A stretch of 64,000 bases of DNA from Acinetobacter sp. XH1741 (GTDB taxonomy: Bacteria > Pseudomonadota > Gammaproteobacteria > Pseudomonadales > Moraxellaceae), in contig NZ_CP157428.1 in NCBI RefSeq assembly GCF_041021895.1, forward strand, positions 2,170,001 to 2,234,000. The letters are read 5' to 3'. Of this stretch, positions 1 to 64,000 are shown one piece after another. Each line of letters begins with the position of its first letter. Position 1 is the first letter of the stretch. The translations under genes and the position numbers were made by a program. Below the pieces are notes generated by a model. It did no database searches, was not told the DNA's origin, and saw only the letters and a program-made list of their open reading frames with translations.

Positions 1-20
1 TTAAGTTTAAAAACTATAAA

Positions 21-43
21 AAATGGGCGCTTACCGCCCATTT
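21..43 (-). terminator. Terminator of the CBS-domain gene
   Basis: A 9-bp perfect stem (AAATGGGCG / CGCCCATTT) with a 5-base loop lies just beyond the stop of the minus-strand CBS gene. A run of T follows on the minus strand. The plus strand also has T after the stem, so it may work both ways. Confidence 0.85.
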
Positions 44-55
44 TTATTTGTCTAT

Positions 56-487
56 TTAACCTGAAATATATTGCTTTAATTGTTCGATTAAAACTTTTTG
101 GTCTTCCATAGCCGCTTTAACCAAGTCACCAATTGAAATAAAACCTACCAGTTTTTCATTATCTAATACTGGTAAATGACGTAAATGACGATCGGTCATG
201 AGCTGTAAGCATTCTTCAACTGTATTATTTAGACCTACTGTAATCACTTTTGCTGTCATAATTTCGGCAACTGTTGTGCTATAAGACGAGCGTTCCATAA
301 GAGTGACTTTACGGGTGTAATCGCGTTCAGATAATATTCCGACAACCTTTTCACCATCTGCGACAACTAAAGCACCAATTCCTTTATCAGCCATAATGGT
401 AATTGCTTCAAGGACAGTTGCTTCGGGTGAAATTGTAAAAATAGCTTGTTGTGATTTGTTCTTGATTACTTGTGCAACGATAGTCAT
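56..487 (-). CDS. CBS-domain pair protein
   Basis: A 143-residue cytoplasmic protein made almost entirely of two CBS domains (about residues 10-65 and 75-132), which together form one Bateman module that usually binds adenosine nucleotides. No catalytic domain is attached, so it belongs to the stand-alone CBS proteins whose partner cannot be told from sequence. The repeated GIxSxxD pattern (GILSERDYTRK and GFISIGDLVKA) closes each CBS unit. The ATG is preceded by an AGGA-type ribosome site. The gene is monocistronic with its own terminator. The family call is sure; the function is unknown. Confidence 0.9.
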   Translation of the reverse strand: MTIVAQVIKNKSQQAIFTISPEATVLEAITIMADKGIGALVVADGEKVVGILSERDYTRKVTLMERSSYSTTVAEIMTAKVITVGLNNTVEECLQLMTDRHLRHLPVLDNEKLVGFISIGDLVKAAMEDQKVLIEQLKQYISG

Positions 488-627
488 TTCTTCTGTCCTG
501 TTGTTTTATCATTTTGATTTAAATTAGCTCGATTTTTGGAAATTGCAAAGACTTGATAGTCATTCAAATACAAGTTTTATGCTCAAGCGTTCAAAAAGCA
601 TTCTATATTGATAGCTTAAAAATAAAT

Positions 628-1053
628 TTAAGCTACTTGCCATTGAGGATGATTAAAAAAGAAATGATGCATTTGTTGTGTAGATAACTTTAACTTACGA
701 TGAGATGAGTTAAATAAAGCAGGGGTAACTTTTAAACGCGTTAACGTAGGCAGTAAAGATTCATGGAAGTCTTTTGGGGTAATTTTTCTTGGCTTATAAT
801 TGGGCCAGTGAGTTTTTGCATATCGATGTGCCTGAACACCATTTAGCCAAAACGGGAAAATAAAATCTTCCTGATCTGATTTAATAGCCCAGCCTTCATC
901 AAATAGTCCCCAAAGAACCCCACAGTACATCATGGTTCTTAAAATATAAATCTTGATCATCAAGTCTTTAGAAACCGGTTGTAGATTGCTTAACTTATTC
1001 ATTTTCAATTTAAAGGTTTTTAACTTGTCTTGCTTATTATAAGAAAACCACAT
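628..1053 (-). CDS. DUF2750-like hypothetical protein
   Basis: A 141-residue soluble protein. The stretch with VLWGLFDEGWAI, then FPFWLNGVQAHRYAKTHW and a following FHESLLPTL, resembles the DUF2750 pattern (Gly-Trp-Ala, then Pro-Phe-Trp, then a Trp before the last helix). The function of that family is unknown. An internal ATG at 1002 would give a 124-residue protein beginning MNKLSNLQ, which fits the usual domain boundary better. Neither start has a clear ribosome site, so the N-terminus is uncertain. It stands alone between two other minus-strand genes. Confidence 0.65.
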   Translation of the reverse strand: MWFSYNKQDKLKTFKLKMNKLSNLQPVSKDLMIKIYILRTMMYCGVLWGLFDEGWAIKSDQEDFIFPFWLNGVQAHRYAKTHWPNYKPRKITPKDFHESLLPTLTRLKVTPALFNSSHRKLKLSTQQMHHFFFNHPQWQVA

Positions 1054-1229
1054 GACATTTCAGTTTAAACAGGTGTCAAATCGTAAACAAATATTGATGA
1101 CTAGAAATGTCTATAAAGATCAATGCTAAATAGCAAGTACTATCGGAGAGAGACAAAGCGACTAAAGCTTTGGTGGAGCGCAAGAAAAATAACAGATGAA
1201 TGTATCTTTATCGAATTTTTTACAGGCAT

Positions 1230-1330
1230 AAAAAAACGTCACCTGAGCCACGACTAAAGAGGCGAAGTAAGGCTTTTAATAAATTGATAACTTTTGTTTT
1301 AATAGACGTAAAAAAAAACGCCACCTAAGT
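1230..1330. repeat. Two copies of a terminator-like 18-mer
   Basis: AAAAAAACGTCACCTGAG (1230-1247) recurs with two changes at 1313-1330. The second copy is part of the terminator of the Sel1-like gene. The first copy has lost most of its pairing. This looks like a local duplication of a terminator. Confidence 0.5.
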
Positions 1331-1336
1331 GACGTT
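1310..1336 (-). terminator. Terminator of the Sel1-like gene
   Basis: On the minus strand AACGTCAC pairs with GTGGCGTT (one G-T wobble) around a TTAG loop, followed by a run of at least eight T. It lies directly after the stop codon of the gene ending at 1340. Confidence 0.75.
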
Positions 1337-1339
1337 TCT

Positions 1340-1573
1340 TTATGCTTGCATCGTGGCTAACTTCTGCCAATATTGTGCTTTCATGGAATCACGCTCAACA
1401 CGGAAACCTTGATAGTATAATTCTGCTAAGAATAGTGCAGCTTTGCCGTGGCCAGCACGAGCAACTTCTTCTAACTGTGCAACCGCATCTTGGAAATTCA
1501 TTTGAGAGTGAATTGTGTTAACTGCAGTTGCGTATACATGTTCTAAATCATGATGAGAGATACGTTGAATCAT
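1340..1573 (-). CDS. Small Sel1-repeat-like protein
   Basis: A 77-residue protein with one TPR/Sel1-type helical pair. The stretch around AGHGKAALFLAELYYQG, followed by KAQYWQKLA, matches the alternating small-residue pattern of Sel1 repeats, which usually mediate protein contacts. The start at 1573 (MIQRISHH) is chosen because AAGGAG sits 6 bases upstream; a longer reading of 15 extra residues has no such site. No signal peptide is visible. A single repeat is unusually short for the family, and no partner is evident. Confidence 0.7.
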   Translation of the reverse strand: MIQRISHHDLEHVYATAVNTIHSQMNFQDAVAQLEEVARAGHGKAALFLAELYYQGFRVERDSMKAQYWQKLATMQA

Positions 1574-1788
1574 ATAAAACTCCTTATTGTAATTATGATT
1601 ACTTTTTCTAAAGGCCACTGCCTTTAAACTAATTTAACTTAGAATTGTTAAACTAATATTACAAATTGATTGATTTGTCAACCATTCATGGACATTAATT
1701 AGTTCACTATTAGGATACATGATTAAACATTATTCACAAATAATTTTGAGTAAAATCAATATGAGAATAAAAGACAAGGAGAATAACT

Positions 1789-2148
1789 ATGACAAATACT
1801 ATCGATGGCTTTGTTTTTGATACTCCTCCTAGAGAGGAACAAATCATAGAGCTTGCTCATTACCATCGTAAATTATTAGATGAAGCAATTTTCCATCAAG
1901 AAATACATTTAGGTGATTATTGTTTGGCACAAAGGAAACGCGTTTTTGATTATGCTGGTCGATTGGAACCTAATCAAAAAGCTCGGTTCTATCAGATTTA
2001 TGATGGTGAGCTTAGAAAAATTGCAGATGAAGATGAATTGCACCCAGCAGATGCAGAAGAGGGTTTGAGCATTTTTGCTATGTTTTTGGTTTTAGTGATT
2101 ATTGCTGCAATTCTCTATTTCTCTGTAATTCGATCTCTAATAAGCTAG
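1789..2148 (+). CDS. Tail-anchored membrane protein, unknown
   Basis: A 119-residue protein that I do not recognise. The first 90 residues are polar and helical, rich in Glu, His and Arg. The last 25 form one hydrophobic helix (about residues 93-114), which suggests a C-terminally anchored inner-membrane protein with its bulk in the cytoplasm. An AAGGAG ribosome site sits 7 bases before the ATG, so this is a real, well-translated gene. The next gene codes for another small one-helix protein in the same direction, about 100 bases on. Confidence 0.75.
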   Translation: MTNTIDGFVFDTPPREEQIIELAHYHRKLLDEAIFHQEIHLGDYCLAQRKRVFDYAGRLEPNQKARFYQIYDGELRKIADEDELHPADAEEGLSIFAMFLVLVIIAAILYFSVIRSLIS

Positions 2149-2248
2149 GGCTTGCAATCCAGTAAGGATAAAGAATACTGGCCTTACTGGATTTTGACCT
2201 TGTGCTGAAGTGCATTGAACCCTACACTACATCAATTAGAGGTAGGTC

Positions 2249-2575
2249 ATGCTCACATTCAAACAAAATTTTCTTAAATTAAAGTCTGAGTTAAAGGCAG
2301 ACCAATGTTTTAATCTGGTAGTGATTATTATCATTGGCTGTATTTTTATGCTGTCTTATTTAGCATTACTTCGTCCTGTCAACTCAGAACAGTACCAAAG
2401 AATTGTACAACTTTCTCGACAGGCCACTTATCCAAGAACCCAAGATATGGCTGAGTTGATTATGGCTCAATCCGAAATTCATCGAGCAGAGTATTTAAAG
2501 TTAATGCATGCTTATCAGTTTGAACATGATCATATCAAGGAATATCCTGCGTTAGCGCAAGAAGATACTCAATAA
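2249..2575 (+). CDS. Single-pass membrane protein, unknown
   Basis: A 108-residue protein with one strongly hydrophobic segment (about residues 23-44, VVIIIIGCIFMLSYLALL) after a Lys-rich start, then a polar helical tail rich in Gln, Glu and His. The likely topology is N-in with the C-terminal part in the periplasm. GAGGTAGG lies just before the ATG. It is followed at about 100 bases by ftsY in the same direction. No family is recognised. Confidence 0.7.
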   Translation: MLTFKQNFLKLKSELKADQCFNLVVIIIIGCIFMLSYLALLRPVNSEQYQRIVQLSRQATYPRTQDMAELIMAQSEIHRAEYLKLMHAYQFEHDHIKEYPALAQEDTQ

Positions 2576-2681
2576 GTTTTGCTTTGTTTCAAAAAGGTTT
2601 TGCACGCTATTGAAGCAGGCAAAAACTTGAATTTATGCTAAACTTTCTGTTTTTTAACACGCTGCTTTTCAAGGAATCGGC

Positions 2682-3788
2682 ATGCAACAACAATCGAATA
2701 TGCAAAATAAATTCTTGATAGATGCTGAGATCGGGGATGACGATGTCACATTGCCTAATTTACCTGCTATCGATGTTCCTATCGTTGAATCACCTGTTAA
2801 GCAAGAAGTAAAAGTTGAAGAAGTAGTTGAAATTGCATCTTCTAAAGAGCCAGAGCAACCAAAAACGGGTTTCTTTGGGCGAATGAAAGATGGTTTAACT
2901 AAAACTCGTCGTAATTTCACTGATGGTATGGTCAATATCCTAATTGGTGGAAAAGAAATTGATGATGAGTTACTTGAAGAAGTTGAAGAGCAATTATTAG
3001 TTGCTGATATTGGTGTTGAAGCCACCAAAACGATTATTACCAATTTAACTGAGCGTACAGCCCGTGGTGATTTGATTTATTCACATTCACTTTATAAAGC
3101 TCTACAAGAAGAATTGGTTGCTTTACTTGCTCCACGTGTGAAGCCATTACATATTGATCCTAATAAATCACCATATGTGATTTTAATGGTAGGGGTGAAT
3201 GGTGTTGGTAAAACAACGACCATTGGTAAACTGGCTAAGCGTCTACAAGGTGAAGGTAAAAAAGTAATGCTAGCAGCGGGCGATACATTCCGTGCAGCTG
3301 CTACTGAACAGTTACAGATCTGGGGTGAGCGCAATGACATTTCAGTTGTTGCTCAAGGCCACGGAGCTGATAGTGCTTCGGTTATTTTTGATGCTTTTGA
3401 AAGTGCACGTGCTAAAGGTATTGATGTATTGATTGCAGATACAGCAGGTCGTTTGCATAACAAAAGCAATTTGATGGAAGAGCTTAAGAAAGTTAAGCGT
3501 GTGATGCAAAAAATTGATGCAACAGCACCTCATGAAATTATGTTGGTGGTCGATGCAGGTACTGGGCAAAATGCAATTAACCAAGTACAAGAATTTGACC
3601 AAGCTGTAGGTCTAACAGGTATTACTATTACTAAGTTAGATGGTACAGCGAAAGGTGGCGTACTCTTTAATATTGCTAGTCGTACTCATGTACCGATCCG
3701 TTTCATTGGGGTAGGTGAAAAAATTGATGATTTGAGACCATTCTCAGCGAAATCATTTGTTGCAGCATTATTTGAGACTGACAAATAA
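2682..3788 (+). CDS. ftsY: Signal recognition particle receptor FtsY
   Basis: A 368-residue SRP-family GTPase that receives ribosome-nascent chain complexes from Ffh at the inner membrane. An acidic, Pro- and Glu-rich N-terminal region (about 1-60) precedes the NG domain. The P-loop GVNGVGKTT lies near residue 170, the DTAGR motif near 252 and the TKLD guanine motif near 316. The family hallmark GDTFRAAA is also present. The acidic A region is shorter than in Escherichia coli but usual for this genus. A terminator follows directly. Certain call. Confidence 0.97.
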   Translation: MQQQSNMQNKFLIDAEIGDDDVTLPNLPAIDVPIVESPVKQEVKVEEVVEIASSKEPEQPKTGFFGRMKDGLTKTRRNFTDGMVNILIGGKEIDDELLEEVEEQLLVADIGVEATKTIITNLTERTARGDLIYSHSLYKALQEELVALLAPRVKPLHIDPNKSPYVILMVGVNGVGKTTTIGKLAKRLQGEGKKVMLAAGDTFRAAATEQLQIWGERNDISVVAQGHGADSASVIFDAFESARAKGIDVLIADTAGRLHNKSNLMEELKKVKRVMQKIDATAPHEIMLVVDAGTGQNAINQVQEFDQAVGLTGITITKLDGTAKGGVLFNIASRTHVPIRFIGVGEKIDDLRPFSAKSFVAALFETDK

Positions 3789-3808
3789 TTGCATGTGGAT
3801 TGCTTAAA

Positions 3809-3836
3809 AAGCCTTACTTCATCGTGAGGCTTTTTT
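3809..3836 (+). terminator. ftsY terminator
   Basis: AAGCCTTAC pairs with GTGAGGCTT (one wobble) around a 6-base loop and is followed by T, 20 bases after the ftsY stop. Confidence 0.85.
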
Positions 3837-3977
3837 ATATCAATATCTTTTTTTATTGTTGCGAAAATAAAACGAACTGTCATATTTTTAATGCTGATTA
3901 TAAGAAATGAGTTTCATAGACTATATTCATTCCCAAACAACGGCCAATGGTCAATCAAATAGATAGGAAATAACAAA

Positions 3978-4574
3978 ATGTCTACTTTCTTAGATAAAAT
4001 TAAAAACCGTCGTACTATTTATGCAATTGGTAAAAATGTTGCATTAGATCGCACTAAAATTGAAGAAACAATTCGTGAAGCGGTTAAACATAGTCCATCG
4101 TCATTCAACTCACAATCTTCACGTGTAGTTACTCTTTATGGTGAATCACATGCTAAATTCTGGAATTTAGTTCGTGAAGCATTACGTAAAATTGTTCCTG
4201 CAGATTCTTTTGCTGGTACAAATGCTAAGATTGATAGCTTTGTAGCAGGTGTTGGTACTGTACTGTTTTATGAAGATCAAGCAGTTATTAAAAGCTTACA
4301 AGAGCAATTTGAATTGTATGCAGATAACTTCCCAGTTTGGTCTGAACATTCAACAGCAATTGCTCAGTTCGCGACCTGGACAGCACTTTCAGAGTTGGGT
4401 TTAGGGGCTTCTTTGCAGCACTATAACCCAATTGTTGATGCCGATGCTGCACAAGCATTTGATATACCAGCAAATTGGAAATTACGTGCTCAGTTGGTAT
4501 TTGGTTCTGTTGAAGCACCAGCTGGTGAAAAAGCATTTATTAGCGATGAAGATCGTTTCAAAACATTCAACTAA
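3978..4574 (+). CDS. Nitroreductase-family protein (Frm2/Hbn1-like)
   Basis: A 198-residue FMN-dependent oxidoreductase of the nitroreductase fold. The N-terminal NRRTIYAIG and the SPSSFNSQSSRVV phosphate/FMN-binding segment are typical of the Frm2/Hbn1-like branch, whose members reduce nitro compounds or quinones with NAD(P)H. The C-terminal RAQLVFGSVEAPAGEK matches the conserved end of that branch. It is a single cytoplasmic domain of normal length. An AGGAAA ribosome site precedes the ATG. It is monocistronic, with a strong terminator. The natural substrate is unknown. Confidence 0.88.
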   Translation: MSTFLDKIKNRRTIYAIGKNVALDRTKIEETIREAVKHSPSSFNSQSSRVVTLYGESHAKFWNLVREALRKIVPADSFAGTNAKIDSFVAGVGTVLFYEDQAVIKSLQEQFELYADNFPVWSEHSTAIAQFATWTALSELGLGASLQHYNPIVDADAAQAFDIPANWKLRAQLVFGSVEAPAGEKAFISDEDRFKTFN

Positions 4575-4587
4575 TGATAGTTGATAA

Positions 4588-4617
4588 AAAGAGCACCTCA
4601 AAAGGTGCTCTTTTTTT
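4588..4617 (+). terminator. Terminator of the nitroreductase gene
   Basis: A perfect 8-bp stem GAGCACCT / AGGTGCTC with a CAAA loop, flanked by A on the left and seven T on the right. Confidence 0.93.
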
Positions 4618-4720
4618 ATGTTCTTGAAATGAGTTAAGGTTTAGTTATTGAAAATAGATATTTATTAGAATTCAATAATATATTTTTAATGCTTTAAGTC
4701 TGAATTAGCCGACAATAAGT

Positions 4721-4739
4721 TTGTCATAAAATCGTCATA
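4721..4739 (+). promoter_or_regulatory. Candidate Pho box
   Basis: TTGTCATAAAATCGTCATA contains two near-identical 7-mers, TGTCATA and CGTCATA, spaced 11 bases start to start. This is the layout of the PhoB-binding Pho box. It lies 60 bases upstream of the start of the DUF2057-like secreted protein gene. That PhoB acts here is an inference. Confidence 0.55.
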
Positions 4740-4799
4740 ATCATATTGCATATTGCTCATGATTTTAGAAACTATTAAATATTATAGAGACGTGAACAG

Positions 4800-5471
4800 A
4801 TGACTTTAAGATTAGGTGTTGCTGCAATTGGTTTATTACTAAGCGGTTCAGTATTTTCAGCAGTTACAATTATAGCACCAGAAGAGATTGTAATCCTTGC
4901 GGTGAATGGTCAAGAAGTCAACTCTGGATTATTCCGTTTTTCTAAAAATAATTACAAAGTTGATGCAGGCGAAACGAACCTAAGTGTGCGTTACCAAGAA
5001 TATTTTGAACACTTAAATGGCGAGCACGATATTGTTAAGTCAGGTGTGGTTACTATTCAAACCCCAACGTTAAAAGATGGGCAAACTTATAAGCTTGCTA
5101 TGGTTGGTGTACCAAAAGAGTATGAGCAAGCTAAGAAATATGCTGAGCAGCCAACAGTCGCTTTATATAACTCAAATAACGAGCTAATTGTACAACAGAC
5201 GGGTGCAAATAATGAAGCAAGACCTTGGTTTGCAACGGGTTTGTTGGGTAAAGTAGCGGACTTTACGACAAAACCATCTAAACAACAGCCTGAGGCAGTT
5301 TATGCTACTGCAAAACCAACTACAGCCCAAGTTGCGGCACCTGTTGTAGCAACGGTACCTGCGGCAGGCGTTACCCAAACTAATGATCAGCGCTTAGTTG
5401 AACTTTGGCAGAAATCTTCTAAAGCTGAGCGCCAAAAGTTTATGGCTTGGTTAGCTGAAAAATCAAATTAA
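4800..5471 (+). CDS. Secreted DUF2057 (YccT)-like protein
   Basis: A 223-residue protein with a clear signal peptide (about residues 1-21, ending VFSA) followed by VTIIAPEEIVILAVNGQEV, the conserved start of the DUF2057/YccT family. The middle is a beta-rich domain. It is followed by an Ala/Pro/Thr-rich linker (about 160-190) and a short helical C-terminus (QRLVELWQKSSKAERQKFMAWL). It is probably periplasmic; the family's function is unknown. A Pho-box-like repeat lies upstream, which would tie it to phosphate starvation if confirmed. Confidence 0.8.
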   Translation: MTLRLGVAAIGLLLSGSVFSAVTIIAPEEIVILAVNGQEVNSGLFRFSKNNYKVDAGETNLSVRYQEYFEHLNGEHDIVKSGVVTIQTPTLKDGQTYKLAMVGVPKEYEQAKKYAEQPTVALYNSNNELIVQQTGANNEARPWFATGLLGKVADFTTKPSKQQPEAVYATAKPTTAQVAAPVVATVPAAGVTQTNDQRLVELWQKSSKAERQKFMAWLAEKSN

Positions 5472-5489
5472 TCAATTGCTATTCAAAAT

Positions 5490-5517
5490 AAAGCCGATTT
5501 AATATCGGTTTTATTTT
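5490..5517 (+). terminator. Terminator after the DUF2057 gene
   Basis: AAAGCCGAT pairs with ATCGGTTTT (one wobble) around a short loop, followed by ATTTTTA. Confidence 0.8.
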
Positions 5518-5528
5518 TAGTAATTTAT

Positions 5529-5540
5529 AAATAGCCTAAG
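5529..5540 (+). repeat. AAATAGCCTAAG motif, copy 1
   Basis: First of four identical intergenic 12-mers in this window (others at 35961, 47900 and 62916), all on the plus strand. This copy ends 7 bases before the ATG of the acetyltransferase gene and continues CA, as do two other copies. Confidence 0.6.
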
Positions 5541-5547
5541 CATAATT

Positions 5548-6072
5548 ATGATGAATTTAACTTTCCGTTTAGCTGAATTAAGTGATATTTCATCACTTGT
5601 AGATTTGATTAATCAATCTTATAGAGAACAACAAGGTAGAAGCTCGACAACAGAAGCGGGATTTGTAAAAGGGCAACGTATTAGTCAAGAGCAATTGAAA
5701 CAGCAATTACAAATGTCTAATTCAATATTATTAGTTGCAGAAATGGATTCATCAAAACTTGTCGCATGTATAGGTCTTACGTTTCAAAAAAATACTGTGG
5801 AGATAGGAACATTTTGTACAGATCCACATATTCAGAATATGAAAGTAGGCCGCCATGTTTTGGAGTATGCTGAACAGTTTGGTTTGCAAAAAGTCCCAGA
5901 ATTGGACAGTGCGATCATGTATGTTTTAGATGTACGTTCAGAACTAATTGCTTATTATGAAAGACGTGGATATATAAAAACAGGCAATCAAGAGCCATAT
6001 CCATATGAAGCAGATGTTGGAGTCCCACTTGTACCTATTAAACTGATTGAAATGAAGAAGGACCTCAAATGA
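5548..6072 (+). CDS. GNAT-family N-acetyltransferase
   Basis: A 174-residue single-domain acetyltransferase. The order of elements is that of the GNAT fold: an N-terminal strand (LTFRLAELSDIS), an acetyl-CoA loop region near VGRHVLEYAEQFG (about residues 100-112), and a C-terminal YYERRGYIKTG signature. The substrate is unknown; the family covers amino acids, small metabolites and peptides. The start could be either of two adjacent ATGs. No strong ribosome site is visible, and the repeated AAATAGCCTAAG motif occupies the place where one would be expected. Confidence 0.82.
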   Translation: MMNLTFRLAELSDISSLVDLINQSYREQQGRSSTTEAGFVKGQRISQEQLKQQLQMSNSILLVAEMDSSKLVACIGLTFQKNTVEIGTFCTDPHIQNMKVGRHVLEYAEQFGLQKVPELDSAIMYVLDVRSELIAYYERRGYIKTGNQEPYPYEADVGVPLVPIKLIEMKKDLK

Positions 6073-6082
6073 GGTCCTTTGG
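6058..6082 (+). terminator. Terminator overlapping the GNAT stop codon
   Basis: AAGGACCTC / GAGGTCCTT with an AAAT loop. The left arm is the end of the reading frame and the stop codon TGA lies in the loop and right arm. The T tract is weak (TTTGGGTTT). Confidence 0.65.
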
Positions 6083-6084
6083 GT

Positions 6085-6381
6085 TTAGGTTAGAAACCAG
6101 ATGTAATAGCCTAAAAGCATGAGAGGCCAAGCTATACATGGGCTAAATAACCATTTCCATAACCAGAAGTGGGGTACAAAACCAACACCATAAATAAAGC
6201 CTCCGGAAATCCCCATCATAACCAACATAAGTTGGCTATGATTGTAGTGTCCGTTTGCATCTAACATTAGTGAAGGATGGACCAGTAAAATTGCAGCAAG
6301 CGGCAATGCCAACAGAAATGAAATGGCCATTGCAAATGCTTGAGCTTTTCGTTGATTTGATGCTGTCATTGCGTTTGCCAT
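6085..6381 (-). CDS. ybgE: YbgE-family cyd operon protein
   Basis: A 98-residue protein with three predicted membrane helices (about residues 13-35, 49-68 and 72-96) and a C-terminal WPLMLLGYYIWF. Both its features and its position as the last gene of the cytochrome bd operon match the YbgE family, whose exact role is unknown. The ATG follows the cydX stop by 3 bases, so translation is probably coupled. The call rests mainly on context and topology. Confidence 0.8.
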   Translation of the reverse strand: MANAMTASNQRKAQAFAMAISFLLALPLAAILLVHPSLMLDANGHYNHSQLMLVMMGISGGFIYGVGFVPHFWLWKWLFSPCIAWPLMLLGYYIWFLT

Positions 6382-6384
6382 GAT

Positions 6385-6486
6385 TTATTCCTCATCTAAA
6401 TTTTGATGATGCTCGATATAAAGTGCGCTTAATACACCTGCAAAACATGCCATCAAAATTCCAAGAATCCATGCGAAATACCACAT
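6385..6486 (-). CDS. cydX: Cytochrome bd small subunit CydX
   Basis: A 33-residue one-helix protein beginning MWYFAWILGILMACFAGVL and ending in an acidic tail (NLDEE). This is the standard CydX pattern: MWYF-W-LG near the start, one membrane helix, then a Glu-rich end. CydX stabilises the CydAB haem site. It lies between cydB (13 bases upstream) and ybgE (3 bases downstream), with AAGGAG before its ATG. Confidence 0.93.
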   Translation of the reverse strand: MWYFAWILGILMACFAGVLSALYIEHHQNLDEE

Positions 6487-6499
6487 TTACTTCTCCTTA

Positions 6500-7644
6500 T
6501 TAGTACAAACTATGCGAGTTTGACTCGATATGTTTATTGGTAATCACGCCCCACATTTTGTAATACGACCAAGTTGTGTAAATCAAAATGATTGGAACAA
6601 AAATACATGCAGCAACTGTCATAACGCCTAAAGTACGATGACTTGATACAGCATCCCACATGGTCAAACTAGAGTTTGGGCTAACACTAGAAGGTAATAA
6701 AAATGGGAATAGAGCAAAGCCTGCAGTTAAAATTGCGCCTACAATCATTAAGCTTGTACCAGTAAAACTTAAACCTGCTTTTGCTTTTGATGCTGTAAAG
6801 AACGCAAGAATTGCACCTAAAATTGCGAGAACTGGAGCAACCTTGGTAATTGGGTAGCTGGTGTAGTTGTTCATCCAACCAGGGTTATTATTTGTGACCA
6901 CTTCTTTAGCCAATGGATTAAGAGCAGCGTTTGGATTAATTGCTGCAGCGTAGCTATAACCTGGTATTTGGCCGAAGTACAACCATGCTCCAATCACAAG
7001 GAAACATAACAAAAATACTGCTGCCATAATTTGGGTAGCTTTAGCAGAGCGCTGTTTTAAGGCACCATCTGTACGTAGCATGAGCCAAGCACCGCCATGG
7101 GCACAGAGCATAGAAAGACTGACAATACCGCAAACTAAGGCAAATGGGTTAAGAAGAGCAAAGAAGCTACCAGCGTATTCAGAGCGTAATGTGCTATCTA
7201 AACTAAAAGGGATACCTAAGAATAGATTACCGAATGCCACACCAAAAACCAGAGCTGGTACAGCACCACCAATACAAAGTCCCCAGTCCCATGAGTTACG
7301 CCACTTCGTATTTTCTAGTTTAGAACGATAGTCGAAACCTACAGGGCGTAAGAATAGGGCAAATAGCACAAGTAATAATGCCCAATACATTCCTGAGAAT
7401 GCAACTGCGTAAACCATTGGCCATGCCGCAAATAATGCACCACCTGCGGTAATAAACCAGACTTGATTACCATCCCAGTGCGGTGCAATGGTATTGATGG
7501 CCGCACGGCGTTCGTTATCAGTTTTACCAACAAATGGCATAAGTGCCATTGAGCCCATGTCGAAACCATCGGTTAAGGCAAACCCGATGAGTAAGACACC
7601 AACTAACACCCACCATATGATTTTATGAGTTCGTACTCAATCAT
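6500..7644 (-). pseudogene. cydB: Cytochrome bd subunit II (CydB), 5' frameshift
   Basis: The body codes for CydB, the membrane partner of CydA in the quinol oxidase: GFALTDGFDMG, the repeated hydrophobic helices and a C-terminal WSYYKMWG. The authentic ATG at 7644 overlaps the cydA stop as ATGA and reads MIEYELIK. After about 8 codons one base is missing near 7621-7628, so this frame runs into a stop. The main frame continues KIIWWVLVGVLL from the same point but has no ATG. Its first in-frame start is a GTG at 7609, which loses the first 11-12 residues and part of helix 1. It is therefore either a real mutation, tolerated through the weak GTG, or a sequencing error. The rest (369 codons) is intact. 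Confidence 0.85.
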
Positions 7645-9227
7645 GATAAGGCCTCCCCATTAACAGATGCTTTCGCTTCTTGCTTTTCAAAATGATATTT
7701 ACCAGTGTGAAGTGAGCTTGGTCCTAAGCGAGCGAATTTAATCATTAAATACATTTCAATAATTAAAAGTACGGTGTAGAACGCTGCTAACGCGAGGATT
7801 GAACCCCATACATCGCCAGTACTTAAACTCGAAGTCGATAAGTGAGTTGGTAAAATTTCACCAATAGACCAAGGTTGACGGCCACCTTCAGCAACAAACC
7901 AGCCTGTTTGAGCTGCAATCCACGGAAGTGGGAGCGCAAACAATGCATATTTAAGTAGCCAAGGTTTATTTTCAGCATTTCTTTTTGCTACAGCCCAAGT
8001 CGCTAAAACGAAAAGAAGTAGCATTAGGAAACCAGAGGCAACCATTGCGCGGAATGAGAAAAATAGAGCAGTCACGTTCGGAATGGTGTCTTTGACAGCC
8101 GCTTGAATATTTTGCTCGCTTGCATCTACGACATTTGGTGCGTATTTCTTAAGAAGTAGGCCATAACCTAAATCTTTTTGGTTTTTCTCAAATGAAGCTA
8201 ATAACTCTGGTGAACGATCTCCGGCACGTAGTTTTTCAAGTTCAGCATAAGCCAGCATACCGTTACGGATACGGACTTCATGCTGTTGCATTAAGTCTTT
8301 TAGACCAGTAACTTCTTTGGTTGTTGAGCGAGTTGCAATTAGACCTAATGCATAAGGAATTTTAACTGCATAGTCTGTTCGCATTTCTTCATGGTTTGGT
8401 ACACCAAATAAAGTAAATGGAGCTGGAGCAGGATGAGTATCCCATTCGGCTTCAATTGCAGCGAGTTTAGTTTTTTGTACATCACCTAGTTCATAACCAG
8501 ACTCATCACCAAGCAAAATCACTGAAAGTGTGGAAGCAAGACCGAAAATAGCAGCAATTGCAAATGAACGGCGGGCAAAGGGTAGATCACGTTTTTTAAG
8601 CAAGTAGTAGCTTGAAATCGCGAGTACGAAAATTGCACCTGTTACATATCCGGCAGAAACAGTATGTACAAATTTTACTTGTGCAACAGGGTTAAAAATA
8701 AGAGCACCAAAGTCCACAAGCTCCATACGCATTGTTTCAAAGTTAAATGCCGCACCGACTGGGTTTTGCATCCAACCATTCGCAACTAAAATCCAGAGTG
8801 CTGACATGTTAGAGCCAAGAGCTACCAACCAGGTTACACCTAAATGCTGAACTTTGCTTAAACGATCCCACCCAAAAAAGAATAGACCAATAAATGTTGA
8901 TTCAAGGAAGAATGCCATTAGGCCTTCAATTGCTAATGGTGCACCGAAAATATCACCTACATAATGTGAGTAATAAGCCCAGTTAGTCCCAAATTGGAAC
9001 TCCATAGTTAAGCCTGTAGTTACACCTAAGGCAAAGTTAATACCAAACAATTTTCCCCAAAACTTAGTCATATCCTTGTAAATTTCTTTACCGGATATCA
9101 CGTAAGTTGTTTCCATAATAGCCAGAATAAACGCAAGGCCTAGGGTTAAAGGTACGAAAAGAAAGTGATACATGGCGGTCATGGCAAATTGGAACCGCGA
9201 AAGATCAACCACGCTTTCAGAAATCAT
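7641..9227 (-). CDS. cydA: Cytochrome bd subunit I (CydA)
   Basis: A 528-residue haem-bearing subunit of the bd-type quinol oxidase, which reduces oxygen to water at high affinity. [16 protein letters not shown] near the start carries the distal haem-ligand His (residue 21 here). [12 protein letters not shown] carries the second His, and GRQPW closes the Q-loop region. The Q loop is of the long type. An ATG at 9227 is chosen because it overlaps the cydP stop (TGATG) and has AAGGAGA upstream; an upstream TTG adds one residue. The 3' end overlaps the true cydB ATG. Confidence 0.97.
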
Positions 9228-9421
9228 CAACGTGTCTCCTTAATGTGGGAAGCGTTATCGCCAGCGATATGCTCGGCGACTTGATTGTCAAAATTTTTGG
9301 GGATAGTGGGAGCATCAAACCAAATATGTTTGATGGTTAAGAGAAGCACGACTTTGATTATTAGAATAATCGTAATTTCTCTAATTAATTTGGCATTAAT
9401 ATCTGGAGTTTTAAGGCTCAT
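9227..9421 (-). CDS. cydP: CydP-like small oxidase subunit
   Basis: A 64-residue protein with one membrane helix (about residues 15-32, [21 protein letters not shown]) and a short polar C-terminal tail. Its place directly upstream of cydA, with overlapping stop and start, and the pattern KxxWF after the helix match the small subunit named CydP in Acinetobacter and Pseudomonas relatives. GAGG precedes the ATG. It is the first gene of the operon cydP-cydA-cydB-cydX-ybgE. Confidence 0.8.
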
Positions 9422-9786
9422 AAAATAAACCTCGATACATATTAATTTTATTATTAATCAAAATATATTAAAAATAAACAATAAATATATTTTAAATAAA
9501 AACTTAATTATTTTTATTATGAAAAACAATGTCTTGTATTTTTAAATAATTCTAAATAAAATAACCAACTAAAATGGTTTGAATTTATTATTAAATCCAA
9601 CTAAAACACTTGTATATAATAATTATATAATCATACTAAAATGATTGGTTATTTTTTATTCTTACTATTTTGGTGGGTTTTAAAATAAAAAACCGAATGT
9701 TAGTAAAAAAGGAGCGTGATGGAGCTTAAGGATGAATATCCTTGAGAGGAATAATTATTTTAGGTGAATAAAATAGAATTTAAAAA
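9422..9786. other. AT-rich gap upstream of the cyd operon
   Basis: This 365-base gap separates cydP from the YqiJ-like gene and must hold the cyd promoter (minus strand). It is extremely AT-rich, with many short runs of A and T. I could not pick a convincing -35/-10 pair or a clean FNR/ArcA site. Near 9730 AAGGAT/ATCCTT makes a small hairpin without a T tract. No further gene is supported. Confidence 0.6.
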
Positions 9787-10395
9787 TTAATCTGGAGCAA
9801 ATAAGTCGTTAGCCATTGAAATCTTTTTTGCAAGATAATGGCTTTTTTGAACTCTCACTAATATGACTTGTGAATATAGTTCTAGCTCGCCATATTCAGG
9901 TTCAACCTGAACATAGTGCAATTGGCCGAACTCATCACGTACACGTGCTTGAGCTGAAAAACCAGGTCTGGCGCTACCACTTGAAATTGTTGCGAGGCGT
10001 CCTAACAGGTTGTAATTGGTATGCGTAAGCTTTGGTTTAATCACTTGATCAAGGCAATGGATCATAAACACTGTAAAAAAGATTGCGATAACCAGTGCAG
10101 GAATAATTAAGTAAAAAGGGATGATGAAGTAATGTTGGATAGCAAAGAAAGAAAGCTGTAAGAAGTAACCAGCAAAACTGAAATTGATAAGTAAAAAAAC
10201 AAAGATTAGAGCTTTAGAAAATTTAACATTAAATAGAGGAGAGTTGGTAAGCCAATCTGGTGCAATTTTTTTTAAAAGTTGGCTTGGCCGTAACCCAATA
10301 TACATACCAATGGTTTCTACCACGCTGAGTAATATCAAAGCCACAACACTTAAATGAAAAGGCATAAGATAATAATTAAAAAAGAAATCAGCCAT
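9787..10395 (-). CDS. YqiJ-like inner-membrane OB-fold protein
   Basis: A 202-residue protein with three or four membrane helices in the first 120 residues and a soluble C-terminal OB-fold-like domain. The segment with RVRDEFGQLHYVQVEPEYGEL, then VILVRV and YLAKK, closely follows the Escherichia coli YqiJ C-terminus as I remember it. YqiJ family members usually sit beside a flotillin-like YqiK; no such gene is adjacent here. It may be co-transcribed with the Rieske gene 25 bases upstream. Its role in membrane organisation is inferred from the family only. Confidence 0.75.
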   Translation of the reverse strand: MADFFFNYYLMPFHLSVVALILLSVVETIGMYIGLRPSQLLKKIAPDWLTNSPLFNVKFSKALIFVFLLINFSFAGYFLQLSFFAIQHYFIIPFYLIIPALVIAIFFTVFMIHCLDQVIKPKLTHTNYNLLGRLATISSGSARPGFSAQARVRDEFGQLHYVQVEPEYGELELYSQVILVRVQKSHYLAKKISMANDLFAPD

Positions 10396-10420
10396 GGTAG
10401 AAACTCTAATGTTGATGATT

Positions 10421-10744
10421 TCAGTCTACGATATAAATACCGCCATCTGAATGCACTTTAATCTCAACTTTATTTAAAAAATCACCTAAACAAGGACCAG
10501 AAATACATTCGCCAGTTTCCACGTTAAATAAAGCGCCGTGGGTAGAACATTGGATATATTCTTGGTCTTGATCTAGAAATTGATTTTCTAGATATTCAAG
10601 TTCAGTTTGCAAATGAGGGCATAAATTCTGATAGGCATAGAATGAGCCATCACGCTGTGTAATGAAAATAGTAGTTCCTTGTAAAGTGTCAAAAGCTCTA
10701 GCTTCACGCTCAGGAACTTCTTCCGTCATACAGATCCTTTCCAT
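10421..10744 (-). CDS. Rieske [2Fe-2S] ferredoxin-like protein
   Basis: A 107-residue soluble Rieske protein. The cluster ligands are visible as CPH (in YQNLCPHLQTE) and CSTHG (in IQCSTHGALFN), followed by CISGP. It probably carries electrons for an oxygenase or another redox partner that is not encoded nearby. The start MERICMTEEVPEREARAF is chosen on homology to the usual first strand of such ferredoxins. Its ATG lies one base after the kinase stop. A second ATG 15 bases on has a better ribosome site (AAGGA) and would drop five residues. Confidence 0.88.
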   Translation of the reverse strand: MERICMTEEVPEREARAFDTLQGTTIFITQRDGSFYAYQNLCPHLQTELEYLENQFLDQDQEYIQCSTHGALFNVETGECISGPCLGDFLNKVEIKVHSDGGIYIVD

Positions 10745-10745
10745 T

Positions 10746-11750
10746 TCAAGCACATTCCTTCTGAAAATTTTCGAGAAGTTTAGCATAGTCATTAATGGCT
10801 AAACGAGGACCAAATTGAGACACAACTTCACTCGAAATTAAGATAGCTAACTGGGCAGCAGCAGTTAAATCTTCATGATGGTTTAGTGCATAGAGAAAGG
10901 CACCTGCAAATGCATCACCTGCGCCATTTGTATCTACAGCTTCTACATGACGACCCGCCACATGAAAATGTTGAGTTGCATTTGCAACTAATGCACCTTT
11001 GGCACTTTGCGTAATCACAACAGTATGATTTTTAAAACGTAACTGCGTGAGTGCATCTTCAACAGTAGTGGTATTGGTGTACATTAAGGCTTCTTGTTCA
11101 TTACAGAATAGTAGATCTACACCATCATCCATAAGTTCTTCTAAGCCTTCACGGGCATATTGAACCATTGCAGGATCTGACAAAGATAAAGCGATTTTAA
11201 CACCGTGAGCTTTTGCAATTTCACGAGCTTGTTTTACTGCTTTACGAGCTGTTTCACTGGTAGAGAGGTAACCTTCAATATAAAGCCATTTTGCTGTTTT
11301 TAACGGCTCAAAATCGATTTGATCTTGAGAAAGTTCAGCCGTAATACCTAAATAGGTATGCATGGTACGCTCAGAGTCTGGGCTAATAAGTACCATACAT
11401 GTACCTGTTACACCTTCACTGATTGATTTGGGTGTGGTTTGAATGCCTGCATCATTTAGACCTTGTAGGTAAATTTCACCTAATTGATCGTGACCAACAC
11501 GGCAACCATAGAAAGCGCTACCACCTAATGCACTAAAGGCTACAGTTGTGTTTGCAGCAGAGCCGCCACTTGCTTGGCCTTTGTAATCTTGAGTTTGCTT
11601 TAAATTTTCATATAAAGCAGATTGTGTATCACCGTCAGACAACTGCATTGTGCCTTTTTGTAAGCCTTGCTGACTAAGAAAATCATCAGACACTTTAAAT
11701 TCTTGGTCGATTAATGCATTACCAATTGCAAAAAGATCTACAGTTGCCAT
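10746..11750 (-). CDS. PfkB-family carbohydrate/adenosine kinase
   Basis: A 334-residue ribokinase-fold kinase. SGGSAANTTVAFSALGG marks the substrate-side Gly-rich motif near residue 60. DTNGAGDAFAGAFLYAL near residue 260-280 carries the anion hole and the catalytic Asp of the PfkB signature. The DLFAIGNALIDQEF start and general layout fit bacterial adenosine kinase-like enzymes, but the substrate cannot be fixed from sequence. ATG 11750 is preferred over a GTG four codons upstream. It is the first gene of a probable three-gene operon with the Rieske and YqiJ-like genes. Confidence 0.88.
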   Translation of the reverse strand: MATVDLFAIGNALIDQEFKVSDDFLSQQGLQKGTMQLSDGDTQSALYENLKQTQDYKGQASGGSAANTTVAFSALGGSAFYGCRVGHDQLGEIYLQGLNDAGIQTTPKSISEGVTGTCMVLISPDSERTMHTYLGITAELSQDQIDFEPLKTAKWLYIEGYLSTSETARKAVKQAREIAKAHGVKIALSLSDPAMVQYAREGLEELMDDGVDLLFCNEQEALMYTNTTTVEDALTQLRFKNHTVVITQSAKGALVANATQHFHVAGRHVEAVDTNGAGDAFAGAFLYALNHHEDLTAAAQLAILISSEVVSQFGPRLAINDYAKLLENFQKECA

Positions 11751-11894
11751 ATGTGTTGTCACAGAATAAAAAATCAGATCGATAAGTTTACACCATTGCT
11801 CACATTTGCTGTAGTTTGTTGAATAAAATTCAGGTAATTCAGCGGTTAGCAGAGTTTTATTGTTTGCCTAAGCAATTGAAATATTCTTTTTAAT

Positions 11895-11931
11895 AAATAT
11901 TATCAATTAATAATGATTATTGATAATATTT
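11895..11931. promoter_or_regulatory. Fur-type operator of the TonB receptor gene
   Basis: A 13-bp perfect inverted repeat (AAATATTATCAAT / ATTGATAATATTT) flanks a centre with AATAATGATTATT. It contains overlapping 6-1-6 Fur hexamers. It lies 57 bases upstream of the receptor ATG, where an iron-regulated promoter is expected. Confidence 0.8.
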
Positions 11932-11987
11932 ACAAACGTAGACCATTTCATTGAAACTTCGCCTGAAATTATTCATAGCGAACTTAC

Positions 11988-14081
11988 ATGAAACGTTCTA
12001 TTTTATTTATTTCATCATTTGGGGTTATAACAGGCCATGTATATGCCGCAGCGGCAGACTCACAGGCTGTAACCAATCTTCCAACAATTGCAGTAAAAGC
12101 TGAGAAGGAAAACAGTTTAAAACAAGAAGTAGGGCAAGCATCGAGTGCAACTAAAGGCCTCATGCAATTAAAAGATGTTCCTCAAATTGTAAATGTCGTA
12201 CCGAAACAAATTCTAAGAGAGCAAACAGTGACCTCTATGCAAGGTGCCTTGCAAAATGTTGCTGGTTTGAGTTTTAGCGTGGGTGATGGACAGCGTGATC
12301 AGGTCATGATTCGTGGGTTCTCTGCAATCACAGATAATTATGTAGATGGTATTCGTGATGATGCATTGTATTTTCGAGATATGTCGAATGTTGAACGAGT
12401 TGAGGTGTTAAAAGGGCCTGCTTCTGTACTTTATGGTCGTGGTTCGGCGGGTGGGTTAGTTAATAAAATTAATAAAAAGCCAATGGATGAATCTTTGCGT
12501 GAAGTGAGCCTAATTGGTAGCACTTCAGGGCAACGCCGTGCAGAAGTCGATGTGAATGAAAAAGTAGCAGAGAATGTCAAGGTTCGTTTAACTGGTGCAG
12601 TTGAAGACTCAGATGGTTATCGTGATCAGGCTTTTTTAAAACGTCAGGCGGTGGCTCCATCAGTACAGTGGGATATTAGTGATAAAACTAAACTTTTACT
12701 TCAGGCTGACTATTTGCATGATGACCGTTTAGCTGATCAAGGATTCCCGACAGATCCACTTACAGGTAAACCAGTTAAAACAAACCCTAAAACTTTTTAT
12801 GGTGCGTTAAATGGTAAAGAAGTTGGGGACGTTGATACTGAAATCTCGAGTCAAACCATAAGTTTGGATCATGAGTTTAGTGATCAACTCAAATATCATG
12901 GGGCAGTTCGTCATTATAATTATTCATTAGATCGTCAATATAGTGTTGATACACATCCTGCTGATAAATCACAAATTACTTTGACTCAAAATAAGCGTTT
13001 ACGTAATGAAGATGGAGTATATGTTCAACAAGAGTTAAGCGCTTTATTTAATACAGGTTTTTTAAAGCACAATACGTTAATTGGTGCTGAATATAGTAAG
13101 CAGAATAAAGATGAAATACTATGGCAAGGTGCGAAAACAACCACCGATTTGTATAACCCTAAATTAGAATATTGGGCACCTATTAATACAGGTACAACGG
13201 CTGCACGTAATAACAATAGCAATACTTTTGAAAACTATGGCGTGTATTTTCAAGACTTAATGACAGTTACAGACCAGCTTAAAGTTTTAGTTGGTTTACG
13301 TTATGACAATCTATCTCAAGATCGTGATGATAAAACAAGTGCAAATCTAGATTTAAACCGTACTGATAATACTTATTCTCCACGAATTGGGGTGGTCTAT
13401 CAGCCAGTAAGTAATCTTTCGCTCTATACATCTTATAATCGCTCGTTTCAACCTCTGGCTGATGCATTTGTTTTTTATAAAAACAGTGATGATTTAAAGC
13501 CGACAAAAACTGAAAATTATGAGGTTGGTGCGAAGTGGGATGTAAATGATCAATTGAATGTAACTTTGGCTTTATTTCAGATGAGCCAAACCAATATTCA
13601 AAACCAAGATCCATCTAATCCAAATCAAGCATTGTTGGCAGGTGAGCAAAAAACAAAAGGTGTTGAACTTTCATTAACAGGTCAATTGACTGATCAATTG
13701 TCCATACTAGCTGGCTATTCTTATATGGATGGTAAGATTGAAAAGTCGACTATCGGGTTTACAGGTAATCACTCTGCGCTTACGCCAAATAACACTGCTA
13801 ACTTATGGTTAAAATACCAAATTAATGATCATTGGTATGCGGCTGTAGGTGGTCGTGGTGAATCATCACGATTTAGTGCGCCAGATAACAAAAATATTTT
13901 ACCGGGTTATGCTGTTGTAAATGCCGCGTTAGGCTATCAGAGTGAACGTTATGATGTGAACTTAAACCTAAATAACCTGTTTGATCATGACTATTTTGTT
14001 TCAGGTCATAGCGGAGCAAATGATTCAAACATGATGGGTGATCCGCTAAATGCTCAAGTTGCACTTCGCTATCGTTTTTAA
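11988..14081 (+). CDS. TonB-dependent siderophore receptor
   Basis: A 697-residue outer-membrane receptor. A signal peptide (about 1-21) is followed by a TonB-box-like segment (LPTIAVKAEK) and a plug domain with LKDVPQIVNVVPKQ. The plug also has the signature VERVEVLKGPASVLYGRGSAGG, near residues 135-157. A beta barrel ends in the expected terminal Phe (LRYRF). Plug and barrel resemble the Fiu/PiuA/FhuE-like ferric-siderophore receptors; the exact siderophore is not decidable. A Fur-type operator upstream implies iron repression. It is monocistronic, with a strong terminator. Confidence 0.92.
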   Translation: MKRSILFISSFGVITGHVYAAAADSQAVTNLPTIAVKAEKENSLKQEVGQASSATKGLMQLKDVPQIVNVVPKQILREQTVTSMQGALQNVAGLSFSVGDGQRDQVMIRGFSAITDNYVDGIRDDALYFRDMSNVERVEVLKGPASVLYGRGSAGGLVNKINKKPMDESLREVSLIGSTSGQRRAEVDVNEKVAENVKVRLTGAVEDSDGYRDQAFLKRQAVAPSVQWDISDKTKLLLQADYLHDDRLADQGFPTDPLTGKPVKTNPKTFYGALNGKEVGDVDTEISSQTISLDHEFSDQLKYHGAVRHYNYSLDRQYSVDTHPADKSQITLTQNKRLRNEDGVYVQQELSALFNTGFLKHNTLIGAEYSKQNKDEILWQGAKTTTDLYNPKLEYWAPINTGTTAARNNNSNTFENYGVYFQDLMTVTDQLKVLVGLRYDNLSQDRDDKTSANLDLNRTDNTYSPRIGVVYQPVSNLSLYTSYNRSFQPLADAFVFYKNSDDLKPTKTENYEVGAKWDVNDQLNVTLALFQMSQTNIQNQDPSNPNQALLAGEQKTKGVELSLTGQLTDQLSILAGYSYMDGKIEKSTIGFTGNHSALTPNNTANLWLKYQINDHWYAAVGGRGESSRFSAPDNKNILPGYAVVNAALGYQSERYDVNLNLNNLFDHDYFVSGHSGANDSNMMGDPLNAQVALRYRF

Positions 14082-14094
14082 TTAAAAAAATGTC

Positions 14095-14125
14095 AAAAAA
14101 GCTCATCATTTGGATGAGCTTTTTT
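14095..14125 (+). terminator. Terminator of the TonB receptor gene
   Basis: AAAAAAGCTCATC / GATGAGCTTTTTT with an ATTTG loop: a long perfect stem with a T tract. Confidence 0.93.
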
Positions 14126-14333
14126 ATTTGTCGTGTAGGATATAGATAGTATTAAAAGGTTTTGTTCTGTTAGGATACAACGATTAGAGCTATGTGCTTG
14201 ATATCAAAGCCATGCTTATGAAAACTAATACTCAACAAAAACATAGTATTTTACTTGGCTTTTGTTCGCCAATCTCAAGCCGACTCAGGCTATAATGAGA
14301 CTTATTCACTTATCCGATATGTTAGGAGATCAC

Positions 14334-17273
14334 ATGACTGTAGATGTCACTGAAACCATTTCTCAAACTGTTCACCCTGCGTTTCAGTTGCTACGTCAGC
14401 ACCATGTTGAAGCATTAGATATTTTAGTGTCTGAATATAAGCATAAGGTCACAGGTGCGGTGCATTATCACTTGGCAACTGATTATGATGAAAATGTATT
14501 TCTTGTTGCGTTCAGAACACAACCTATGGACTCTAAAGGAACAGCACATATTTTAGAGCATACCGCTTTATGTGGTTCTGAAAAGTTTCCTGTTCGTGAT
14601 CCGTTCTTTCTAATGATTCGCCGTTCATTAAATACATTTATGAACGCGTTTACAGCAGCAGATTGGACAGCATATCCATTTGCAACTCAAAACAAAAAAG
14701 ATTTCCAAAACTTATTGTCTGTTTATCTTGATGCTGCTTTTTCAGCAAATCTAAATCCTCTTGATTTTGCTCAAGAAGGTATTCGCATTGAACTTGAAAA
14801 TGATCAGCCTGTATATAAAGGTGTAGTGTTCAATGAAATGAAAGGTGCGATGAGTGCACCGTCTGATCAGCTTTATCATCAGTTGGCACACCATTTATTT
14901 CCTGAAACGACCTATCATTACAACTCAGGCGGTGATCCAAAGGACATTCCTGATTTAACGTATGAACAGTTAGTAGAATTTTATAAAACTCATTACCACC
15001 CAAGTAATGCAGTATTTATGACCTTCGGTAACCAAACGGCATATGAGTTACAAGAGCAATTTGAAAAACTAGCTCTACATAAGTTTGCTGCGGGTACAAC
15101 TTTATATTCAAAACCAGAAAAACGTTTAACAGCACCTGTTGAAGTGACGGAAAACTATGCTGTTGATGGCGATGATTTAAAAGATAAAACTTACCATGTA
15201 TTGTCTTGGTTGTTACCGCAAGCGAGTGATATCAAACTACGTCTCGGTATGCGTTTGGTAGAAGGTGTTTTACTTGAAAACTCAGCGTCACCGCTTCGTC
15301 ATTATTTAGAAACTTGTGGTTATGCTCAGTCAACTGGACCTTTAATGGGCGTAGATGACAGTAACTTTGAAATGACATTCTATTGTGGCGTTCAAGGTTC
15401 AAACCCTGAGCATGCAGAAAGTTTTAAAGATGGTGTCTTAAATATTCTGCGTGAAGTGGCTGCAAAACCAATTGACTCGGCGTTAGTTGATGCAATTTTG
15501 CATCAAATCGAGTTGCATCAACGTGAAATTAATGGTGATGGTACGCCGTATGGTTTAAGTTTGATTTTAAATGGTTTGAGTGGTGCTATCCACCATAATG
15601 ACCCAATTCAGATCTGGGATGTTGATAGTGCAATTGCTCAGGTTAAAGAAGAACTACAAGACCCAATGTGGTTATCTAATCTTATTCAAACGCATTTGTT
15701 AGATAATCCACACCGTGTACAAATGACTTTAGTACCTGATGCAACCAAGTCGCTAAAAGAACAAGAAGCTGAAAAAGCACGTTTAGCTGCGATTGGTGAA
15801 AAGTTAACTGAAGAAGATAAAGCAGAGATCGTTGCTAAAACCAAAGCTTTACAAGAGCGTCAAGATACACCAGATAATCTTGAGCTGTTACCAAAAGTAG
15901 GTCTAGAAGACGTACCGGCTGACTTGCATATTGTACAAGGTCAATTGCGTGAAATTATCTGTAATCGAATGGACACGCCGTTGAACTTGTATCATGCCGG
16001 AACGAATGGCATTTACTATCAACAAGTGCTTATTCAGATTCCTGATGATGTTGTTACCTCACCATATTTCAATTTACTCTCTATTTTAATGGGTGAAGTT
16101 GGTGCAGGTGAGTACGACTATCTTGAACTACAAAACTTACAAACAGCTGTAAGTGGTGGTTTAGGAATGGGCGCTTCATTACGCAGTAAAGTTGATGATA
16201 AAGATAAAATTAGTGCTTGGTTAACTTTAACGACAAAATCTTTAACTCAGAAGTTCGATGCAATTCATTTATTAAAATTAGCATTTGAACAGCTTAGATT
16301 TGATGAGAAAGAGCGAATTATTGAGTTGTTGCAACAACGTAAGACACGCTGGCAGTCTCGTTTATCGGGTGCTGGTCATAGCTATGCGATGCAGATTGCT
16401 TCTCGTAATATGAGTGCTTTAGCTCAACGTGACTATCAAAACACTGGTTTAGGTGCATTGAACTGGTTAGGCGAGCTTGTTACTAAAATTACGCAAGACG
16501 ATGCTGCTTATGATGGGCTAATTACTGAGTTGAAGCGTATTCATACCAAATTATTGCAAGCGCCTAAACAATTTTTACTTGTATGTGAAGAGCATCAGTC
16601 TGAGCGTTTGGTTGAAGAAATCCAAAATGTTTGGGATAAGCTAAATGTTGATACAGCAGCAACTGAGTTAACTCAAGTTGAGCAAGAAAACGATAATGAA
16701 CATGAAGCATGGTTAATTCAATCCAATGTTCAGTTCTGTGCATCTGCATATCAAGCTGTGGACGTATCTCATCCAGATGCAGCGCCTTTAATGGTGTTAG
16801 CAGCCTATTTACGTAATGGTTTCTTGCATAGTGCTATTCGTGAAAAAGGCGGTGCTTATGGTGGTGGTGCTAGCTATGATGGAAATGCTTGTTCATTCCG
16901 TTTCTTTAGTTATCGTGACCCACGTTTAGCTGAGACATTTAAAGACTTTGAAGCGAGCGTGCAATGGTTGTTAAATACACAGCAACAACCTCATCAACTA
17001 GAAGAAGCAATTCTTGGCTTGGTGGCAAGTATGGATAAACCGGGTTCACCAGCAGGCGAGGCAATTACAGCTTGCTATGCATTGTTACATGCTAGAACAC
17101 CAACTTTCCGCCGTATTTTACGTGAAAGACTATTACATGTGACTTTAGAAGATTTACAGCGTGTTGCGCGTCAATATTTAATTGAACAAATACCTGTGAA
17201 AGCTGTCGTTGCACCTTTTGCAAAACGTGACGAATTGCAACAACTGGGCTTTACGATTAAACAAGTTAATTAA
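14334..17273 (+). CDS. PreP-like M16C metalloprotease
   Basis: A 979-residue zinc protease of the presequence-protease group. The inverted zinc motif HILEH lies near residues 72-76 and is followed by TALCGSEKFPVRDPFF, the classical start of this family. The distal Glu lies in NEMKGAMSA. The length, about twice that of a single M16 unit, fits two joined halves that form a closed chamber. It probably degrades peptides in the cytoplasm, since no signal peptide is seen. The ATG at 14334 has TTAGGAG upstream. A -10 like TATAAT lies near 14291. pldA follows at 20 bases. Confidence 0.92.
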   Translation: MTVDVTETISQTVHPAFQLLRQHHVEALDILVSEYKHKVTGAVHYHLATDYDENVFLVAFRTQPMDSKGTAHILEHTALCGSEKFPVRDPFFLMIRRSLNTFMNAFTAADWTAYPFATQNKKDFQNLLSVYLDAAFSANLNPLDFAQEGIRIELENDQPVYKGVVFNEMKGAMSAPSDQLYHQLAHHLFPETTYHYNSGGDPKDIPDLTYEQLVEFYKTHYHPSNAVFMTFGNQTAYELQEQFEKLALHKFAAGTTLYSKPEKRLTAPVEVTENYAVDGDDLKDKTYHVLSWLLPQASDIKLRLGMRLVEGVLLENSASPLRHYLETCGYAQSTGPLMGVDDSNFEMTFYCGVQGSNPEHAESFKDGVLNILREVAAKPIDSALVDAILHQIELHQREINGDGTPYGLSLILNGLSGAIHHNDPIQIWDVDSAIAQVKEELQDPMWLSNLIQTHLLDNPHRVQMTLVPDATKSLKEQEAEKARLAAIGEKLTEEDKAEIVAKTKALQERQDTPDNLELLPKVGLEDVPADLHIVQGQLREIICNRMDTPLNLYHAGTNGIYYQQVLIQIPDDVVTSPYFNLLSILMGEVGAGEYDYLELQNLQTAVSGGLGMGASLRSKVDDKDKISAWLTLTTKSLTQKFDAIHLLKLAFEQLRFDEKERIIELLQQRKTRWQSRLSGAGHSYAMQIASRNMSALAQRDYQNTGLGALNWLGELVTKITQDDAAYDGLITELKRIHTKLLQAPKQFLLVCEEHQSERLVEEIQNVWDKLNVDTAATELTQVEQENDNEHEAWLIQSNVQFCASAYQAVDVSHPDAAPLMVLAAYLRNGFLHSAIREKGGAYGGGASYDGNACSFRFFSYRDPRLAETFKDFEASVQWLLNTQQQPHQLEEAILGLVASMDKPGSPAGEAITACYALLHARTPTFRRILRERLLHVTLEDLQRVARQYLIEQIPVKAVVAPFAKRDELQQLGFTIKQVN

Positions 17274-17293
17274 AATAAAAATTGGAGATGAAC

Positions 17294-18445
17294 ATGGCGT
17301 TCAAACAATTTGAACGCACATCATTACAGCTAAGTATGGGAACCCTGCTTAGCTGTTTGTGTGCATCGGTGGCCTATGCTGACACCTTAGCCCCTGTAAA
17401 ACCTGCTACCGCAGATGCGTGTGTTGCCCTCGCTTCAAATGCTGACCGCCTAGCTTGTTATGACTCTGTGTTTAAACCAGCGGCTTTACCCGTTGTTCAA
17501 GCTGCAGCAGTGCCAGAGCCTGTTAAAAAAATTGATAAACCTGCTGTTCAACCTGAAACGTTTAAAGAGAAGGTTGTAGATACGGTTAGTAATATTAAAG
17601 TAATAGGAAAGGCGCCAAAAATTGAACCTACTACTTCTTTACTAGACCAACGTTGGGAGTTATCTGAAAAAAGTAAACTCGGAGTTTGGAACATTCGTGC
17701 TTATCAGCCTGTCTATTTGCTTCCCGTATTTTGGACCAGCGATAAAAATGAATTGCCTACTAGTCCAAACCCGAACAATGTAGAACACACACCTCAAAAT
17801 TTAAAATCAACAGAAAGTAAATTCCAGATTTCTTTAAAAACTAAAGCTTGGGAAAATATTTTTGGCAATAATGGCGACTTGTGGTTAGGTTATACGCAAT
17901 CATCACGTTGGCAGACTTTTAATGCTGAAGAATCTCGGCCTTTCCGTGAAACGAATTATGAGCCTGAAGCAAGCTTGATGTTTAGAACAAACTACGAGCT
18001 GCTCGGTTTAGATGGTCGTTTACTTGGAGTGACTTTAAATCACCAATCAAATGGTCGTTCAGATCCGTTATCTCGTAGCTGGAACCGTGTCATCTTTAAT
18101 GTGGGGTTAGAGCGTGGCAACTTTGCCGTAATGCTTCGTCCTTGGATTCGTATTAACGAAGCAAGTAAAGATGATAATAATCCTGATATTGAAGATTACG
18201 TAGGGCGCGGTGATTTGACTGCTTTTTATAAGTGGAAAGATAATGATTTCTCGTTAATGTTACGTCACTCTTTAAAAGGTGGTGATGACTCTCATGGTGC
18301 AGTTCAGTTTGACTGGGCATTCCCAATTAGCGGTAAGTTACGTGGCCATTTTCAGTTATTTAATGGATATGGTGAAAGCTTAATTGACTATAACCACCGT
18401 GCAACTTATGCAGGTTTGGGGGTTTCACTCATGAACTGGTACTAA
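17294..18445 (+). CDS. pldA: Outer membrane phospholipase A1
   Basis: A 383-residue protein with a signal peptide (about 1-29, ending AYA), an extra N-terminal region (about 30-110) and a 12-stranded OMPLA barrel. The catalytic His-x-Ser lies in LNHQSNGRSDPLSRSWNR, the family signature. The enzyme hydrolyses phospholipids that reach the outer leaflet. The N-terminal region carries ACVALASNADRLACYDSVF, a small Cys-containing motif found before several secreted domains, and makes the protein longer than in Escherichia coli. The start at 17294 is set by GGAG 6 bases upstream. Confidence 0.93.
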   Translation: MAFKQFERTSLQLSMGTLLSCLCASVAYADTLAPVKPATADACVALASNADRLACYDSVFKPAALPVVQAAAVPEPVKKIDKPAVQPETFKEKVVDTVSNIKVIGKAPKIEPTTSLLDQRWELSEKSKLGVWNIRAYQPVYLLPVFWTSDKNELPTSPNPNNVEHTPQNLKSTESKFQISLKTKAWENIFGNNGDLWLGYTQSSRWQTFNAEESRPFRETNYEPEASLMFRTNYELLGLDGRLLGVTLNHQSNGRSDPLSRSWNRVIFNVGLERGNFAVMLRPWIRINEASKDDNNPDIEDYVGRGDLTAFYKWKDNDFSLMLRHSLKGGDDSHGAVQFDWAFPISGKLRGHFQLFNGYGESLIDYNHRATYAGLGVSLMNWY

Positions 18446-18457
18446 GTTCGAACTAAT

Positions 18458-18486
18458 AAAAAAGCCGCTGTAAAAGCGGCTTTTTT
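18458..18486. terminator. Bidirectional terminator between pldA and ktrB
   Basis: GCCGCT / AGCGGC with a GTAAA loop, flanked by six A on the left and six T on the right, between two converging genes. Confidence 0.93.
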
Positions 18487-18487
18487 A

Positions 18488-19825
18488 TTATCCAATTTGA
18501 ATGTTGGCTTGCGGGTGTTTGAGACGGCTTTTTTTCGGTGTCGCAATTAAATACGCTAGCGTTAAAGGGCCGAGTCTTCCAGCAAACATGAGTAGACTTA
18601 AAATAAATAGGCTACCATTGTGTAACTCTGGCGTAATACCACGAGAAAGACCAACAGTGCAGGCGGCAGAAACTACCTCAAATAGTAAGTTCATAAAATC
18701 GGCTTTTGGTTCTAAAAGCAAAAGAATAAAGAACCCCATAAATATAAGTATGCTGGTAATCGCGGTAACAGCGAGAGCTTTATAAGTGGTTTCGTGAGAA
18801 ACAGAATGATTGAAGACTCTAATTTCATCCGTACGTTTTAAAAAAGAAAGTACGCTTAAAACCAATATAGCAAAAGTCCCGACTTTGATACCACCCGCAG
18901 TACTTAAGGAGCCTCCACCAATGAACATGAGCAACATCATAAGTAAAGAGCTGCTATTGGTCATTGCACCCGTATCAATGGTATTAAATCCTGAAGAGCG
19001 TGGAACAGTGGCTTGGAACCAAGCATGTAAAGCTTGATCCCCTATATTTAGCAGTCCTAGCGTATGAGGATTTTGTGCTTCTAAAGCCCAAATCAAGATA
19101 AACGCCACTACATTAATAATGGCAATAGTCGTAAGGATGAGTTTGCTATTTGGACTTAGTTTCTTCCATTTTTTATTTTGCTTGATATCCATAAGTACTA
19201 AAAAGCCAAGTCCACCCAAAATATAGAGCACACTTACCGTCAGACAGATTGCATAGTTGTTTTGAAAGCCCATTAAACTATTATTAAATAAAGAAAAACC
19301 GGCATTGTTAAATGAGGAGATACTATAGAAAATTGCATAATATAGACCACGGGCAAAACCAAAAGAGGGTGTAAAGGCACACGTGAGAATGATTGTCCCA
19401 ATCAACTCAAAAAGAAGTGTATAGGTCACAACGCCTTTAGCAACAAAAGTCACTTTTGAGAGACTGGTTTGACCAAGACTGTCTTGAGCCATCATTTGCT
19501 GCTTAAGCCCGAGTTTGGGAGACAAACTTAATGCTGCCAAAATGGCAAAAGTCATGAAGCCTAAACCACCAGATTGGATCAGTAATAAAATAATGACTTG
19601 GCCAAAAAGTGTAAAAGACTGATGAATATTTAAAACAGATAAGCCTGTGATGGTAACTGCTGAGGTTGCAGTAAATAGTGCATCCATCCAACTGACATGG
19701 CCAGTGTTTGCAATAGGAAGTTTAAGCAATAATGTACCAAAGACAATAAAGCCCAAAAAACCGAGTGCTAATAAAGACGGAGGGCTGAGATTAAGTGTTT
19801 TATGTGGTTTAGGCTTCAGAGACAT
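18488..19825 (-). CDS. ktrB: Potassium uptake channel KtrB (TrkH family)
   Basis: A 445-residue integral membrane protein built from repeated membrane-pore-membrane units. The first pore loop is visible as ATSAVTITGLSVLN and later ones as SSFNNAGFSLFNNSLMG, PRSSGFNTIDTGAMT and AACTVGLSRGITPEL, each with the conserved Gly that lines the potassium filter. The length fits KtrB better than the longer TrkH. It lies 18 bases after the ktrA-like gene in the same operon, which supplies the gating ring. Confidence 0.93.
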   Translation of the reverse strand: MSLKPKPHKTLNLSPPSLLALGFLGFIVFGTLLLKLPIANTGHVSWMDALFTATSAVTITGLSVLNIHQSFTLFGQVIILLLIQSGGLGFMTFAILAALSLSPKLGLKQQMMAQDSLGQTSLSKVTFVAKGVVTYTLLFELIGTIILTCAFTPSFGFARGLYYAIFYSISSFNNAGFSLFNNSLMGFQNNYAICLTVSVLYILGGLGFLVLMDIKQNKKWKKLSPNSKLILTTIAIINVVAFILIWALEAQNPHTLGLLNIGDQALHAWFQATVPRSSGFNTIDTGAMTNSSSLLMMLLMFIGGGSLSTAGGIKVGTFAILVLSVLSFLKRTDEIRVFNHSVSHETTYKALAVTAITSILIFMGFFILLLLEPKADFMNLLFEVVSAACTVGLSRGITPELHNGSLFILSLLMFAGRLGPLTLAYLIATPKKSRLKHPQANIQIG

Positions 19826-19843
19826 ATTCTTTGGTTCGTTTTC

Positions 19844-20494
19844 TTATAAGAAACAATTTGAGAGTTTTTTTAGTTGCTGTAAATGACCTTCTAAAATAAG
19901 AATATCATGCGTTTGTAAGGTAAATGTCTCTTCAGTTTCAAATAAAATCTGTTGCTGTCGTTTTACAAGTAGGGTCTTCACTTGCGGGGCTTGCTGCATA
20001 ATTCCATACAAATTAATGCCATTTAATTTCTCTGGAATATCGATTTTCACAATATAGTGATCATCATCTAAAGACATGTAACGGCTTACCATTGGGTAAT
20101 TGAGAGCTTGTGCAACACGTACACCCATGTCTTCTTCAGGGTGAATAATTTTATTGATGTTGAGGTGAGACAAGATTGTGTTGTGGGCTTTGGTTTTTGC
20201 TTTTACCCAAATTTTGTCGATACCCAGATTTTTTAAATTAAGCACACATAAAATACTGGCTTCAATATCTTCACCAATTGCAACAACAACCGCATCACAA
20301 TTTTGAATGTTTAATTCATCCAATACATGTTCATCTGTGGCATCGGCAATGACAGCATGAGTTAAAACATCGGCAAGGTTCTCAACATTTTTTTTGACTG
20401 TATCAATGCCAATTACATCATGATTTAATTTTGTGAGCTCTTGAGCAACAGTTGCCCCAAAACTTCCTAAGCCAATGACCGCGAACTGTGCCAT
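19844..20494 (-). CDS. ktrA: Potassium uptake regulatory subunit KtrA
   Basis: A 216-residue cytoplasmic RCK protein. The first domain is a Rossmann fold opening FAVIGLGSFGATVAQEL, with the nucleotide Gly motif at residues 7-12. The C-terminal TrkA-C domain spans about residues 135-216. It forms the nucleotide-binding ring that gates KtrB, encoded directly downstream. The start is set at MAQFAVIG because homology begins there; a longer frame upstream would add 47 residues of Lys/Leu/Tyr-rich sequence unlike the family. Confidence 0.93.
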   Translation of the reverse strand: MAQFAVIGLGSFGATVAQELTKLNHDVIGIDTVKKNVENLADVLTHAVIADATDEHVLDELNIQNCDAVVVAIGEDIEASILCVLNLKNLGIDKIWVKAKTKAHNTILSHLNINKIIHPEEDMGVRVAQALNYPMVSRYMSLDDDHYIVKIDIPEKLNGINLYGIMQQAPQVKTLLVKRQQQILFETEETFTLQTHDILILEGHLQQLKKLSNCFL

Positions 20495-20593
20495 AAATAA
20501 CCTTTTATACTTAATTAGGGCTTTATTTTTAATGATATTTTCTTTGAGATAAAGAGAAGCAATGTAAATATAATAATTATTCAGCTTAAATGA

Positions 20594-20626
20594 TAAAAAA
20601 GCCGACAAAATTGTCAGCTTTTTTAT
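20594..20626 (-). terminator. ilvA terminator
   Basis: On the minus strand AAAAAGCTGACAA pairs with TTGTCGGCTTTTT (one wobble) and is followed by T. It lies just after the ilvA stop. Confidence 0.88.
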
Positions 20627-20638
20627 CAAAATCAAAGA

Positions 20639-22180
20639 TTATTTCAAGAAACGCTTATAGCCCACATTGTCAGTAATTTCTGCATATGGATAGCTAATTT
20701 GTTCAAGAGTTTCAATTAAACCATCCGGATTTTGTTTAGCATCTGTTGCTTGTAAGCCAACCAATACACGACCTTCAGCAGCACCGTGGTTACGGTAATG
20801 GAACAGGGTAATGTTGTGCGTTGGGCCTAAACGAGTTAAGAAGGTGAGTAGCGCGCCTGGACGTTCAGGGAATTCAACACGGAATAATCTTTCATCATCT
20901 AGATTGGCATGACCACCAACCAAGTAACGAATATGTAATTTAGCAACTTCATCATCAGATAAATCATCGACAACATAATTTTGCTGTTTCAGTTGTTCTA
21001 AAATTTCATGACGCTCGGCATCACCACCTTTTAAGCTAATACCTACAAACACTTGTGCTTCTTCTGTGTTGTTGGCACGGTAGTTAAACTCAGTAATATT
21101 ACGACCTTGCAGGGCACGGCAGAAACCTAAGAAAGCACCTTTTTCTTCAGAAAGAGTTACCGCATAAATTGCTTCACGTTGCTCACCCAGTTCCGTACGT
21201 TCTGCGATATAACGTAAGCGATCAAAGTTCATATTGGCGCCGCAAACAATTGACACCATGTTTTTGCCGCTAATTTTATGCTCAGCAACATATTTTTTAA
21301 TGCCGGCAAGTGCCATTGCACCTGATGGCTCAACAATGCTACGGTTTTCATCAAAAGTATCTTTAATTGCAGCACAAATCTCATCTGTATTTACAGTAAC
21401 AATATCAGAATCGACAATTGGGCCTGAATTATCAGATTTACGTAAACGAACAATATCAAATGGTAGTTCACCAATTTGAGCGACTGCTGTGCCGTCTGCA
21501 AATAAACCTACATGAGGTAAAATAACACGCTCATTGGCTTCTAAAGCTGCTTTTAAGCAAGCAGACTCTTCATATTCAACACCAATGATTTTTACATGCG
21601 GAGCAACTTCACCTAAGTAAGCGGCTACACCTGCAATTAAGCCCCCACCACCAACAGCAACGAAAACATATTCTACATCGCGCCATTGGCGTAAAATTTC
21701 ATTCGCAATGGTGCCTTGGCCTGCAATAACAAGTTCATCATCATAAGGTGGAACAAAAACTAATCCCTCTACTTCGGCACGTTGCTGAGCATATTTATTC
21801 GCGATATCAAAGCTATCACCATGTAATACAACTTGCCCACCTAGGCGTTTAACAGCTTGAACCTTAATATCCGGAGTCGTGCTTGGCATCACAATAATTG
21901 CAGGAATTCCTAAGCGTTGACCAGACAAAGCTACGCCTTGTGCATGGTTACCTGCAGATGCACAGATCACACCACGTTCAAGTTGTTCTTTAGGTAGTTG
22001 GCTAATGCGGTTATAAGCACCGCGTAATTTAAAAGAAAAAACAGGTTGTAAATCTTCACGCTTAAAACGAATTGTATTATTTAATTTTTGACTAATTCGT
22101 GGAGCTGCTTCGAGAGGTGTTTCAATTGCAACATCATAAACCGTTGCTTGTAAAATTTGTCGTACCACACGAGACAGCAT
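20639..22180 (-). CDS. ilvA: Threonine ammonia-lyase, biosynthetic
   Basis: A 513-residue PLP enzyme that deaminates threonine to 2-oxobutanoate, the first step to isoleucine. RFKREDLQPVFSFKLRGAYN near residue 45 holds the PLP-binding Lys. The Gly-rich phosphate loop GGGGLIAG lies near residue 190. The C-terminal 180 residues carry two ACT-like regulatory domains, as expected for the isoleucine-inhibited form. Of two nearby ATGs the second (22180, MLSRVVRQILQATVYD) is preferred because AGGGAAG is correctly spaced for it. It is divergent from rpiA. Confidence 0.97.
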   Translation of the reverse strand: MLSRVVRQILQATVYDVAIETPLEAAPRISQKLNNTIRFKREDLQPVFSFKLRGAYNRISQLPKEQLERGVICASAGNHAQGVALSGQRLGIPAIIVMPSTTPDIKVQAVKRLGGQVVLHGDSFDIANKYAQQRAEVEGLVFVPPYDDELVIAGQGTIANEILRQWRDVEYVFVAVGGGGLIAGVAAYLGEVAPHVKIIGVEYEESACLKAALEANERVILPHVGLFADGTAVAQIGELPFDIVRLRKSDNSGPIVDSDIVTVNTDEICAAIKDTFDENRSIVEPSGAMALAGIKKYVAEHKISGKNMVSIVCGANMNFDRLRYIAERTELGEQREAIYAVTLSEEKGAFLGFCRALQGRNITEFNYRANNTEEAQVFVGISLKGGDAERHEILEQLKQQNYVVDDLSDDEVAKLHIRYLVGGHANLDDERLFRVEFPERPGALLTFLTRLGPTHNITLFHYRNHGAAEGRVLVGLQATDAKQNPDGLIETLEQISYPYAEITDNVGYKRFLK

Positions 22181-22287
22181 GTTCATCTTCCCTATAACAG
22201 TTTAAAATAGGAAATTATTGTAGCAAACCCTTGTGCATTTGCGCCGTTTATTGGCGTATAAATGTCAAAAAATAGTTGAGTGATGTA

Positions 22288-22959
22288 ATGAGCCTATATG
22301 CAACCCAAGATGAAAAGAAACAAGCTGCTGCAAAAGCTGCTTTAAAACACTTACCCAAAGGTGGCATTTTAGGGGTAGGAACTGGAAGTACGGTAAATTT
22401 TCTAATTGATTTATTACCTGAATTACAACTAGAAGCAGCAGTAGCGAGTTCTCAGGCAACAGCAGATCGTCTTAAAAAACTAGGCATTGAAGTTGTAGAC
22501 ATGAACCATGTAGGTAGTCTTGACGCTTATGTAGATGGTGCAGATGAAATTGATCGTCACATGCATATGATTAAAGGTGGCGGTGCAGCTTTAACTCGTG
22601 AAAAAATTGTAGCGTCAATTGCTAGAAAATTTGTATGTATCGTTGATGATTCGAAGTGGGTTGATCAGCTTGGGCGTGATTTTCCATTACCAGTCGAAGT
22701 TATTCCAATGGCTCGCTCTGCTGTAGCTCGTAAATTGGTCAGCTTAGGCGGCGATCCGGTTTATCGTGAAGGGGTAGTGACAGATAACGGAAATGTTATT
22801 TTAGATGTATTTAATTTGAATATCCTAAATGCAATTGATGTGGAAAAAACCATCAATAATATTCCGGGTGTTGTAACTAACGGTATTTTTGCATTAAACC
22901 CTGCAAGCATTGCAATTGTTGCGACTAATAATGGTATTGAAGAGCGTACAGCACAGTAA
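22288..22959 (+). CDS. rpiA: Ribose-5-phosphate isomerase A
   Basis: A 223-residue enzyme that interconverts ribose 5-phosphate and ribulose 5-phosphate in the pentose phosphate pathway. All loops of the RpiA fold are visible: [20 protein letters not shown] with the catalytic Asp, and [13 protein letters not shown]. The ATG at 22288 follows GAGTGA; an upstream TTG would add four residues. Its stop overlaps the start of the next gene (TAATG). Confidence 0.97.
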
Positions 22960-23639
22960 TGTCTGTGGAAATGCCAGAAATTAAAATTGTTCGTCACGTA
23001 AGGGCAAGAAAATTGCGCTTACGTGTTGAGCCTGCGTCTATACGCCTGACTGTGCCGTTATTTTGCAGCAAGAAGCAAATTCAGCAGTTTTTAGCGCAGT
23101 CTGAACAATGGTTAATCGAGACGTGGGGTAAGCAACACCAAGCTCAATCTAGCTCGTTTGAAATTCCTTCAGAAATTTATTTTTTTAACCAAGAACAACC
23201 ATTTCAAATCGTTGTGCAAAAGCAACATCGTATTTTTCAGTTTGATTGGGAAAATCACCGTTTATTGATTAAAGACCAACAACCTTACCAAGCTTTACAA
23301 AATGCAGTTATTGCTTATGCCAAGCAAGAGTTACCACTTCTTTTGTCAGAACTGAGTCAAAAAACACGACTGAGTTATGCAGAGTGCGCAATTCGACGCC
23401 CTAAAACACGTTGGGGTAGCTGTAGTAGTCAGCATAATATTATGTTGCATGCAGGATTAGTGCTTATGCCTATCCAAATTACGCGATATGTATGTATTCA
23501 TGAGTTAGCACACACTAAACACTTCGATCATAGTCCTGCCTTTTGGGCCGAAGTTGCTAAGTTCGATCCTAACTATATGCAGCATCGCAGACAACTAAAG
23601 GGTAATCCGTTGCCTGCGTGGTGGTATGTCACAGCTTAA
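22959..23639 (+). CDS. YgjP-like M48-type metallopeptidase
   Basis: A 226-residue protein of the YgjP/DUF45 family. The zinc-protease motif HELAHTKHFDHSPAFW near residue 175-190 has the HExxH core plus the third His-containing segment. The upstream RRPKTRWGSCSSQHNI is the other family hallmark. The natural substrate is unknown. Its ATG overlaps the rpiA stop by one base, which implies coupled translation. The 3' end overlaps that of the converging lipoprotein gene by 4 bases. Confidence 0.9.
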   Translation: MSVEMPEIKIVRHVRARKLRLRVEPASIRLTVPLFCSKKQIQQFLAQSEQWLIETWGKQHQAQSSSFEIPSEIYFFNQEQPFQIVVQKQHRIFQFDWENHRLLIKDQQPYQALQNAVIAYAKQELPLLLSELSQKTRLSYAECAIRRPKTRWGSCSSQHNIMLHAGLVLMPIQITRYVCIHELAHTKHFDHSPAFWAEVAKFDPNYMQHRRQLKGNPLPAWWYVTA

Positions 23640-25156
23640 CTAAAGCTACATTCTAATTGAGTTGTTTGTAAGACATCGGGTGCTTTACGGCTATCGAGAC
23701 CGGCTTGGGCACTCACAATTTTATTTGCCTTAATATGTAACTGTATAAAGTTATATTGCTGCGTTGAATTGTTCGGCTCAGATGAACTTGAGTTAAGCAA
23801 GTAACTATAACTTGCAGCGTCAGTTTGCAATAAGTTATCAGTACTATCTGCACTTAAAGCAGAGCGATAAATTTGAGAACCTTGAATTAATTCAATTTGA
23901 CCATTGGCACGGAAATTAAGTTGGCAGCCTGATGAACTGTTTTCATAGTGACCGACTAAATAATCTGTGGCTGGGAGTTTAGGGTCAGAAATATTAACGC
24001 TGGTTAAGCCTTGTTTACATGGATAAGCCGAACCATTACAAGTCGCCGTAATTCCACTAAAACCGACAGCACGTCGATAATCGCCAGCACCATCTACACG
24101 GAAAAAATCAGTCGTATTGCCAGAAGGCACAACGCCAGAATAGAGTTTCTTTTGTAAAAGAGCATATCCTGTTTGATCTAAACTAGATTGGCTTTGTGAA
24201 TCTGCTAATTGCAATGTGGCAACTTTTAAATTAGTCGCAAAATAATCGCGAGTCACTTTTTGATTGGCTGCCATATCCAACAGGGTGTTTTTTGAAGGGT
24301 CAATATTATCGGGTGATGGAATAAAAATAGGTGTCATGGTCGTATTGTCACCAATCAGCTTTTTACCGTCTAAATATCCATCTTTTAAATCAGTCGCAAG
24401 GCTATTTGTGAGTTCTTGATATGCATTGGTACTACCATGAATTGTATTCCAATACTGTAAATAGCCAAAGCTAAGATAACTATCAACATAGGTACTCGGT
24501 TGCTTGGTGGAATATTGTAATAAATTTAAAACTGTAAGAGGGCTGGCAGGACTCAAACTTGGGATGGCAGCATCTTTAAAAGCGCTAATAAGAGCCGTAT
24601 AAACATCTTGAGATGCTAAATCAACATGTGATTGTTCAATACGAGTCGGATCTATAGTTTCTTGAGGAAGTTGTCCTGATCTGATGACAGCACGTTGGTA
24701 AATTGCTTCAGAACTTGGGCTAATGAACTGGGTTTTATTGCTGATAGAGCTTGGTGTAATAAAAGCATGATAAGTACCAGCAATGTTCTGGTATGTAGAG
24801 CTAATTGGATCAAATACTTGAGATGAGCTTTGCGTTATGACTTCAACGCGATAAAGACGATTCAATTTAGTACTTGGAAGTTTAATATTGTAACTCGTTA
24901 AGCTGGCAACTTGAGTATCTATCAAAATACTATTGTCAGTGTTGTCATATACCTTGAGTTGAACATTGCGCAGTTCGACAGGGGTTTTCAATGTAAAATC
25001 GGTCATGACTTCAGGAGTGGGCGTAGTCGGTGCTGGAGTACTAGATGAGCCTCCACTACTACTGCCACCTCCACATCCAACAAGGACAGTACTTAAAATT
25101 AAAGTACTCAGGCCGAGGTACGTGCACAACTTTATTTTTCTTGATTGATTAAGCAT
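23636..25156 (-). CDS. Large lipoprotein of unknown function
   Basis: A 506-residue protein with a lipoprotein signal: LSTVLVGC with the lipidated Cys at residue 28. A Gly/Ser-rich linker and a short Pro/Thr tract follow (about 29-50). The remainder is soluble and Ser/Thr/Gln-rich, probably beta-rich, with a few Cys in the C-terminal third. It is presumably anchored in the outer membrane. No domain is recognised. It is transcribed alone, converging on the YgjP-like gene. Confidence 0.8.
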   Translation of the reverse strand: MLNQSRKIKLCTYLGLSTLILSTVLVGCGGGSSSGGSSSTPAPTTPTPEVMTDFTLKTPVELRNVQLKVYDNTDNSILIDTQVASLTSYNIKLPSTKLNRLYRVEVITQSSSQVFDPISSTYQNIAGTYHAFITPSSISNKTQFISPSSEAIYQRAVIRSGQLPQETIDPTRIEQSHVDLASQDVYTALISAFKDAAIPSLSPASPLTVLNLLQYSTKQPSTYVDSYLSFGYLQYWNTIHGSTNAYQELTNSLATDLKDGYLDGKKLIGDNTTMTPIFIPSPDNIDPSKNTLLDMAANQKVTRDYFATNLKVATLQLADSQSQSSLDQTGYALLQKKLYSGVVPSGNTTDFFRVDGAGDYRRAVGFSGITATCNGSAYPCKQGLTSVNISDPKLPATDYLVGHYENSSSGCQLNFRANGQIELIQGSQIYRSALSADSTDNLLQTDAASYSYLLNSSSSEPNNSTQQYNFIQLHIKANKIVSAQAGLDSRKAPDVLQTTQLECSFS

Positions 25157-25344
25157 CCTAGCTCTCCAAAAATGAATCTGGTCGTTATTTACTGATATTT
25201 GTTTGGTTCTGACAAACCAGCAAGCGCTATGTAATTAACGCTAAAAATAAAAAAATTAAAATTACCAAGCATGAAATGGTTTTGTAAGCTTGGACATCCT
25301 GTCATACTACCGCAAGTATAGATTCAAAATTTGAGGTAATGCAC

Positions 25345-26394
25345 GTGATTTCTGTCGGAATTGTTGGTGGAACTGGTTATACAGGCGTTGAACTATTACG
25401 TATTTTATTACGACATCCAAAAGCGCAGGTTCGAGTTCTGACTTCACGTACAGAAGCAGGTAAACCAGTTGCTGATATGTTCCCAAATTTACGTGGGCAT
25501 ACTGATCTTCAATTTTCAGATTTAAATATTGATGCACTAAAAGAATGTGATGTTGTATTTTTTGCGACTCCACACGGTGTTGCTATGCAGCATGCTAAGG
25601 ATTTGATCGCGGCAGGTACCAAAGTTATTGATTTAGCGGCGGACTTTCGTTTACAGAATCTTGAACAGTTTGAAAAATGGTATGGCATGGAACATGCGTG
25701 CCCAGATGTATTAAAAGATTCTGTATATGGTTTAACTGAATTAAACCGCGAAAAAATTAAACAGGCTCAAGTCATTGGTAACCCGGGTTGTTATCCAACT
25801 ACGGTTCAATTAGGTTTGGCTCCGCTTTTAAAATCAGCACAAGCCCTTATTGAAACAAAAAATATTATTATTGATGCAAAATCAGGTGTGTCGGGTGCAG
25901 GTCGTAAAGCAAGCTTAGGCATGATTTACAGTGAAAATGCAGATAACTTTAAGGCTTATGGCGTTGCAGGTCATCGTCATCATCCGGAAATTGTAGAAGC
26001 ATTAGAAAATATTTCAGGGCAAAAAGATGGTTTCGACGGCCTTTTATTTGTTCCGCATCTCGTTCCGATGATTCGCGGTATGTTAAGTACGATTTATGTA
26101 GACTTAACAGAAGCGGGTAAACAAACTGATTTACAAGCATTGTATGAAAACTTCTATGCAAATGAAAAATTTGTAGATGTTATGCCTCCAAATAGTTCAC
26201 CAGAAACACGTAGTGTACGCGGGGCAAATGAATTGCGTATTGCTTTATATAAACCACAACCAAATAAACTGATTATTTTGGCAGCTCAAGATAACCTTGT
26301 GAAAGGTGCATCTGGTCAAGCTGTACAAAATATGAACCTTATGTTTGGCTTGAACGAAGACGAAGGCTTACAAGGGATTGGTTTATTACCATAA
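25345..26394 (+). CDS. argC: N-acetyl-gamma-glutamyl-phosphate reductase
   Basis: A 349-residue enzyme of arginine synthesis that reduces N-acetylglutamyl phosphate to the semialdehyde with [23 protein letters not shown] at the N-terminus is the nucleotide site, and the catalytic Cys lies in [24 protein letters not shown] sits 8 bases before a GTG at 25345 but only 2 bases before the ATG at 25339, so the GTG start (MISVGIVGG) is preferred. It stands apart from other arg genes. Confidence 0.96.
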
Positions 26395-26412
26395 AAAACT
26401 CTTTTTTGCTTC

Positions 26413-26444
26413 ACACACATTTAAATTTCGATTTAAATGTGTGT
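26413..26444. other. Perfect 14-bp hairpin with TTCG loop
   Basis: ACACACATTTAAAT and ATTTAAATGTGTGT pair perfectly around a TTCG tetraloop in the 75 bases after argC. No T tract follows on the plus strand, so it is not a standard terminator. It could be an mRNA-stabilising or processing element, or a weak terminator. Confidence 0.7.
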
Positions 26445-26469
26445 CTTGACTCTGATCTTAAACACTGAG

Positions 26470-27228
26470 ATGACGATGCAAAACTCGGAACAGACGACTT
26501 CAGCAGAAAGTTCGTTGCAAAAGAAAAAATTTTTAAACACCAACAGACCTTTGTTTATTGGTGCAGCTATTTTAATGAGTGGTTGTTTTGCGCTCGGCTA
26601 TACAATTGGACACCGTCAAGGTTTAACTGTTGTTGGTTATGATGCAGATGCAGAGCAATTGGTTGAGGTAGTGCAAAAACAAAAAACAGCGTTAGATGCA
26701 GTTAACAAAAGCCTGAATGCTGCTGTACAAGAGCGTGATGTTGCCGTTACCAATGCAAATGACTTGTTTACAGCACTTAATCAAGCCAATGCTGATAAGA
26801 CGCAACAAGAAGGTATGAGCAATATCTATCGCGATATTTTAAGACAGCGTGGTGGTTTAAGCTTAACAATCCAGAATTTGGCAATTAAGCCGTTGCCAGA
26901 AAATGCTTATGAATATCAGCTTGATCTGGTTCAAGTCAGTCCAAGTAAGCGCCGTGCTTCAGGTTCAATCGAGATAAGACTGATTAAAGATACAGAAGTC
27001 TTGGTTGTGCCTCTTGAAGATAAAAACTTTAACTTCACCGATTTTGAGCGTTTGACTGGCCGCTGGACGATGCCTAAAGGTTTTACACCTCAATTTATTG
27101 AAGTGCGTTTAACAGGTGGTTCTGATACACCAGTGATTAAACGTTTTAGTTGGCAGCGTGGTAAACCTGTCGAAACACCTTCTGCTTTTGTTGCAGAAAT
27201 TCCTCAAGCTGAAGCAAATTCACAATAG
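26470..27228 (+). CDS. DUF6776-like membrane-anchored coiled-coil protein
   Basis: A 252-residue protein with one membrane helix near the N-terminus (about residues 28-47, PLFIGAAILMSGCFALGY), then a helical, probably coiled-coil stretch (about 60-120), then a beta-rich C-terminal domain with RWTMPKGFTPQFIEVRL. It resembles the DUF6776 family of unknown function. The first ATG after the hairpin region is used; another two codons on is equally possible. clpS follows in the same direction within 10 bases. Confidence 0.7.
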   Translation: MTMQNSEQTTSAESSLQKKKFLNTNRPLFIGAAILMSGCFALGYTIGHRQGLTVVGYDADAEQLVEVVQKQKTALDAVNKSLNAAVQERDVAVTNANDLFTALNQANADKTQQEGMSNIYRDILRQRGGLSLTIQNLAIKPLPENAYEYQLDLVQVSPSKRRASGSIEIRLIKDTEVLVVPLEDKNFNFTDFERLTGRWTMPKGFTPQFIEVRLTGGSDTPVIKRFSWQRGKPVETPSAFVAEIPQAEANSQ

Positions 27229-27237
27229 TAACATCAT

Positions 27238-27651
27238 ATGCGAACAAATAAGCGTCAAACAAATTTAAAAGATATTAAGGCTTCTTTTCAGCAGTCTGGC
27301 TATGTCGATTGGCACTTCAATCCACGCTTAAGTGATTCGCAAAACGAAGATCATGACGGAGAGGTTGTTGTTCAAACAGCGCCTCCCGAACTCAAGCGGC
27401 CCCCATTATATGCAGTTGTATTATTGAACGACGATTACACGCCAATGGACTTTGTAATTGAAATTTTACAACAATACTTTGCAATGAATCTTGACCAAGC
27501 AACTCAAGTAATGCTAACAGTACACTATGAAGGTAAAGGTACTGCCGGAGTATATCCAAGAGACATCGCGGAAACCAAGGCAAACCTTGTTAATAATTAC
27601 GCTCGGTCGCAAGGTCATCCATTACTTTGCCAGATTGAGCCTAAAGCATAA
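27238..27651 (+). CDS. clpS: ClpS adaptor
   Basis: A 137-residue adaptor that brings N-degron proteins to ClpAP. The core opens with [23 protein letters not shown], where [10 protein letters not shown] forms the N-end binding pocket, and [19 protein letters not shown] follows. The N-terminal extension of about 50 residues is longer than in Escherichia coli. It is directly followed by clpA with a 9-base gap, the usual pairing. Confidence 0.96.
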
Positions 27652-27660
27652 GGGGGTCAC

Positions 27661-29937
27661 ATGCTCAGTCGTCAATTAGAAGTATCATTACGTTTGGCTG
27701 TTAGCATGGCTCGTCAAAAGAGACATGAGTTTCTTACAGTTGAACACTTACTATTAGCCTTACTCGATAACGATTCGGCCGTGAATGCATTAAAGGCATG
27801 CGGGGCTGATATTGTTTCTTTACGTAAAGAATTAGAAGAATATGTAGAACAGCATACTCCTAAGCTTGGCGAAAATAGCGAGCAAGCTCCACATCCAACA
27901 GAAAGTTTCGACCGTATTTTGCAACGTGCGATTTTCCACGTGCAATCAAGTGGTGGTGATCGTACTGTTGAAGGTGCGGATGTTTTGGTCGCAATGTACT
28001 CAGAGCGTGATTCTTTCGCTGTTTACTTACTTAAACGTCATCAAATCAACCGATTGACTTTGACTCAATATTTGTCTCATGGGACACGTAAGGAAGAAGT
28101 TCAGGTTGAAGAAGAAGTTGAAGACATTGAAGGTGAAAGCAGCTCAGGCAATGCTGGGCCATTAGAACTTTATACGCTCAATTTAAATGTTGAAGCGCAA
28201 AAAGGAAAAACTGACCCACTTATTGGTCGTGAGAAAGAAATTGAGCGTACAGCACAAATTCTTTGCCGCCGTCGTAAAAACAACCCATTACTAGTGGGTG
28301 ACCCAGGTGTAGGTAAAACTTCAATTGCAGAAGGCCTTGCATGGCTTATTGTGAATGGTAAAGCACCAAAACCACTGAGCAATGCAGAAATTTACAGTCT
28401 AGACATCGGCGCATTGGTAGCTGGAACTAAATATCGTGGTGACTTTGAAAAGCGTTTAAAACAGTTGTTAAATGCTTTGAAGAAAAATCCAAATGCGATT
28501 TTATTCATTGATGAAATTCACATGATCATTGGTGCAGGTTCAAGTATGGGCAGCACAATGGATGCATCGAATCTCATTAAACCAGCTTTGGCAAATGGTA
28601 CTTTACGTTGCATTGGTTCAACGACTTTCCAAGAATATCGTCAGGTATTTGAAAAAGATCATGCGTTATCTCGTCGTTTCCAAAAAATTGACGTTAATGA
28701 ACCGAGTATTTCTGAAACGATTGATATTTTACGTGGCTTGAAAACTAAGTTTGAAGATTTCCACCACGTACAATATGACGATAAAGCTTTGGTTTCTGCG
28801 GTTGAACTTTCTGCAAAATTTATTAATGACCGTTTCTTGCCAGATAAAGCAATTGACGTGATTGATGAAGCAGGTGCACAGCGCCGTTTAAAAGCAGAGA
28901 GTGAAGATAGTTTAATTACTGTAGAAAACATTGAGGACATCGTTTCTAAAATTGCGCGTATTCCGCCTAAGACTGTGTCTAAGGATGATAAATCAGTGCT
29001 TGAAAATCTCGAGCGTGATCTAAAACGTGTTGTATTTGGTCAAGATGAAGCAATCACTGCATTGGCTTCGGCGATCAAGTTGTCACGTGCTGGTTTGAAA
29101 TCACCAGATAAGCCTGTTGGTAGCTTTGTATTTGCTGGCCCAACCGGTGTGGGTAAAACCGAAGTTACTAAGCAATTAGCCAAATTGTTAGGTGTCGAGC
29201 TGGTTCGTTTCGATATGTCTGAGTATATGGAACGTCATGCAGTTTCTCGCTTAATTGGTGCTCCTCCAGGTTATGTTGGTTATGACCAAGGTGGTTTACT
29301 CACAGACGCGATCCATAAAAATCCACATTGTGTTTTATTGCTGGATGAAATTGAGAAAGCACATCCTGATGTGTTTAACCTTTTATTGCAAATCATGGAT
29401 CACGGTGCGTTAACGGACAATAATGGTCGTAAGTCAGACTTCAGAAATGTCATTATTGTATTAACTACGAACATTGGTGCAGAAAGTATTTCTCGTGCAA
29501 GCATTGGATTTACAGAGCAAGACCATAGCTCAGATAACCAAGAAGCCATGAAACGTGCATTCTCTCCAGAGTTCCGCAACCGCCTAGATAGCGTTATTCA
29601 GTTCAAGGCATTACCAACTACAGTAATTGAATCTGTTGTTGATAAATTCTTAACAGAGTTGCAAGCTCAACTAGATGATAAACAAGTAGTACTTGATGTT
29701 GATCAAAGTGCACGTGATTGGTTAGCAACGAATGGTTATGACCGTTTAATGGGCGCACGTCCAATGCAACGTCTCATTCAAGAACACTTGAAGAAACCAT
29801 TGGCTGAAATGATTCTGTTTGGTGAACTTGCAGATCATGGTGGTAATGTAGCGGTATCAGTGAAACAAGAAGATGGTAAAGCGGTTGGTTTAAAACTTGA
29901 AGTTTTTGAAGATCACCATACGGCAGAACCAGCTTAA
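27661..29937 (+). CDS. clpA: ClpA ATPase subunit of ClpAP
   Basis: A 758-residue AAA+ unfoldase that feeds proteins to ClpP. An N-terminal Clp-N repeat domain (1-145) binds ClpS. D1 has GDPGVGKTS near residue 215 with a DEIHMIIGAG Walker B, and D2 has GPTGVGKTE near residue 496 with LLLDEIEKAH. A short acidic linker (about 140-160) separates the N domain from D1. It is probably co-transcribed with clpS, and possibly with ynfA, whose start follows the stop by 3 bases. Confidence 0.97.
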   Translation: MLSRQLEVSLRLAVSMARQKRHEFLTVEHLLLALLDNDSAVNALKACGADIVSLRKELEEYVEQHTPKLGENSEQAPHPTESFDRILQRAIFHVQSSGGDRTVEGADVLVAMYSERDSFAVYLLKRHQINRLTLTQYLSHGTRKEEVQVEEEVEDIEGESSSGNAGPLELYTLNLNVEAQKGKTDPLIGREKEIERTAQILCRRRKNNPLLVGDPGVGKTSIAEGLAWLIVNGKAPKPLSNAEIYSLDIGALVAGTKYRGDFEKRLKQLLNALKKNPNAILFIDEIHMIIGAGSSMGSTMDASNLIKPALANGTLRCIGSTTFQEYRQVFEKDHALSRRFQKIDVNEPSISETIDILRGLKTKFEDFHHVQYDDKALVSAVELSAKFINDRFLPDKAIDVIDEAGAQRRLKAESEDSLITVENIEDIVSKIARIPPKTVSKDDKSVLENLERDLKRVVFGQDEAITALASAIKLSRAGLKSPDKPVGSFVFAGPTGVGKTEVTKQLAKLLGVELVRFDMSEYMERHAVSRLIGAPPGYVGYDQGGLLTDAIHKNPHCVLLLDEIEKAHPDVFNLLLQIMDHGALTDNNGRKSDFRNVIIVLTTNIGAESISRASIGFTEQDHSSDNQEAMKRAFSPEFRNRLDSVIQFKALPTTVIESVVDKFLTELQAQLDDKQVVLDVDQSARDWLATNGYDRLMGARPMQRLIQEHLKKPLAEMILFGELADHGGNVAVSVKQEDGKAVGLKLEVFEDHHTAEPA

Positions 29938-29940
29938 TCT

Positions 29941-30303
29941 ATGTTAGTTGATAGTCTTTCTATAACCCGAATACTCAGCGTGTTCGGGTTATTTATTATT
30001 ACTGCAATCGCTGAAATTTTGGGCTGCTACTTTCCTTATCTTATTTTAAAAGAAGGGAAGTCGGCATGGCTATGGTTACCTACAGTGCTGAGTTTAGCGG
30101 TGTTTGTGTGGTTGCTCACCTTACATCCTGCGGCTTCTGGGCGAATTTATGCCGCCTATGGTGGTATTTATATTTTTACTGCACTTATGTGGTTGCGTTT
30201 TGTCGACCAGGTTGCTTTAACTCGCTGGGATCTTTTAGGTGGTTTAATTGTACTTTGTGGAGCTAGTTTGATTATTTTGCAGCCTCAGGGGCTAATTCGT
30301 TAA
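29941..30303 (+). CDS. YnfA-family (UPF0060) membrane protein
   Basis: A 120-residue protein with four membrane helices. The segments [32 protein letters not shown] and [15 protein letters not shown] are hallmarks of the YnfA family, which resembles small multidrug resistance transporters. The first about 13 residues have no match to the family. They coincide with a terminator-like hairpin, and an alternative GTG at 29980 lies within the hairpin loop. The N-terminus is therefore uncertain. Confidence 0.88.
29962..29996 (+). terminator. Terminator-like hairpin inside the 5' end of ynfA
   Basis: ATAACCCGAA pairs perfectly with TTCGGGTTAT across an 11-base loop, followed by TTATTATT. It lies 25-55 bases after the clpA stop and could end the clpSA message while overlapping the start of ynfA. 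Confidence 0.55.
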
Positions 30304-30362
30304 CCATAAAAATGGATAGTGAAATTTTAACTGTAAAATAAGATATTTTTCGCAAAAAATAC

Positions 30363-30391
30363 TTGTCAAACTCATCAACAATGCGTATTTT
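30363..30391 (+). promoter_or_regulatory. Promoter of the DAHP synthase leader
   Basis: TTGTCA and TATTTT separated by 17 bases, ending about 35 bases before the first leader peptide ATG. Confidence 0.6.
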
Positions 30392-30427
30392 AGAGTTAAG
30401 GAACATTTTTTAATATTTGAGATAAAG

Positions 30428-30484
30428 ATGTTAAATCAATCTGTGAATTCTAACGCTTACTTTTATTTCTGGCAATTTAGTTAG
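30428..30484 (+). CDS. Aromatic leader peptide 1
   Basis: An 18-codon reading frame, MLNQSVNSNAYFYFWQFS, in which six of eight consecutive codons (YFYFWQFS) are Tyr, Phe or Trp. It lies just before an attenuator terminator and upstream of the DAHP synthase gene. This is how leader peptides that sense charged aromatic tRNA look, as in the pheA and trp operons. Stalling at these codons would let GTTGCC just after the stop pair with GGCAAC in the terminator loop. The ribosome site is weak. Confidence 0.75.
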   Translation: MLNQSVNSNAYFYFWQFS

Positions 30485-30530
30485 TTGCCTGAGCGTATTC
30501 GGGCACGAAAGTTGCCCATCACAGTTAATA

Positions 30531-30560
30531 CCTGATCGGCAACCCCGATCAGGTTTTTTT
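30531..30560 (+). terminator. Attenuator terminator upstream of DAHP synthase gene
   Basis: CCTGATCGG pairs perfectly with CCGATCAGG across a short CAACC loop, followed by seven T. The loop contains GGCAAC, complementary to GTTGCC found twice upstream (after the leader stop and about 25 bases later), so competing pairings are possible. Confidence 0.85.
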
Positions 30561-30593
30561 ATGCTTTATCTTTTTCAAATCGAGGAAATCAAA

Positions 30594-30686
30594 ATGAACA
30601 ACATGACTTATTCATACTTTAGCAACTTTTATTGGTTTTACTTTTGCCTACCTTTGCCAACGAATAGATCCAAAACGCTCAAATAA
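30594..30686 (+). CDS. Aromatic leader peptide 2
   Basis: A 30-codon frame with a good ribosome site (GAGG, 8 bases upstream). Codons 6-17 read YSYFSNFYWFYF: nine of twelve are aromatic. It starts about 35 bases after the T tract of the first attenuator and stops 41 bases before the DAHP synthase ATG. A 7-bp hairpin (GGACTGA / TCAGTCC, 30693-30713) lies between its stop and the ribosome site of the enzyme gene. The arrangement suggests a second layer of control by aromatic tRNA charging, perhaps on translation. Both the peptide and its role are inferred from sequence. Confidence 0.7.
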   Translation: MNNMTYSYFSNFYWFYFCLPLPTNRSKTLK

Positions 30687-30727
30687 ATGATCGGACTGAT
30701 TCGGTTTCAGTCCAAAGGAAAAGACCA

Positions 30728-31783
30728 ATGAATGCTTTAAATACTTTACTAACTCAAAGTAATACAAAAGAAACACCAGTTAGTTTGCCTGTCCAGTTAA
30801 AAGCTAAATATCCGCTTGTGCAGACCTTCGCACGTCAAATTGCAGAACATCGCCAAATTATTCAAAATATTCTTGCTGGTAAAGATCAGCGTTTAATGGT
30901 TATTACAGGACCATGTTCAATTCATGACCCAGTTGCGGTTCTTGAATACGCAGAAAAATTGCAAAAATTACAAGAAAAAGTAAAAGATCAAATATTCATT
31001 GTTATGCGTACTTATATTGAAAAACCTCGTACAACCGTGGGTTGGAAGGGTTTTATGTATGACCCAAATCTAGATGGTTCATCTAATTTACAGCTAGGTT
31101 TAGAAAAATCACGTGAGCTTTATTTACAAATTATTGAAAAAGGCTTGCCGATTGCCAGTGAAATTTTAAGTCCAATGGCAACTGGTTATTTTGATGATTT
31201 ATTGGCTTGGGGTGCAATTGGTGCCCGTACTAGCGAATCTCAAATTCACCGCGAAATCTCAAGTCATATGCCATACAGTATTGGTTTCAAGAATGGTACA
31301 GATGGTTCAATTCAAATTGCACTAGATGCTATTCAGTCAGCACAAAATGAACATCAATTTTTAGGTATGAATCAGCAAGGTTTGCCTTCAGTTATTCAAA
31401 GTGCTGGGAATCCATTACCACATTTGATTTTACGTGGGGCAAATCATGGTCCTAACTATGATTTAGCTTCAATTCAGGCAATACGGGAAAAATACAAACA
31501 AAATCTTCCTGCATTAGTCATTGATTGTAGTCATGGCAATAGTGGTAAAGACCCTTTACGTCAGCCAGAGGTTTTACAGCAAATCGTTGCTGAGCGTTTA
31601 AAAACTCAGGTGAAGGGTGTGATGATTGAAAGCCATTTGGTTGATGGAAACCAAAAGATTTCATGTGAAATGACTTATGGTCAGTCAGTAACTGATGGTT
31701 GTTTGGGCTGGGATAAAACTGAACAACTTTTGCTAAATGTTGCTGAACAATTAAAAGAAAATGAGTTAGCTCATTCTGCTTAA
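30728..31783 (+). CDS. 3-deoxy-7-phosphoheptulonate (DAHP) synthase
   Basis: A 351-residue class I DAHP synthase, the first enzyme of the shikimate pathway, joining phosphoenolpyruvate and erythrose 4-phosphate. MVITGPCSIHDPVAVLEYA near residue 57, MRTYIEKPRTTVGWKGF near residue 90 and IDCSHGNSGKDPLRQP near residue 265 are the family signatures. Which aromatic amino acid inhibits it (AroF, AroG or AroH type) cannot be told by eye. Control by attenuation is likely given the leader. AAAGGA precedes the ATG. Confidence 0.96.
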   Translation: MNALNTLLTQSNTKETPVSLPVQLKAKYPLVQTFARQIAEHRQIIQNILAGKDQRLMVITGPCSIHDPVAVLEYAEKLQKLQEKVKDQIFIVMRTYIEKPRTTVGWKGFMYDPNLDGSSNLQLGLEKSRELYLQIIEKGLPIASEILSPMATGYFDDLLAWGAIGARTSESQIHREISSHMPYSIGFKNGTDGSIQIALDAIQSAQNEHQFLGMNQQGLPSVIQSAGNPLPHLILRGANHGPNYDLASIQAIREKYKQNLPALVIDCSHGNSGKDPLRQPEVLQQIVAERLKTQVKGVMIESHLVDGNQKISCEMTYGQSVTDGCLGWDKTEQLLLNVAEQLKENELAHSA

Positions 31784-31803
31784 TGAATTGTAGATTTAAA
31801 AAA

Positions 31804-31830
31804 GGATCTGTTTTAGCAGATCCTTTTTTT
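31804..31830. terminator. Terminator after the DAHP synthase gene
   Basis: GGATCTG / CAGATCC with a TTTTAG loop and seven T. The converging hydrolase gene ends at 31834 and can use it too. Confidence 0.93.
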
Positions 31831-31833
31831 ATT

Positions 31834-32751
31834 TTAAGAAGCTTGTTTAAGTTCAGACAAGAACGTCGTGATTTCATGACCGAATTTTTTAGGTTCGGTT
31901 AATAATGGTGTATGGCCTGAATGTTCAAAATAAATTGCTTTTGAATGTTCAACGCTATGTGCAATAAGTGTTTGACCAGTTTCCGGATAAAGTGTCGAAT
32001 TACGGCCAATAAAGAAAGTAGTCGGGCACTGTAATTGTTGAAGAGCATCACGATAATCTTCATTGTGAAAAAGATAATTTTCGACATACCAAAATAAGTA
32101 GTCTAAACGTTGAATTGGTAAGAGATATTTCTGTAAAAAAGGTTGTTTTAAAGCTGTTTTAAAAACAAAAGGGCTAAATGGATTGCTGCTTTGTAATTCA
32201 ATAAAATCTACCCATAAACGCACGAGCTCCTGACGATCGGGAAGCGATAGTTCATAAAGATATTTAGCATTTTTGTGTTTTGATAATAATTGATAAATAT
32301 CATTGAGCAGTTGTTTGAATTGATCATGTAAAGGGCCGAATAAGCCATATTGCCATGTCGAATCTACTGATATTTTAGGTGTCTGATCTATGTGTAAATA
32401 TGCTTTTAACTGCTGAGCCAGATGAGCATGCTTCATACCATGCATTGCAGTGGTAGCACCCATTGAATAGCCCATTAAAATAAAGTTATCAAGCTTTAGT
32501 TGCTCAATTAAATGCGCAACATCTAGCCAGTGGCTTGATATTGCATCTTGCTCGGGAATTGCACAGTTTTTTGATCCGCCAAATCCACGCCAGTCAGGGA
32601 TAATAAACTCATATTCTTTACGATTTGCATAGATAAAGGGTAGCCATTGCCAACTCTGCATGCCTAAGCCAGATAATACTAATACCGGTTCACCACGACC
32701 AACACGGCGTACAAATAAATTTTCCTGATCGGGCATGGTGTAATAAGGCAT
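31834..32751 (-). CDS. Alpha/beta hydrolase
   Basis: A 305-residue hydrolase. The N-terminal VLVLSGLGMQSWQWLPF gives the oxyanion-hole strand, and the nucleophile Ser is in MGYSMGATTAMHG (GxSxG, near residue 95). The catalytic His is probably in FEHSGHTPLLTEP near the C-terminus. No signal peptide is present. The substrate is unknown. It follows the PadR gene by 2 bases, so the two form an operon, divergent from the fadH cluster and probably under the same regulator. Confidence 0.88.
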   Translation of the reverse strand: MPYYTMPDQENLFVRRVGRGEPVLVLSGLGMQSWQWLPFIYANRKEYEFIIPDWRGFGGSKNCAIPEQDAISSHWLDVAHLIEQLKLDNFILMGYSMGATTAMHGMKHAHLAQQLKAYLHIDQTPKISVDSTWQYGLFGPLHDQFKQLLNDIYQLLSKHKNAKYLYELSLPDRQELVRLWVDFIELQSSNPFSPFVFKTALKQPFLQKYLLPIQRLDYLFWYVENYLFHNEDYRDALQQLQCPTTFFIGRNSTLYPETGQTLIAHSVEHSKAIYFEHSGHTPLLTEPKKFGHEITTFLSELKQAS

Positions 32752-32753
32752 GG

Positions 32754-33314
32754 TTATTCTCCAGATACGTTATCTTGAGTAAAAATTTTTAATTGAGGGA
32801 TGACCTGCTCTAACCATTTGATCCACTCAGTTTCCATGGTAATACCGAGTTCTAATATCATTTTATGGATATATAACACTCGGTTATCTAAACCATTGCT
32901 GTCTTTAAAATCTTTATCATAGATACTTTGGTAAAGCTTGAGCTTTTCTTGGTGTAAACCAAGATGTCGTAACAGTTCGGGTAATATTTGATTATTGCCC
33001 AATTGTGCCTCAGCACGCAATCTTACCATTAAGTCATCTCTAAGCTGCGCGGGTTCACTTTGCTGTGTCATCCATGAAGCAAGCTCTATACGCCCAAGTT
33101 GTTCGACCTGATAAGTTTTCTTTCGGCCACTATCCATCTCATTTTCTAAAGTGGAAACCCAGCCTTTTTTAAGCATGTTATTGAGTTCACGATAAATTTG
33201 CTGGTGTGTGGCGTTCCAGAAAAAGCCCATCGAACGGTCAAAGCGGCGAGCGAGTTCAAAGCCTGTACTTGGTCGTTCTAATAAACTGGTCAGTAAAACA
33301 TGAGGAAGTGACAT
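32754..33314 (-). CDS. PadR-family transcriptional regulator
   Basis: A 186-residue regulator with an N-terminal PadR winged helix: LLERPSTGFELARRFDRSMGFFWNATHQQIYRELNNMLKKGWV is the usual family start, covering helix-turn-helix and wing. A C-terminal helical dimerisation region (Vir-C type, about 90-180) follows. PadR proteins mostly repress a neighbouring operon and respond to a small aromatic or fatty ligand. It is divergent from fadH, with two palindromes between them that are likely its operators. Confidence 0.92.
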   Translation of the reverse strand: MSLPHVLLTSLLERPSTGFELARRFDRSMGFFWNATHQQIYRELNNMLKKGWVSTLENEMDSGRKKTYQVEQLGRIELASWMTQQSEPAQLRDDLMVRLRAEAQLGNNQILPELLRHLGLHQEKLKLYQSIYDKDFKDSNGLDNRVLYIHKMILELGITMETEWIKWLEQVIPQLKIFTQDNVSGE

Positions 33315-33358
33315 GGCAATCCATTTGTAAGCAAAAGTAAAGTGTGACTCATTAGATT

Positions 33359-33374
33359 ATGCAACATGTTGCAT
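33359..33374. promoter_or_regulatory. PadR operator candidate, site 1
   Basis: ATGCAACATGTTGCAT is a perfect 16-base palindrome in the 135-base gap between the divergent PadR and fadH genes. Confidence 0.75.
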
Positions 33375-33400
33375 AAAAGTCAAAATTTGATTATAAATTT

Positions 33401-33416
33401 GTGCAACAAGTTGCAT
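33401..33416. promoter_or_regulatory. PadR operator candidate, site 2
   Basis: GTGCAACAAGTTGCAT repeats the site 1 palindrome with two changes. The centres are 42 bases apart, four helical turns, so two dimers would bind the same face of the DNA. Confidence 0.75.
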
Positions 33417-33419
33417 TAA

Positions 33420-35474
<2,055 letters not shown>

Positions 35475-35543
35475 TAAGTAGAGTGAGCATTGTCTTAAGT
35501 AAGAGAATGCTCATTACTAAAACCAATTTGAAGGAAATGAAAA

Positions 35544-35951
35544 ATGACACTTGAAACAACTAAACAGTCACTAGAAAAATGGCACCACATGATTCAGTCA
35601 AATGACTTATCTAACTTAAATGATTTGTTGGCTGATGACGTCGTTTTTCGATCGCCAGTTGCTTATAAACCCTATGAAGGAAAACAAGTTGTTTTCTTTA
35701 TTCTTACGAATGTGATTCAGGTATTTCAGAATTTTACCTATCACAGAGAATTTTATACGGAAGATGGTGAAAATGTGGTGCTTGAGTTCAGTGCCAATGT
35801 AAGTGGTAAATCATTAAAAGGGATTGATATGATTCGTTTTAATGAGGACGGTAAAATTATTGATTTTGAAGTCATGATTCGTCCAATGAGTGGTTTAGCT
35901 GCATTGGCTGAGCAAATGGGTGCAAGAATTACTCAGTTCAAACCTCAATAG
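35544..35951 (+). CDS. NTF2-like (SnoaL-type) protein
   Basis: A 135-residue single-domain protein with the alpha+beta cone layout: an N-terminal helix pair (SLEKWHHMIQSNDLSNLNDLLADDVVFRSP), then strands with FNEDGKIIDFEVMIRP near the end. Such proteins bind or isomerise small hydrophobic ligands, or have no enzyme role at all. It lies between fadH and the SGNH hydrolase gene and is probably co-transcribed with them. AAGGAAA precedes the ATG. Confidence 0.85.
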   Translation: MTLETTKQSLEKWHHMIQSNDLSNLNDLLADDVVFRSPVAYKPYEGKQVVFFILTNVIQVFQNFTYHREFYTEDGENVVLEFSANVSGKSLKGIDMIRFNEDGKIIDFEVMIRPMSGLAALAEQMGARITQFKPQ

Positions 35952-35960
35952 TTTTTTGTT

Positions 35961-35972
35961 AAATAGCCTAAG
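35961..35972 (+). repeat. AAATAGCCTAAG motif, copy 2
   Basis: Second copy of the intergenic 12-mer. It lies 19 bases before the ATG of the SGNH hydrolase gene and follows a T-rich stretch, as the other copies do. Confidence 0.6.
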
Positions 35973-35991
35973 TTTTTTTGAGGTATATTAA

Positions 35992-36714
35992 ATGTGGTTA
36001 AAACTTTCAACATTGGTTTTATTACCTGTTTTATTTATACAAGGTAATAAGGTTCGGAAGAACACACTACGATTAGCAGAAGCTAGTGGCGAGCGAGAAG
36101 GTTTTGCTGGGGAGGGTAAACCTCTATCTCTATTAATTTTAGGAGATTCGGCTGCGGCAGGTGTCGGTGTAGATACACAAAAAGATGCTTTGTCGGGTGC
36201 GATTATTCAAGAATTACAAAATGAGTTTTCCCTAAAATGGAAGCTTCATGCTAAAACGGGTGACACGACTCAACAGGTCTTTCAGGCTGTACAACATTTA
36301 GAACAGCATAGATATGATGTTATAGTGACTTCAATGGGAGTAAATGATGTCACAAAGCTAACATCGGCTAAATCATGGATCAAGCAGCAGAAACAATTGT
36401 TTGAACATATACAGAATCGTTTCCAGCCAAAGTTGATTATTGTCTCTGGTGTGCCTCCAATGCAGCATTTTCCAGCTTTACCCAATCCCTTGGGGTGGTT
36501 GTTTGGGCAATATGCAAAGCAAATGAATGAGCAATTACAACAATGGTTAGCACCACAAAGTCAGTTTGAGTTTCTTCAATACGATATTGAGACTTTTAGA
36601 GCCATGAATTTGCCAATGGCAAAGGATGGTTTTCATCCAAGTAAGGAAGTTTACGCAGTTTGGGGACAGCAGGTTGCAGCCATAGTGCGGCAATCAATTA
36701 ACTCATCGTCTTAG
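35992..36714 (+). CDS. SGNH/GDSL-type hydrolase
   Basis: A 240-residue esterase of the SGNH fold. The catalytic Ser block I is LLILGDSAAAGVGV (near residue 50), block III is MGVNDVTK, and the Asp-His pair is in DGFHPSKEVYAVWG near the C-terminus. The N-terminus is hydrophobic (LSTLVLLPVLFIQG, about residues 4-17) and may anchor or export it. The natural ester is unknown. It lies 8-14 bases before another hydrolase gene. Confidence 0.9.
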   Translation: MWLKLSTLVLLPVLFIQGNKVRKNTLRLAEASGEREGFAGEGKPLSLLILGDSAAAGVGVDTQKDALSGAIIQELQNEFSLKWKLHAKTGDTTQQVFQAVQHLEQHRYDVIVTSMGVNDVTKLTSAKSWIKQQKQLFEHIQNRFQPKLIIVSGVPPMQHFPALPNPLGWLFGQYAKQMNEQLQQWLAPQSQFEFLQYDIETFRAMNLPMAKDGFHPSKEVYAVWGQQVAAIVRQSINSSS

Positions 36715-36727
36715 GTAGGCATTGGAT

Positions 36728-37822
36728 ATGGGCATATCTGTTTTTAATAAAATTAAAGATCTGGGTTCAGAACTTATCGATTTAGCGTTAGGGGCTGAAC
36801 ATCCAAAAATTTATTATGATCCACAAGGAAAAATAAAAGATATTTTGGATAAACTTCCGCAACTCAAACAAAAATATCGCCCTACGCCTTGGTTAACGAA
36901 TAATCATGTTCATTTACTTTATTTTGATCTTATTAGAAAACAGACAATAAAGCTGGAATATGATCGAATTGATCAACTGACTATGCGTGACGGTGGTGTA
37001 ACCGCAATTGCTTGGTATGGCTATCATTTACCTGCTGATACACCAACGATTGTAATCATGCATACGATTACAGGTACACCTGAAAGTATGCGTGAGTTAG
37101 TACGAGATTTACATCAATATACGGGCTGGCGAATTGCGCTTTGTCTTCGCCGTGGACATGCGGGTTTACCAATGCCTGTGCCGCAAATTTCTCTTTTTGG
37201 ATCTACCAGTGATTTAAAAGAACAGCTTAACTATATACAAAGTTTATTCCCTAAATCTGATTTATATGCAGTAGGTTCTTCAGCAGGTACAGGTTTACTT
37301 GTTCGTTATTTAGGTGAGCAAGGTGAGGATACGCCTTTTAAAGCTGCCTTTGCGATGTGCCCAGGCTACAATACAGAAATCGGCTTTAAAAATGTTCATC
37401 CTTTTTACAGTAAAATGATGACGAAAAAGCTCTTCAAGTATTTTATTTATCCTTATCAAAATACATGGAGCAAGACCGCATCTTTAGAAAAAGTTTTATC
37501 GACCACCAATTTAGAAGAATTTGAAAAAGAATACTTTGAAATGGCGGGTTATCACGATTATGAAACTTACTGTAAGTCTATTAATCCAATTTATGTATTT
37601 GAGAATATAAAAATTCCATTGATGATTCTTAATGCAGAAGACGATCCCGTGTGTTCTATTAAGAACTTGGAACCTTATAAAGAACCTATTCAACAAATGA
37701 GTAATATTGCTGTGGTGACGACTAAAAAAGGAAGTCATTGTGCATTTTATGAGGGATGGCGTAGCACGTCATGGGCAGCACGCCTCATGTGTGACTATTT
37801 TTTAATTGAACGTAATAAATAG
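36728..37822 (+). CDS. YheT-like alpha/beta hydrolase
   Basis: A 364-residue hydrolase. PTIVIMHTITGTPES gives the oxyanion strand (about residue 112), LYAVGSSAGTGLLVRYLG carries the nucleophile Ser in GxSxG (near residue 185), and LNAEDDPVCS and KKGSHCAFYEG carry the acid and His. The spacing and the RRGHAG segment resemble the YheT/ABHD1-3 branch, acting on acyl lipids or esters. ATG 36728 is taken in preference to a TTG two codons earlier. It ends the fadH-led cluster. Confidence 0.87.
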   Translation: MGISVFNKIKDLGSELIDLALGAEHPKIYYDPQGKIKDILDKLPQLKQKYRPTPWLTNNHVHLLYFDLIRKQTIKLEYDRIDQLTMRDGGVTAIAWYGYHLPADTPTIVIMHTITGTPESMRELVRDLHQYTGWRIALCLRRGHAGLPMPVPQISLFGSTSDLKEQLNYIQSLFPKSDLYAVGSSAGTGLLVRYLGEQGEDTPFKAAFAMCPGYNTEIGFKNVHPFYSKMMTKKLFKYFIYPYQNTWSKTASLEKVLSTTNLEEFEKEYFEMAGYHDYETYCKSINPIYVFENIKIPLMILNAEDDPVCSIKNLEPYKEPIQQMSNIAVVTTKKGSHCAFYEGWRSTSWAARLMCDYFLIERNK

Positions 37823-37837
37823 ATAGATAGACACTTT

Positions 37838-37868
37838 AAATAAAGCCCAAAGTTTGGGCTTTATTTTT
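37838..37868. terminator. Bidirectional terminator
   Basis: AAATAAAGCCCAAA and TTTGGGCTTTATTT form a long stem with a minimal loop between converging genes, with T on both strands. Confidence 0.9.
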
Positions 37869-37874
37869 TATCTT

Positions 37875-38720
37875 TTAAGACAAAAGAAGTGGACTATCAT
37901 TTATCCCAAGTTTTATTTTGGTGGCGGCAACTAAGGCTTTTTCATCTGTGTGATTGGGATGGAAATCAAAACGATAATATTCAAGAAACTTAGGAATCAA
38001 AATTTTATATTGTTTGCTGGCAAAACTAAAAAAATTGCGCCAAGACTTGAAATTAGTCAGCTGTTTATCGCGTTTCATCAGAATAACTTGGTAAATCGTT
38101 GAAAAGGCTGTAATGAGAATTAAACTAAAGGTAAATACTGAAATGCGTGGAATATAAGCACTTAATCCATTGCCATATAAATATTGATATAAGTCGAATG
38201 CAACAGCTTTATGCTCAGTTTCTTCTAAACTATGCCATAGCCATAAATTGCGTATAGTTGTATCGGTCATAAGTTCATTTACTGATTGCATCATGTTGAC
38301 CACCAGAACGGCTGTATAGTGCTCCAGTCCAACAGTTACTAGTAAATTCCATTTTTTACTAAAGACTTTTTCAATACCTTTTAGGATGATTCCTGTGACT
38401 TTCTCTAGTGATTCTGGGTTTAAACCATATTGCTGGGCGCTGACATGAAAGGCATGGTGTTCTTTAGAATGCATTGCTTCTTGGCCAATAAATGCACCTA
38501 TCTCTCTATCTAAAACTTTATTCTCTTTAGATTTAGGACGTAACGCACGGACAGATCTTACAAAATAGGATTCTCCTTCAGGAAATAAAGTAGAAAGACC
38601 TGTGAAATAGTGGGTGAATGAAGGCTCATCATTGCACCAGTAGCGTGGAATACCATTAAAATTGTAGTCCATACGGCGGACAGGAAAAGAGGCTGCTACG
38701 CGGTTTAAAGCTGTTTTCAT
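37875..38720 (-). CDS. Metal-dependent hydrolase (PF10118-like)
   Basis: A 281-residue protein. The central helix with FIGQEAMHSKEHHAFH and the later HSLEETEHKAVAFDLYQYLYG hold clusters of Glu and His that look like a di-metal helical bundle, as in the metal-dependent hydrolase family PF10118. The start (VRRMDYNFNGIPRYWCNDEPSFTHYFTGLS) also fits that family. A membrane-like stretch (FSLILITAFSTIYQVIL) lies near residues 185-205. The biochemical role is not established. It is convergent with the fadH cluster. Confidence 0.82.
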   Translation of the reverse strand: MKTALNRVAASFPVRRMDYNFNGIPRYWCNDEPSFTHYFTGLSTLFPEGESYFVRSVRALRPKSKENKVLDREIGAFIGQEAMHSKEHHAFHVSAQQYGLNPESLEKVTGIILKGIEKVFSKKWNLLVTVGLEHYTAVLVVNMMQSVNELMTDTTIRNLWLWHSLEETEHKAVAFDLYQYLYGNGLSAYIPRISVFTFSLILITAFSTIYQVILMKRDKQLTNFKSWRNFFSFASKQYKILIPKFLEYYRFDFHPNHTDEKALVAATKIKLGINDSPLLLS

Positions 38721-38910
38721 TTTCTTGCTCCAATTTTCTTTTACTTGAGTTCCAAAAAGGAACTTGTAGATAGAAATTATAAGTAGACAAGAGCAGAGTC
38801 AATAATTTTTGAATGGTTTAAAAGAGATTGTCCTAAAATGATAGGCGGGAGAACTTTAAAGACAAAAATGAGAAAATTAAATTTAATTAAACAAAGAATA
38901 TTTAAAAAAA

Positions 38911-38938
38911 TGCCCAAATTAAAAAATTAATTTGGGCA
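38911..38938 (-). terminator. Terminator of the Lys/Glu/Pro lipoprotein gene
   Basis: TGCCCAAATTAA / TTAATTTGGGCA, a perfect 12-bp stem. On the minus strand it is followed by seven T. Confidence 0.9.
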
Positions 38939-38953
38939 CTACTAAACGAAAGC

Positions 38954-39466
38954 TTAGTTTTTAAGTGCTGGTGTCGCAGCAGCAATAGCAGCAGCAACAG
39001 CGTCATCTTCTGTATTTGCAGGTTCAGTTGCTTTAGCAGGTTTTGACTGAGCTTTTTCCGGTTTAGGTTCAGCCTTTTTTTCTGGTTTTGGTTCAGCTTT
39101 AGGCTCAGATTTTTTTTCTGGCTTAGGCTCTACTTTAGGTGTCTCAGATGTAGTTTGTTCAGCAACTTGTGTCTGTGAAGATTCACTAGAGTGTGCAGGA
39201 CGAGTTTCACGGCGAATTTCAGTTGTAGTATTGGCTGTTTCTTCACGCTGAACTTCAACTTGTTGTTTCGCTTGCTCTTGAGCTTCTTGGTGAGTATCTA
39301 CACTTTCTAAAGACTCAAATTTTGCAGGCTTCGCTGGTTGAGGTTCTGAAACAGCAGTTTCAACCTTGTCTTGCTCTTCTTCTTTCGGTGTCTCTTTTTT
39401 AACGCATGCGGTTAACAATAGTCCAGCTGCAATTGCAGCACAGATTAAAAGTTTTTTATTTGCCAT
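38954..39466 (-). CDS. Low-complexity Lys/Glu/Pro-rich lipoprotein
   Basis: A 170-residue protein with a lipoprotein signal peptide (GLLLTAC, lipidated Cys at residue 21). The rest is low-complexity: Gln/Glu-rich from 25 to 110, then repeats of the type PKPEKK-(S/A)EPK between about 115 and 150, and an Ala-rich end. Charged Pro-rich repeats such as these often span part of the periplasm. No enzyme domain is visible. The start MANKKLLIC is chosen for the standard signal. It is divergent from pyrG. Confidence 0.8.
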   Translation of the reverse strand: MANKKLLICAAIAAGLLLTACVKKETPKEEEQDKVETAVSEPQPAKPAKFESLESVDTHQEAQEQAKQQVEVQREETANTTTEIRRETRPAHSSESSQTQVAEQTTSETPKVEPKPEKKSEPKAEPKPEKKAEPKPEKAQSKPAKATEPANTEDDAVAAAIAAATPALKN

Positions 39467-39623
39467 TGCCCAAAACAACATTTAATTGAGGAGTTGGCAT
39501 TATAACAGTAAATAGCAATGAAAAAATCATGTCAGATTGAGCTAATTTTTTGTTAAAAATGCTGATAGAATAACCAGTTGTTTATTGTTCTTTGAATTGA
39601 TGCGGTTTGACTTTGCTTTATAG

Positions 39624-41327
<1,704 letters not shown>

Positions 41328-41357
41328 TGCGATTTTAAATAAACTGGGAAAGTTTAA

Positions 41358-42215
<858 letters not shown>

Positions 42216-42227
42216 GTTGTTTTATAA

Positions 42228-43568
<1,341 letters not shown>

Positions 43569-43626
43569 TCTTTTGAATAAGTCTTTGCTTATTTAAATAT
43601 TGATAATACATTGATATTTAAAATCT

Positions 43627-43662
43627 AAGTGCTATTTCTTTTTTTGGAAATAGCACTTTTTA
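43627..43662. terminator. Terminator between eno and the yetF-like gene
   Basis: AAGTGCTATTTC / GAAATAGCACTT, a 12-bp perfect stem with an 8-base T-rich loop and T after it. It serves converging genes. Confidence 0.92.
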
Positions 43663-43663
43663 T

Positions 43664-44341
43664 TTATCCTAAGCGTCTAGTTTTTAAAGACTCAGCCCAA
43701 CTGTGGTGATGGCAACGGGAACACTCTTGATCAAGTTTATTTAGAATCTTAGTTTCGCCACATTTCATGCATGAATAAAAAGTATTAATTTTAAGCGTTT
43801 TTGCTTTGCGATAAGCTTCTGGAAATAAAGGTAGACCCCATTTCACATCTTCATCTTCGTAATAAATTAGGCTTAGAAAGCCATCAGATTCAAGCAAAGC
43901 TGTTCTAACTTGTCCTAAATGCTCGATGTTTTGTTGACGCATTTCCGAGAAAAACTCATCATGAGAATATGTTTGCTTCTGGAAGTCTTTATAAACGAGA
44001 AGGCCGTCTTTAACTACGCAGAGTGCTCTTCCTTCTAATAAATTTTCAATTTTTTTATGTTTTACCATACCCCAAGTAATAAGACGATATAAAAAAAGAA
44101 TGACAACGAAAGCTACAAATGCATGAGCAATAGGTAAATCTTTGGTAAACATCGGGTCGCCAGCAGCAGACCCTAAACATAAAATAATAGCCAGTTCGAA
44201 TAGAGAGAGTTGCCGAATACCGCGCTTACCAGATAGCCTTAAAAAACTAATGATAATAATGAACATCACAGTACATCGGATTAAAATTTCTAAAACAAAG
44301 GTCCACGTTGTATCACCTATGAAAATATTAGAAAGATCCAT
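43664..44341 (-). CDS. YetF-like DUF421 membrane protein
   Basis: A 225-residue protein with three membrane helices in the first 100 residues (LEILIRCTVMFIIIISFLRL, then LSLFELAIILCLGSAAG, then AFVAFVVILFLYRLITWG). A soluble DUF421-type domain follows and ends in a four-Cys cluster (CMKCGETKILNKLDQECSRC), likely a small zinc ribbon. SGKRGIRQLSLFELAI is the family hallmark. The function is unknown; relatives occur in stress and spore regulons. It is read minus, against the eno and ftsB direction. Confidence 0.87.
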   Translation of the reverse strand: MDLSNIFIGDTTWTFVLEILIRCTVMFIIIISFLRLSGKRGIRQLSLFELAIILCLGSAAGDPMFTKDLPIAHAFVAFVVILFLYRLITWGMVKHKKIENLLEGRALCVVKDGLLVYKDFQKQTYSHDEFFSEMRQQNIEHLGQVRTALLESDGFLSLIYYEDEDVKWGLPLFPEAYRKAKTLKINTFYSCMKCGETKILNKLDQECSRCHHHSWAESLKTRRLG

Positions 44342-44640
44342 TTTTTTCTCACTTATTTAAAATATGTATCCGAAATACATTTAAAATTCTTATCAGAATA
44401 GAAATGAAAAAAATATACTTTTTAAGTGGTTATTGGTTAAAAATACGAGAGATATGTGATGTTGTATGACTTAAAAACAAAGATTTTATAGAAATTAATA
44501 AGTCTCATTCATTTGATTGTGTGAATGATAAATTTTATTTGAATAAAAAAATTTAAGTCCTAAAACAGAAGAGGCCTATAGTACGATTTTAAAACCTAGA
44601 TTATTGTAGTCACTTAATAATTATTATTTTGGTTTTACAT
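44342..44640. other. Divergent intergenic region, yetF-like / TauE-like
   Basis: A 299-base AT-rich stretch that must hold both promoters. I see no clear operator or hairpin and no extra reading frame with a ribosome site. Confidence 0.5.
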
Positions 44641-44847
44641 ATGATCTATGTAGCACTTGCGGTTATAGGGGTTCTATCCGGGCTGATTAGCGGAGTAGTG
44701 GGAACTGGGTCATCTATTATTTTGTTGCCTATTCTTTCATATATTTTTGGGGCGAAGCTTGCAGTACCTATTATGGCGATTGCCGCAATTATGGGGAATA
44801 TTTCACGTGTAGTGATGTGGCGTAAAGAACTTAATATTAAAGCTTTT

Positions 44848-44856
44848 CTTTTATTT
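44848..44856 (+). repeat. ISAba1 target duplication, left
   Basis: CTTTTATTT directly before the left inverted repeat; the same 9 bases follow the right end. Confidence 0.97.
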
Positions 44857-44888
44857 CTCTGTACACGACAAAAATAGATAACTCATTG

Positions 44889-44916
44889 AAATAATGTCAT
44901 AATAATTGTTTTCTAA
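44889..44916 (-). promoter_or_regulatory. ISAba1 outward promoter
   Basis: On the minus strand, -35 TTAGAA (44911-44916) and -10 TTATTT (44889-44894) with a 16-base spacer. It points left, antisense to the broken permease and in the same direction as the yetF-like gene whose start lies about 550 bases away. Confidence 0.85.
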
Positions 44917-44927
44917 CGACGAATACT

Positions 44928-46018
44928 ATGACACATCTCAATGAGTTATATCTTATCTTAAACAAATCTCTAAAATGGAACAAGTCACATTTAAAGTGCT
45001 TTGCGCTCATCATGCTTGTGATTATTTTAAAGCAAACATGTAATCTTTCTTCTGCATCTAAAGCCTTGCCCATCAAGTGCTTACCACAATCATTTTATCG
45101 ACGTATGCAGCGCTTCTTTGCAGGTCAGTATTTTGATTATCGTCAAATTTCTCAGTTGATTTTCAATATGTTTTCATTCGACCAAGTGCAACTGACTTTA
45201 GATAGAACCAATTGGAAATGGGGAAAACGAAATATTAATATCCTGATGCTCGCAATCGTTTATCGTGGAATAGCGATACCTATCCTTTGGACATTGCTTA
45301 ATAAACGTGGAAATTCAGATACGAAAGAGCGCATTGCTTTGATTCAACGCTTTATAGCCATTTTTGGTAAAGACCGTATTGTGAATGTGTTCGCAGACAG
45401 AGAGTTTATCGGTGAGCAGTGGTTTACATGGTTAATTGAACAAGACATCAACTTCTGCATTCGTGTTAAAAAAACTTCATTGTCACCAATCATTTAGGAA
45501 AGAATCATAAAATTAGTGATTTATTTCGCCATCTTAAAGTTGGTCAAATTGAATGTCGTAAACGACGGATTTTGGTTGGTCGGGTGAAACTATATATAAG
45601 TGCACTACAGTTAGAAAATGGAGAGCTTTTACTCGTCGTTTCTCCTCAGTTTAATGCCAATGCTATTCAGGATTATGCATTACGCTGGGAAATTGAAACC
45701 TTATTCAGTTGTCTCAAAGGACGCGGGTTTAATCTTGAAAATACGCGCTTGACAGACCCTAGACGAGTGAAAAAATTGATTGCGGTGTTAGCTATAAGCT
45801 TCTGTTGGTGTTACTTAACGGGTGAATGGCAACATGATCAAAAAAAAGCGATAAAAATAAAGAAGCATGGACGACTCTCAATGAGTTTATTTCGCTATGG
45901 TTTAGACTATGTTCAAATGGCGATTCAGCGTTTAATTGGTTTTGGGAAAAAAGAAGAGTTTAAGGAAATTTTGGCAATTTTAAGAAGGCAGAATCCTGAT
46001 AGGATAAGGGTTCTGTGA
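44928..46018 (+). CDS. ISAba1 transposase, two frames
   Basis: The first frame (44928-45497, 189 residues) and the second (ending 46018) together form one IS4-type DDE transposase. Asp residues are in LTLDRTNWKWG and VFADREF, and the Glu is in WEIETLFSCLKGRGF. The joining point is a run of seven A at 45468-45474 (GTTAAAAAAACTT). A -1 slip there lets the frame read on (VKKNFIVTNHLGK). Without it, ribosomes stop at 45497. This is the usual programmed frameshift site of such elements. Confidence 0.9.
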
Positions 46019-46036
46019 AATTTGTCGTGTACAGAG

Positions 46037-46045
46037 CTTTTATTT
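46037..46045 (+). repeat. ISAba1 target duplication, right
   Basis: CTTTTATTT directly after the right inverted repeat, identical to 44848-44856. Confidence 0.97.
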
Positions 46046-46694
46046 ATAAGTTTGGGTATACCAGCAACGATACTGGGAGCTAATACGCTATGGATTATGT
46101 CACCAACATTGTCCAACTTATGTATAGGTTTATTTTTCTTTTGCTTAATACCGATTCGACATTATGCTAAACGTCATAGTTTTAAATTCAGTTCATGGCA
46201 AATGGTGGTTGCAGGTGGGGTGCTTGGTTATATTACTGGGGTTGTTTTCTCTACTGGTCCATTATTACTCCCGGTTTTTAATGGTTTCGGTTTAACTAAG
46301 GGAGCTCTTTTAGCTACAGAGGCAGCTGCTTCATTTGGTATTTACGTAACGAAAAGCTTAACTTTTGGGGCACTAGGGGTTTTACAACAGAATATTTTAA
46401 TTGCAGGAATTGCGGTTGGTTTTTCTCTAATTATTGGTAACTATATTGGTAAAACATTTGTAATAAAGATGTCGGAGAAAACGTTTAATTTACTGTTAGA
46501 TTGTATGTTGGTAGTTGCGGGTTTCTCTATGATATTTGCAGTTTTTACTCATTCTTAAGATAAACTTTTATACGCATAGATTGATTTATAAGCAGTTGTG
46601 TTTATAAACATTATTTTCCTTTCCAATTGAGTTTAATTTTGACAAAATGAAACATGTCACAATGGTCAATTTAAAGTAATATGACCATTCATAG

Positions 46695-46723
46695 TTTTGC
46701 AGGAATTTTGCAGGAATTTTGCA
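46695..46723 (+). repeat. 11-base tandem repeat upstream of ftsB
   Basis: TTTTGCAGGAA twice in tandem (46695-46705, 46706-46716), then the first 7 bases of a third copy. The partial copy supplies the -35 element of the ftsB promoter. Confidence 0.8.
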
Positions 46724-46748
46724 TGCCGCTTGTAAATTGTCATACAAT
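46719..46748 (+). promoter_or_regulatory. Candidate ftsB promoter
   Basis: TTGCAT, 18-base spacer, TACAAT, about 40 bases before the ftsB ATG. Confidence 0.55.
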
Positions 46749-46790
46749 ACAAAAACTTAATAAAAGTTTTTAATTAAAGCTCTTAATGCT

Positions 46791-47180
46791 ATGTTAGAAG
46801 TATTTCGATCCACTTCAAGCAAACTCATATTGCTACTGGTTATTGTTTTGGTAGCTATATTGCAATATCAGTTTTGGTTAGGTGAGGGTGGTTATTTGCC
46901 TCATCAAGCGCTTATGCAGCAGATTCAACAACAAGCCGAAGTAAATGATGAGCTGAAAGAGCGAAACCGTATTTTGGCAGCTGAAGTTTTTGACCTGAAA
47001 AATGGTACAGAAGCGATAGAAGAACACGCTCGTCTTGATCTTGGTTTAGTTAAGCCTCATGAAACATTTGTTCAAATGAGTACAATTAGTACTAACTATA
47101 AGCCTATTTATATTGACCCTAACGCTAAAGTAGATTTGGAAACGAATGAGACACCACCATCACCAGACATCCCAGACTAA
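46791..47180 (+). CDS. ftsB: Cell division protein FtsB
   Basis: A 129-residue bitopic protein of the divisome core with FtsL and FtsQ. A short cytoplasmic start is followed by one membrane helix (about residues 12-30, LILLLVIVLVAILQYQFWLG), then a periplasmic coiled coil (HQALMQQIQQQAEVNDELKERNRILAAEVFDLKN). ARLDLGLVKPHETF is the family end motif. The C-terminal tail is longer than in Escherichia coli. Its 3' end overlaps ispD by 35 bases. Next to eno it would be the standard order, but here two unrelated loci intervene. Confidence 0.94.
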   Translation: MLEVFRSTSSKLILLLVIVLVAILQYQFWLGEGGYLPHQALMQQIQQQAEVNDELKERNRILAAEVFDLKNGTEAIEEHARLDLGLVKPHETFVQMSTISTNYKPIYIDPNAKVDLETNETPPSPDIPD

Positions 47181-47862
47181 ATTATGGGCAGTTGTGCCTG
47201 CTGCTGGTTCGGGAAGTCGGTTTTCCAAAACTGAATTAAAGCAATATCAATATATTCAAGATGCTACTGTTCTAGAACATACGATTAGTCGTTTAAGTGA
47301 ACTTCCACTAAGTGGCTATGTGTTAGCAATTGGTGCACAAGATACCTTTGCTTCGACTTTATCTTTTCAAGATAAACATAAAGCTCATTTTTGTCATGGT
47401 GGTGCTGAACGTGTGCATTCGGTATTAAACGCTTTAAATTATCTTTTACAGATTGCGGATGAAAATGATTGGGTGTTAGTACATGACGCTGCAAGACCTT
47501 GTGTGACTTTTGAATGCCTTGATGCTCTCGTTAAAAGTGCAATTGAAACAAACCAAAGTGCTATTTTGGCAATTCCTGTACGAGATACGCTAAAACAAGT
47601 CAATAAAGAACAGCAAATTGACAAAACTGTAAGTCGAGAGTTTTTATGGCAGGCTCAAACCCCTCAAATTGCTAAAATAGGAATACTTAAAAAGGCGATA
47701 GAAGTTGCTCTAAAAAATAATTTAACTATTACTGATGAGGCGAGTGCACTTGAATCTATAGGAGAAGGTGTGCAGGTGGTTATGGGGCGTTCTGATAATA
47801 TAAAAATTACTTATCCCGATGATTTAGAACTGGCTCGTTTAATTTTGCAATCACAGTCTTAA
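47146..47862 (+). CDS. ispD: MEP cytidylyltransferase
   Basis: A 238-residue enzyme of the non-mevalonate isoprenoid pathway, joining CTP and methylerythritol phosphate. WAVVPAAGSGSRF near residue 14 is the nucleotide loop, and VLVHDAARPCV and ITDEASALES are the other signatures. A run of four His (RHHHHQ) at the N-terminus lies within the ftsB overlap. A start further downstream is not available without cutting the domain. Confidence 0.95.
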   Translation: MRHHHHQTSQTKLWAVVPAAGSGSRFSKTELKQYQYIQDATVLEHTISRLSELPLSGYVLAIGAQDTFASTLSFQDKHKAHFCHGGAERVHSVLNALNYLLQIADENDWVLVHDAARPCVTFECLDALVKSAIETNQSAILAIPVRDTLKQVNKEQQIDKTVSREFLWQAQTPQIAKIGILKKAIEVALKNNLTITDEASALESIGEGVQVVMGRSDNIKITYPDDLELARLILQSQS

Positions 47863-47899
47863 GATTTTCTATACAGAGTAGGAATGTTTTATTTTTTCT

Positions 47900-47911
47900 A
47901 AATAGCCTAAG
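47900..47911 (+). repeat. AAATAGCCTAAG motif, copy 3
   Basis: Third copy, 38 bases after the ispD stop and preceded by a T-rich stretch. It continues CA, as copies 1 and 4 do. No gene start is close downstream. Confidence 0.6.
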
Positions 47912-48004
47912 CAAAATATTTCATTACTACATATCTATTCAAAATAATTAGTATTTTTTAACAACTTGAGCTTATAAAATTGATGAAGTGATTTAATTAG
48001 ATAA

Positions 48005-48041
48005 TGTTCGATAGTCGAACAAAAAAATCCTAAATCGAACA
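48005..48041. promoter_or_regulatory. PcaU-type operator
   Basis: TGTTCGATAGTCGAACA (48005-48021) is a perfect 7-3-7 palindrome. A third half-site TCGAACA lies at 48035-48041, in direct repeat exactly 20 bases on. A palindrome plus a third repeat is the known layout for PcaU, the IclR-type protocatechuate-responsive regulator of Acinetobacter. Confidence 0.8.
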
Positions 48042-48211
48042 AAACTATATATTGCTTACTAGATCAAAATAAGAAAATTATCAAAAATGATTAAAAGGGA
48101 AATCTAAGAGAAACACTCGGGATTGAGTGAAATATTTATCCATTCTTCTCGCCTCAGTGTGCCTAACTCTCTTGGTTATCTCTTCTTCAATGAGCACAAT
48201 GGAGTTGTCTA

Positions 48212-48883
48212 ATGATTGACAAAAGTAAGTCCTCACTAAGCGAGGTTCTATCGCAGATTAAAGATGGTGCAACCATTCTGATTGGTGGTTTTGGTACCGC
48301 AGGACAACCCGCTGAACTCATTGATGGACTGATTGAACTCGGTGTTAAAGATTTAACTATTGTCAGCAACAATGCAGGTAATGGCGATTATGGTCTGGCT
48401 AAACTACTTAAAGCCGGTTCAGTTAAAAAAGTGATCTGCTCTTTCCCCCGTCAGTCTGACTCTTACGTATTTGATGAATTGTACCGTGCCGGAAAGGTCG
48501 AGCTTGAAGTCGTGCCTCAAGGTAATCTTGCTTGTCGTATTCAGGCAGCAGGTATGGGATTAGGTGCTGTATTTACCCCAACAGGCTTTGGAACACTTCT
48601 AGCTGAAGGCAAAGAAACTCGCCAGATTGATGGTAAAGACTACGTACTTGAATATCCAATCAAGGCTGACTTTGCCTTGATTAAAGCCTACAAGGGCGAC
48701 CGCTGGGGCAATCTGGTTTATCGTAAATCTGCACGTAACTTTGGTCCGATTATGGCGATGGCTGCGGATGTCACGATTGCTCAGGTTTCAGAAGTAGTTG
48801 AACTCGGTGGATTAGACCCAGAGCACATCATCACCCCAGGTATCTTTGTACAGCACGTTGTACAAGTAGCGCCAGCACAGTAA
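48212..48883 (+). CDS. pcaI: 3-oxoadipate CoA-transferase subunit A
   Basis: A 223-residue subunit that, with PcaJ, moves CoA from succinyl-CoA to 3-oxoadipate. GATILIGGFGTAGQPAELIDGL near residue 20 is the CoA-transferase subunit A signature, and NAGNGDYGLAKLL follows. It is the first gene of the pca-qui operon, with GGAG before the ATG. Base composition in pcaI, pcaJ and pcaF is visibly richer in G and C than in the genes further down. Confidence 0.96.
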   Translation: MIDKSKSSLSEVLSQIKDGATILIGGFGTAGQPAELIDGLIELGVKDLTIVSNNAGNGDYGLAKLLKAGSVKKVICSFPRQSDSYVFDELYRAGKVELEVVPQGNLACRIQAAGMGLGAVFTPTGFGTLLAEGKETRQIDGKDYVLEYPIKADFALIKAYKGDRWGNLVYRKSARNFGPIMAMAADVTIAQVSEVVELGGLDPEHIITPGIFVQHVVQVAPAQ

Positions 48884-48901
48884 GCAATAAGGAGAAATAA
48901 C

Positions 48902-49555
48902 ATGAGCTACCAGAAACTCAGCCGTGACCAGATTGCAAAACGTGTGGCACAAGATATTCCAGATGGTGCCTATGTAAATTTAGGTATTGGCCTACCAACC
49001 AAGATTGCAAGCTATTTACCGAATGACAAAGATATTTTTCTTCATTCTGAAAATGGCCTGTTGGCTTTCGGCCCACCGCCAGCGGCAGGTGAAGAAGACC
49101 CTGAACTGATTAATGCAGGTAAAGAGTTTGTGACCATGCTCAAAGGCGGCAGCTTTTTCCACCATGGTGATTCATTTGCGATGATGCGTGGTGGTCACCT
49201 CGACATTGCCGTGCTTGGCGCATTTCAGGTTGCAGCAAATGGCGACTTGGCGAACTGGCACACAGGTGCACCGGATGCGATTCCTGCTGTTGGTGGTGCG
49301 ATGGATTTGGCTGTAGGTGCCAAGAAAGTATTTATCACTACCGATCATGTGACCAAACAAGGTGAACCGAAGATTGTGGCTGAGCTCACTTATCCGGTTA
49401 CAGGTAAACATTGTGTGGATCGTATTTACACCGATCTTTGTGTGATTGACGTGACCAAAGAAGGTTTAAAGGTTATTGAGAAAGTTGAAGGTCTTAGCTT
49501 TGATGAGTTACAGGCTTTAACGGGTGCAACTTTGATTGATGCGACTCAAGGGTAA
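48902..49555 (+). CDS. pcaJ: 3-oxoadipate CoA-transferase subunit B
   Basis: A 217-residue catalytic subunit. The active Glu is in LHSENGLLAFG near residue 50 (the SENG motif), and LGIGLPTKIA opens the fold. It works with PcaI. It lies 18 bases after pcaI with an AAGGAGA ribosome site. Confidence 0.96.
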   Translation: MSYQKLSRDQIAKRVAQDIPDGAYVNLGIGLPTKIASYLPNDKDIFLHSENGLLAFGPPPAAGEEDPELINAGKEFVTMLKGGSFFHHGDSFAMMRGGHLDIAVLGAFQVAANGDLANWHTGAPDAIPAVGGAMDLAVGAKKVFITTDHVTKQGEPKIVAELTYPVTGKHCVDRIYTDLCVIDVTKEGLKVIEKVEGLSFDELQALTGATLIDATQG

Positions 49556-49567
49556 GGAAGTAGGGAA

Positions 49568-50779
49568 ATGACATTAAAAAACGCTTATATCATCGATGCC
49601 ATCCGTACCCCATTCGGCCGTTATGCCGGTGGCCTTGCTCCTGTCCGTGCCGATGATCTTGGTGCTGTGCCGATTAAAGCACTTATGCAGCGTAACCCGA
49701 ATGTAGATTGGGAACAGGTCGATGATGTGATCTATGGCTGTGCCAACCAAGCCGGTGAAGACAACCGCAATGTCGGTCGTATGTCAGCACTGCTTGCAGG
49801 TTTACCGTATCAGGTGCCGGCAACCACCATTAACCGTTTGTGCGGTTCTTCACTCGATGCGATTGCTATAGCTGCACGTGCTATTAAAGCCGGTGAAGCG
49901 AACTTGGTGATTGCTGGTGGTGTGGAAAGCATGAGCCGTGCACCTTATGTGATGGGTAAATCAGACAGTGCTTTTGGTCGTAGTCAGAAGATTGAAGACA
50001 CCACTATGGGCTGGCGCCTCATTAACCCTAAACTTAAAGAATTGTATGGTGTAGACACCATGCCCCAGACTGCCGAAAACGTCGCTGAACAGTTTAACGT
50101 CAATCGTGCAGATCAGGACCAGTTTGCCTTGGCGAGCCAACAACGCACCGCAAGCGCGCAAGCCAAAGGCTTTTTTTCTAAAGAAATCGTGGCAGTTGAA
50201 ATCCCTCAGCGTAAGGGTGATGCTGTTGTGATCGATACTGATGAACATCCACGTGCATCAACCACCCTTGAAGGTTTAAGCAAACTGAAACCAGTTGTAA
50301 AAGCAGAGGGAACAGTCACTGCGGGGAATGCTTCAGGTATTAACGATGGTGCAGCAGCTCTACTGATTGCTTCTGATGAAGCCGTGCAAAGCTACAACTT
50401 AAAACCACGTGCCAAGATCATTGCTTCAACAGCTGTGGGTGTAGAACCGCACATTATGGGTTTTGCTCCGGCACCAGCGATTAAAAAATTACTTAAACAA
50501 GCCAACCTGACTTTAGATCAGATGGATGTAATTGAGCTGAACGAGGCTTTTGCTGCACAGGCTTTGGCCGTGACTCGTGATTTAGGGTTGCAAGACGATA
50601 GCAACAAGGTAAATCCAAATGGTGGTGCGATTGCTTTAGGTCATCCACTTGGTGCATCAGGTGCACGCCTAGTCACCACAGCCTTAAACCAGCTTGAACA
50701 AACAGGTGGCCGTTATGCCTTATGTTCGATGTGTATTGGTGTAGGCCAAGGCATCGCACTGATTATTGAGAGAGTCTAA
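49568..50779 (+). CDS. pcaF: 3-oxoadipyl-CoA thiolase
   Basis: A 403-residue thiolase that splits 3-oxoadipyl-CoA into succinyl-CoA and acetyl-CoA, the last step of the pathway. The nucleophilic Cys lies in TTINRLCGSSLDA (near residue 90). The second motif pair is NPNGGAIALGHPLGASGAR and CSMCIGVGQG, with the catalytic His and Cys. Sequence and GC level resemble the catF copy expected elsewhere in such genomes. Confidence 0.97.
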   Translation: MTLKNAYIIDAIRTPFGRYAGGLAPVRADDLGAVPIKALMQRNPNVDWEQVDDVIYGCANQAGEDNRNVGRMSALLAGLPYQVPATTINRLCGSSLDAIAIAARAIKAGEANLVIAGGVESMSRAPYVMGKSDSAFGRSQKIEDTTMGWRLINPKLKELYGVDTMPQTAENVAEQFNVNRADQDQFALASQQRTASAQAKGFFSKEIVAVEIPQRKGDAVVIDTDEHPRASTTLEGLSKLKPVVKAEGTVTAGNASGINDGAAALLIASDEAVQSYNLKPRAKIIASTAVGVEPHIMGFAPAPAIKKLLKQANLTLDQMDVIELNEAFAAQALAVTRDLGLQDDSNKVNPNGGAIALGHPLGASGARLVTTALNQLEQTGGRYALCSMCIGVGQGIALIIERV

Positions 50780-50781
50780 TT

Positions 50782-52137
50782 ATGAGCCAGTTATATGCCA
50801 GCTTGTTTTATCAAAAAGACGTCACTGACATCTTTAGTGACTCATCTTTAATCACATACATGATTCAGGTTGAAGTTGCGTTAGCGCAAGCTCAGGCACA
50901 AGTTGGCGTGATTCCTCAAAATGCGGCTAATACCATTGCCCAAGTAGCTGAACAGGCACTGGAAAAGTTTGATTTTCCAGCTTTGGCTATAGCAACTGGA
51001 TTAGCTGGAAATATTGCAATTCCGTTTGTAAAGCAACTTACGGCAATTGTGAAAGATGTCGATGAAGATGCTTCACGCTATGTGCATTGGGGCGCAACAA
51101 GTCAGGATATTTTAGATACAGCATGTATTTTGCAATGCCGTGATGCGTTGAGCATTGTGGAAGCACAACTGCAAGATTGCTACACCACTGCATTACAGCA
51201 AGCCAAGCAATATCGTCATCAAGTCATGATTGGGCGTACATGGTTACAGCAAGCTTTGCCAATTACTTTAGGACATAAGCTTGCTCGTTGGGCATCTGCA
51301 TTTAAACGTGATTTAGATCGTATTGAAGAGATGAAGCCTCGTGTACTTACGGCTCAATTAGGTGGTGCAGTGGGCTCATTAGCTTCTTTGCAAGATCAGG
51401 GTTCTGTTGTAGTCAGTGCATTTGCTAAACAGCTTAATCTGACTGTACCAACAAGCACATGGCATGGTGAGCGTGACCGTATTGTGGAAATCGCAAGTGT
51501 GCTTGGCATGATTGTTGGGAATACGGGCAAGATGGCACGTGATTGGTCACTCATGATGCAAACAGAAATTGCAGAATTGTTTGAACCAACTGCGAAGGGT
51601 CGCGGTGGTTCATCAACCATGCCACATAAGCGTAATCCAGTGGCAGCTGCTTCAGTACTTGCAGCAGCAAATCGTGTGCCTGCACTGATGTCTAGCATCT
51701 ATCAAAGCATGGTACAGGAACATGAACGTAGCTTAGGTGCATGGCATGCAGAATGGTTAGCCGTTCCTGAAATTTTTCAGCATTGTGCTGGAGCATTAAG
51801 TCGTACTAGTGAAGTTTTACAAGGTTTTGAAGTTAATGCTGAGCATATGCAACAGAATCTTGAATGCACGAACGGGTTGATTATGGCTGAGGCTGTCATG
51901 ATGGCACTTGCTCCAAAAATTGGTCGTTTAAATGCACATCATATTGTTGAAGCTGCATGTAAAACAGCAGTAGCACAAAACCAACATTTATGTGAAGTCG
52001 TTAGTCAACTAGACGAAGTAAAAGCGCAGTTTAGCCAAGCAGAAATACAAAATATTTTTAAACCAGAAAACTATTTAGGCAATATTCAGCAACAGATTGA
52101 TGCAGTTTTGCAAGAAGCACAAGGAGAGTCAAAGTGA
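50782..52137 (+). CDS. pcaB: 3-carboxy-cis,cis-muconate cycloisomerase
   Basis: A 451-residue enzyme of the fumarase/aspartase fold that lactonises 3-carboxymuconate. The superfamily signature GGSSTMPHKRNPVAAASV lies near residue 274-290, and TSQDILDT near residue 115 is a second active-site region. It starts 3 bases after the pcaF stop, and its stop overlaps the pcaD start. Confidence 0.96.
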   Translation: MSQLYASLFYQKDVTDIFSDSSLITYMIQVEVALAQAQAQVGVIPQNAANTIAQVAEQALEKFDFPALAIATGLAGNIAIPFVKQLTAIVKDVDEDASRYVHWGATSQDILDTACILQCRDALSIVEAQLQDCYTTALQQAKQYRHQVMIGRTWLQQALPITLGHKLARWASAFKRDLDRIEEMKPRVLTAQLGGAVGSLASLQDQGSVVVSAFAKQLNLTVPTSTWHGERDRIVEIASVLGMIVGNTGKMARDWSLMMQTEIAELFEPTAKGRGGSSTMPHKRNPVAAASVLAAANRVPALMSSIYQSMVQEHERSLGAWHAEWLAVPEIFQHCAGALSRTSEVLQGFEVNAEHMQQNLECTNGLIMAEAVMMALAPKIGRLNAHHIVEAACKTAVAQNQHLCEVVSQLDEVKAQFSQAEIQNIFKPENYLGNIQQQIDAVLQEAQGESK

Positions 52138-52913
52138 AACAGACTATTAGCAATCGCCAAGGAAAACAGCTCACTGTTTATACCGAAGATTTAAAAGACG
52201 CTCCTGTGCTTGTTTTTTCTAATTCATTAGGAACAGATCATGGTATGTGGCAGCCACAGGTAAATGAATTAAAAAGTCATTTTAATGTCATTACATATGA
52301 CACACGTGGTCATGGTGAAAGTGAGGTAATCAGCGATACTACATTGCAAAACTTAGCTGAAGATGTAGTTGATATTTTAGATGCCTTACACATTGAAAAA
52401 GCTCATTTTTGTGGAATTTCAATGGGCGGAATTACAGGGCTTTGGTTAGGTATTCATCATCCAGATCGCTTTAATAGCATTACGGTTGCAAACTCGGCAG
52501 CCAAAATTGGACAAACTGAAGCTTGGCTAAGCCGTGCGGAGTCTGTAGAACAGAATGGTTTAGCTGAATTGGTTAAAACCACGCATACCCGTTGGTTCAG
52601 TGAAAAATTCGACTATCAACATAATGTAGTTGCACAAACAACTATTCAAAGTCTGGCAAATACACCTGCACAAGGTTATGCCAATGCCTGTCGTGCTTTA
52701 GCACATGCCGATTTAAGAGATGAAATTGCACAAATCCAAATTCCGGTACTGCTGATTGCAGGAACGGCAGATCCAGTGACAACAGTAGCAGATGCTGAGT
52801 TTATGCAGAATGCTATTAAGAACAGTCAAATTGCTAAATTGGAAGCATCTCATCTTTCTAATATCGAGCAACCGCAAAGATTTACTCAGGAATTGACTAG
52901 GTTTATTCAGTAA
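52134..52913 (+). CDS. pcaD: 3-oxoadipate enol-lactonase
   Basis: A 259-residue alpha/beta hydrolase that opens the enol-lactone to 3-oxoadipate. VFSNSLGTDHGMWQPQ is the oxyanion region, FCGISMGGITGLWLG carries the nucleophile, and EASHLSNIEQP holds the His. A GTG start overlapping the pcaB stop (GTGA) is supported by AGGAGA upstream. Confidence 0.95.
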   Translation: MKQTISNRQGKQLTVYTEDLKDAPVLVFSNSLGTDHGMWQPQVNELKSHFNVITYDTRGHGESEVISDTTLQNLAEDVVDILDALHIEKAHFCGISMGGITGLWLGIHHPDRFNSITVANSAAKIGQTEAWLSRAESVEQNGLAELVKTTHTRWFSEKFDYQHNVVAQTTIQSLANTPAQGYANACRALAHADLRDEIAQIQIPVLLIAGTADPVTTVADAEFMQNAIKNSQIAKLEASHLSNIEQPQRFTQELTRFIQ

Positions 52914-52961
52914 ATCTAATAGCTTAGTAGTTTAAAAGGAATTGGCCTTAAGGAGGCAAAC

Positions 52962-54317
52962 ATGGCGTCTCAGGATTACGCTGCACCAAATAAAAGTATC
53001 GATGCACAAGCGCTGATTAATGATGCTCCGCTTAGTAAGTACCAATGGATGATCGCAATCATCTGTTTCTTAATTATTTTTACTGATGGTATCGATACTG
53101 CTGCAATGGGTTTTATTGCTCCGGCATTGGCTCAAGATTGGGGAATTAATCGTTCTCAGTTAGGGCCAGTGATGAGCGCAGCACTTGGTGGAATGATTAT
53201 TGGAGCTTTGGTTTCTGGCCCAACGGCTGATCGCTTTGGGCGAAAAGTTGTTTTGGCTGTGGCAATGCTTGTGTTTGGTGGTTTTACCTTAGCCTCTGCT
53301 TATGCAACTAACTTAGATAGTCTGGTCGTTTTACGGTTTTTGACCGGTATTGGACTTGGTGCAGCGATGCCGAATGCTACCACATTATTTTCTGAGTACT
53401 GTCCAACACGTATTCGTTCATTACTCGTGACATGTATGTTTTGTGGTTACAACTTAGGTATGGCAACAGGCGGTTTTATTAGTAGCTGGCTCATCCCGAC
53501 CTACGGTTGGCACAGCCTATTTTTACTGGGTGGCTGGTCACCTTTAATTTTAATGATTTTAGTGATTTTTGTTTTGCCTGAGTCTTACCGCTTTTTAATT
53601 GTAAAGGGGAAGAACCCAGAGAAAGTACGCAAAATTTTAAATCATATCGCACCTGCTCAGATCGAAAATGCGACTGCATTTCACGTGCCTGAAGAGAAAA
53701 CCGAAACAGCCCAAAAGAAAAATGTCTTCGGAATTATGTTTTCTAGACCATATGCCAAAGGAACGGTTTTACTTTGGTTGACCTACTTTATGGGCTTAGT
53801 GGTTGTTTATTTGCTTACAAGCTGGTTGCCAACGCTTATGCGTGAAACAGGTGCCTCAATGGAGCGTGCTGCATTTATTGGTGGATTGTTCCAGTTTGGT
53901 GGTGTGGTAAGTGCATTGTTTATTGGTTGGGCGATGGACAAATTCAACCCGAACCGAGTCATTGCTATTTTCTACTTTGCAGCAGGTCTATTTGCGATTG
54001 CTGTTGGGCAAAGCTTAGGAAACTCAACATTACTTGCAGTATTGGTGCTTTGTGCAGGTATCGCCATTAACGGTGCACAGTCTTCAATGCCAGCATTAAG
54101 TGCTCGTTTCTATCCAACACAGTGCCGTGCAACGGGTGTGTCTTGGATGACAGGTATTGGACGTTTTGGTGCAGTGTTTGGTGCTTGGATTGGGGCTGTA
54201 CTACTCGGCAATGATTGGTCTTTTACAGCTATTCTGAGTTTATTACTAATTCCAGCGACTGCCGCGGCTGTTGCTGTATTTGTTAAATCACTTGTTGCGC
54301 ATACCGATGCAACTTAA
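52962..54317 (+). CDS. pcaK: Protocatechuate/4-hydroxybenzoate transporter
   Basis: A 451-residue major facilitator protein with 12 helices. SKYQWMIAIICFLIIFTDGIDTAAMGF opens it with the Asp-Gly-x-Asp motif of the aromatic acid:proton symporters, and GPTADRFGRKVV is the loop 2-3 motif. It imports protocatechuate into the cytoplasm. GGAGG lies 5 bases before the ATG. Confidence 0.95.
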   Translation: MASQDYAAPNKSIDAQALINDAPLSKYQWMIAIICFLIIFTDGIDTAAMGFIAPALAQDWGINRSQLGPVMSAALGGMIIGALVSGPTADRFGRKVVLAVAMLVFGGFTLASAYATNLDSLVVLRFLTGIGLGAAMPNATTLFSEYCPTRIRSLLVTCMFCGYNLGMATGGFISSWLIPTYGWHSLFLLGGWSPLILMILVIFVLPESYRFLIVKGKNPEKVRKILNHIAPAQIENATAFHVPEEKTETAQKKNVFGIMFSRPYAKGTVLLWLTYFMGLVVVYLLTSWLPTLMRETGASMERAAFIGGLFQFGGVVSALFIGWAMDKFNPNRVIAIFYFAAGLFAIAVGQSLGNSTLLAVLVLCAGIAINGAQSSMPALSARFYPTQCRATGVSWMTGIGRFGAVFGAWIGAVLLGNDWSFTAILSLLLIPATAAAVAVFVKSLVAHTDAT

Positions 54318-54332
54318 TAGAGGTCTATCACA

Positions 54333-55482
<1,150 letters not shown>

Positions 55483-55496
55483 TCGGGAGCACGAGC

Positions 55497-56126
55497 ATGA
55501 ACAACTGGAATTTTCAGGAATTAAAAGAAACTCCATCTCAAACAGGTGGTCCTTACGTTCACATTGGTTTATTGCCACAGCAGGCTAATATTGAAGTATT
55601 TGAAAATAACTTTAATAACCAGTTGGTACAAGACCAGACTAAAGGTGAGCGCATTCGTCTTGAAGGTCAAGTATTTGACGGATTAGGTTTGCCGTTGCGT
55701 GATGTACTCATTGAGATTTGGCAAGCCGATGCAAATGGTATTTACCCAAGTCAGGCAGATACACGTGAGCAAAAAGCTGACCCAGCATTTCAAGGTTGGG
55801 GTCGCACAGGGGCAGACTTTGAAACAGGTGTTTGGAGCTTCAATACCATTAAACCGGGTGCAACAGCAGGCCGTAAAGGTTCAACTCAGGCACCGCATAT
55901 TGCATTAGTCATTTTTGCACGTGGTATTAACTTAGGCCTTCATACACGTGTGTATTTTGACGATGAAGCTGAGGCAAATGCTAACGATCCAATTCTAAAT
56001 AGCATTGAATGGGCACCACGTCGCCAAACCCTTATTGCAAAACGTTCTGAAGAAAATGGTGAAGTTGTTTATCGCTTTGATATTCGTATTCAAGGCGATG
56101 ACGAAACAGTATTTTTTGATATTTAA
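55497..56126 (+). CDS. pcaG: Protocatechuate 3,4-dioxygenase alpha subunit
   Basis: A 209-residue subunit that lacks iron ligands but shapes the site. TPSQTGGPYVHIGLLPQQ near the start and EIWQADANGIYPSQAD match the alpha subunit of this family. GGGAGC precedes the ATG. A stem-loop separates it from quiB. Confidence 0.97.
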   Translation: MNNWNFQELKETPSQTGGPYVHIGLLPQQANIEVFENNFNNQLVQDQTKGERIRLEGQVFDGLGLPLRDVLIEIWQADANGIYPSQADTREQKADPAFQGWGRTGADFETGVWSFNTIKPGATAGRKGSTQAPHIALVIFARGINLGLHTRVYFDDEAEANANDPILNSIEWAPRRQTLIAKRSEENGEVVYRFDIRIQGDDETVFFDI

Positions 56127-56135
56127 GAAACACCT

Positions 56136-56176
56136 AAGGCTACACATGATTGTCCATGGATGCGTGTAGCCTTTTT
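56136..56176 (+). terminator. Hairpin between pcaG and quiB
   Basis: AAGGCTACAC pairs with GTGTAGCCTT across an 18-base loop, followed by TTT. It could lower transcription from pca into qui or protect the 3' end of the pca message. Confidence 0.6.
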
Positions 56177-56186
56177 AAAGGATGGT

Positions 56187-57029
56187 ATGAAAGAGATGAA
56201 AATGAAAACATTATTAAGCTTAAGTTTGCTTACACTCCCATTTTTTACTGCACAGGTGAATGCTGAACCTGTTGCTTTAGCTACTCAAACACAACCTGCG
56301 ACTACAGCCGTTAAAACAATTGTTCCAATTACAGCGAAAACCAAAGAACAAGCTTTGGCACAAGCTCAAGTGATTGCAAATACAGCAGATGCTGATTTGG
56401 CTGAATTTCGTATCGATTTACTGAGTTTTGCGAGTGATACCAAACAAGTTATTGCATTGGGGCATGAATTAAAAAAGATTTTAGGTAATAAACCAATGAT
56501 TGCCACAATTCGTACTAAAAACGAAGGTGGGCAGCTTGAAATTAGTGATGCTGATTATGGTAAGACCTATCAGGCTTATTTAAAAAGTCCGTTCATGGAT
56601 TGGTTAGATGTTGAAATGTTCCGTGATCAAAAAGTTGTTTCAGAGATTGTTCAAAAAGCACATCAAAAGAAAGTGTTAGTGGTTATGTCTAATCATGACT
56701 TCCAAAAAACACCAAGCCAAGACGAAATTGAAAAGCGCTTGTTAAAACAAGATCAAATGGGCGCAGATATTCTCAAAATTGCTGTAATGCCGAAATCTAA
56801 ACAAGATGTTTTCACTTTAATGAACGCAACTTTAAAAGTAAGTCAGCAAACCACTAAGCCATTATTGACGATGTCGATGGGGCAGCTAGGTACGATTTCT
56901 CGTGTTGCGACTGCCAATATGGGTGGAAGTTATAGCTTTGGCATGATTGGTGAGGCTTCTGCACCAGGTCAAATTGATGTGACTAAGCTCAAACAGATTT
57001 TAAAAACCGTTCAACCAACAAACCCATAA
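56187..57029 (+). CDS. quiB: Periplasmic 3-dehydroquinate dehydratase
   Basis: A 280-residue type I dehydratase for quinate catabolism. A signal peptide (ending about QVNA, residue 26) exports it, unlike the biosynthetic enzyme. ADLAEFRIDLLSF, VVMSNHDFQKTP (catalytic His) and ADILKIAVMP (Schiff-base Lys) are visible. The start at 56187 has AAGGA 4 bases upstream. Other ATGs nearby would change only the N-terminal charge. Confidence 0.92.
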   Translation: MKEMKMKTLLSLSLLTLPFFTAQVNAEPVALATQTQPATTAVKTIVPITAKTKEQALAQAQVIANTADADLAEFRIDLLSFASDTKQVIALGHELKKILGNKPMIATIRTKNEGGQLEISDADYGKTYQAYLKSPFMDWLDVEMFRDQKVVSEIVQKAHQKKVLVVMSNHDFQKTPSQDEIEKRLLKQDQMGADILKIAVMPKSKQDVFTLMNATLKVSQQTTKPLLTMSMGQLGTISRVATANMGGSYSFGMIGEASAPGQIDVTKLKQILKTVQPTNP

Positions 57030-57048
57030 ATCATAAGGATATGATGAG

Positions 57049-58500
57049 ATGAATACATTACGTTTAACTACTCTTGCATTAGGTTTGATGGTTTCAGGCG
57101 TAGCCGCGGCGCAAACTTATGTTGTTGACCGTTATCAAGATGATAGTAATAAAGGTTCGTTACGCTGGGCAATTGAGCAAGCTAACGCTAATCCGAGCGA
57201 AGCAAGTGACATCTTAATTCAAGCGGTAGGCAAAGCACCTTATACGATTAAATTAAATAGTACACTTCCTGAAATTAAAGCACCTGTAAAAATCATTGGA
57301 ACCCAGTGGGATAAAACCGGTGAATATATTACGCTCGATGGTTCAAATTATATTAAAGGTGAAGGTGAAAAAGCGTGTCCTGGTGCAAATCCTGGACAGT
57401 ACGGGACCAATGTTCGTACCATGACCTTGCCGGGCCTAGTGCTGCGTGATGTAAATAATGTCACTTTAAAAGGGCTAGATATTCATCGTTTCTGTATTGG
57501 TGTATTGGTTAACCGTTCAAGCAATAACTTAATTCAGCATAATCGTATTAGTAATAATTACGGTGGTGCGGGTGTCATGATCACGGGTGACGATGGTCAA
57601 GGTAACCCAACTGCGACAACCACCAATAACAATAAAGTGTTGGACAATATCCTCTTAGACAATGGTGATGGTTTAGAACTGACACGTGGTGCTGCATTTA
57701 ACTTAATTGCAAATAACCATTTCATCTCAACTAAGGCAAACCCAGAACCCTCACAAGGTATTGAAATTTTGTGGGGCAATGACAATGCCGTAGTGGGTAA
57801 CAAGTTTGAAAATTACTCGGATGGCTTACAGATTAACTGGGGTAAGCGTAATTATATTGCCTACAACGAAATGACCAGTAACTCGATTGGCCTTAACATA
57901 ACTGGCGATGGCAATATTCTCGATAGCAATAGAGTTCATGGTAACCGTATAGGTGTTGCTATTCGTTCAGAAAAAGATGCCAATGCAAAAACGACATTGA
58001 CTAAAAACCTGATTTGGGACAATGGTAAAGATATTAAACGCTGTGAGGCAGGTGGTTCATGTGTTCCGAATCAACGTTTAGGGGCCATTGTCTTTGGTGT
58101 TCCGGCACTTGAGCATGAAGGCTTTGTTGGCTCTCGCGGTGGCGGTGTAGTGATTGAACCGTCTAAGCTACAAAAAACATGTACTCAACCAAATGAACAA
58201 GGTTGTAATCCTCAACCTAATCAGGATATTAAAGCACCTAAGTTAACAGCAAATAAAGGTTCAGTTAATATAGAAGTTAATGGTTTGCCAAACCAACGGT
58301 ACCAAGTTGAGTTTTTTGGAAATCAAAATGCAGCATCAAAAGAAGCAGAACAATATTTAGGAACAATAACAGTTGCCACAGATGCACAAGGCAACGCAAA
58401 AGCCACTTGGAAGCCGACGGTTAAAGTTGCCTCGATTACAGCAAATGTAACTGATCACCTTGGTGCAACTTCTGAGCTTGGCTTTACGCAAGTTAAATAA
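57049..58500 (+). CDS. quiC: 3-dehydroshikimate dehydratase (QuiC type)
   Basis: A 483-residue protein with a signal peptide (ending VAAA, about residue 21). A right-handed parallel beta-helix follows: repeated Asn-rich rungs such as VNRSSNNLIQHNRISNN and NDNAVVGNKFENYSDG. In its place after quiB it fits the periplasmic enzyme that dehydrates dehydroshikimate to protocatechuate in Acinetobacter. A C-terminal beta domain (about 395-483) follows the helix. The role rests on operon order more than on a motif. Confidence 0.88.
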   Translation: MNTLRLTTLALGLMVSGVAAAQTYVVDRYQDDSNKGSLRWAIEQANANPSEASDILIQAVGKAPYTIKLNSTLPEIKAPVKIIGTQWDKTGEYITLDGSNYIKGEGEKACPGANPGQYGTNVRTMTLPGLVLRDVNNVTLKGLDIHRFCIGVLVNRSSNNLIQHNRISNNYGGAGVMITGDDGQGNPTATTTNNNKVLDNILLDNGDGLELTRGAAFNLIANNHFISTKANPEPSQGIEILWGNDNAVVGNKFENYSDGLQINWGKRNYIAYNEMTSNSIGLNITGDGNILDSNRVHGNRIGVAIRSEKDANAKTTLTKNLIWDNGKDIKRCEAGGSCVPNQRLGAIVFGVPALEHEGFVGSRGGGVVIEPSKLQKTCTQPNEQGCNPQPNQDIKAPKLTANKGSVNIEVNGLPNQRYQVEFFGNQNAASKEAEQYLGTITVATDAQGNAKATWKPTVKVASITANVTDHLGATSELGFTQVK

Positions 58501-58511
58501 CAACTAATAAA

Positions 58512-58534
58512 GCGCCTCAAGCAGAGGCGCATTT
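58512..58534 (+). terminator. Hairpin between quiC and quiX
   Basis: GCGCCTC / GAGGCGC with an AAGCA loop, then ATTTTA. The T tract is short, so it may act as a partial terminator or as an mRNA 3' stabiliser within the operon. Confidence 0.6.
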
Positions 58535-58558
58535 TAGAAAAGATAAAAAGGACTTGAA

Positions 58559-59878
58559 ATGCCAAACGTAATGAAACTGAGTGTGTTAATGATCGCTGTG
58601 TTGGGCAGCCAATTTACGCTTGCTAATGAACCATGGTCACAAGATCGCCAATGGTTGCTAGGTGATTGGAATGGTGAGCGTCAGCAGCTAGAGCAACAGG
58701 GCTATAAATTTACAGCTTCTATCATGAGTCAGGCAGCTACCAATTTAGATGGTGGTTACAACGACAGTAATACCTTTGAAAATGCAGCACAGCTTTCTTT
58801 GGGTGCAAACTTTGATTTAGAAAAAATTGCTGGATGGAAAGATACGACAGCCAGCTTAGTCGTGACTAAACGTGACGGTAATGCGCTCACTTTAGACCGT
58901 ATTAAAGACCCACGTTCAAGCCAATTAGGTAATGCTCAAGAGATTTATGGGCGCGGTAAAATCTGGCGCCTATCTCAAGCGTGGATAAAAAAAGGCTTTG
59001 CTGATAATACAGTACAGGTCAAATTTGGCCGTATGGGTATGTCAGAAGACTTTAATAGTTCTCAATGTGAATTTCAGAACTTATTACTTTGCGGTGGACA
59101 GTTAGGAAAATCAATTGGTTCAATTTGGTATAACTCACCCGTTGGTGTTTGGGCGACAAACGTTAAATATCAATTTGCACCTGAGTGGACTTTCGGAATA
59201 GGTGTGTATGAGGTCAATCCAGACAATATTAAAACTGAATCAAATAGTGATGGTTTTAATCTGGATATGAACAACGTGAAGGGTGCAACTATACCGGTTG
59301 AACTTGCATGGAAACCAAAACTTGCTGCTTTTAACGGCTTACCTGGTGAATATAAAGTCGGTGCGCTGTACTCAACTGCAGAAGCAAATGATATTAAAAC
59401 TGCCGGTAAAGTTCATGACGGAAAACAAAGTTTCTGGATTAATGCACAGCAACAACTTAGCCATGCCAGCCAAGATCCGAAACGTGGTTTATATGTAAGT
59501 TTTAACGGTGTAGTAAACGATAAAGCGACGACTTTTGTTCAAAGTACGCAACAACTGGCATTTTGGTATAAGGGGCCATTTGACAGCCGTCCAAATGACT
59601 CGATTGGTTTTGGTATTGCCAACTACGTGGTTAATGATCGTGCTAAAGATAAGCAAATCGCAACTAACGAAAGTCGTGGATATTATAGCTATGACCCGAT
59701 TGCATCTAACTATATTCCAATTCAAGACGACGAGCTAAATGTCGAGTTGAACTATACCTACCAATGGTCTCCAGCCGTCATGTTGCGTCCAAATATTCAA
59801 TATATCCATCAACCTGCTGGTGTGAAGGAAGTAGATGATGCTTGGGTGGCAGGCCTGAGTGTGAAAGTCAATTTTTAA
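58559..59878 (+). CDS. quiX: OprB-like outer-membrane porin
   Basis: A 439-residue protein with a signal peptide (ending TLA, about residue 22). The barrel resembles the carbohydrate-selective porin family, with WLLGDWNGERQQLEQQGYKF near the start and a terminal Phe (SVKVNF). In the qui operon it probably admits quinate or shikimate. The name follows the Acinetobacter operon order. Substrate selectivity is not shown by sequence. Confidence 0.85.
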   Translation: MPNVMKLSVLMIAVLGSQFTLANEPWSQDRQWLLGDWNGERQQLEQQGYKFTASIMSQAATNLDGGYNDSNTFENAAQLSLGANFDLEKIAGWKDTTASLVVTKRDGNALTLDRIKDPRSSQLGNAQEIYGRGKIWRLSQAWIKKGFADNTVQVKFGRMGMSEDFNSSQCEFQNLLLCGGQLGKSIGSIWYNSPVGVWATNVKYQFAPEWTFGIGVYEVNPDNIKTESNSDGFNLDMNNVKGATIPVELAWKPKLAAFNGLPGEYKVGALYSTAEANDIKTAGKVHDGKQSFWINAQQQLSHASQDPKRGLYVSFNGVVNDKATTFVQSTQQLAFWYKGPFDSRPNDSIGFGIANYVVNDRAKDKQIATNESRGYYSYDPIASNYIPIQDDELNVELNYTYQWSPAVMLRPNIQYIHQPAGVKEVDDAWVAGLSVKVNF

Positions 59879-59959
59879 CAATAATGATGGCTGGTTAGAC
59901 ATGGTTTAACTGGCCCAATGTCTGAACTGTTTGCGTTCAGTATATGTGGAGTAGGATCT

Positions 59960-62389
59960 ATGTCTGAGTCAGATTCTAAGTTTCATATCTTATTCAAAAT
60001 ATGGTGTTTTTTATTAGGTCTGGTTTTACTCGCTACCGGTGTATTTTACATCGTAGGCGGTGGAAAGCTGGTGTCTTTAGGTGGGTCTTGGTATTTCCTT
60101 ATATCGGGACTGCTAATTACCATTTCCGCAATTAGCATTTTTCGTAAAAAAGTGCTTGGTGTCTGGATTTTTGCAGCTGTCTTTGTTGGTACGGTAATTT
60201 GGTCACTTGTTGATGCAGGATGGGATTTTTGGCCATTATTCTCGCGATTAATGTTTCCTGCCGGTCTTTTTGCTGCGTTGCTATTTACCTTACCTTCAAT
60301 TCGACGTTACCAATTTCAAAACGGTTCAGCAACTCCAGCGTATGCTGTTGGTGGTCTCGTCGTTGTTGGTATGTTGATTGCGCTTTACCAAATGTTCCAA
60401 CCGCATCCGACGGTAGCAAGTTCAGGTGAAAAGCTACCTTTAGTACCAGTTGACCCTGCAAAAAAACAGGTGAATTGGGAAAATTATGGAAATGATGCGG
60501 GTGGTAGTCGCTTTGTTGCTCTCGATCAAATTAACCGAGATAACGTTCATAAGCTAAAAGAAGCTTGGCGTTTTAGAACGGGTGATTTTACAACAGGCAG
60601 TGGTAATGGTGCCGAAGACCAAATGACACCATTACAAGTTGGAAATAAAGTTTTCTTATGTACGCCACATAACAATATTTTTGCGATAGATGCCGATTCT
60701 GGTAAACAGCTCTGGAAAGCTGAAGTGAACTCTAAAGCTGATGCTTGGGAACGTTGCCGTGGTGTTGCATACTTTGATTCAACTAAGGCACTTGCACAAC
60801 CAACATTGGCTGGTGCAACGCCGGTAACTACTGTTGCAAGCAACACAGCATGCCCACGCCGTGTATATACCAATACTCCAGATGCTCGTTTAATTGCAGT
60901 CAATGCTGATACTGGTGAACGCTGTGCCGACTTTGGTGTGAATGGAACAGTTAACCTGCTCGAAGGCTTAGGTGATGGGACAAAAGCTCCACGTTTCGAA
61001 GTCACTTCTGCACCAACGATTGCGGGTACAACCATTGTGGTGGGTAGTCGTATTGCAGACAACGTAGCAGCAGATATGCCGGGTGGCGTAATTCGTGGTT
61101 ATGACGTGATTACAGGTAAACTGCGCTGGGCATTTGACCCACGTAACCCAGACCCTAATCATGTTCTTAAACCGGGTGAAACATATAAGCGCAGTTCAGC
61201 AAACTCGTGGGCTGCAATGTCATATGATCCACAAATGAATACAGTGTTCTTACCTATGGGTAGCTCATCTGTGGACATTTGGGGCGGTAACCGTAATCCT
61301 TTAGATCATAAGTACAACACTTCTGTTTTAGCACTCGATGCAACAACAGGTAAAGAGAAGTGGGTGTATCAAACTGTTCATAATGACTTATGGGACTTTG
61401 ACTTGCCAATGCAACCAAGTCTAGTCGACTTTCCATTAAAAGATGGTACGACTAAACCAGCTGTTGTGATTGGAACCAAATCTGGACAATTCTTTGTTCT
61501 TGACCGCGTAACGGGTAAGCCACTTACTAAAGTGATTGAACAACCAGTGAAAGCGGCAAATATTCCGGGTGAGCAATATAGTTTAACTCAACCTCGTTCT
61601 ATTGAAATGCCTCAGATCGGTAATCAGACTTTAACCGAGTCAGATATGTGGGGTGCAACACCGTTTGATCAACTCATGTGCCGTATTAACTTTAAGTCAA
61701 TGCGTTATGAAGGTTTATTTACTGCACCGGGTACTGATGTTTCATTAAGCTTCCCAGGCTCTTTGGGTGGCATGAACTGGGGTAGTATTGCTTTTGATCC
61801 AACTCATCGCTACATGTTCGTAAACGATATGCGTCTTGGGTTATGGGTGCAACTCATGGAACAAACTCCTGAAGATATTAAAATTCAGGCGAATGGTGGA
61901 GAAAAGGTAAATACAGGTATGGGTGCTGTACCAATGAAAGGTACGCCATATAAAGTGAATAAAAACCGCTTTATGTCTGCCTTAAGTATTCCATGTCAAA
62001 AACCGCCATTTGGTACCATGACTGCGATTGATTTAAAAACACGTCAAGTCGCATGGCAAGTACCATTGGGTACGGTTGAAGATACAGGACCTATGGGTAT
62101 CAAGATGGGCTTAAAAGCACCGATTGGTATGCCAACCATTGGTGGCCCAATGGCAACACAAGGCGGTTTGGTCTTCTTTGCTGCAACTCAAGATTACTAC
62201 TTGCGTGCTTTTGATTCATCTACAGGTAAAGAACTGTGGAAGTCACGTATGCCTGTGGGTAGCCAAGGCACTCCGATCAGCTATGTTTCACCTACAACAG
62301 GTAAACAATATATAGTTGTTTCAGCTGGTGGTGCACGTCAGTCTCCTGATCATGGTGATTATGTAATCGCATATAGCTTGGATAAGTAA
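59960..62389 (+). CDS. quiA: Quinate/shikimate dehydrogenase, PQQ-dependent
   Basis: An 809-residue membrane-bound quinoprotein. Four or five membrane helices in the first 150 residues anchor it in the inner membrane, with the quinone side there. An eight-bladed beta-propeller faces the periplasm and binds PQQ (WENYGNDAGGSRF, then WAFDPRNPDPN, then KEKWVYQTVHNDLWDFD). It oxidises quinate to 3-dehydroquinate, or shikimate to dehydroshikimate. ATG 59960 (MSESDSKF) is preferred; AGGA lies 4 bases before it. It is the last gene of the operon. Confidence 0.95.
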   Translation: MSESDSKFHILFKIWCFLLGLVLLATGVFYIVGGGKLVSLGGSWYFLISGLLITISAISIFRKKVLGVWIFAAVFVGTVIWSLVDAGWDFWPLFSRLMFPAGLFAALLFTLPSIRRYQFQNGSATPAYAVGGLVVVGMLIALYQMFQPHPTVASSGEKLPLVPVDPAKKQVNWENYGNDAGGSRFVALDQINRDNVHKLKEAWRFRTGDFTTGSGNGAEDQMTPLQVGNKVFLCTPHNNIFAIDADSGKQLWKAEVNSKADAWERCRGVAYFDSTKALAQPTLAGATPVTTVASNTACPRRVYTNTPDARLIAVNADTGERCADFGVNGTVNLLEGLGDGTKAPRFEVTSAPTIAGTTIVVGSRIADNVAADMPGGVIRGYDVITGKLRWAFDPRNPDPNHVLKPGETYKRSSANSWAAMSYDPQMNTVFLPMGSSSVDIWGGNRNPLDHKYNTSVLALDATTGKEKWVYQTVHNDLWDFDLPMQPSLVDFPLKDGTTKPAVVIGTKSGQFFVLDRVTGKPLTKVIEQPVKAANIPGEQYSLTQPRSIEMPQIGNQTLTESDMWGATPFDQLMCRINFKSMRYEGLFTAPGTDVSLSFPGSLGGMNWGSIAFDPTHRYMFVNDMRLGLWVQLMEQTPEDIKIQANGGEKVNTGMGAVPMKGTPYKVNKNRFMSALSIPCQKPPFGTMTAIDLKTRQVAWQVPLGTVEDTGPMGIKMGLKAPIGMPTIGGPMATQGGLVFFAATQDYYLRAFDSSTGKELWKSRMPVGSQGTPISYVSPTTGKQYIVVSAGGARQSPDHGDYVIAYSLDK

Positions 62390-62396
62390 TTAAAGA

Positions 62397-62433
62397 GGGT
62401 AAAAGGAAGAATTTCCTTTTACCCTTGTTTTTT
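62397..62433 (+). terminator. Terminator of the pca-qui operon
   Basis: GGGTAAAAGGAA / TTCCTTTTACCC, a perfect 12-bp stem with a 4-base loop. A run of seven T follows shortly after. Confidence 0.93.
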
Positions 62434-62791
62434 TAATATCTTTTTTCTATTAAAGTATTTGTGTAAATTCTATATTTTTAGAGGGATAGCTTTACCAAAT
62501 AGTAAAAAAGTGTTTGAAGTTATTGCTAAACTTAAAATATTTCTATAATTAATTCATCCCAAACGCTAGATATAGCCGAATGATTAAGCATTTTCTTTTA
62601 ATGTTTTACCTATAAATAAAATCTTTATGTTTATTAAGTTTTGTTTAACTTAAGGTTGTGAATTTTAATTAAAAATAAACATTATTCGGTTTTTATCCCG
62701 AAAAATCAGGTTTTTTTTGTTGGAAAAACGAGCGTAAATATATACTTATATTATATTTATATAATTTATTGCATTACGCTAGAATGGTCAG
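62434..62791. other. AT-rich intergenic stretch after the qui operon
   Basis: About 360 very AT-rich bases without a supportable reading frame. Near the end (62780-62785) a -10-like TAGAAT precedes the candidate small RNA. I see no clear -35. Confidence 0.5.
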
Positions 62792-62880
62792 CGCAGGTTA
62801 TTACTACCTAGTAATAATTTGTATTTCAGGAATTTAAGCTTTAATTGGCTTAAGGCTCATCGCAAGATGGGCCTTTTTTT
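62792..62880 (+). ncRNA. Candidate small RNA
   Basis: About 90 bases with three successive stems: TTATTACTA / TAGTAATAA (perfect 9 bp, two-base loop), TTAAGC / GCTTAA, and GGCTCATC / GATGGGCC with a GCAA loop followed by seven T. A TAGAAT hexamer lies 6 bases upstream. No protein frame is supported, the terminator belongs to no gene, and the next gene starts 140 bases later. This is the look of an independent sRNA, but there is no direct evidence of transcription. Confidence 0.5.
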
Positions 62881-62915
62881 ATATCATTGAAATCGTAATA
62901 TTGGTTTTTTTATAA

Positions 62916-62927
62916 AAATAGCCTAAG
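62916..62927 (+). repeat. AAATAGCCTAAG motif, copy 4
   Basis: Fourth copy, 36 bases after the T tract of the candidate sRNA and 93 bases before the lipoprotein ATG. It is preceded by a T-rich stretch and continues CA. Confidence 0.6.
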
Positions 62928-63020
62928 CATTAATAAATAAAACTATGAAAAATGAGTCTTTAATGACAATCCGGTGATGATTTGATAGATTAAAGCCACT
63001 TGATAATAATAGGTGATGTA

Positions 63021-63488
63021 ATGAGATTTTTAGTTCTTGCAACTTTATCTGGTTTAGCTTTGATGGGTTGTGCTTCTGTTCAGCAGGCACCGAATACACA
63101 AGAAACAATTCGTTATGCTTCTAGTCCATGCTTTGGCGCATGTCCAATCTATTCTGTAGAAGTAATACCGACAGGTTTAATTCGTTTTGAAGGTAAACAA
63201 TATACTAAGGCTGTAGGCGTTAAAGAAATTCAAGGTAATGTAAAAGACTATCAAAAGCTTGTAAGTGAACTCAAAACTTACCGTCCTGAAACAGGTACAC
63301 AAGCAAAAACTGGTGGATGTCAGCAAACTGCAACGGACATGTCTAGCTATTACATTACTTGGATTAAACCAAATGGCACAGAAACAAAGTTAAGCCATTA
63401 TAAAGGGTGTATGTCTCCAGCGAACAATAAACTAAATAAAATTATGGATAGCTTGCCAGATCAATTAGGCATTAAAGATCTAATTTAA
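63021..63488 (+). CDS. DUF6438-like lipoprotein
   Basis: A 155-residue protein with a lipoprotein signal (LSGLALMGC, lipidated Cys at residue 17). The start of the domain, IRYASSPCFGACPIYSVEV, with two nearby Cys, is the DUF6438 pattern. Further Cys occur at about 95 and 127. The function is unknown. ATG 63021 has AGGTGA upstream. Confidence 0.82.
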   Translation: MRFLVLATLSGLALMGCASVQQAPNTQETIRYASSPCFGACPIYSVEVIPTGLIRFEGKQYTKAVGVKEIQGNVKDYQKLVSELKTYRPETGTQAKTGGCQQTATDMSSYYITWIKPNGTETKLSHYKGCMSPANNKLNKIMDSLPDQLGIKDLI

Positions 63489-63492
63489 TGAT

Positions 63493-63519
63493 AAAAGCCC
63501 CAAACTTTTGGGGCTTTTT
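63493..63519 (+). terminator. Terminator after the DUF6438 lipoprotein
   Basis: AAAAGCCCC / GGGGCTTTT with a short loop and T at the end. Confidence 0.92.
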
Positions 63520-63580
63520 CTTGTTAAGAAAATTTATATACTTAGGAGTTTTATCTTAAGTATTTCTAAAAGAATAAGCG

Positions 63581-63596
63581 TATAATACATATTATA
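63581..63596. promoter_or_regulatory. TATAAT/ATTATA element upstream of yeeE
   Basis: TATAATACATATTATA: TATAAT and ATTATA, four bases apart, form an inverted repeat. The left arm reads as a good -10, 40 bases before the ATG. It may be only a promoter, or also an operator for an ArsR-type (BigR-like) repressor, as often seen before such genes. Confidence 0.4.
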
Positions 63597-63622
63597 AAAA
63601 CATATATTGTTTGGGTAAACAC

Positions 63623-64000
63623 ATGTCAAATATTGTCTATGCCTTTTTAGGTGGTTTGCTACTAGGCATTGCAACAGTCGGTTATTTATATATAAACGGT
63701 CGTATTGTAGGAATTAGTGGATTGATCGCTCAAATCATTAAACCTACTAAAGATACATTTAAAGGTTCTGCATTCTGGTTCATTGCCGGATTAATTATTA
63801 CGCCTTTTATTTATAACTTTTTTTACCAGCCTGAAATTGAAATTAAAGCGAACACTTACGCTCTTATTCTGGCGGGTATACTGGTAGGTTTCGGTACTCG
63901 ATTAGGATCGGGCTGTACAAGTGGTCATGGTATTTGTGGAATGAGTAGGCTATCAAAACGCTCTATGGTGGCGACAGCAATTTTTATGTTTGTTGGCATG
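63623..64000 (+). CDS. YeeE/YedE-family transporter, partial
   Basis: The first 126 residues of a membrane protein cut by the window end. LGGLLLGIATVGYLYINGRIVGISGLI opens it. LVGFGTRLGSGCTSGHGICGMSRLSKRS carries the Cys-containing signature of the YeeE/YedE family, which moves thiosulfate or related sulfur compounds. A second half-gene of the pair is expected beyond the window. Confidence 0.92.
   Translation, partial: MSNIVYAFLGGLLLGIATVGYLYINGRIVGISGLIAQIIKPTKDTFKGSAFWFIAGLIITPFIYNFFYQPEIEIKANTYALILAGILVGFGTRLGSGCTSGHGICGMSRLSKRSMVATAIFMFVGM

Follow-up and report, generated by a model that had tools for sequence, protein, structure and literature searches.

The locus described here raises the question of why a single gene for DAHP synthase should be preceded by two short reading frames, both rich in aromatic codons. 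It was originally predicted that the two frames are consecutive sensors acting on this enzyme, the first on transcription and the second perhaps on translation or as a second attenuator. In the classical view, the first step of aromatic synthesis is under feedback control by repressors and enzyme inhibition.

The gene (30728..31783, plus strand) lies in the window, by which we mean the whole analysed stretch of 64,000 nucleotides (G000:C1:2170001-2234000), and encodes a class I DAHP synthase of the AroFGH family with 351 amino acids, which scored 419.9 bits against TIGR00034 (cut-off 173.2) and also matched PF00793. Since the enzyme remained below both the AroG- and the AroH-specific NCBIfam cut-offs, we do not name it AroG. 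Ahead of it stand, in this order, a promoter-like motif, leader 1, an intrinsic terminator, leader 2, a hairpin and the enzyme's ribosome site. The upstream neighbors (27661-30303) are clpA and a YnfA-family gene, the downstream ones (31834-35474) encode an alpha/beta hydrolase, a PadR-like regulator and an FMN/FAD oxidoreductase, and none of these resembles a further gene of the aromatic pathway. All 65 named loci of relatives belong to Acinetobacter, the closest listed being A. nosocomialis and A. seifertii in a list from which records of the same genome may have been omitted.

Leader 1 (MLNQSVNSNAYFYFWQFS) is a frame of 18 codons on the plus strand (30428..30484; ATG 30428, TAG 30484) containing YFYFWQF, just as predicted, and leader 2 (MNNMTYSYFSNFYWFYFCLPLPTNRSKTLK) is the expected second frame of 30 codons on the same strand (30594..30686; ATG 30594, TAA 30686), with a good ribosome site, GAGG at 30582-30585, ahead of it. 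The terminator between them (30530..30560, plus strand) carries the seven T residues of the prediction if the last stem base is counted, whereas its stem has 10 bp in our scan instead of 9. A pair of ATG frames 10-50 codons long, each with six or more aromatics in 10 codons, appeared in none of 2000 dinucleotide shuffles of 30304-30727.

The genus sample comprised 149 genomes, of which 143 have their best enzyme match at the level of an orthologue (55-100% identity) and six (G029-G032, G076, G128) at the level of the paralogue only. We read 143 upstream regions (30, plus the 65 named loci, 40 fetched by place and 8 more), a number that equals that of the orthologue-bearing genomes by coincidence, as many regions represent the same genome twice; 109 of them are distinct in sequence and cover part of the orthologue-bearing genomes. 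Leader 1 with its terminator is present in all 109, and an aromatic-rich leader 2, counted if its stop falls in the interval from -60 to +30 nt relative to the enzyme start, in 108. The sole exception is L094, from Acinetobacter sp. WU_MDCI_Axc73, in which the frame is broken at -134 to -71 before the enzyme, possibly by an assembly error. Phe, Tyr and Trp all occur in every leader-1 peptide (109/109) and in 103 of the 108 leader-2 peptides, the other five (L091, L092, L109, L110, L112) being without Trp. An alignment across Acinetobacter had been proposed as a check, and it shows that the two frames persist with their aromatic codons as the flanks drift. The arrangement is real, and it is conserved in the genus as far as sampled.

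Outside the genus, no aromatic leader pair was found in the 420 bases scanned at 18 outgroup loci of the family (L144-L161; enzyme 46-49% identical), at two of which (L147, L155) single short ATG frames pass the filter. A model of leader 1 gave one strong match in its own genome (E 3e-23), the next (E 0.3) overlapping it on the opposite strand. In a family sample of 119 genomes it matched strongly (E 5e-17 or better) in 25 Acinetobacter genomes and weakly (E 1e-4 to 0.06) in six genomes outside the genus; Acinetobacter G076, listed as being without a match, also lacks the isozyme, and 68 further matchless genomes were left unlisted. Among 194 genomes of the order, the only strong match was in the model's own genome, with weak ones in seven (best 6e-4). 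Both searches used stricter filters, by which some weak matches were lost. The best weak matches outside the genus, L182 and L183, were rejected as terminator hairpins with no aromatic-rich ATG frame in the scanned part, the Phe/Tyr-rich frames of L182 starting with GTG or TTG only. A scan of the whole genome of the window for the aromatic-codon pattern, on both strands, gave 125 matches against 140 in a reversed control.

The same genome has a second DAHP synthase, about 48% identical (G000:C1:2579224-2580222), and in other genera of the family each sampled genome with a match has a single one, at a level similar to this paralogue. No such leader was found in about 700 bases upstream of the paralogue (L162), where two aromatic-containing short frames pass a looser filter only. 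We count a paralogue without such a leader in favor of two sensors in series.

For leader 1, the original prediction of a sensor acting on transcription agrees with the anatomy. Between its last codons and the terminator lie short, almost invariant segments, each fitting its neighbors, all on the plus strand: segment A, TGGCAA (30470..30475), which comprises the Trp-Gln codons and pairs with B; segment B, TTGCC (30485..30489), which pairs with A or C; segment C, GGGCA (30501..30505), which pairs with B or D; segment D, GTTGCCC (30511..30517), which pairs with C in termination or with E in antitermination; and segment E, GGCAAC (30538-30543), in the 5' arm and loop of the terminator. Two further complementarities were seen. 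AACGC in the Asn-Ala codons of leader 1 (30453-30459) can pair with GCGTT-like letters between B and C (30490-30496), extending the A:B stem, a pairing at or above 95% of shuffles in 33 of 58 regions. The early codons often carry CAACC, the complement of GGTTG in segment D, and this pairing might favor termination while leader 1 is untranslated.

For the alignment we kept those of the 109 regions that are no more than 93% alike, 58 in all. In it, 97.8% of the cells of the terminating fold (A:B, C:D and the terminator) and 94.6% of those of the antiterminating fold (B:C, D:E) are paired; for the terminator itself the value is 99.7%, with three pairs changed on both sides. The terminating fold has 13 cells changed on both sides, a number equalled in none of 500 shuffles, and its count of pairs so changed was equalled in 48 of the 500. 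The antiterminating fold showed no covariation above shuffles in these regions. Such segments with two partners are expected to be nearly invariant, and therefore little evidence from covariation is available. In the window, leader 1 folds at a z of -5.3.

We then folded the nascent RNA, cut after segment E, with a ribosome footprint on leader 1. Averaged over the 109 regions, the antiterminator D:E reached a probability of 0.88 with the ribosome on the aromatic codons, at which B:C stood at about 0.86, vs. 0.48 with the ribosome at the stop codon, at which C:D stood at 0.29. When B and C were shuffled, D:E was 0.85-0.88 at both positions. The difference exceeded 0.2 in 60 of the 109 regions and was never in the opposite direction (0/109); in the window itself the antiterminator shifts little (0.99 vs. 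0.84-0.98). The completed terminator dominates at every ribosome position (mean probability 0.92-0.995), and therefore the switch must be kinetic, decided before the 3' arm emerges. Known attenuators likewise decide before the 3' arm of the terminator has emerged. Leader 1 has codons for the products, an intrinsic terminator and, in the folding model, mutually exclusive structures, all of which are features of a trp-type attenuator, and judged by this anatomy it is almost certainly a transcription attenuator of that type. A search of 29800-32100 against Rfam (E up to 1) returned four weak matches, none of them to an amino-acid leader family such as Trp_leader or Phe_leader; the one with the lowest E-value was Hrs10, which lies on the opposite strand and scored 28.9 against a gathering score of 108.

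As for the leader transcript, a promoter-like motif, TTGTCA-N17-TATTTT (30363..30391, plus strand), was found by scan and by conservation, being present upstream of leader 1 in 107 of the 109 distinct regions and absent in L110 and L112. Promoter-like matches as a whole were not in excess (8 vs. 7.5 in shuffles), and it is the conserved motif, by itself, that suggests a transcript start before leader 1.

The role of leader 2 is less obvious. One may ask whether it is a sensor at all or is conserved as RNA only, or as a relic. The core is highly conserved in nucleotide sequence in most of the genus, some third positions included, as such an explanation would have it; on the other side, the frame is kept in 108 of 109 regions and its aromatics are retained despite drift in the deep branches. 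In addition, the ratio of nonsynonymous to synonymous changes among pairwise single-base codon differences was 1.14 for leader 2 and 0.65 for leader 1 (49 and 44 distinct cores, respectively, the pairs not being independent), both well under a neutral value of about 3, which is our rough figure, and therefore both leaders look translated. We consider it very improbable that leader 2 is no sensor. Most leader 2s have the core SYFSNxYWFYF or a near variant, and the deep branches hold the aromatic richness only. Leader 2 is accordingly not favored as an arrest peptide, since its sequence drifts in the deep branches while the aromatics stay. Outside those branches, the ending GCTCAAATAA (e.g., 30666-30686) is nearly invariant and is commonly preceded by the Arg codon AGA, though the length of peptide from core to end varies.

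The second attenuator offered by the original prediction as one option for leader 2 did not hold, since our scan found no terminator on the plus strand after leader 2 in the window (30562-30727). Leader 2 might still control transcription through Rho or polymerase pausing, given that leaders without terminators exist and that Rho is suggested as one possibility for cys leaders of Actinobacteria in the accessible passages of PMC1262725. We regard this as improbable, and the missing terminator speaks against it as well.

Between the stop of leader 2 and the enzyme's Shine-Dalgarno AAAGGA (30714..30719, plus strand) stands the hairpin GGACTG...CAGTCC (30693..30713, plus strand), correctly predicted to adjoin the ribosome site. 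Its covariation was examined in 60 regions chosen so as to be no more than 90% alike and to have the leader-2 stop separated from the ribosome site by 24 nt or more. Five of its six pairs are changed on both sides there, and on each of five measures it was equalled in none of 500 shuffles. The hairpin does not itself mask the ribosome site but ends where the site begins. It was not seen in L103-L107, L110 and L113-L117, in which the leader-2 stop is near the enzyme start or within the gene. In the deep branch L113-L117, leader 2 is 40-55 codons long and overlaps the enzyme gene in a different frame, its stop beginning 22 nt into that gene.

By way of either the hairpin or a close stop, then, the end of leader 2 and the start of the enzyme are near each other. 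This would suit positive translational coupling, in which ribosomes that finish leader 2 start again at the enzyme, helped by a hairpin that draws the two sites close; both the covariation of the hairpin and the stops near or past the start in the regions lacking it fit such coupling. However, under starvation stalling would in that case mean less enzyme, the opposite of what is needed, the enzyme has a good Shine-Dalgarno of its own, and the leader-2 duplex of the window's lineage, described below, would be left unexplained. Coupling is therefore unlikely in our judgment.

To the same low degree we would credit occlusion, in which ribosomes finishing leader 2 cover the enzyme start and stalling upstream exposes it. 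In the rtpA leader of Bacillus subtilis, the terminating ribosome occludes the start site of the gene, the stop being close enough for it to be covered. Stops suitably placed do occur in Acinetobacter, the distance from the beginning of the stop to the start being 19-20 nt in L103-L107 and 11 nt in L110, and the stop of L113-L117 lying inside the gene. In the window, however, the first base of the leader-2 stop is 44 nt upstream of the AUG and 30 nt upstream of the Shine-Dalgarno, which puts the site beyond the direct reach of a single footprint.

We favor instead translational control in which the sensing codons of leader 2 themselves pair with the ribosome site, and here the translation option of the original prediction found support in the window's lineage. 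In the minimum-energy fold of 30580-30766, the Ser10-Cys18 codons (30621..30646, plus strand) form the anti-ribosome-site strand, with 30621-24, 30628-39 and 30641-46 pairing with 30733-36, 30721-32 and 30713-18, respectively. The resulting duplex of 22 base pairs covers the Shine-Dalgarno, the AUG and codons 2-3 of the enzyme. Two results count on the other side. Relative to shuffles, the leader-2 region as a whole has only a modest folding advantage (z -1.65). When the 37 start regions of the window were ranked by their pairing with leader 2, that of the enzyme came second, tied with the third, in a test whose leader string began one base into codon 2, with hardly any effect on the RNA duplex.

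We folded these RNAs with an assumed footprint reaching from 15 nt upstream of the first base of the A-site codon to about 12 nt downstream of it. In the 16 regions of the window's lineage, the site was unpaired with a probability of 0.14 in the free RNA, 0.55 with a ribosome on the aromatic codons and 0.14 with one at the stop, while four codon-shuffled sets stayed at 0.48-0.55 throughout. For the window, this stall-dependent opening holds for all three footprints and all three temperatures tried, and in seven of eight combinations of transcript ends; it is weakened in one, the transcript 30561-30900, for which it is nearly gone (0.17 free vs. 0.21-0.26 stalled). Free, aromatic and stop values were 0.33, 0.54 and 0.29 for the YWFYF group (33 regions), 0.49, 0.54 and 0.33 for the haemolyticus type (24 regions), 0.44, 0.49 and 0.39 for the variant-core group (18 of 20 regions), and 0.55, 0.58 and 0.57 for the deep branches (6 of 15 regions). 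For the 97 regions together, a set that omits 11 deep regions and L094, the stretch from Shine-Dalgarno to AUG was unpaired at 0.37, 0.54 and 0.31, vs. 0.45-0.48, 0.47-0.50 and 0.43-0.46 in four codon-shuffled sets. The site was more open on the aromatic codons than at the stop by over 0.1 in 16/16 regions of the window's lineage, 17/24 of the haemolyticus type, 24/33 of the YWFYF group, 8/18 of the variant core and 1/6 of the deep branches; the reverse was found in 0, 0, 1, 1 and 1 regions, in the same order.

In 39 of 108 regions, the duplex is energetically better than 95% or more of 300 codon shuffles; these regions, being related in sequence, do not amount to 39 independent confirmations. 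They comprise 16/16 regions of the window's lineage, 20/33 of the YWFYF group, 0/24 of the haemolyticus type, 2/20 of the variant core and 1/15 of the deep branches; in A. baylyi (L061), which has the two leaders, the duplex does not beat codon shuffles. When all column pairs of a 92-sequence alignment were searched for an anti-Shine-Dalgarno pairing common to the genus, only the hairpin and short weak helices were found, and therefore we claim the duplex for some lineages only. By folding, then, the ribosome site is sequestered by default in all 16 regions of the window's lineage, unlike in the haemolyticus type and the deep branches, and a ribosome stalled on the sensing codons is predicted to free it in that lineage. 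Leader 2 is likely a translational sensor, and the duplex mechanism is well supported by the models only in the window's lineage and in part of the other regions. Translation control would be the purpose of leader 2 in lineages without the duplex as well.

Taken together, comparison and folding give computational support to two consecutive sensors on the DAHP synthase, and we hypothesize, with fair though far from complete confidence, that a transcription attenuator and a translation attenuator, both based on stalling, act on it in series. In the first step, when any aromatic aminoacyl-tRNA is scarce, a ribosome would slow on Tyr-Phe-Tyr-Phe-Trp of leader 1 and cover segment A, so that B pairs with C, D is left free for E, and RNA polymerase has moved on by the time a terminator could fold. 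With charged tRNAs, the ribosome would reach the stop of leader 1 and cover B, upon which C would pair with D and the terminator would form. In the second step, Ser10-Cys18 of leader 2 in the read-through RNA would by default be paired with the Shine-Dalgarno, the AUG and enzyme codons 2-3; a ribosome slowed on these codons would hold the duplex open and the enzyme would be made, whereas one at the leader-2 stop would let the duplex close. Both attenuators would sense the same three classes of tRNA. Leader 1 would thus decide if the message is finished and leader 2 if it is read, and the supply of Phe, Tyr and Trp is probably checked twice. The start of the transcript, the stalling, and the direction and size of both effects are what we infer in this scheme.

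How far does such a scheme go beyond known systems? Leader 1 is like the trp, pheA and his attenuators in having a short frame of product codons, alternative hairpins and an intrinsic terminator before the gene, but it differs in containing all three aromatics (109/109) and in having a second leader behind it. For DAHP synthase itself, attenuation by a putative Phe-Tyr-Phe leader is proposed for aroF of Corynebacterium glutamicum in the accessible part of PMC4046766. For Shewanella, a regulatory RNA has been predicted before aroF, and an attenuator sensing tyr-tRNA is noted with a reference to E. coli (PMC2659441).

In addition, pairing between sensing codons and a Shine-Dalgarno has a parallel in the LEU element of Actinobacteria, in which a leader's run of Leu codons has been suggested to base-pair with the leuA Shine-Dalgarno (PMC1262725, in part); the sensing codons thus pair with the ribosome site of the enzyme both there and in leader 2 of the window's lineage. 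However, the accessible passages of that paper describe no transcription attenuator preceding the LEU element, unlike in Acinetobacter. They also report that mutating the leader had some effect that classical attenuation does not explain, or that changes of codons were without effect, and they favor a regulatory protein, so that the LEU mechanism is unsettled.

Tandem sensing was reportedly described by Chen and Yanofsky in 2003 for rtpA, the gene for anti-TRAP, where uncharged tRNA-Trp acts in both transcription and translation. In available excerpts on B. subtilis rtpA, the same uncharged tRNA controls transcription and then translation, a T-box coming first (PMC4027176, PMC11255114). That system, however, begins with a T-box and responds to Trp, whereas in Acinetobacter both sensors would be leader peptides and would respond to all three aromatics. 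The antibiotic resistance gene ermB likewise has two leader frames ahead of one gene, with translational control based on stalling, according to the accessible part of PMC8274638; in that case the inducer is an antibiotic instead of amino acid supply, and the same part mentions no transcription attenuator. We found no report in the open-licence literature of two serial leader peptides, acting on transcription and then on translation, on one biosynthetic gene, classic comparisons of proteobacterial attenuators lying outside the scope of this search. Nor did we find one there of a leader of the Acinetobacter DAHP synthase, the one passage retrieved from an Acinetobacter RNA paper (PMC11472050) being unrelated. 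What is new is the combination, as each component mechanism, trp-type attenuation and translation attenuation, is already known.

A broader version of the hypothesis would extend to the whole genus: a two-stage check of Phe, Tyr and Trp tRNA charging in which leader 1 gates transcription and leader 2 gates translation, the sensing codons being the anti-ribosome-site strand, and the action of leader 2 having been rewired between lineages (duplex, hairpin or gene overlap). We propose this version tentatively, and would put it at slightly less than an even chance. If true, a double ribosome-based sensor of three end products would be a new kind of regulation for such a DAHP synthase isozyme, and the locus would be a natural two-stage genetic circuit open to measurement, for which nature provides roughly a hundred sequence variants, almost uniform in the first stage and diverse in the second.
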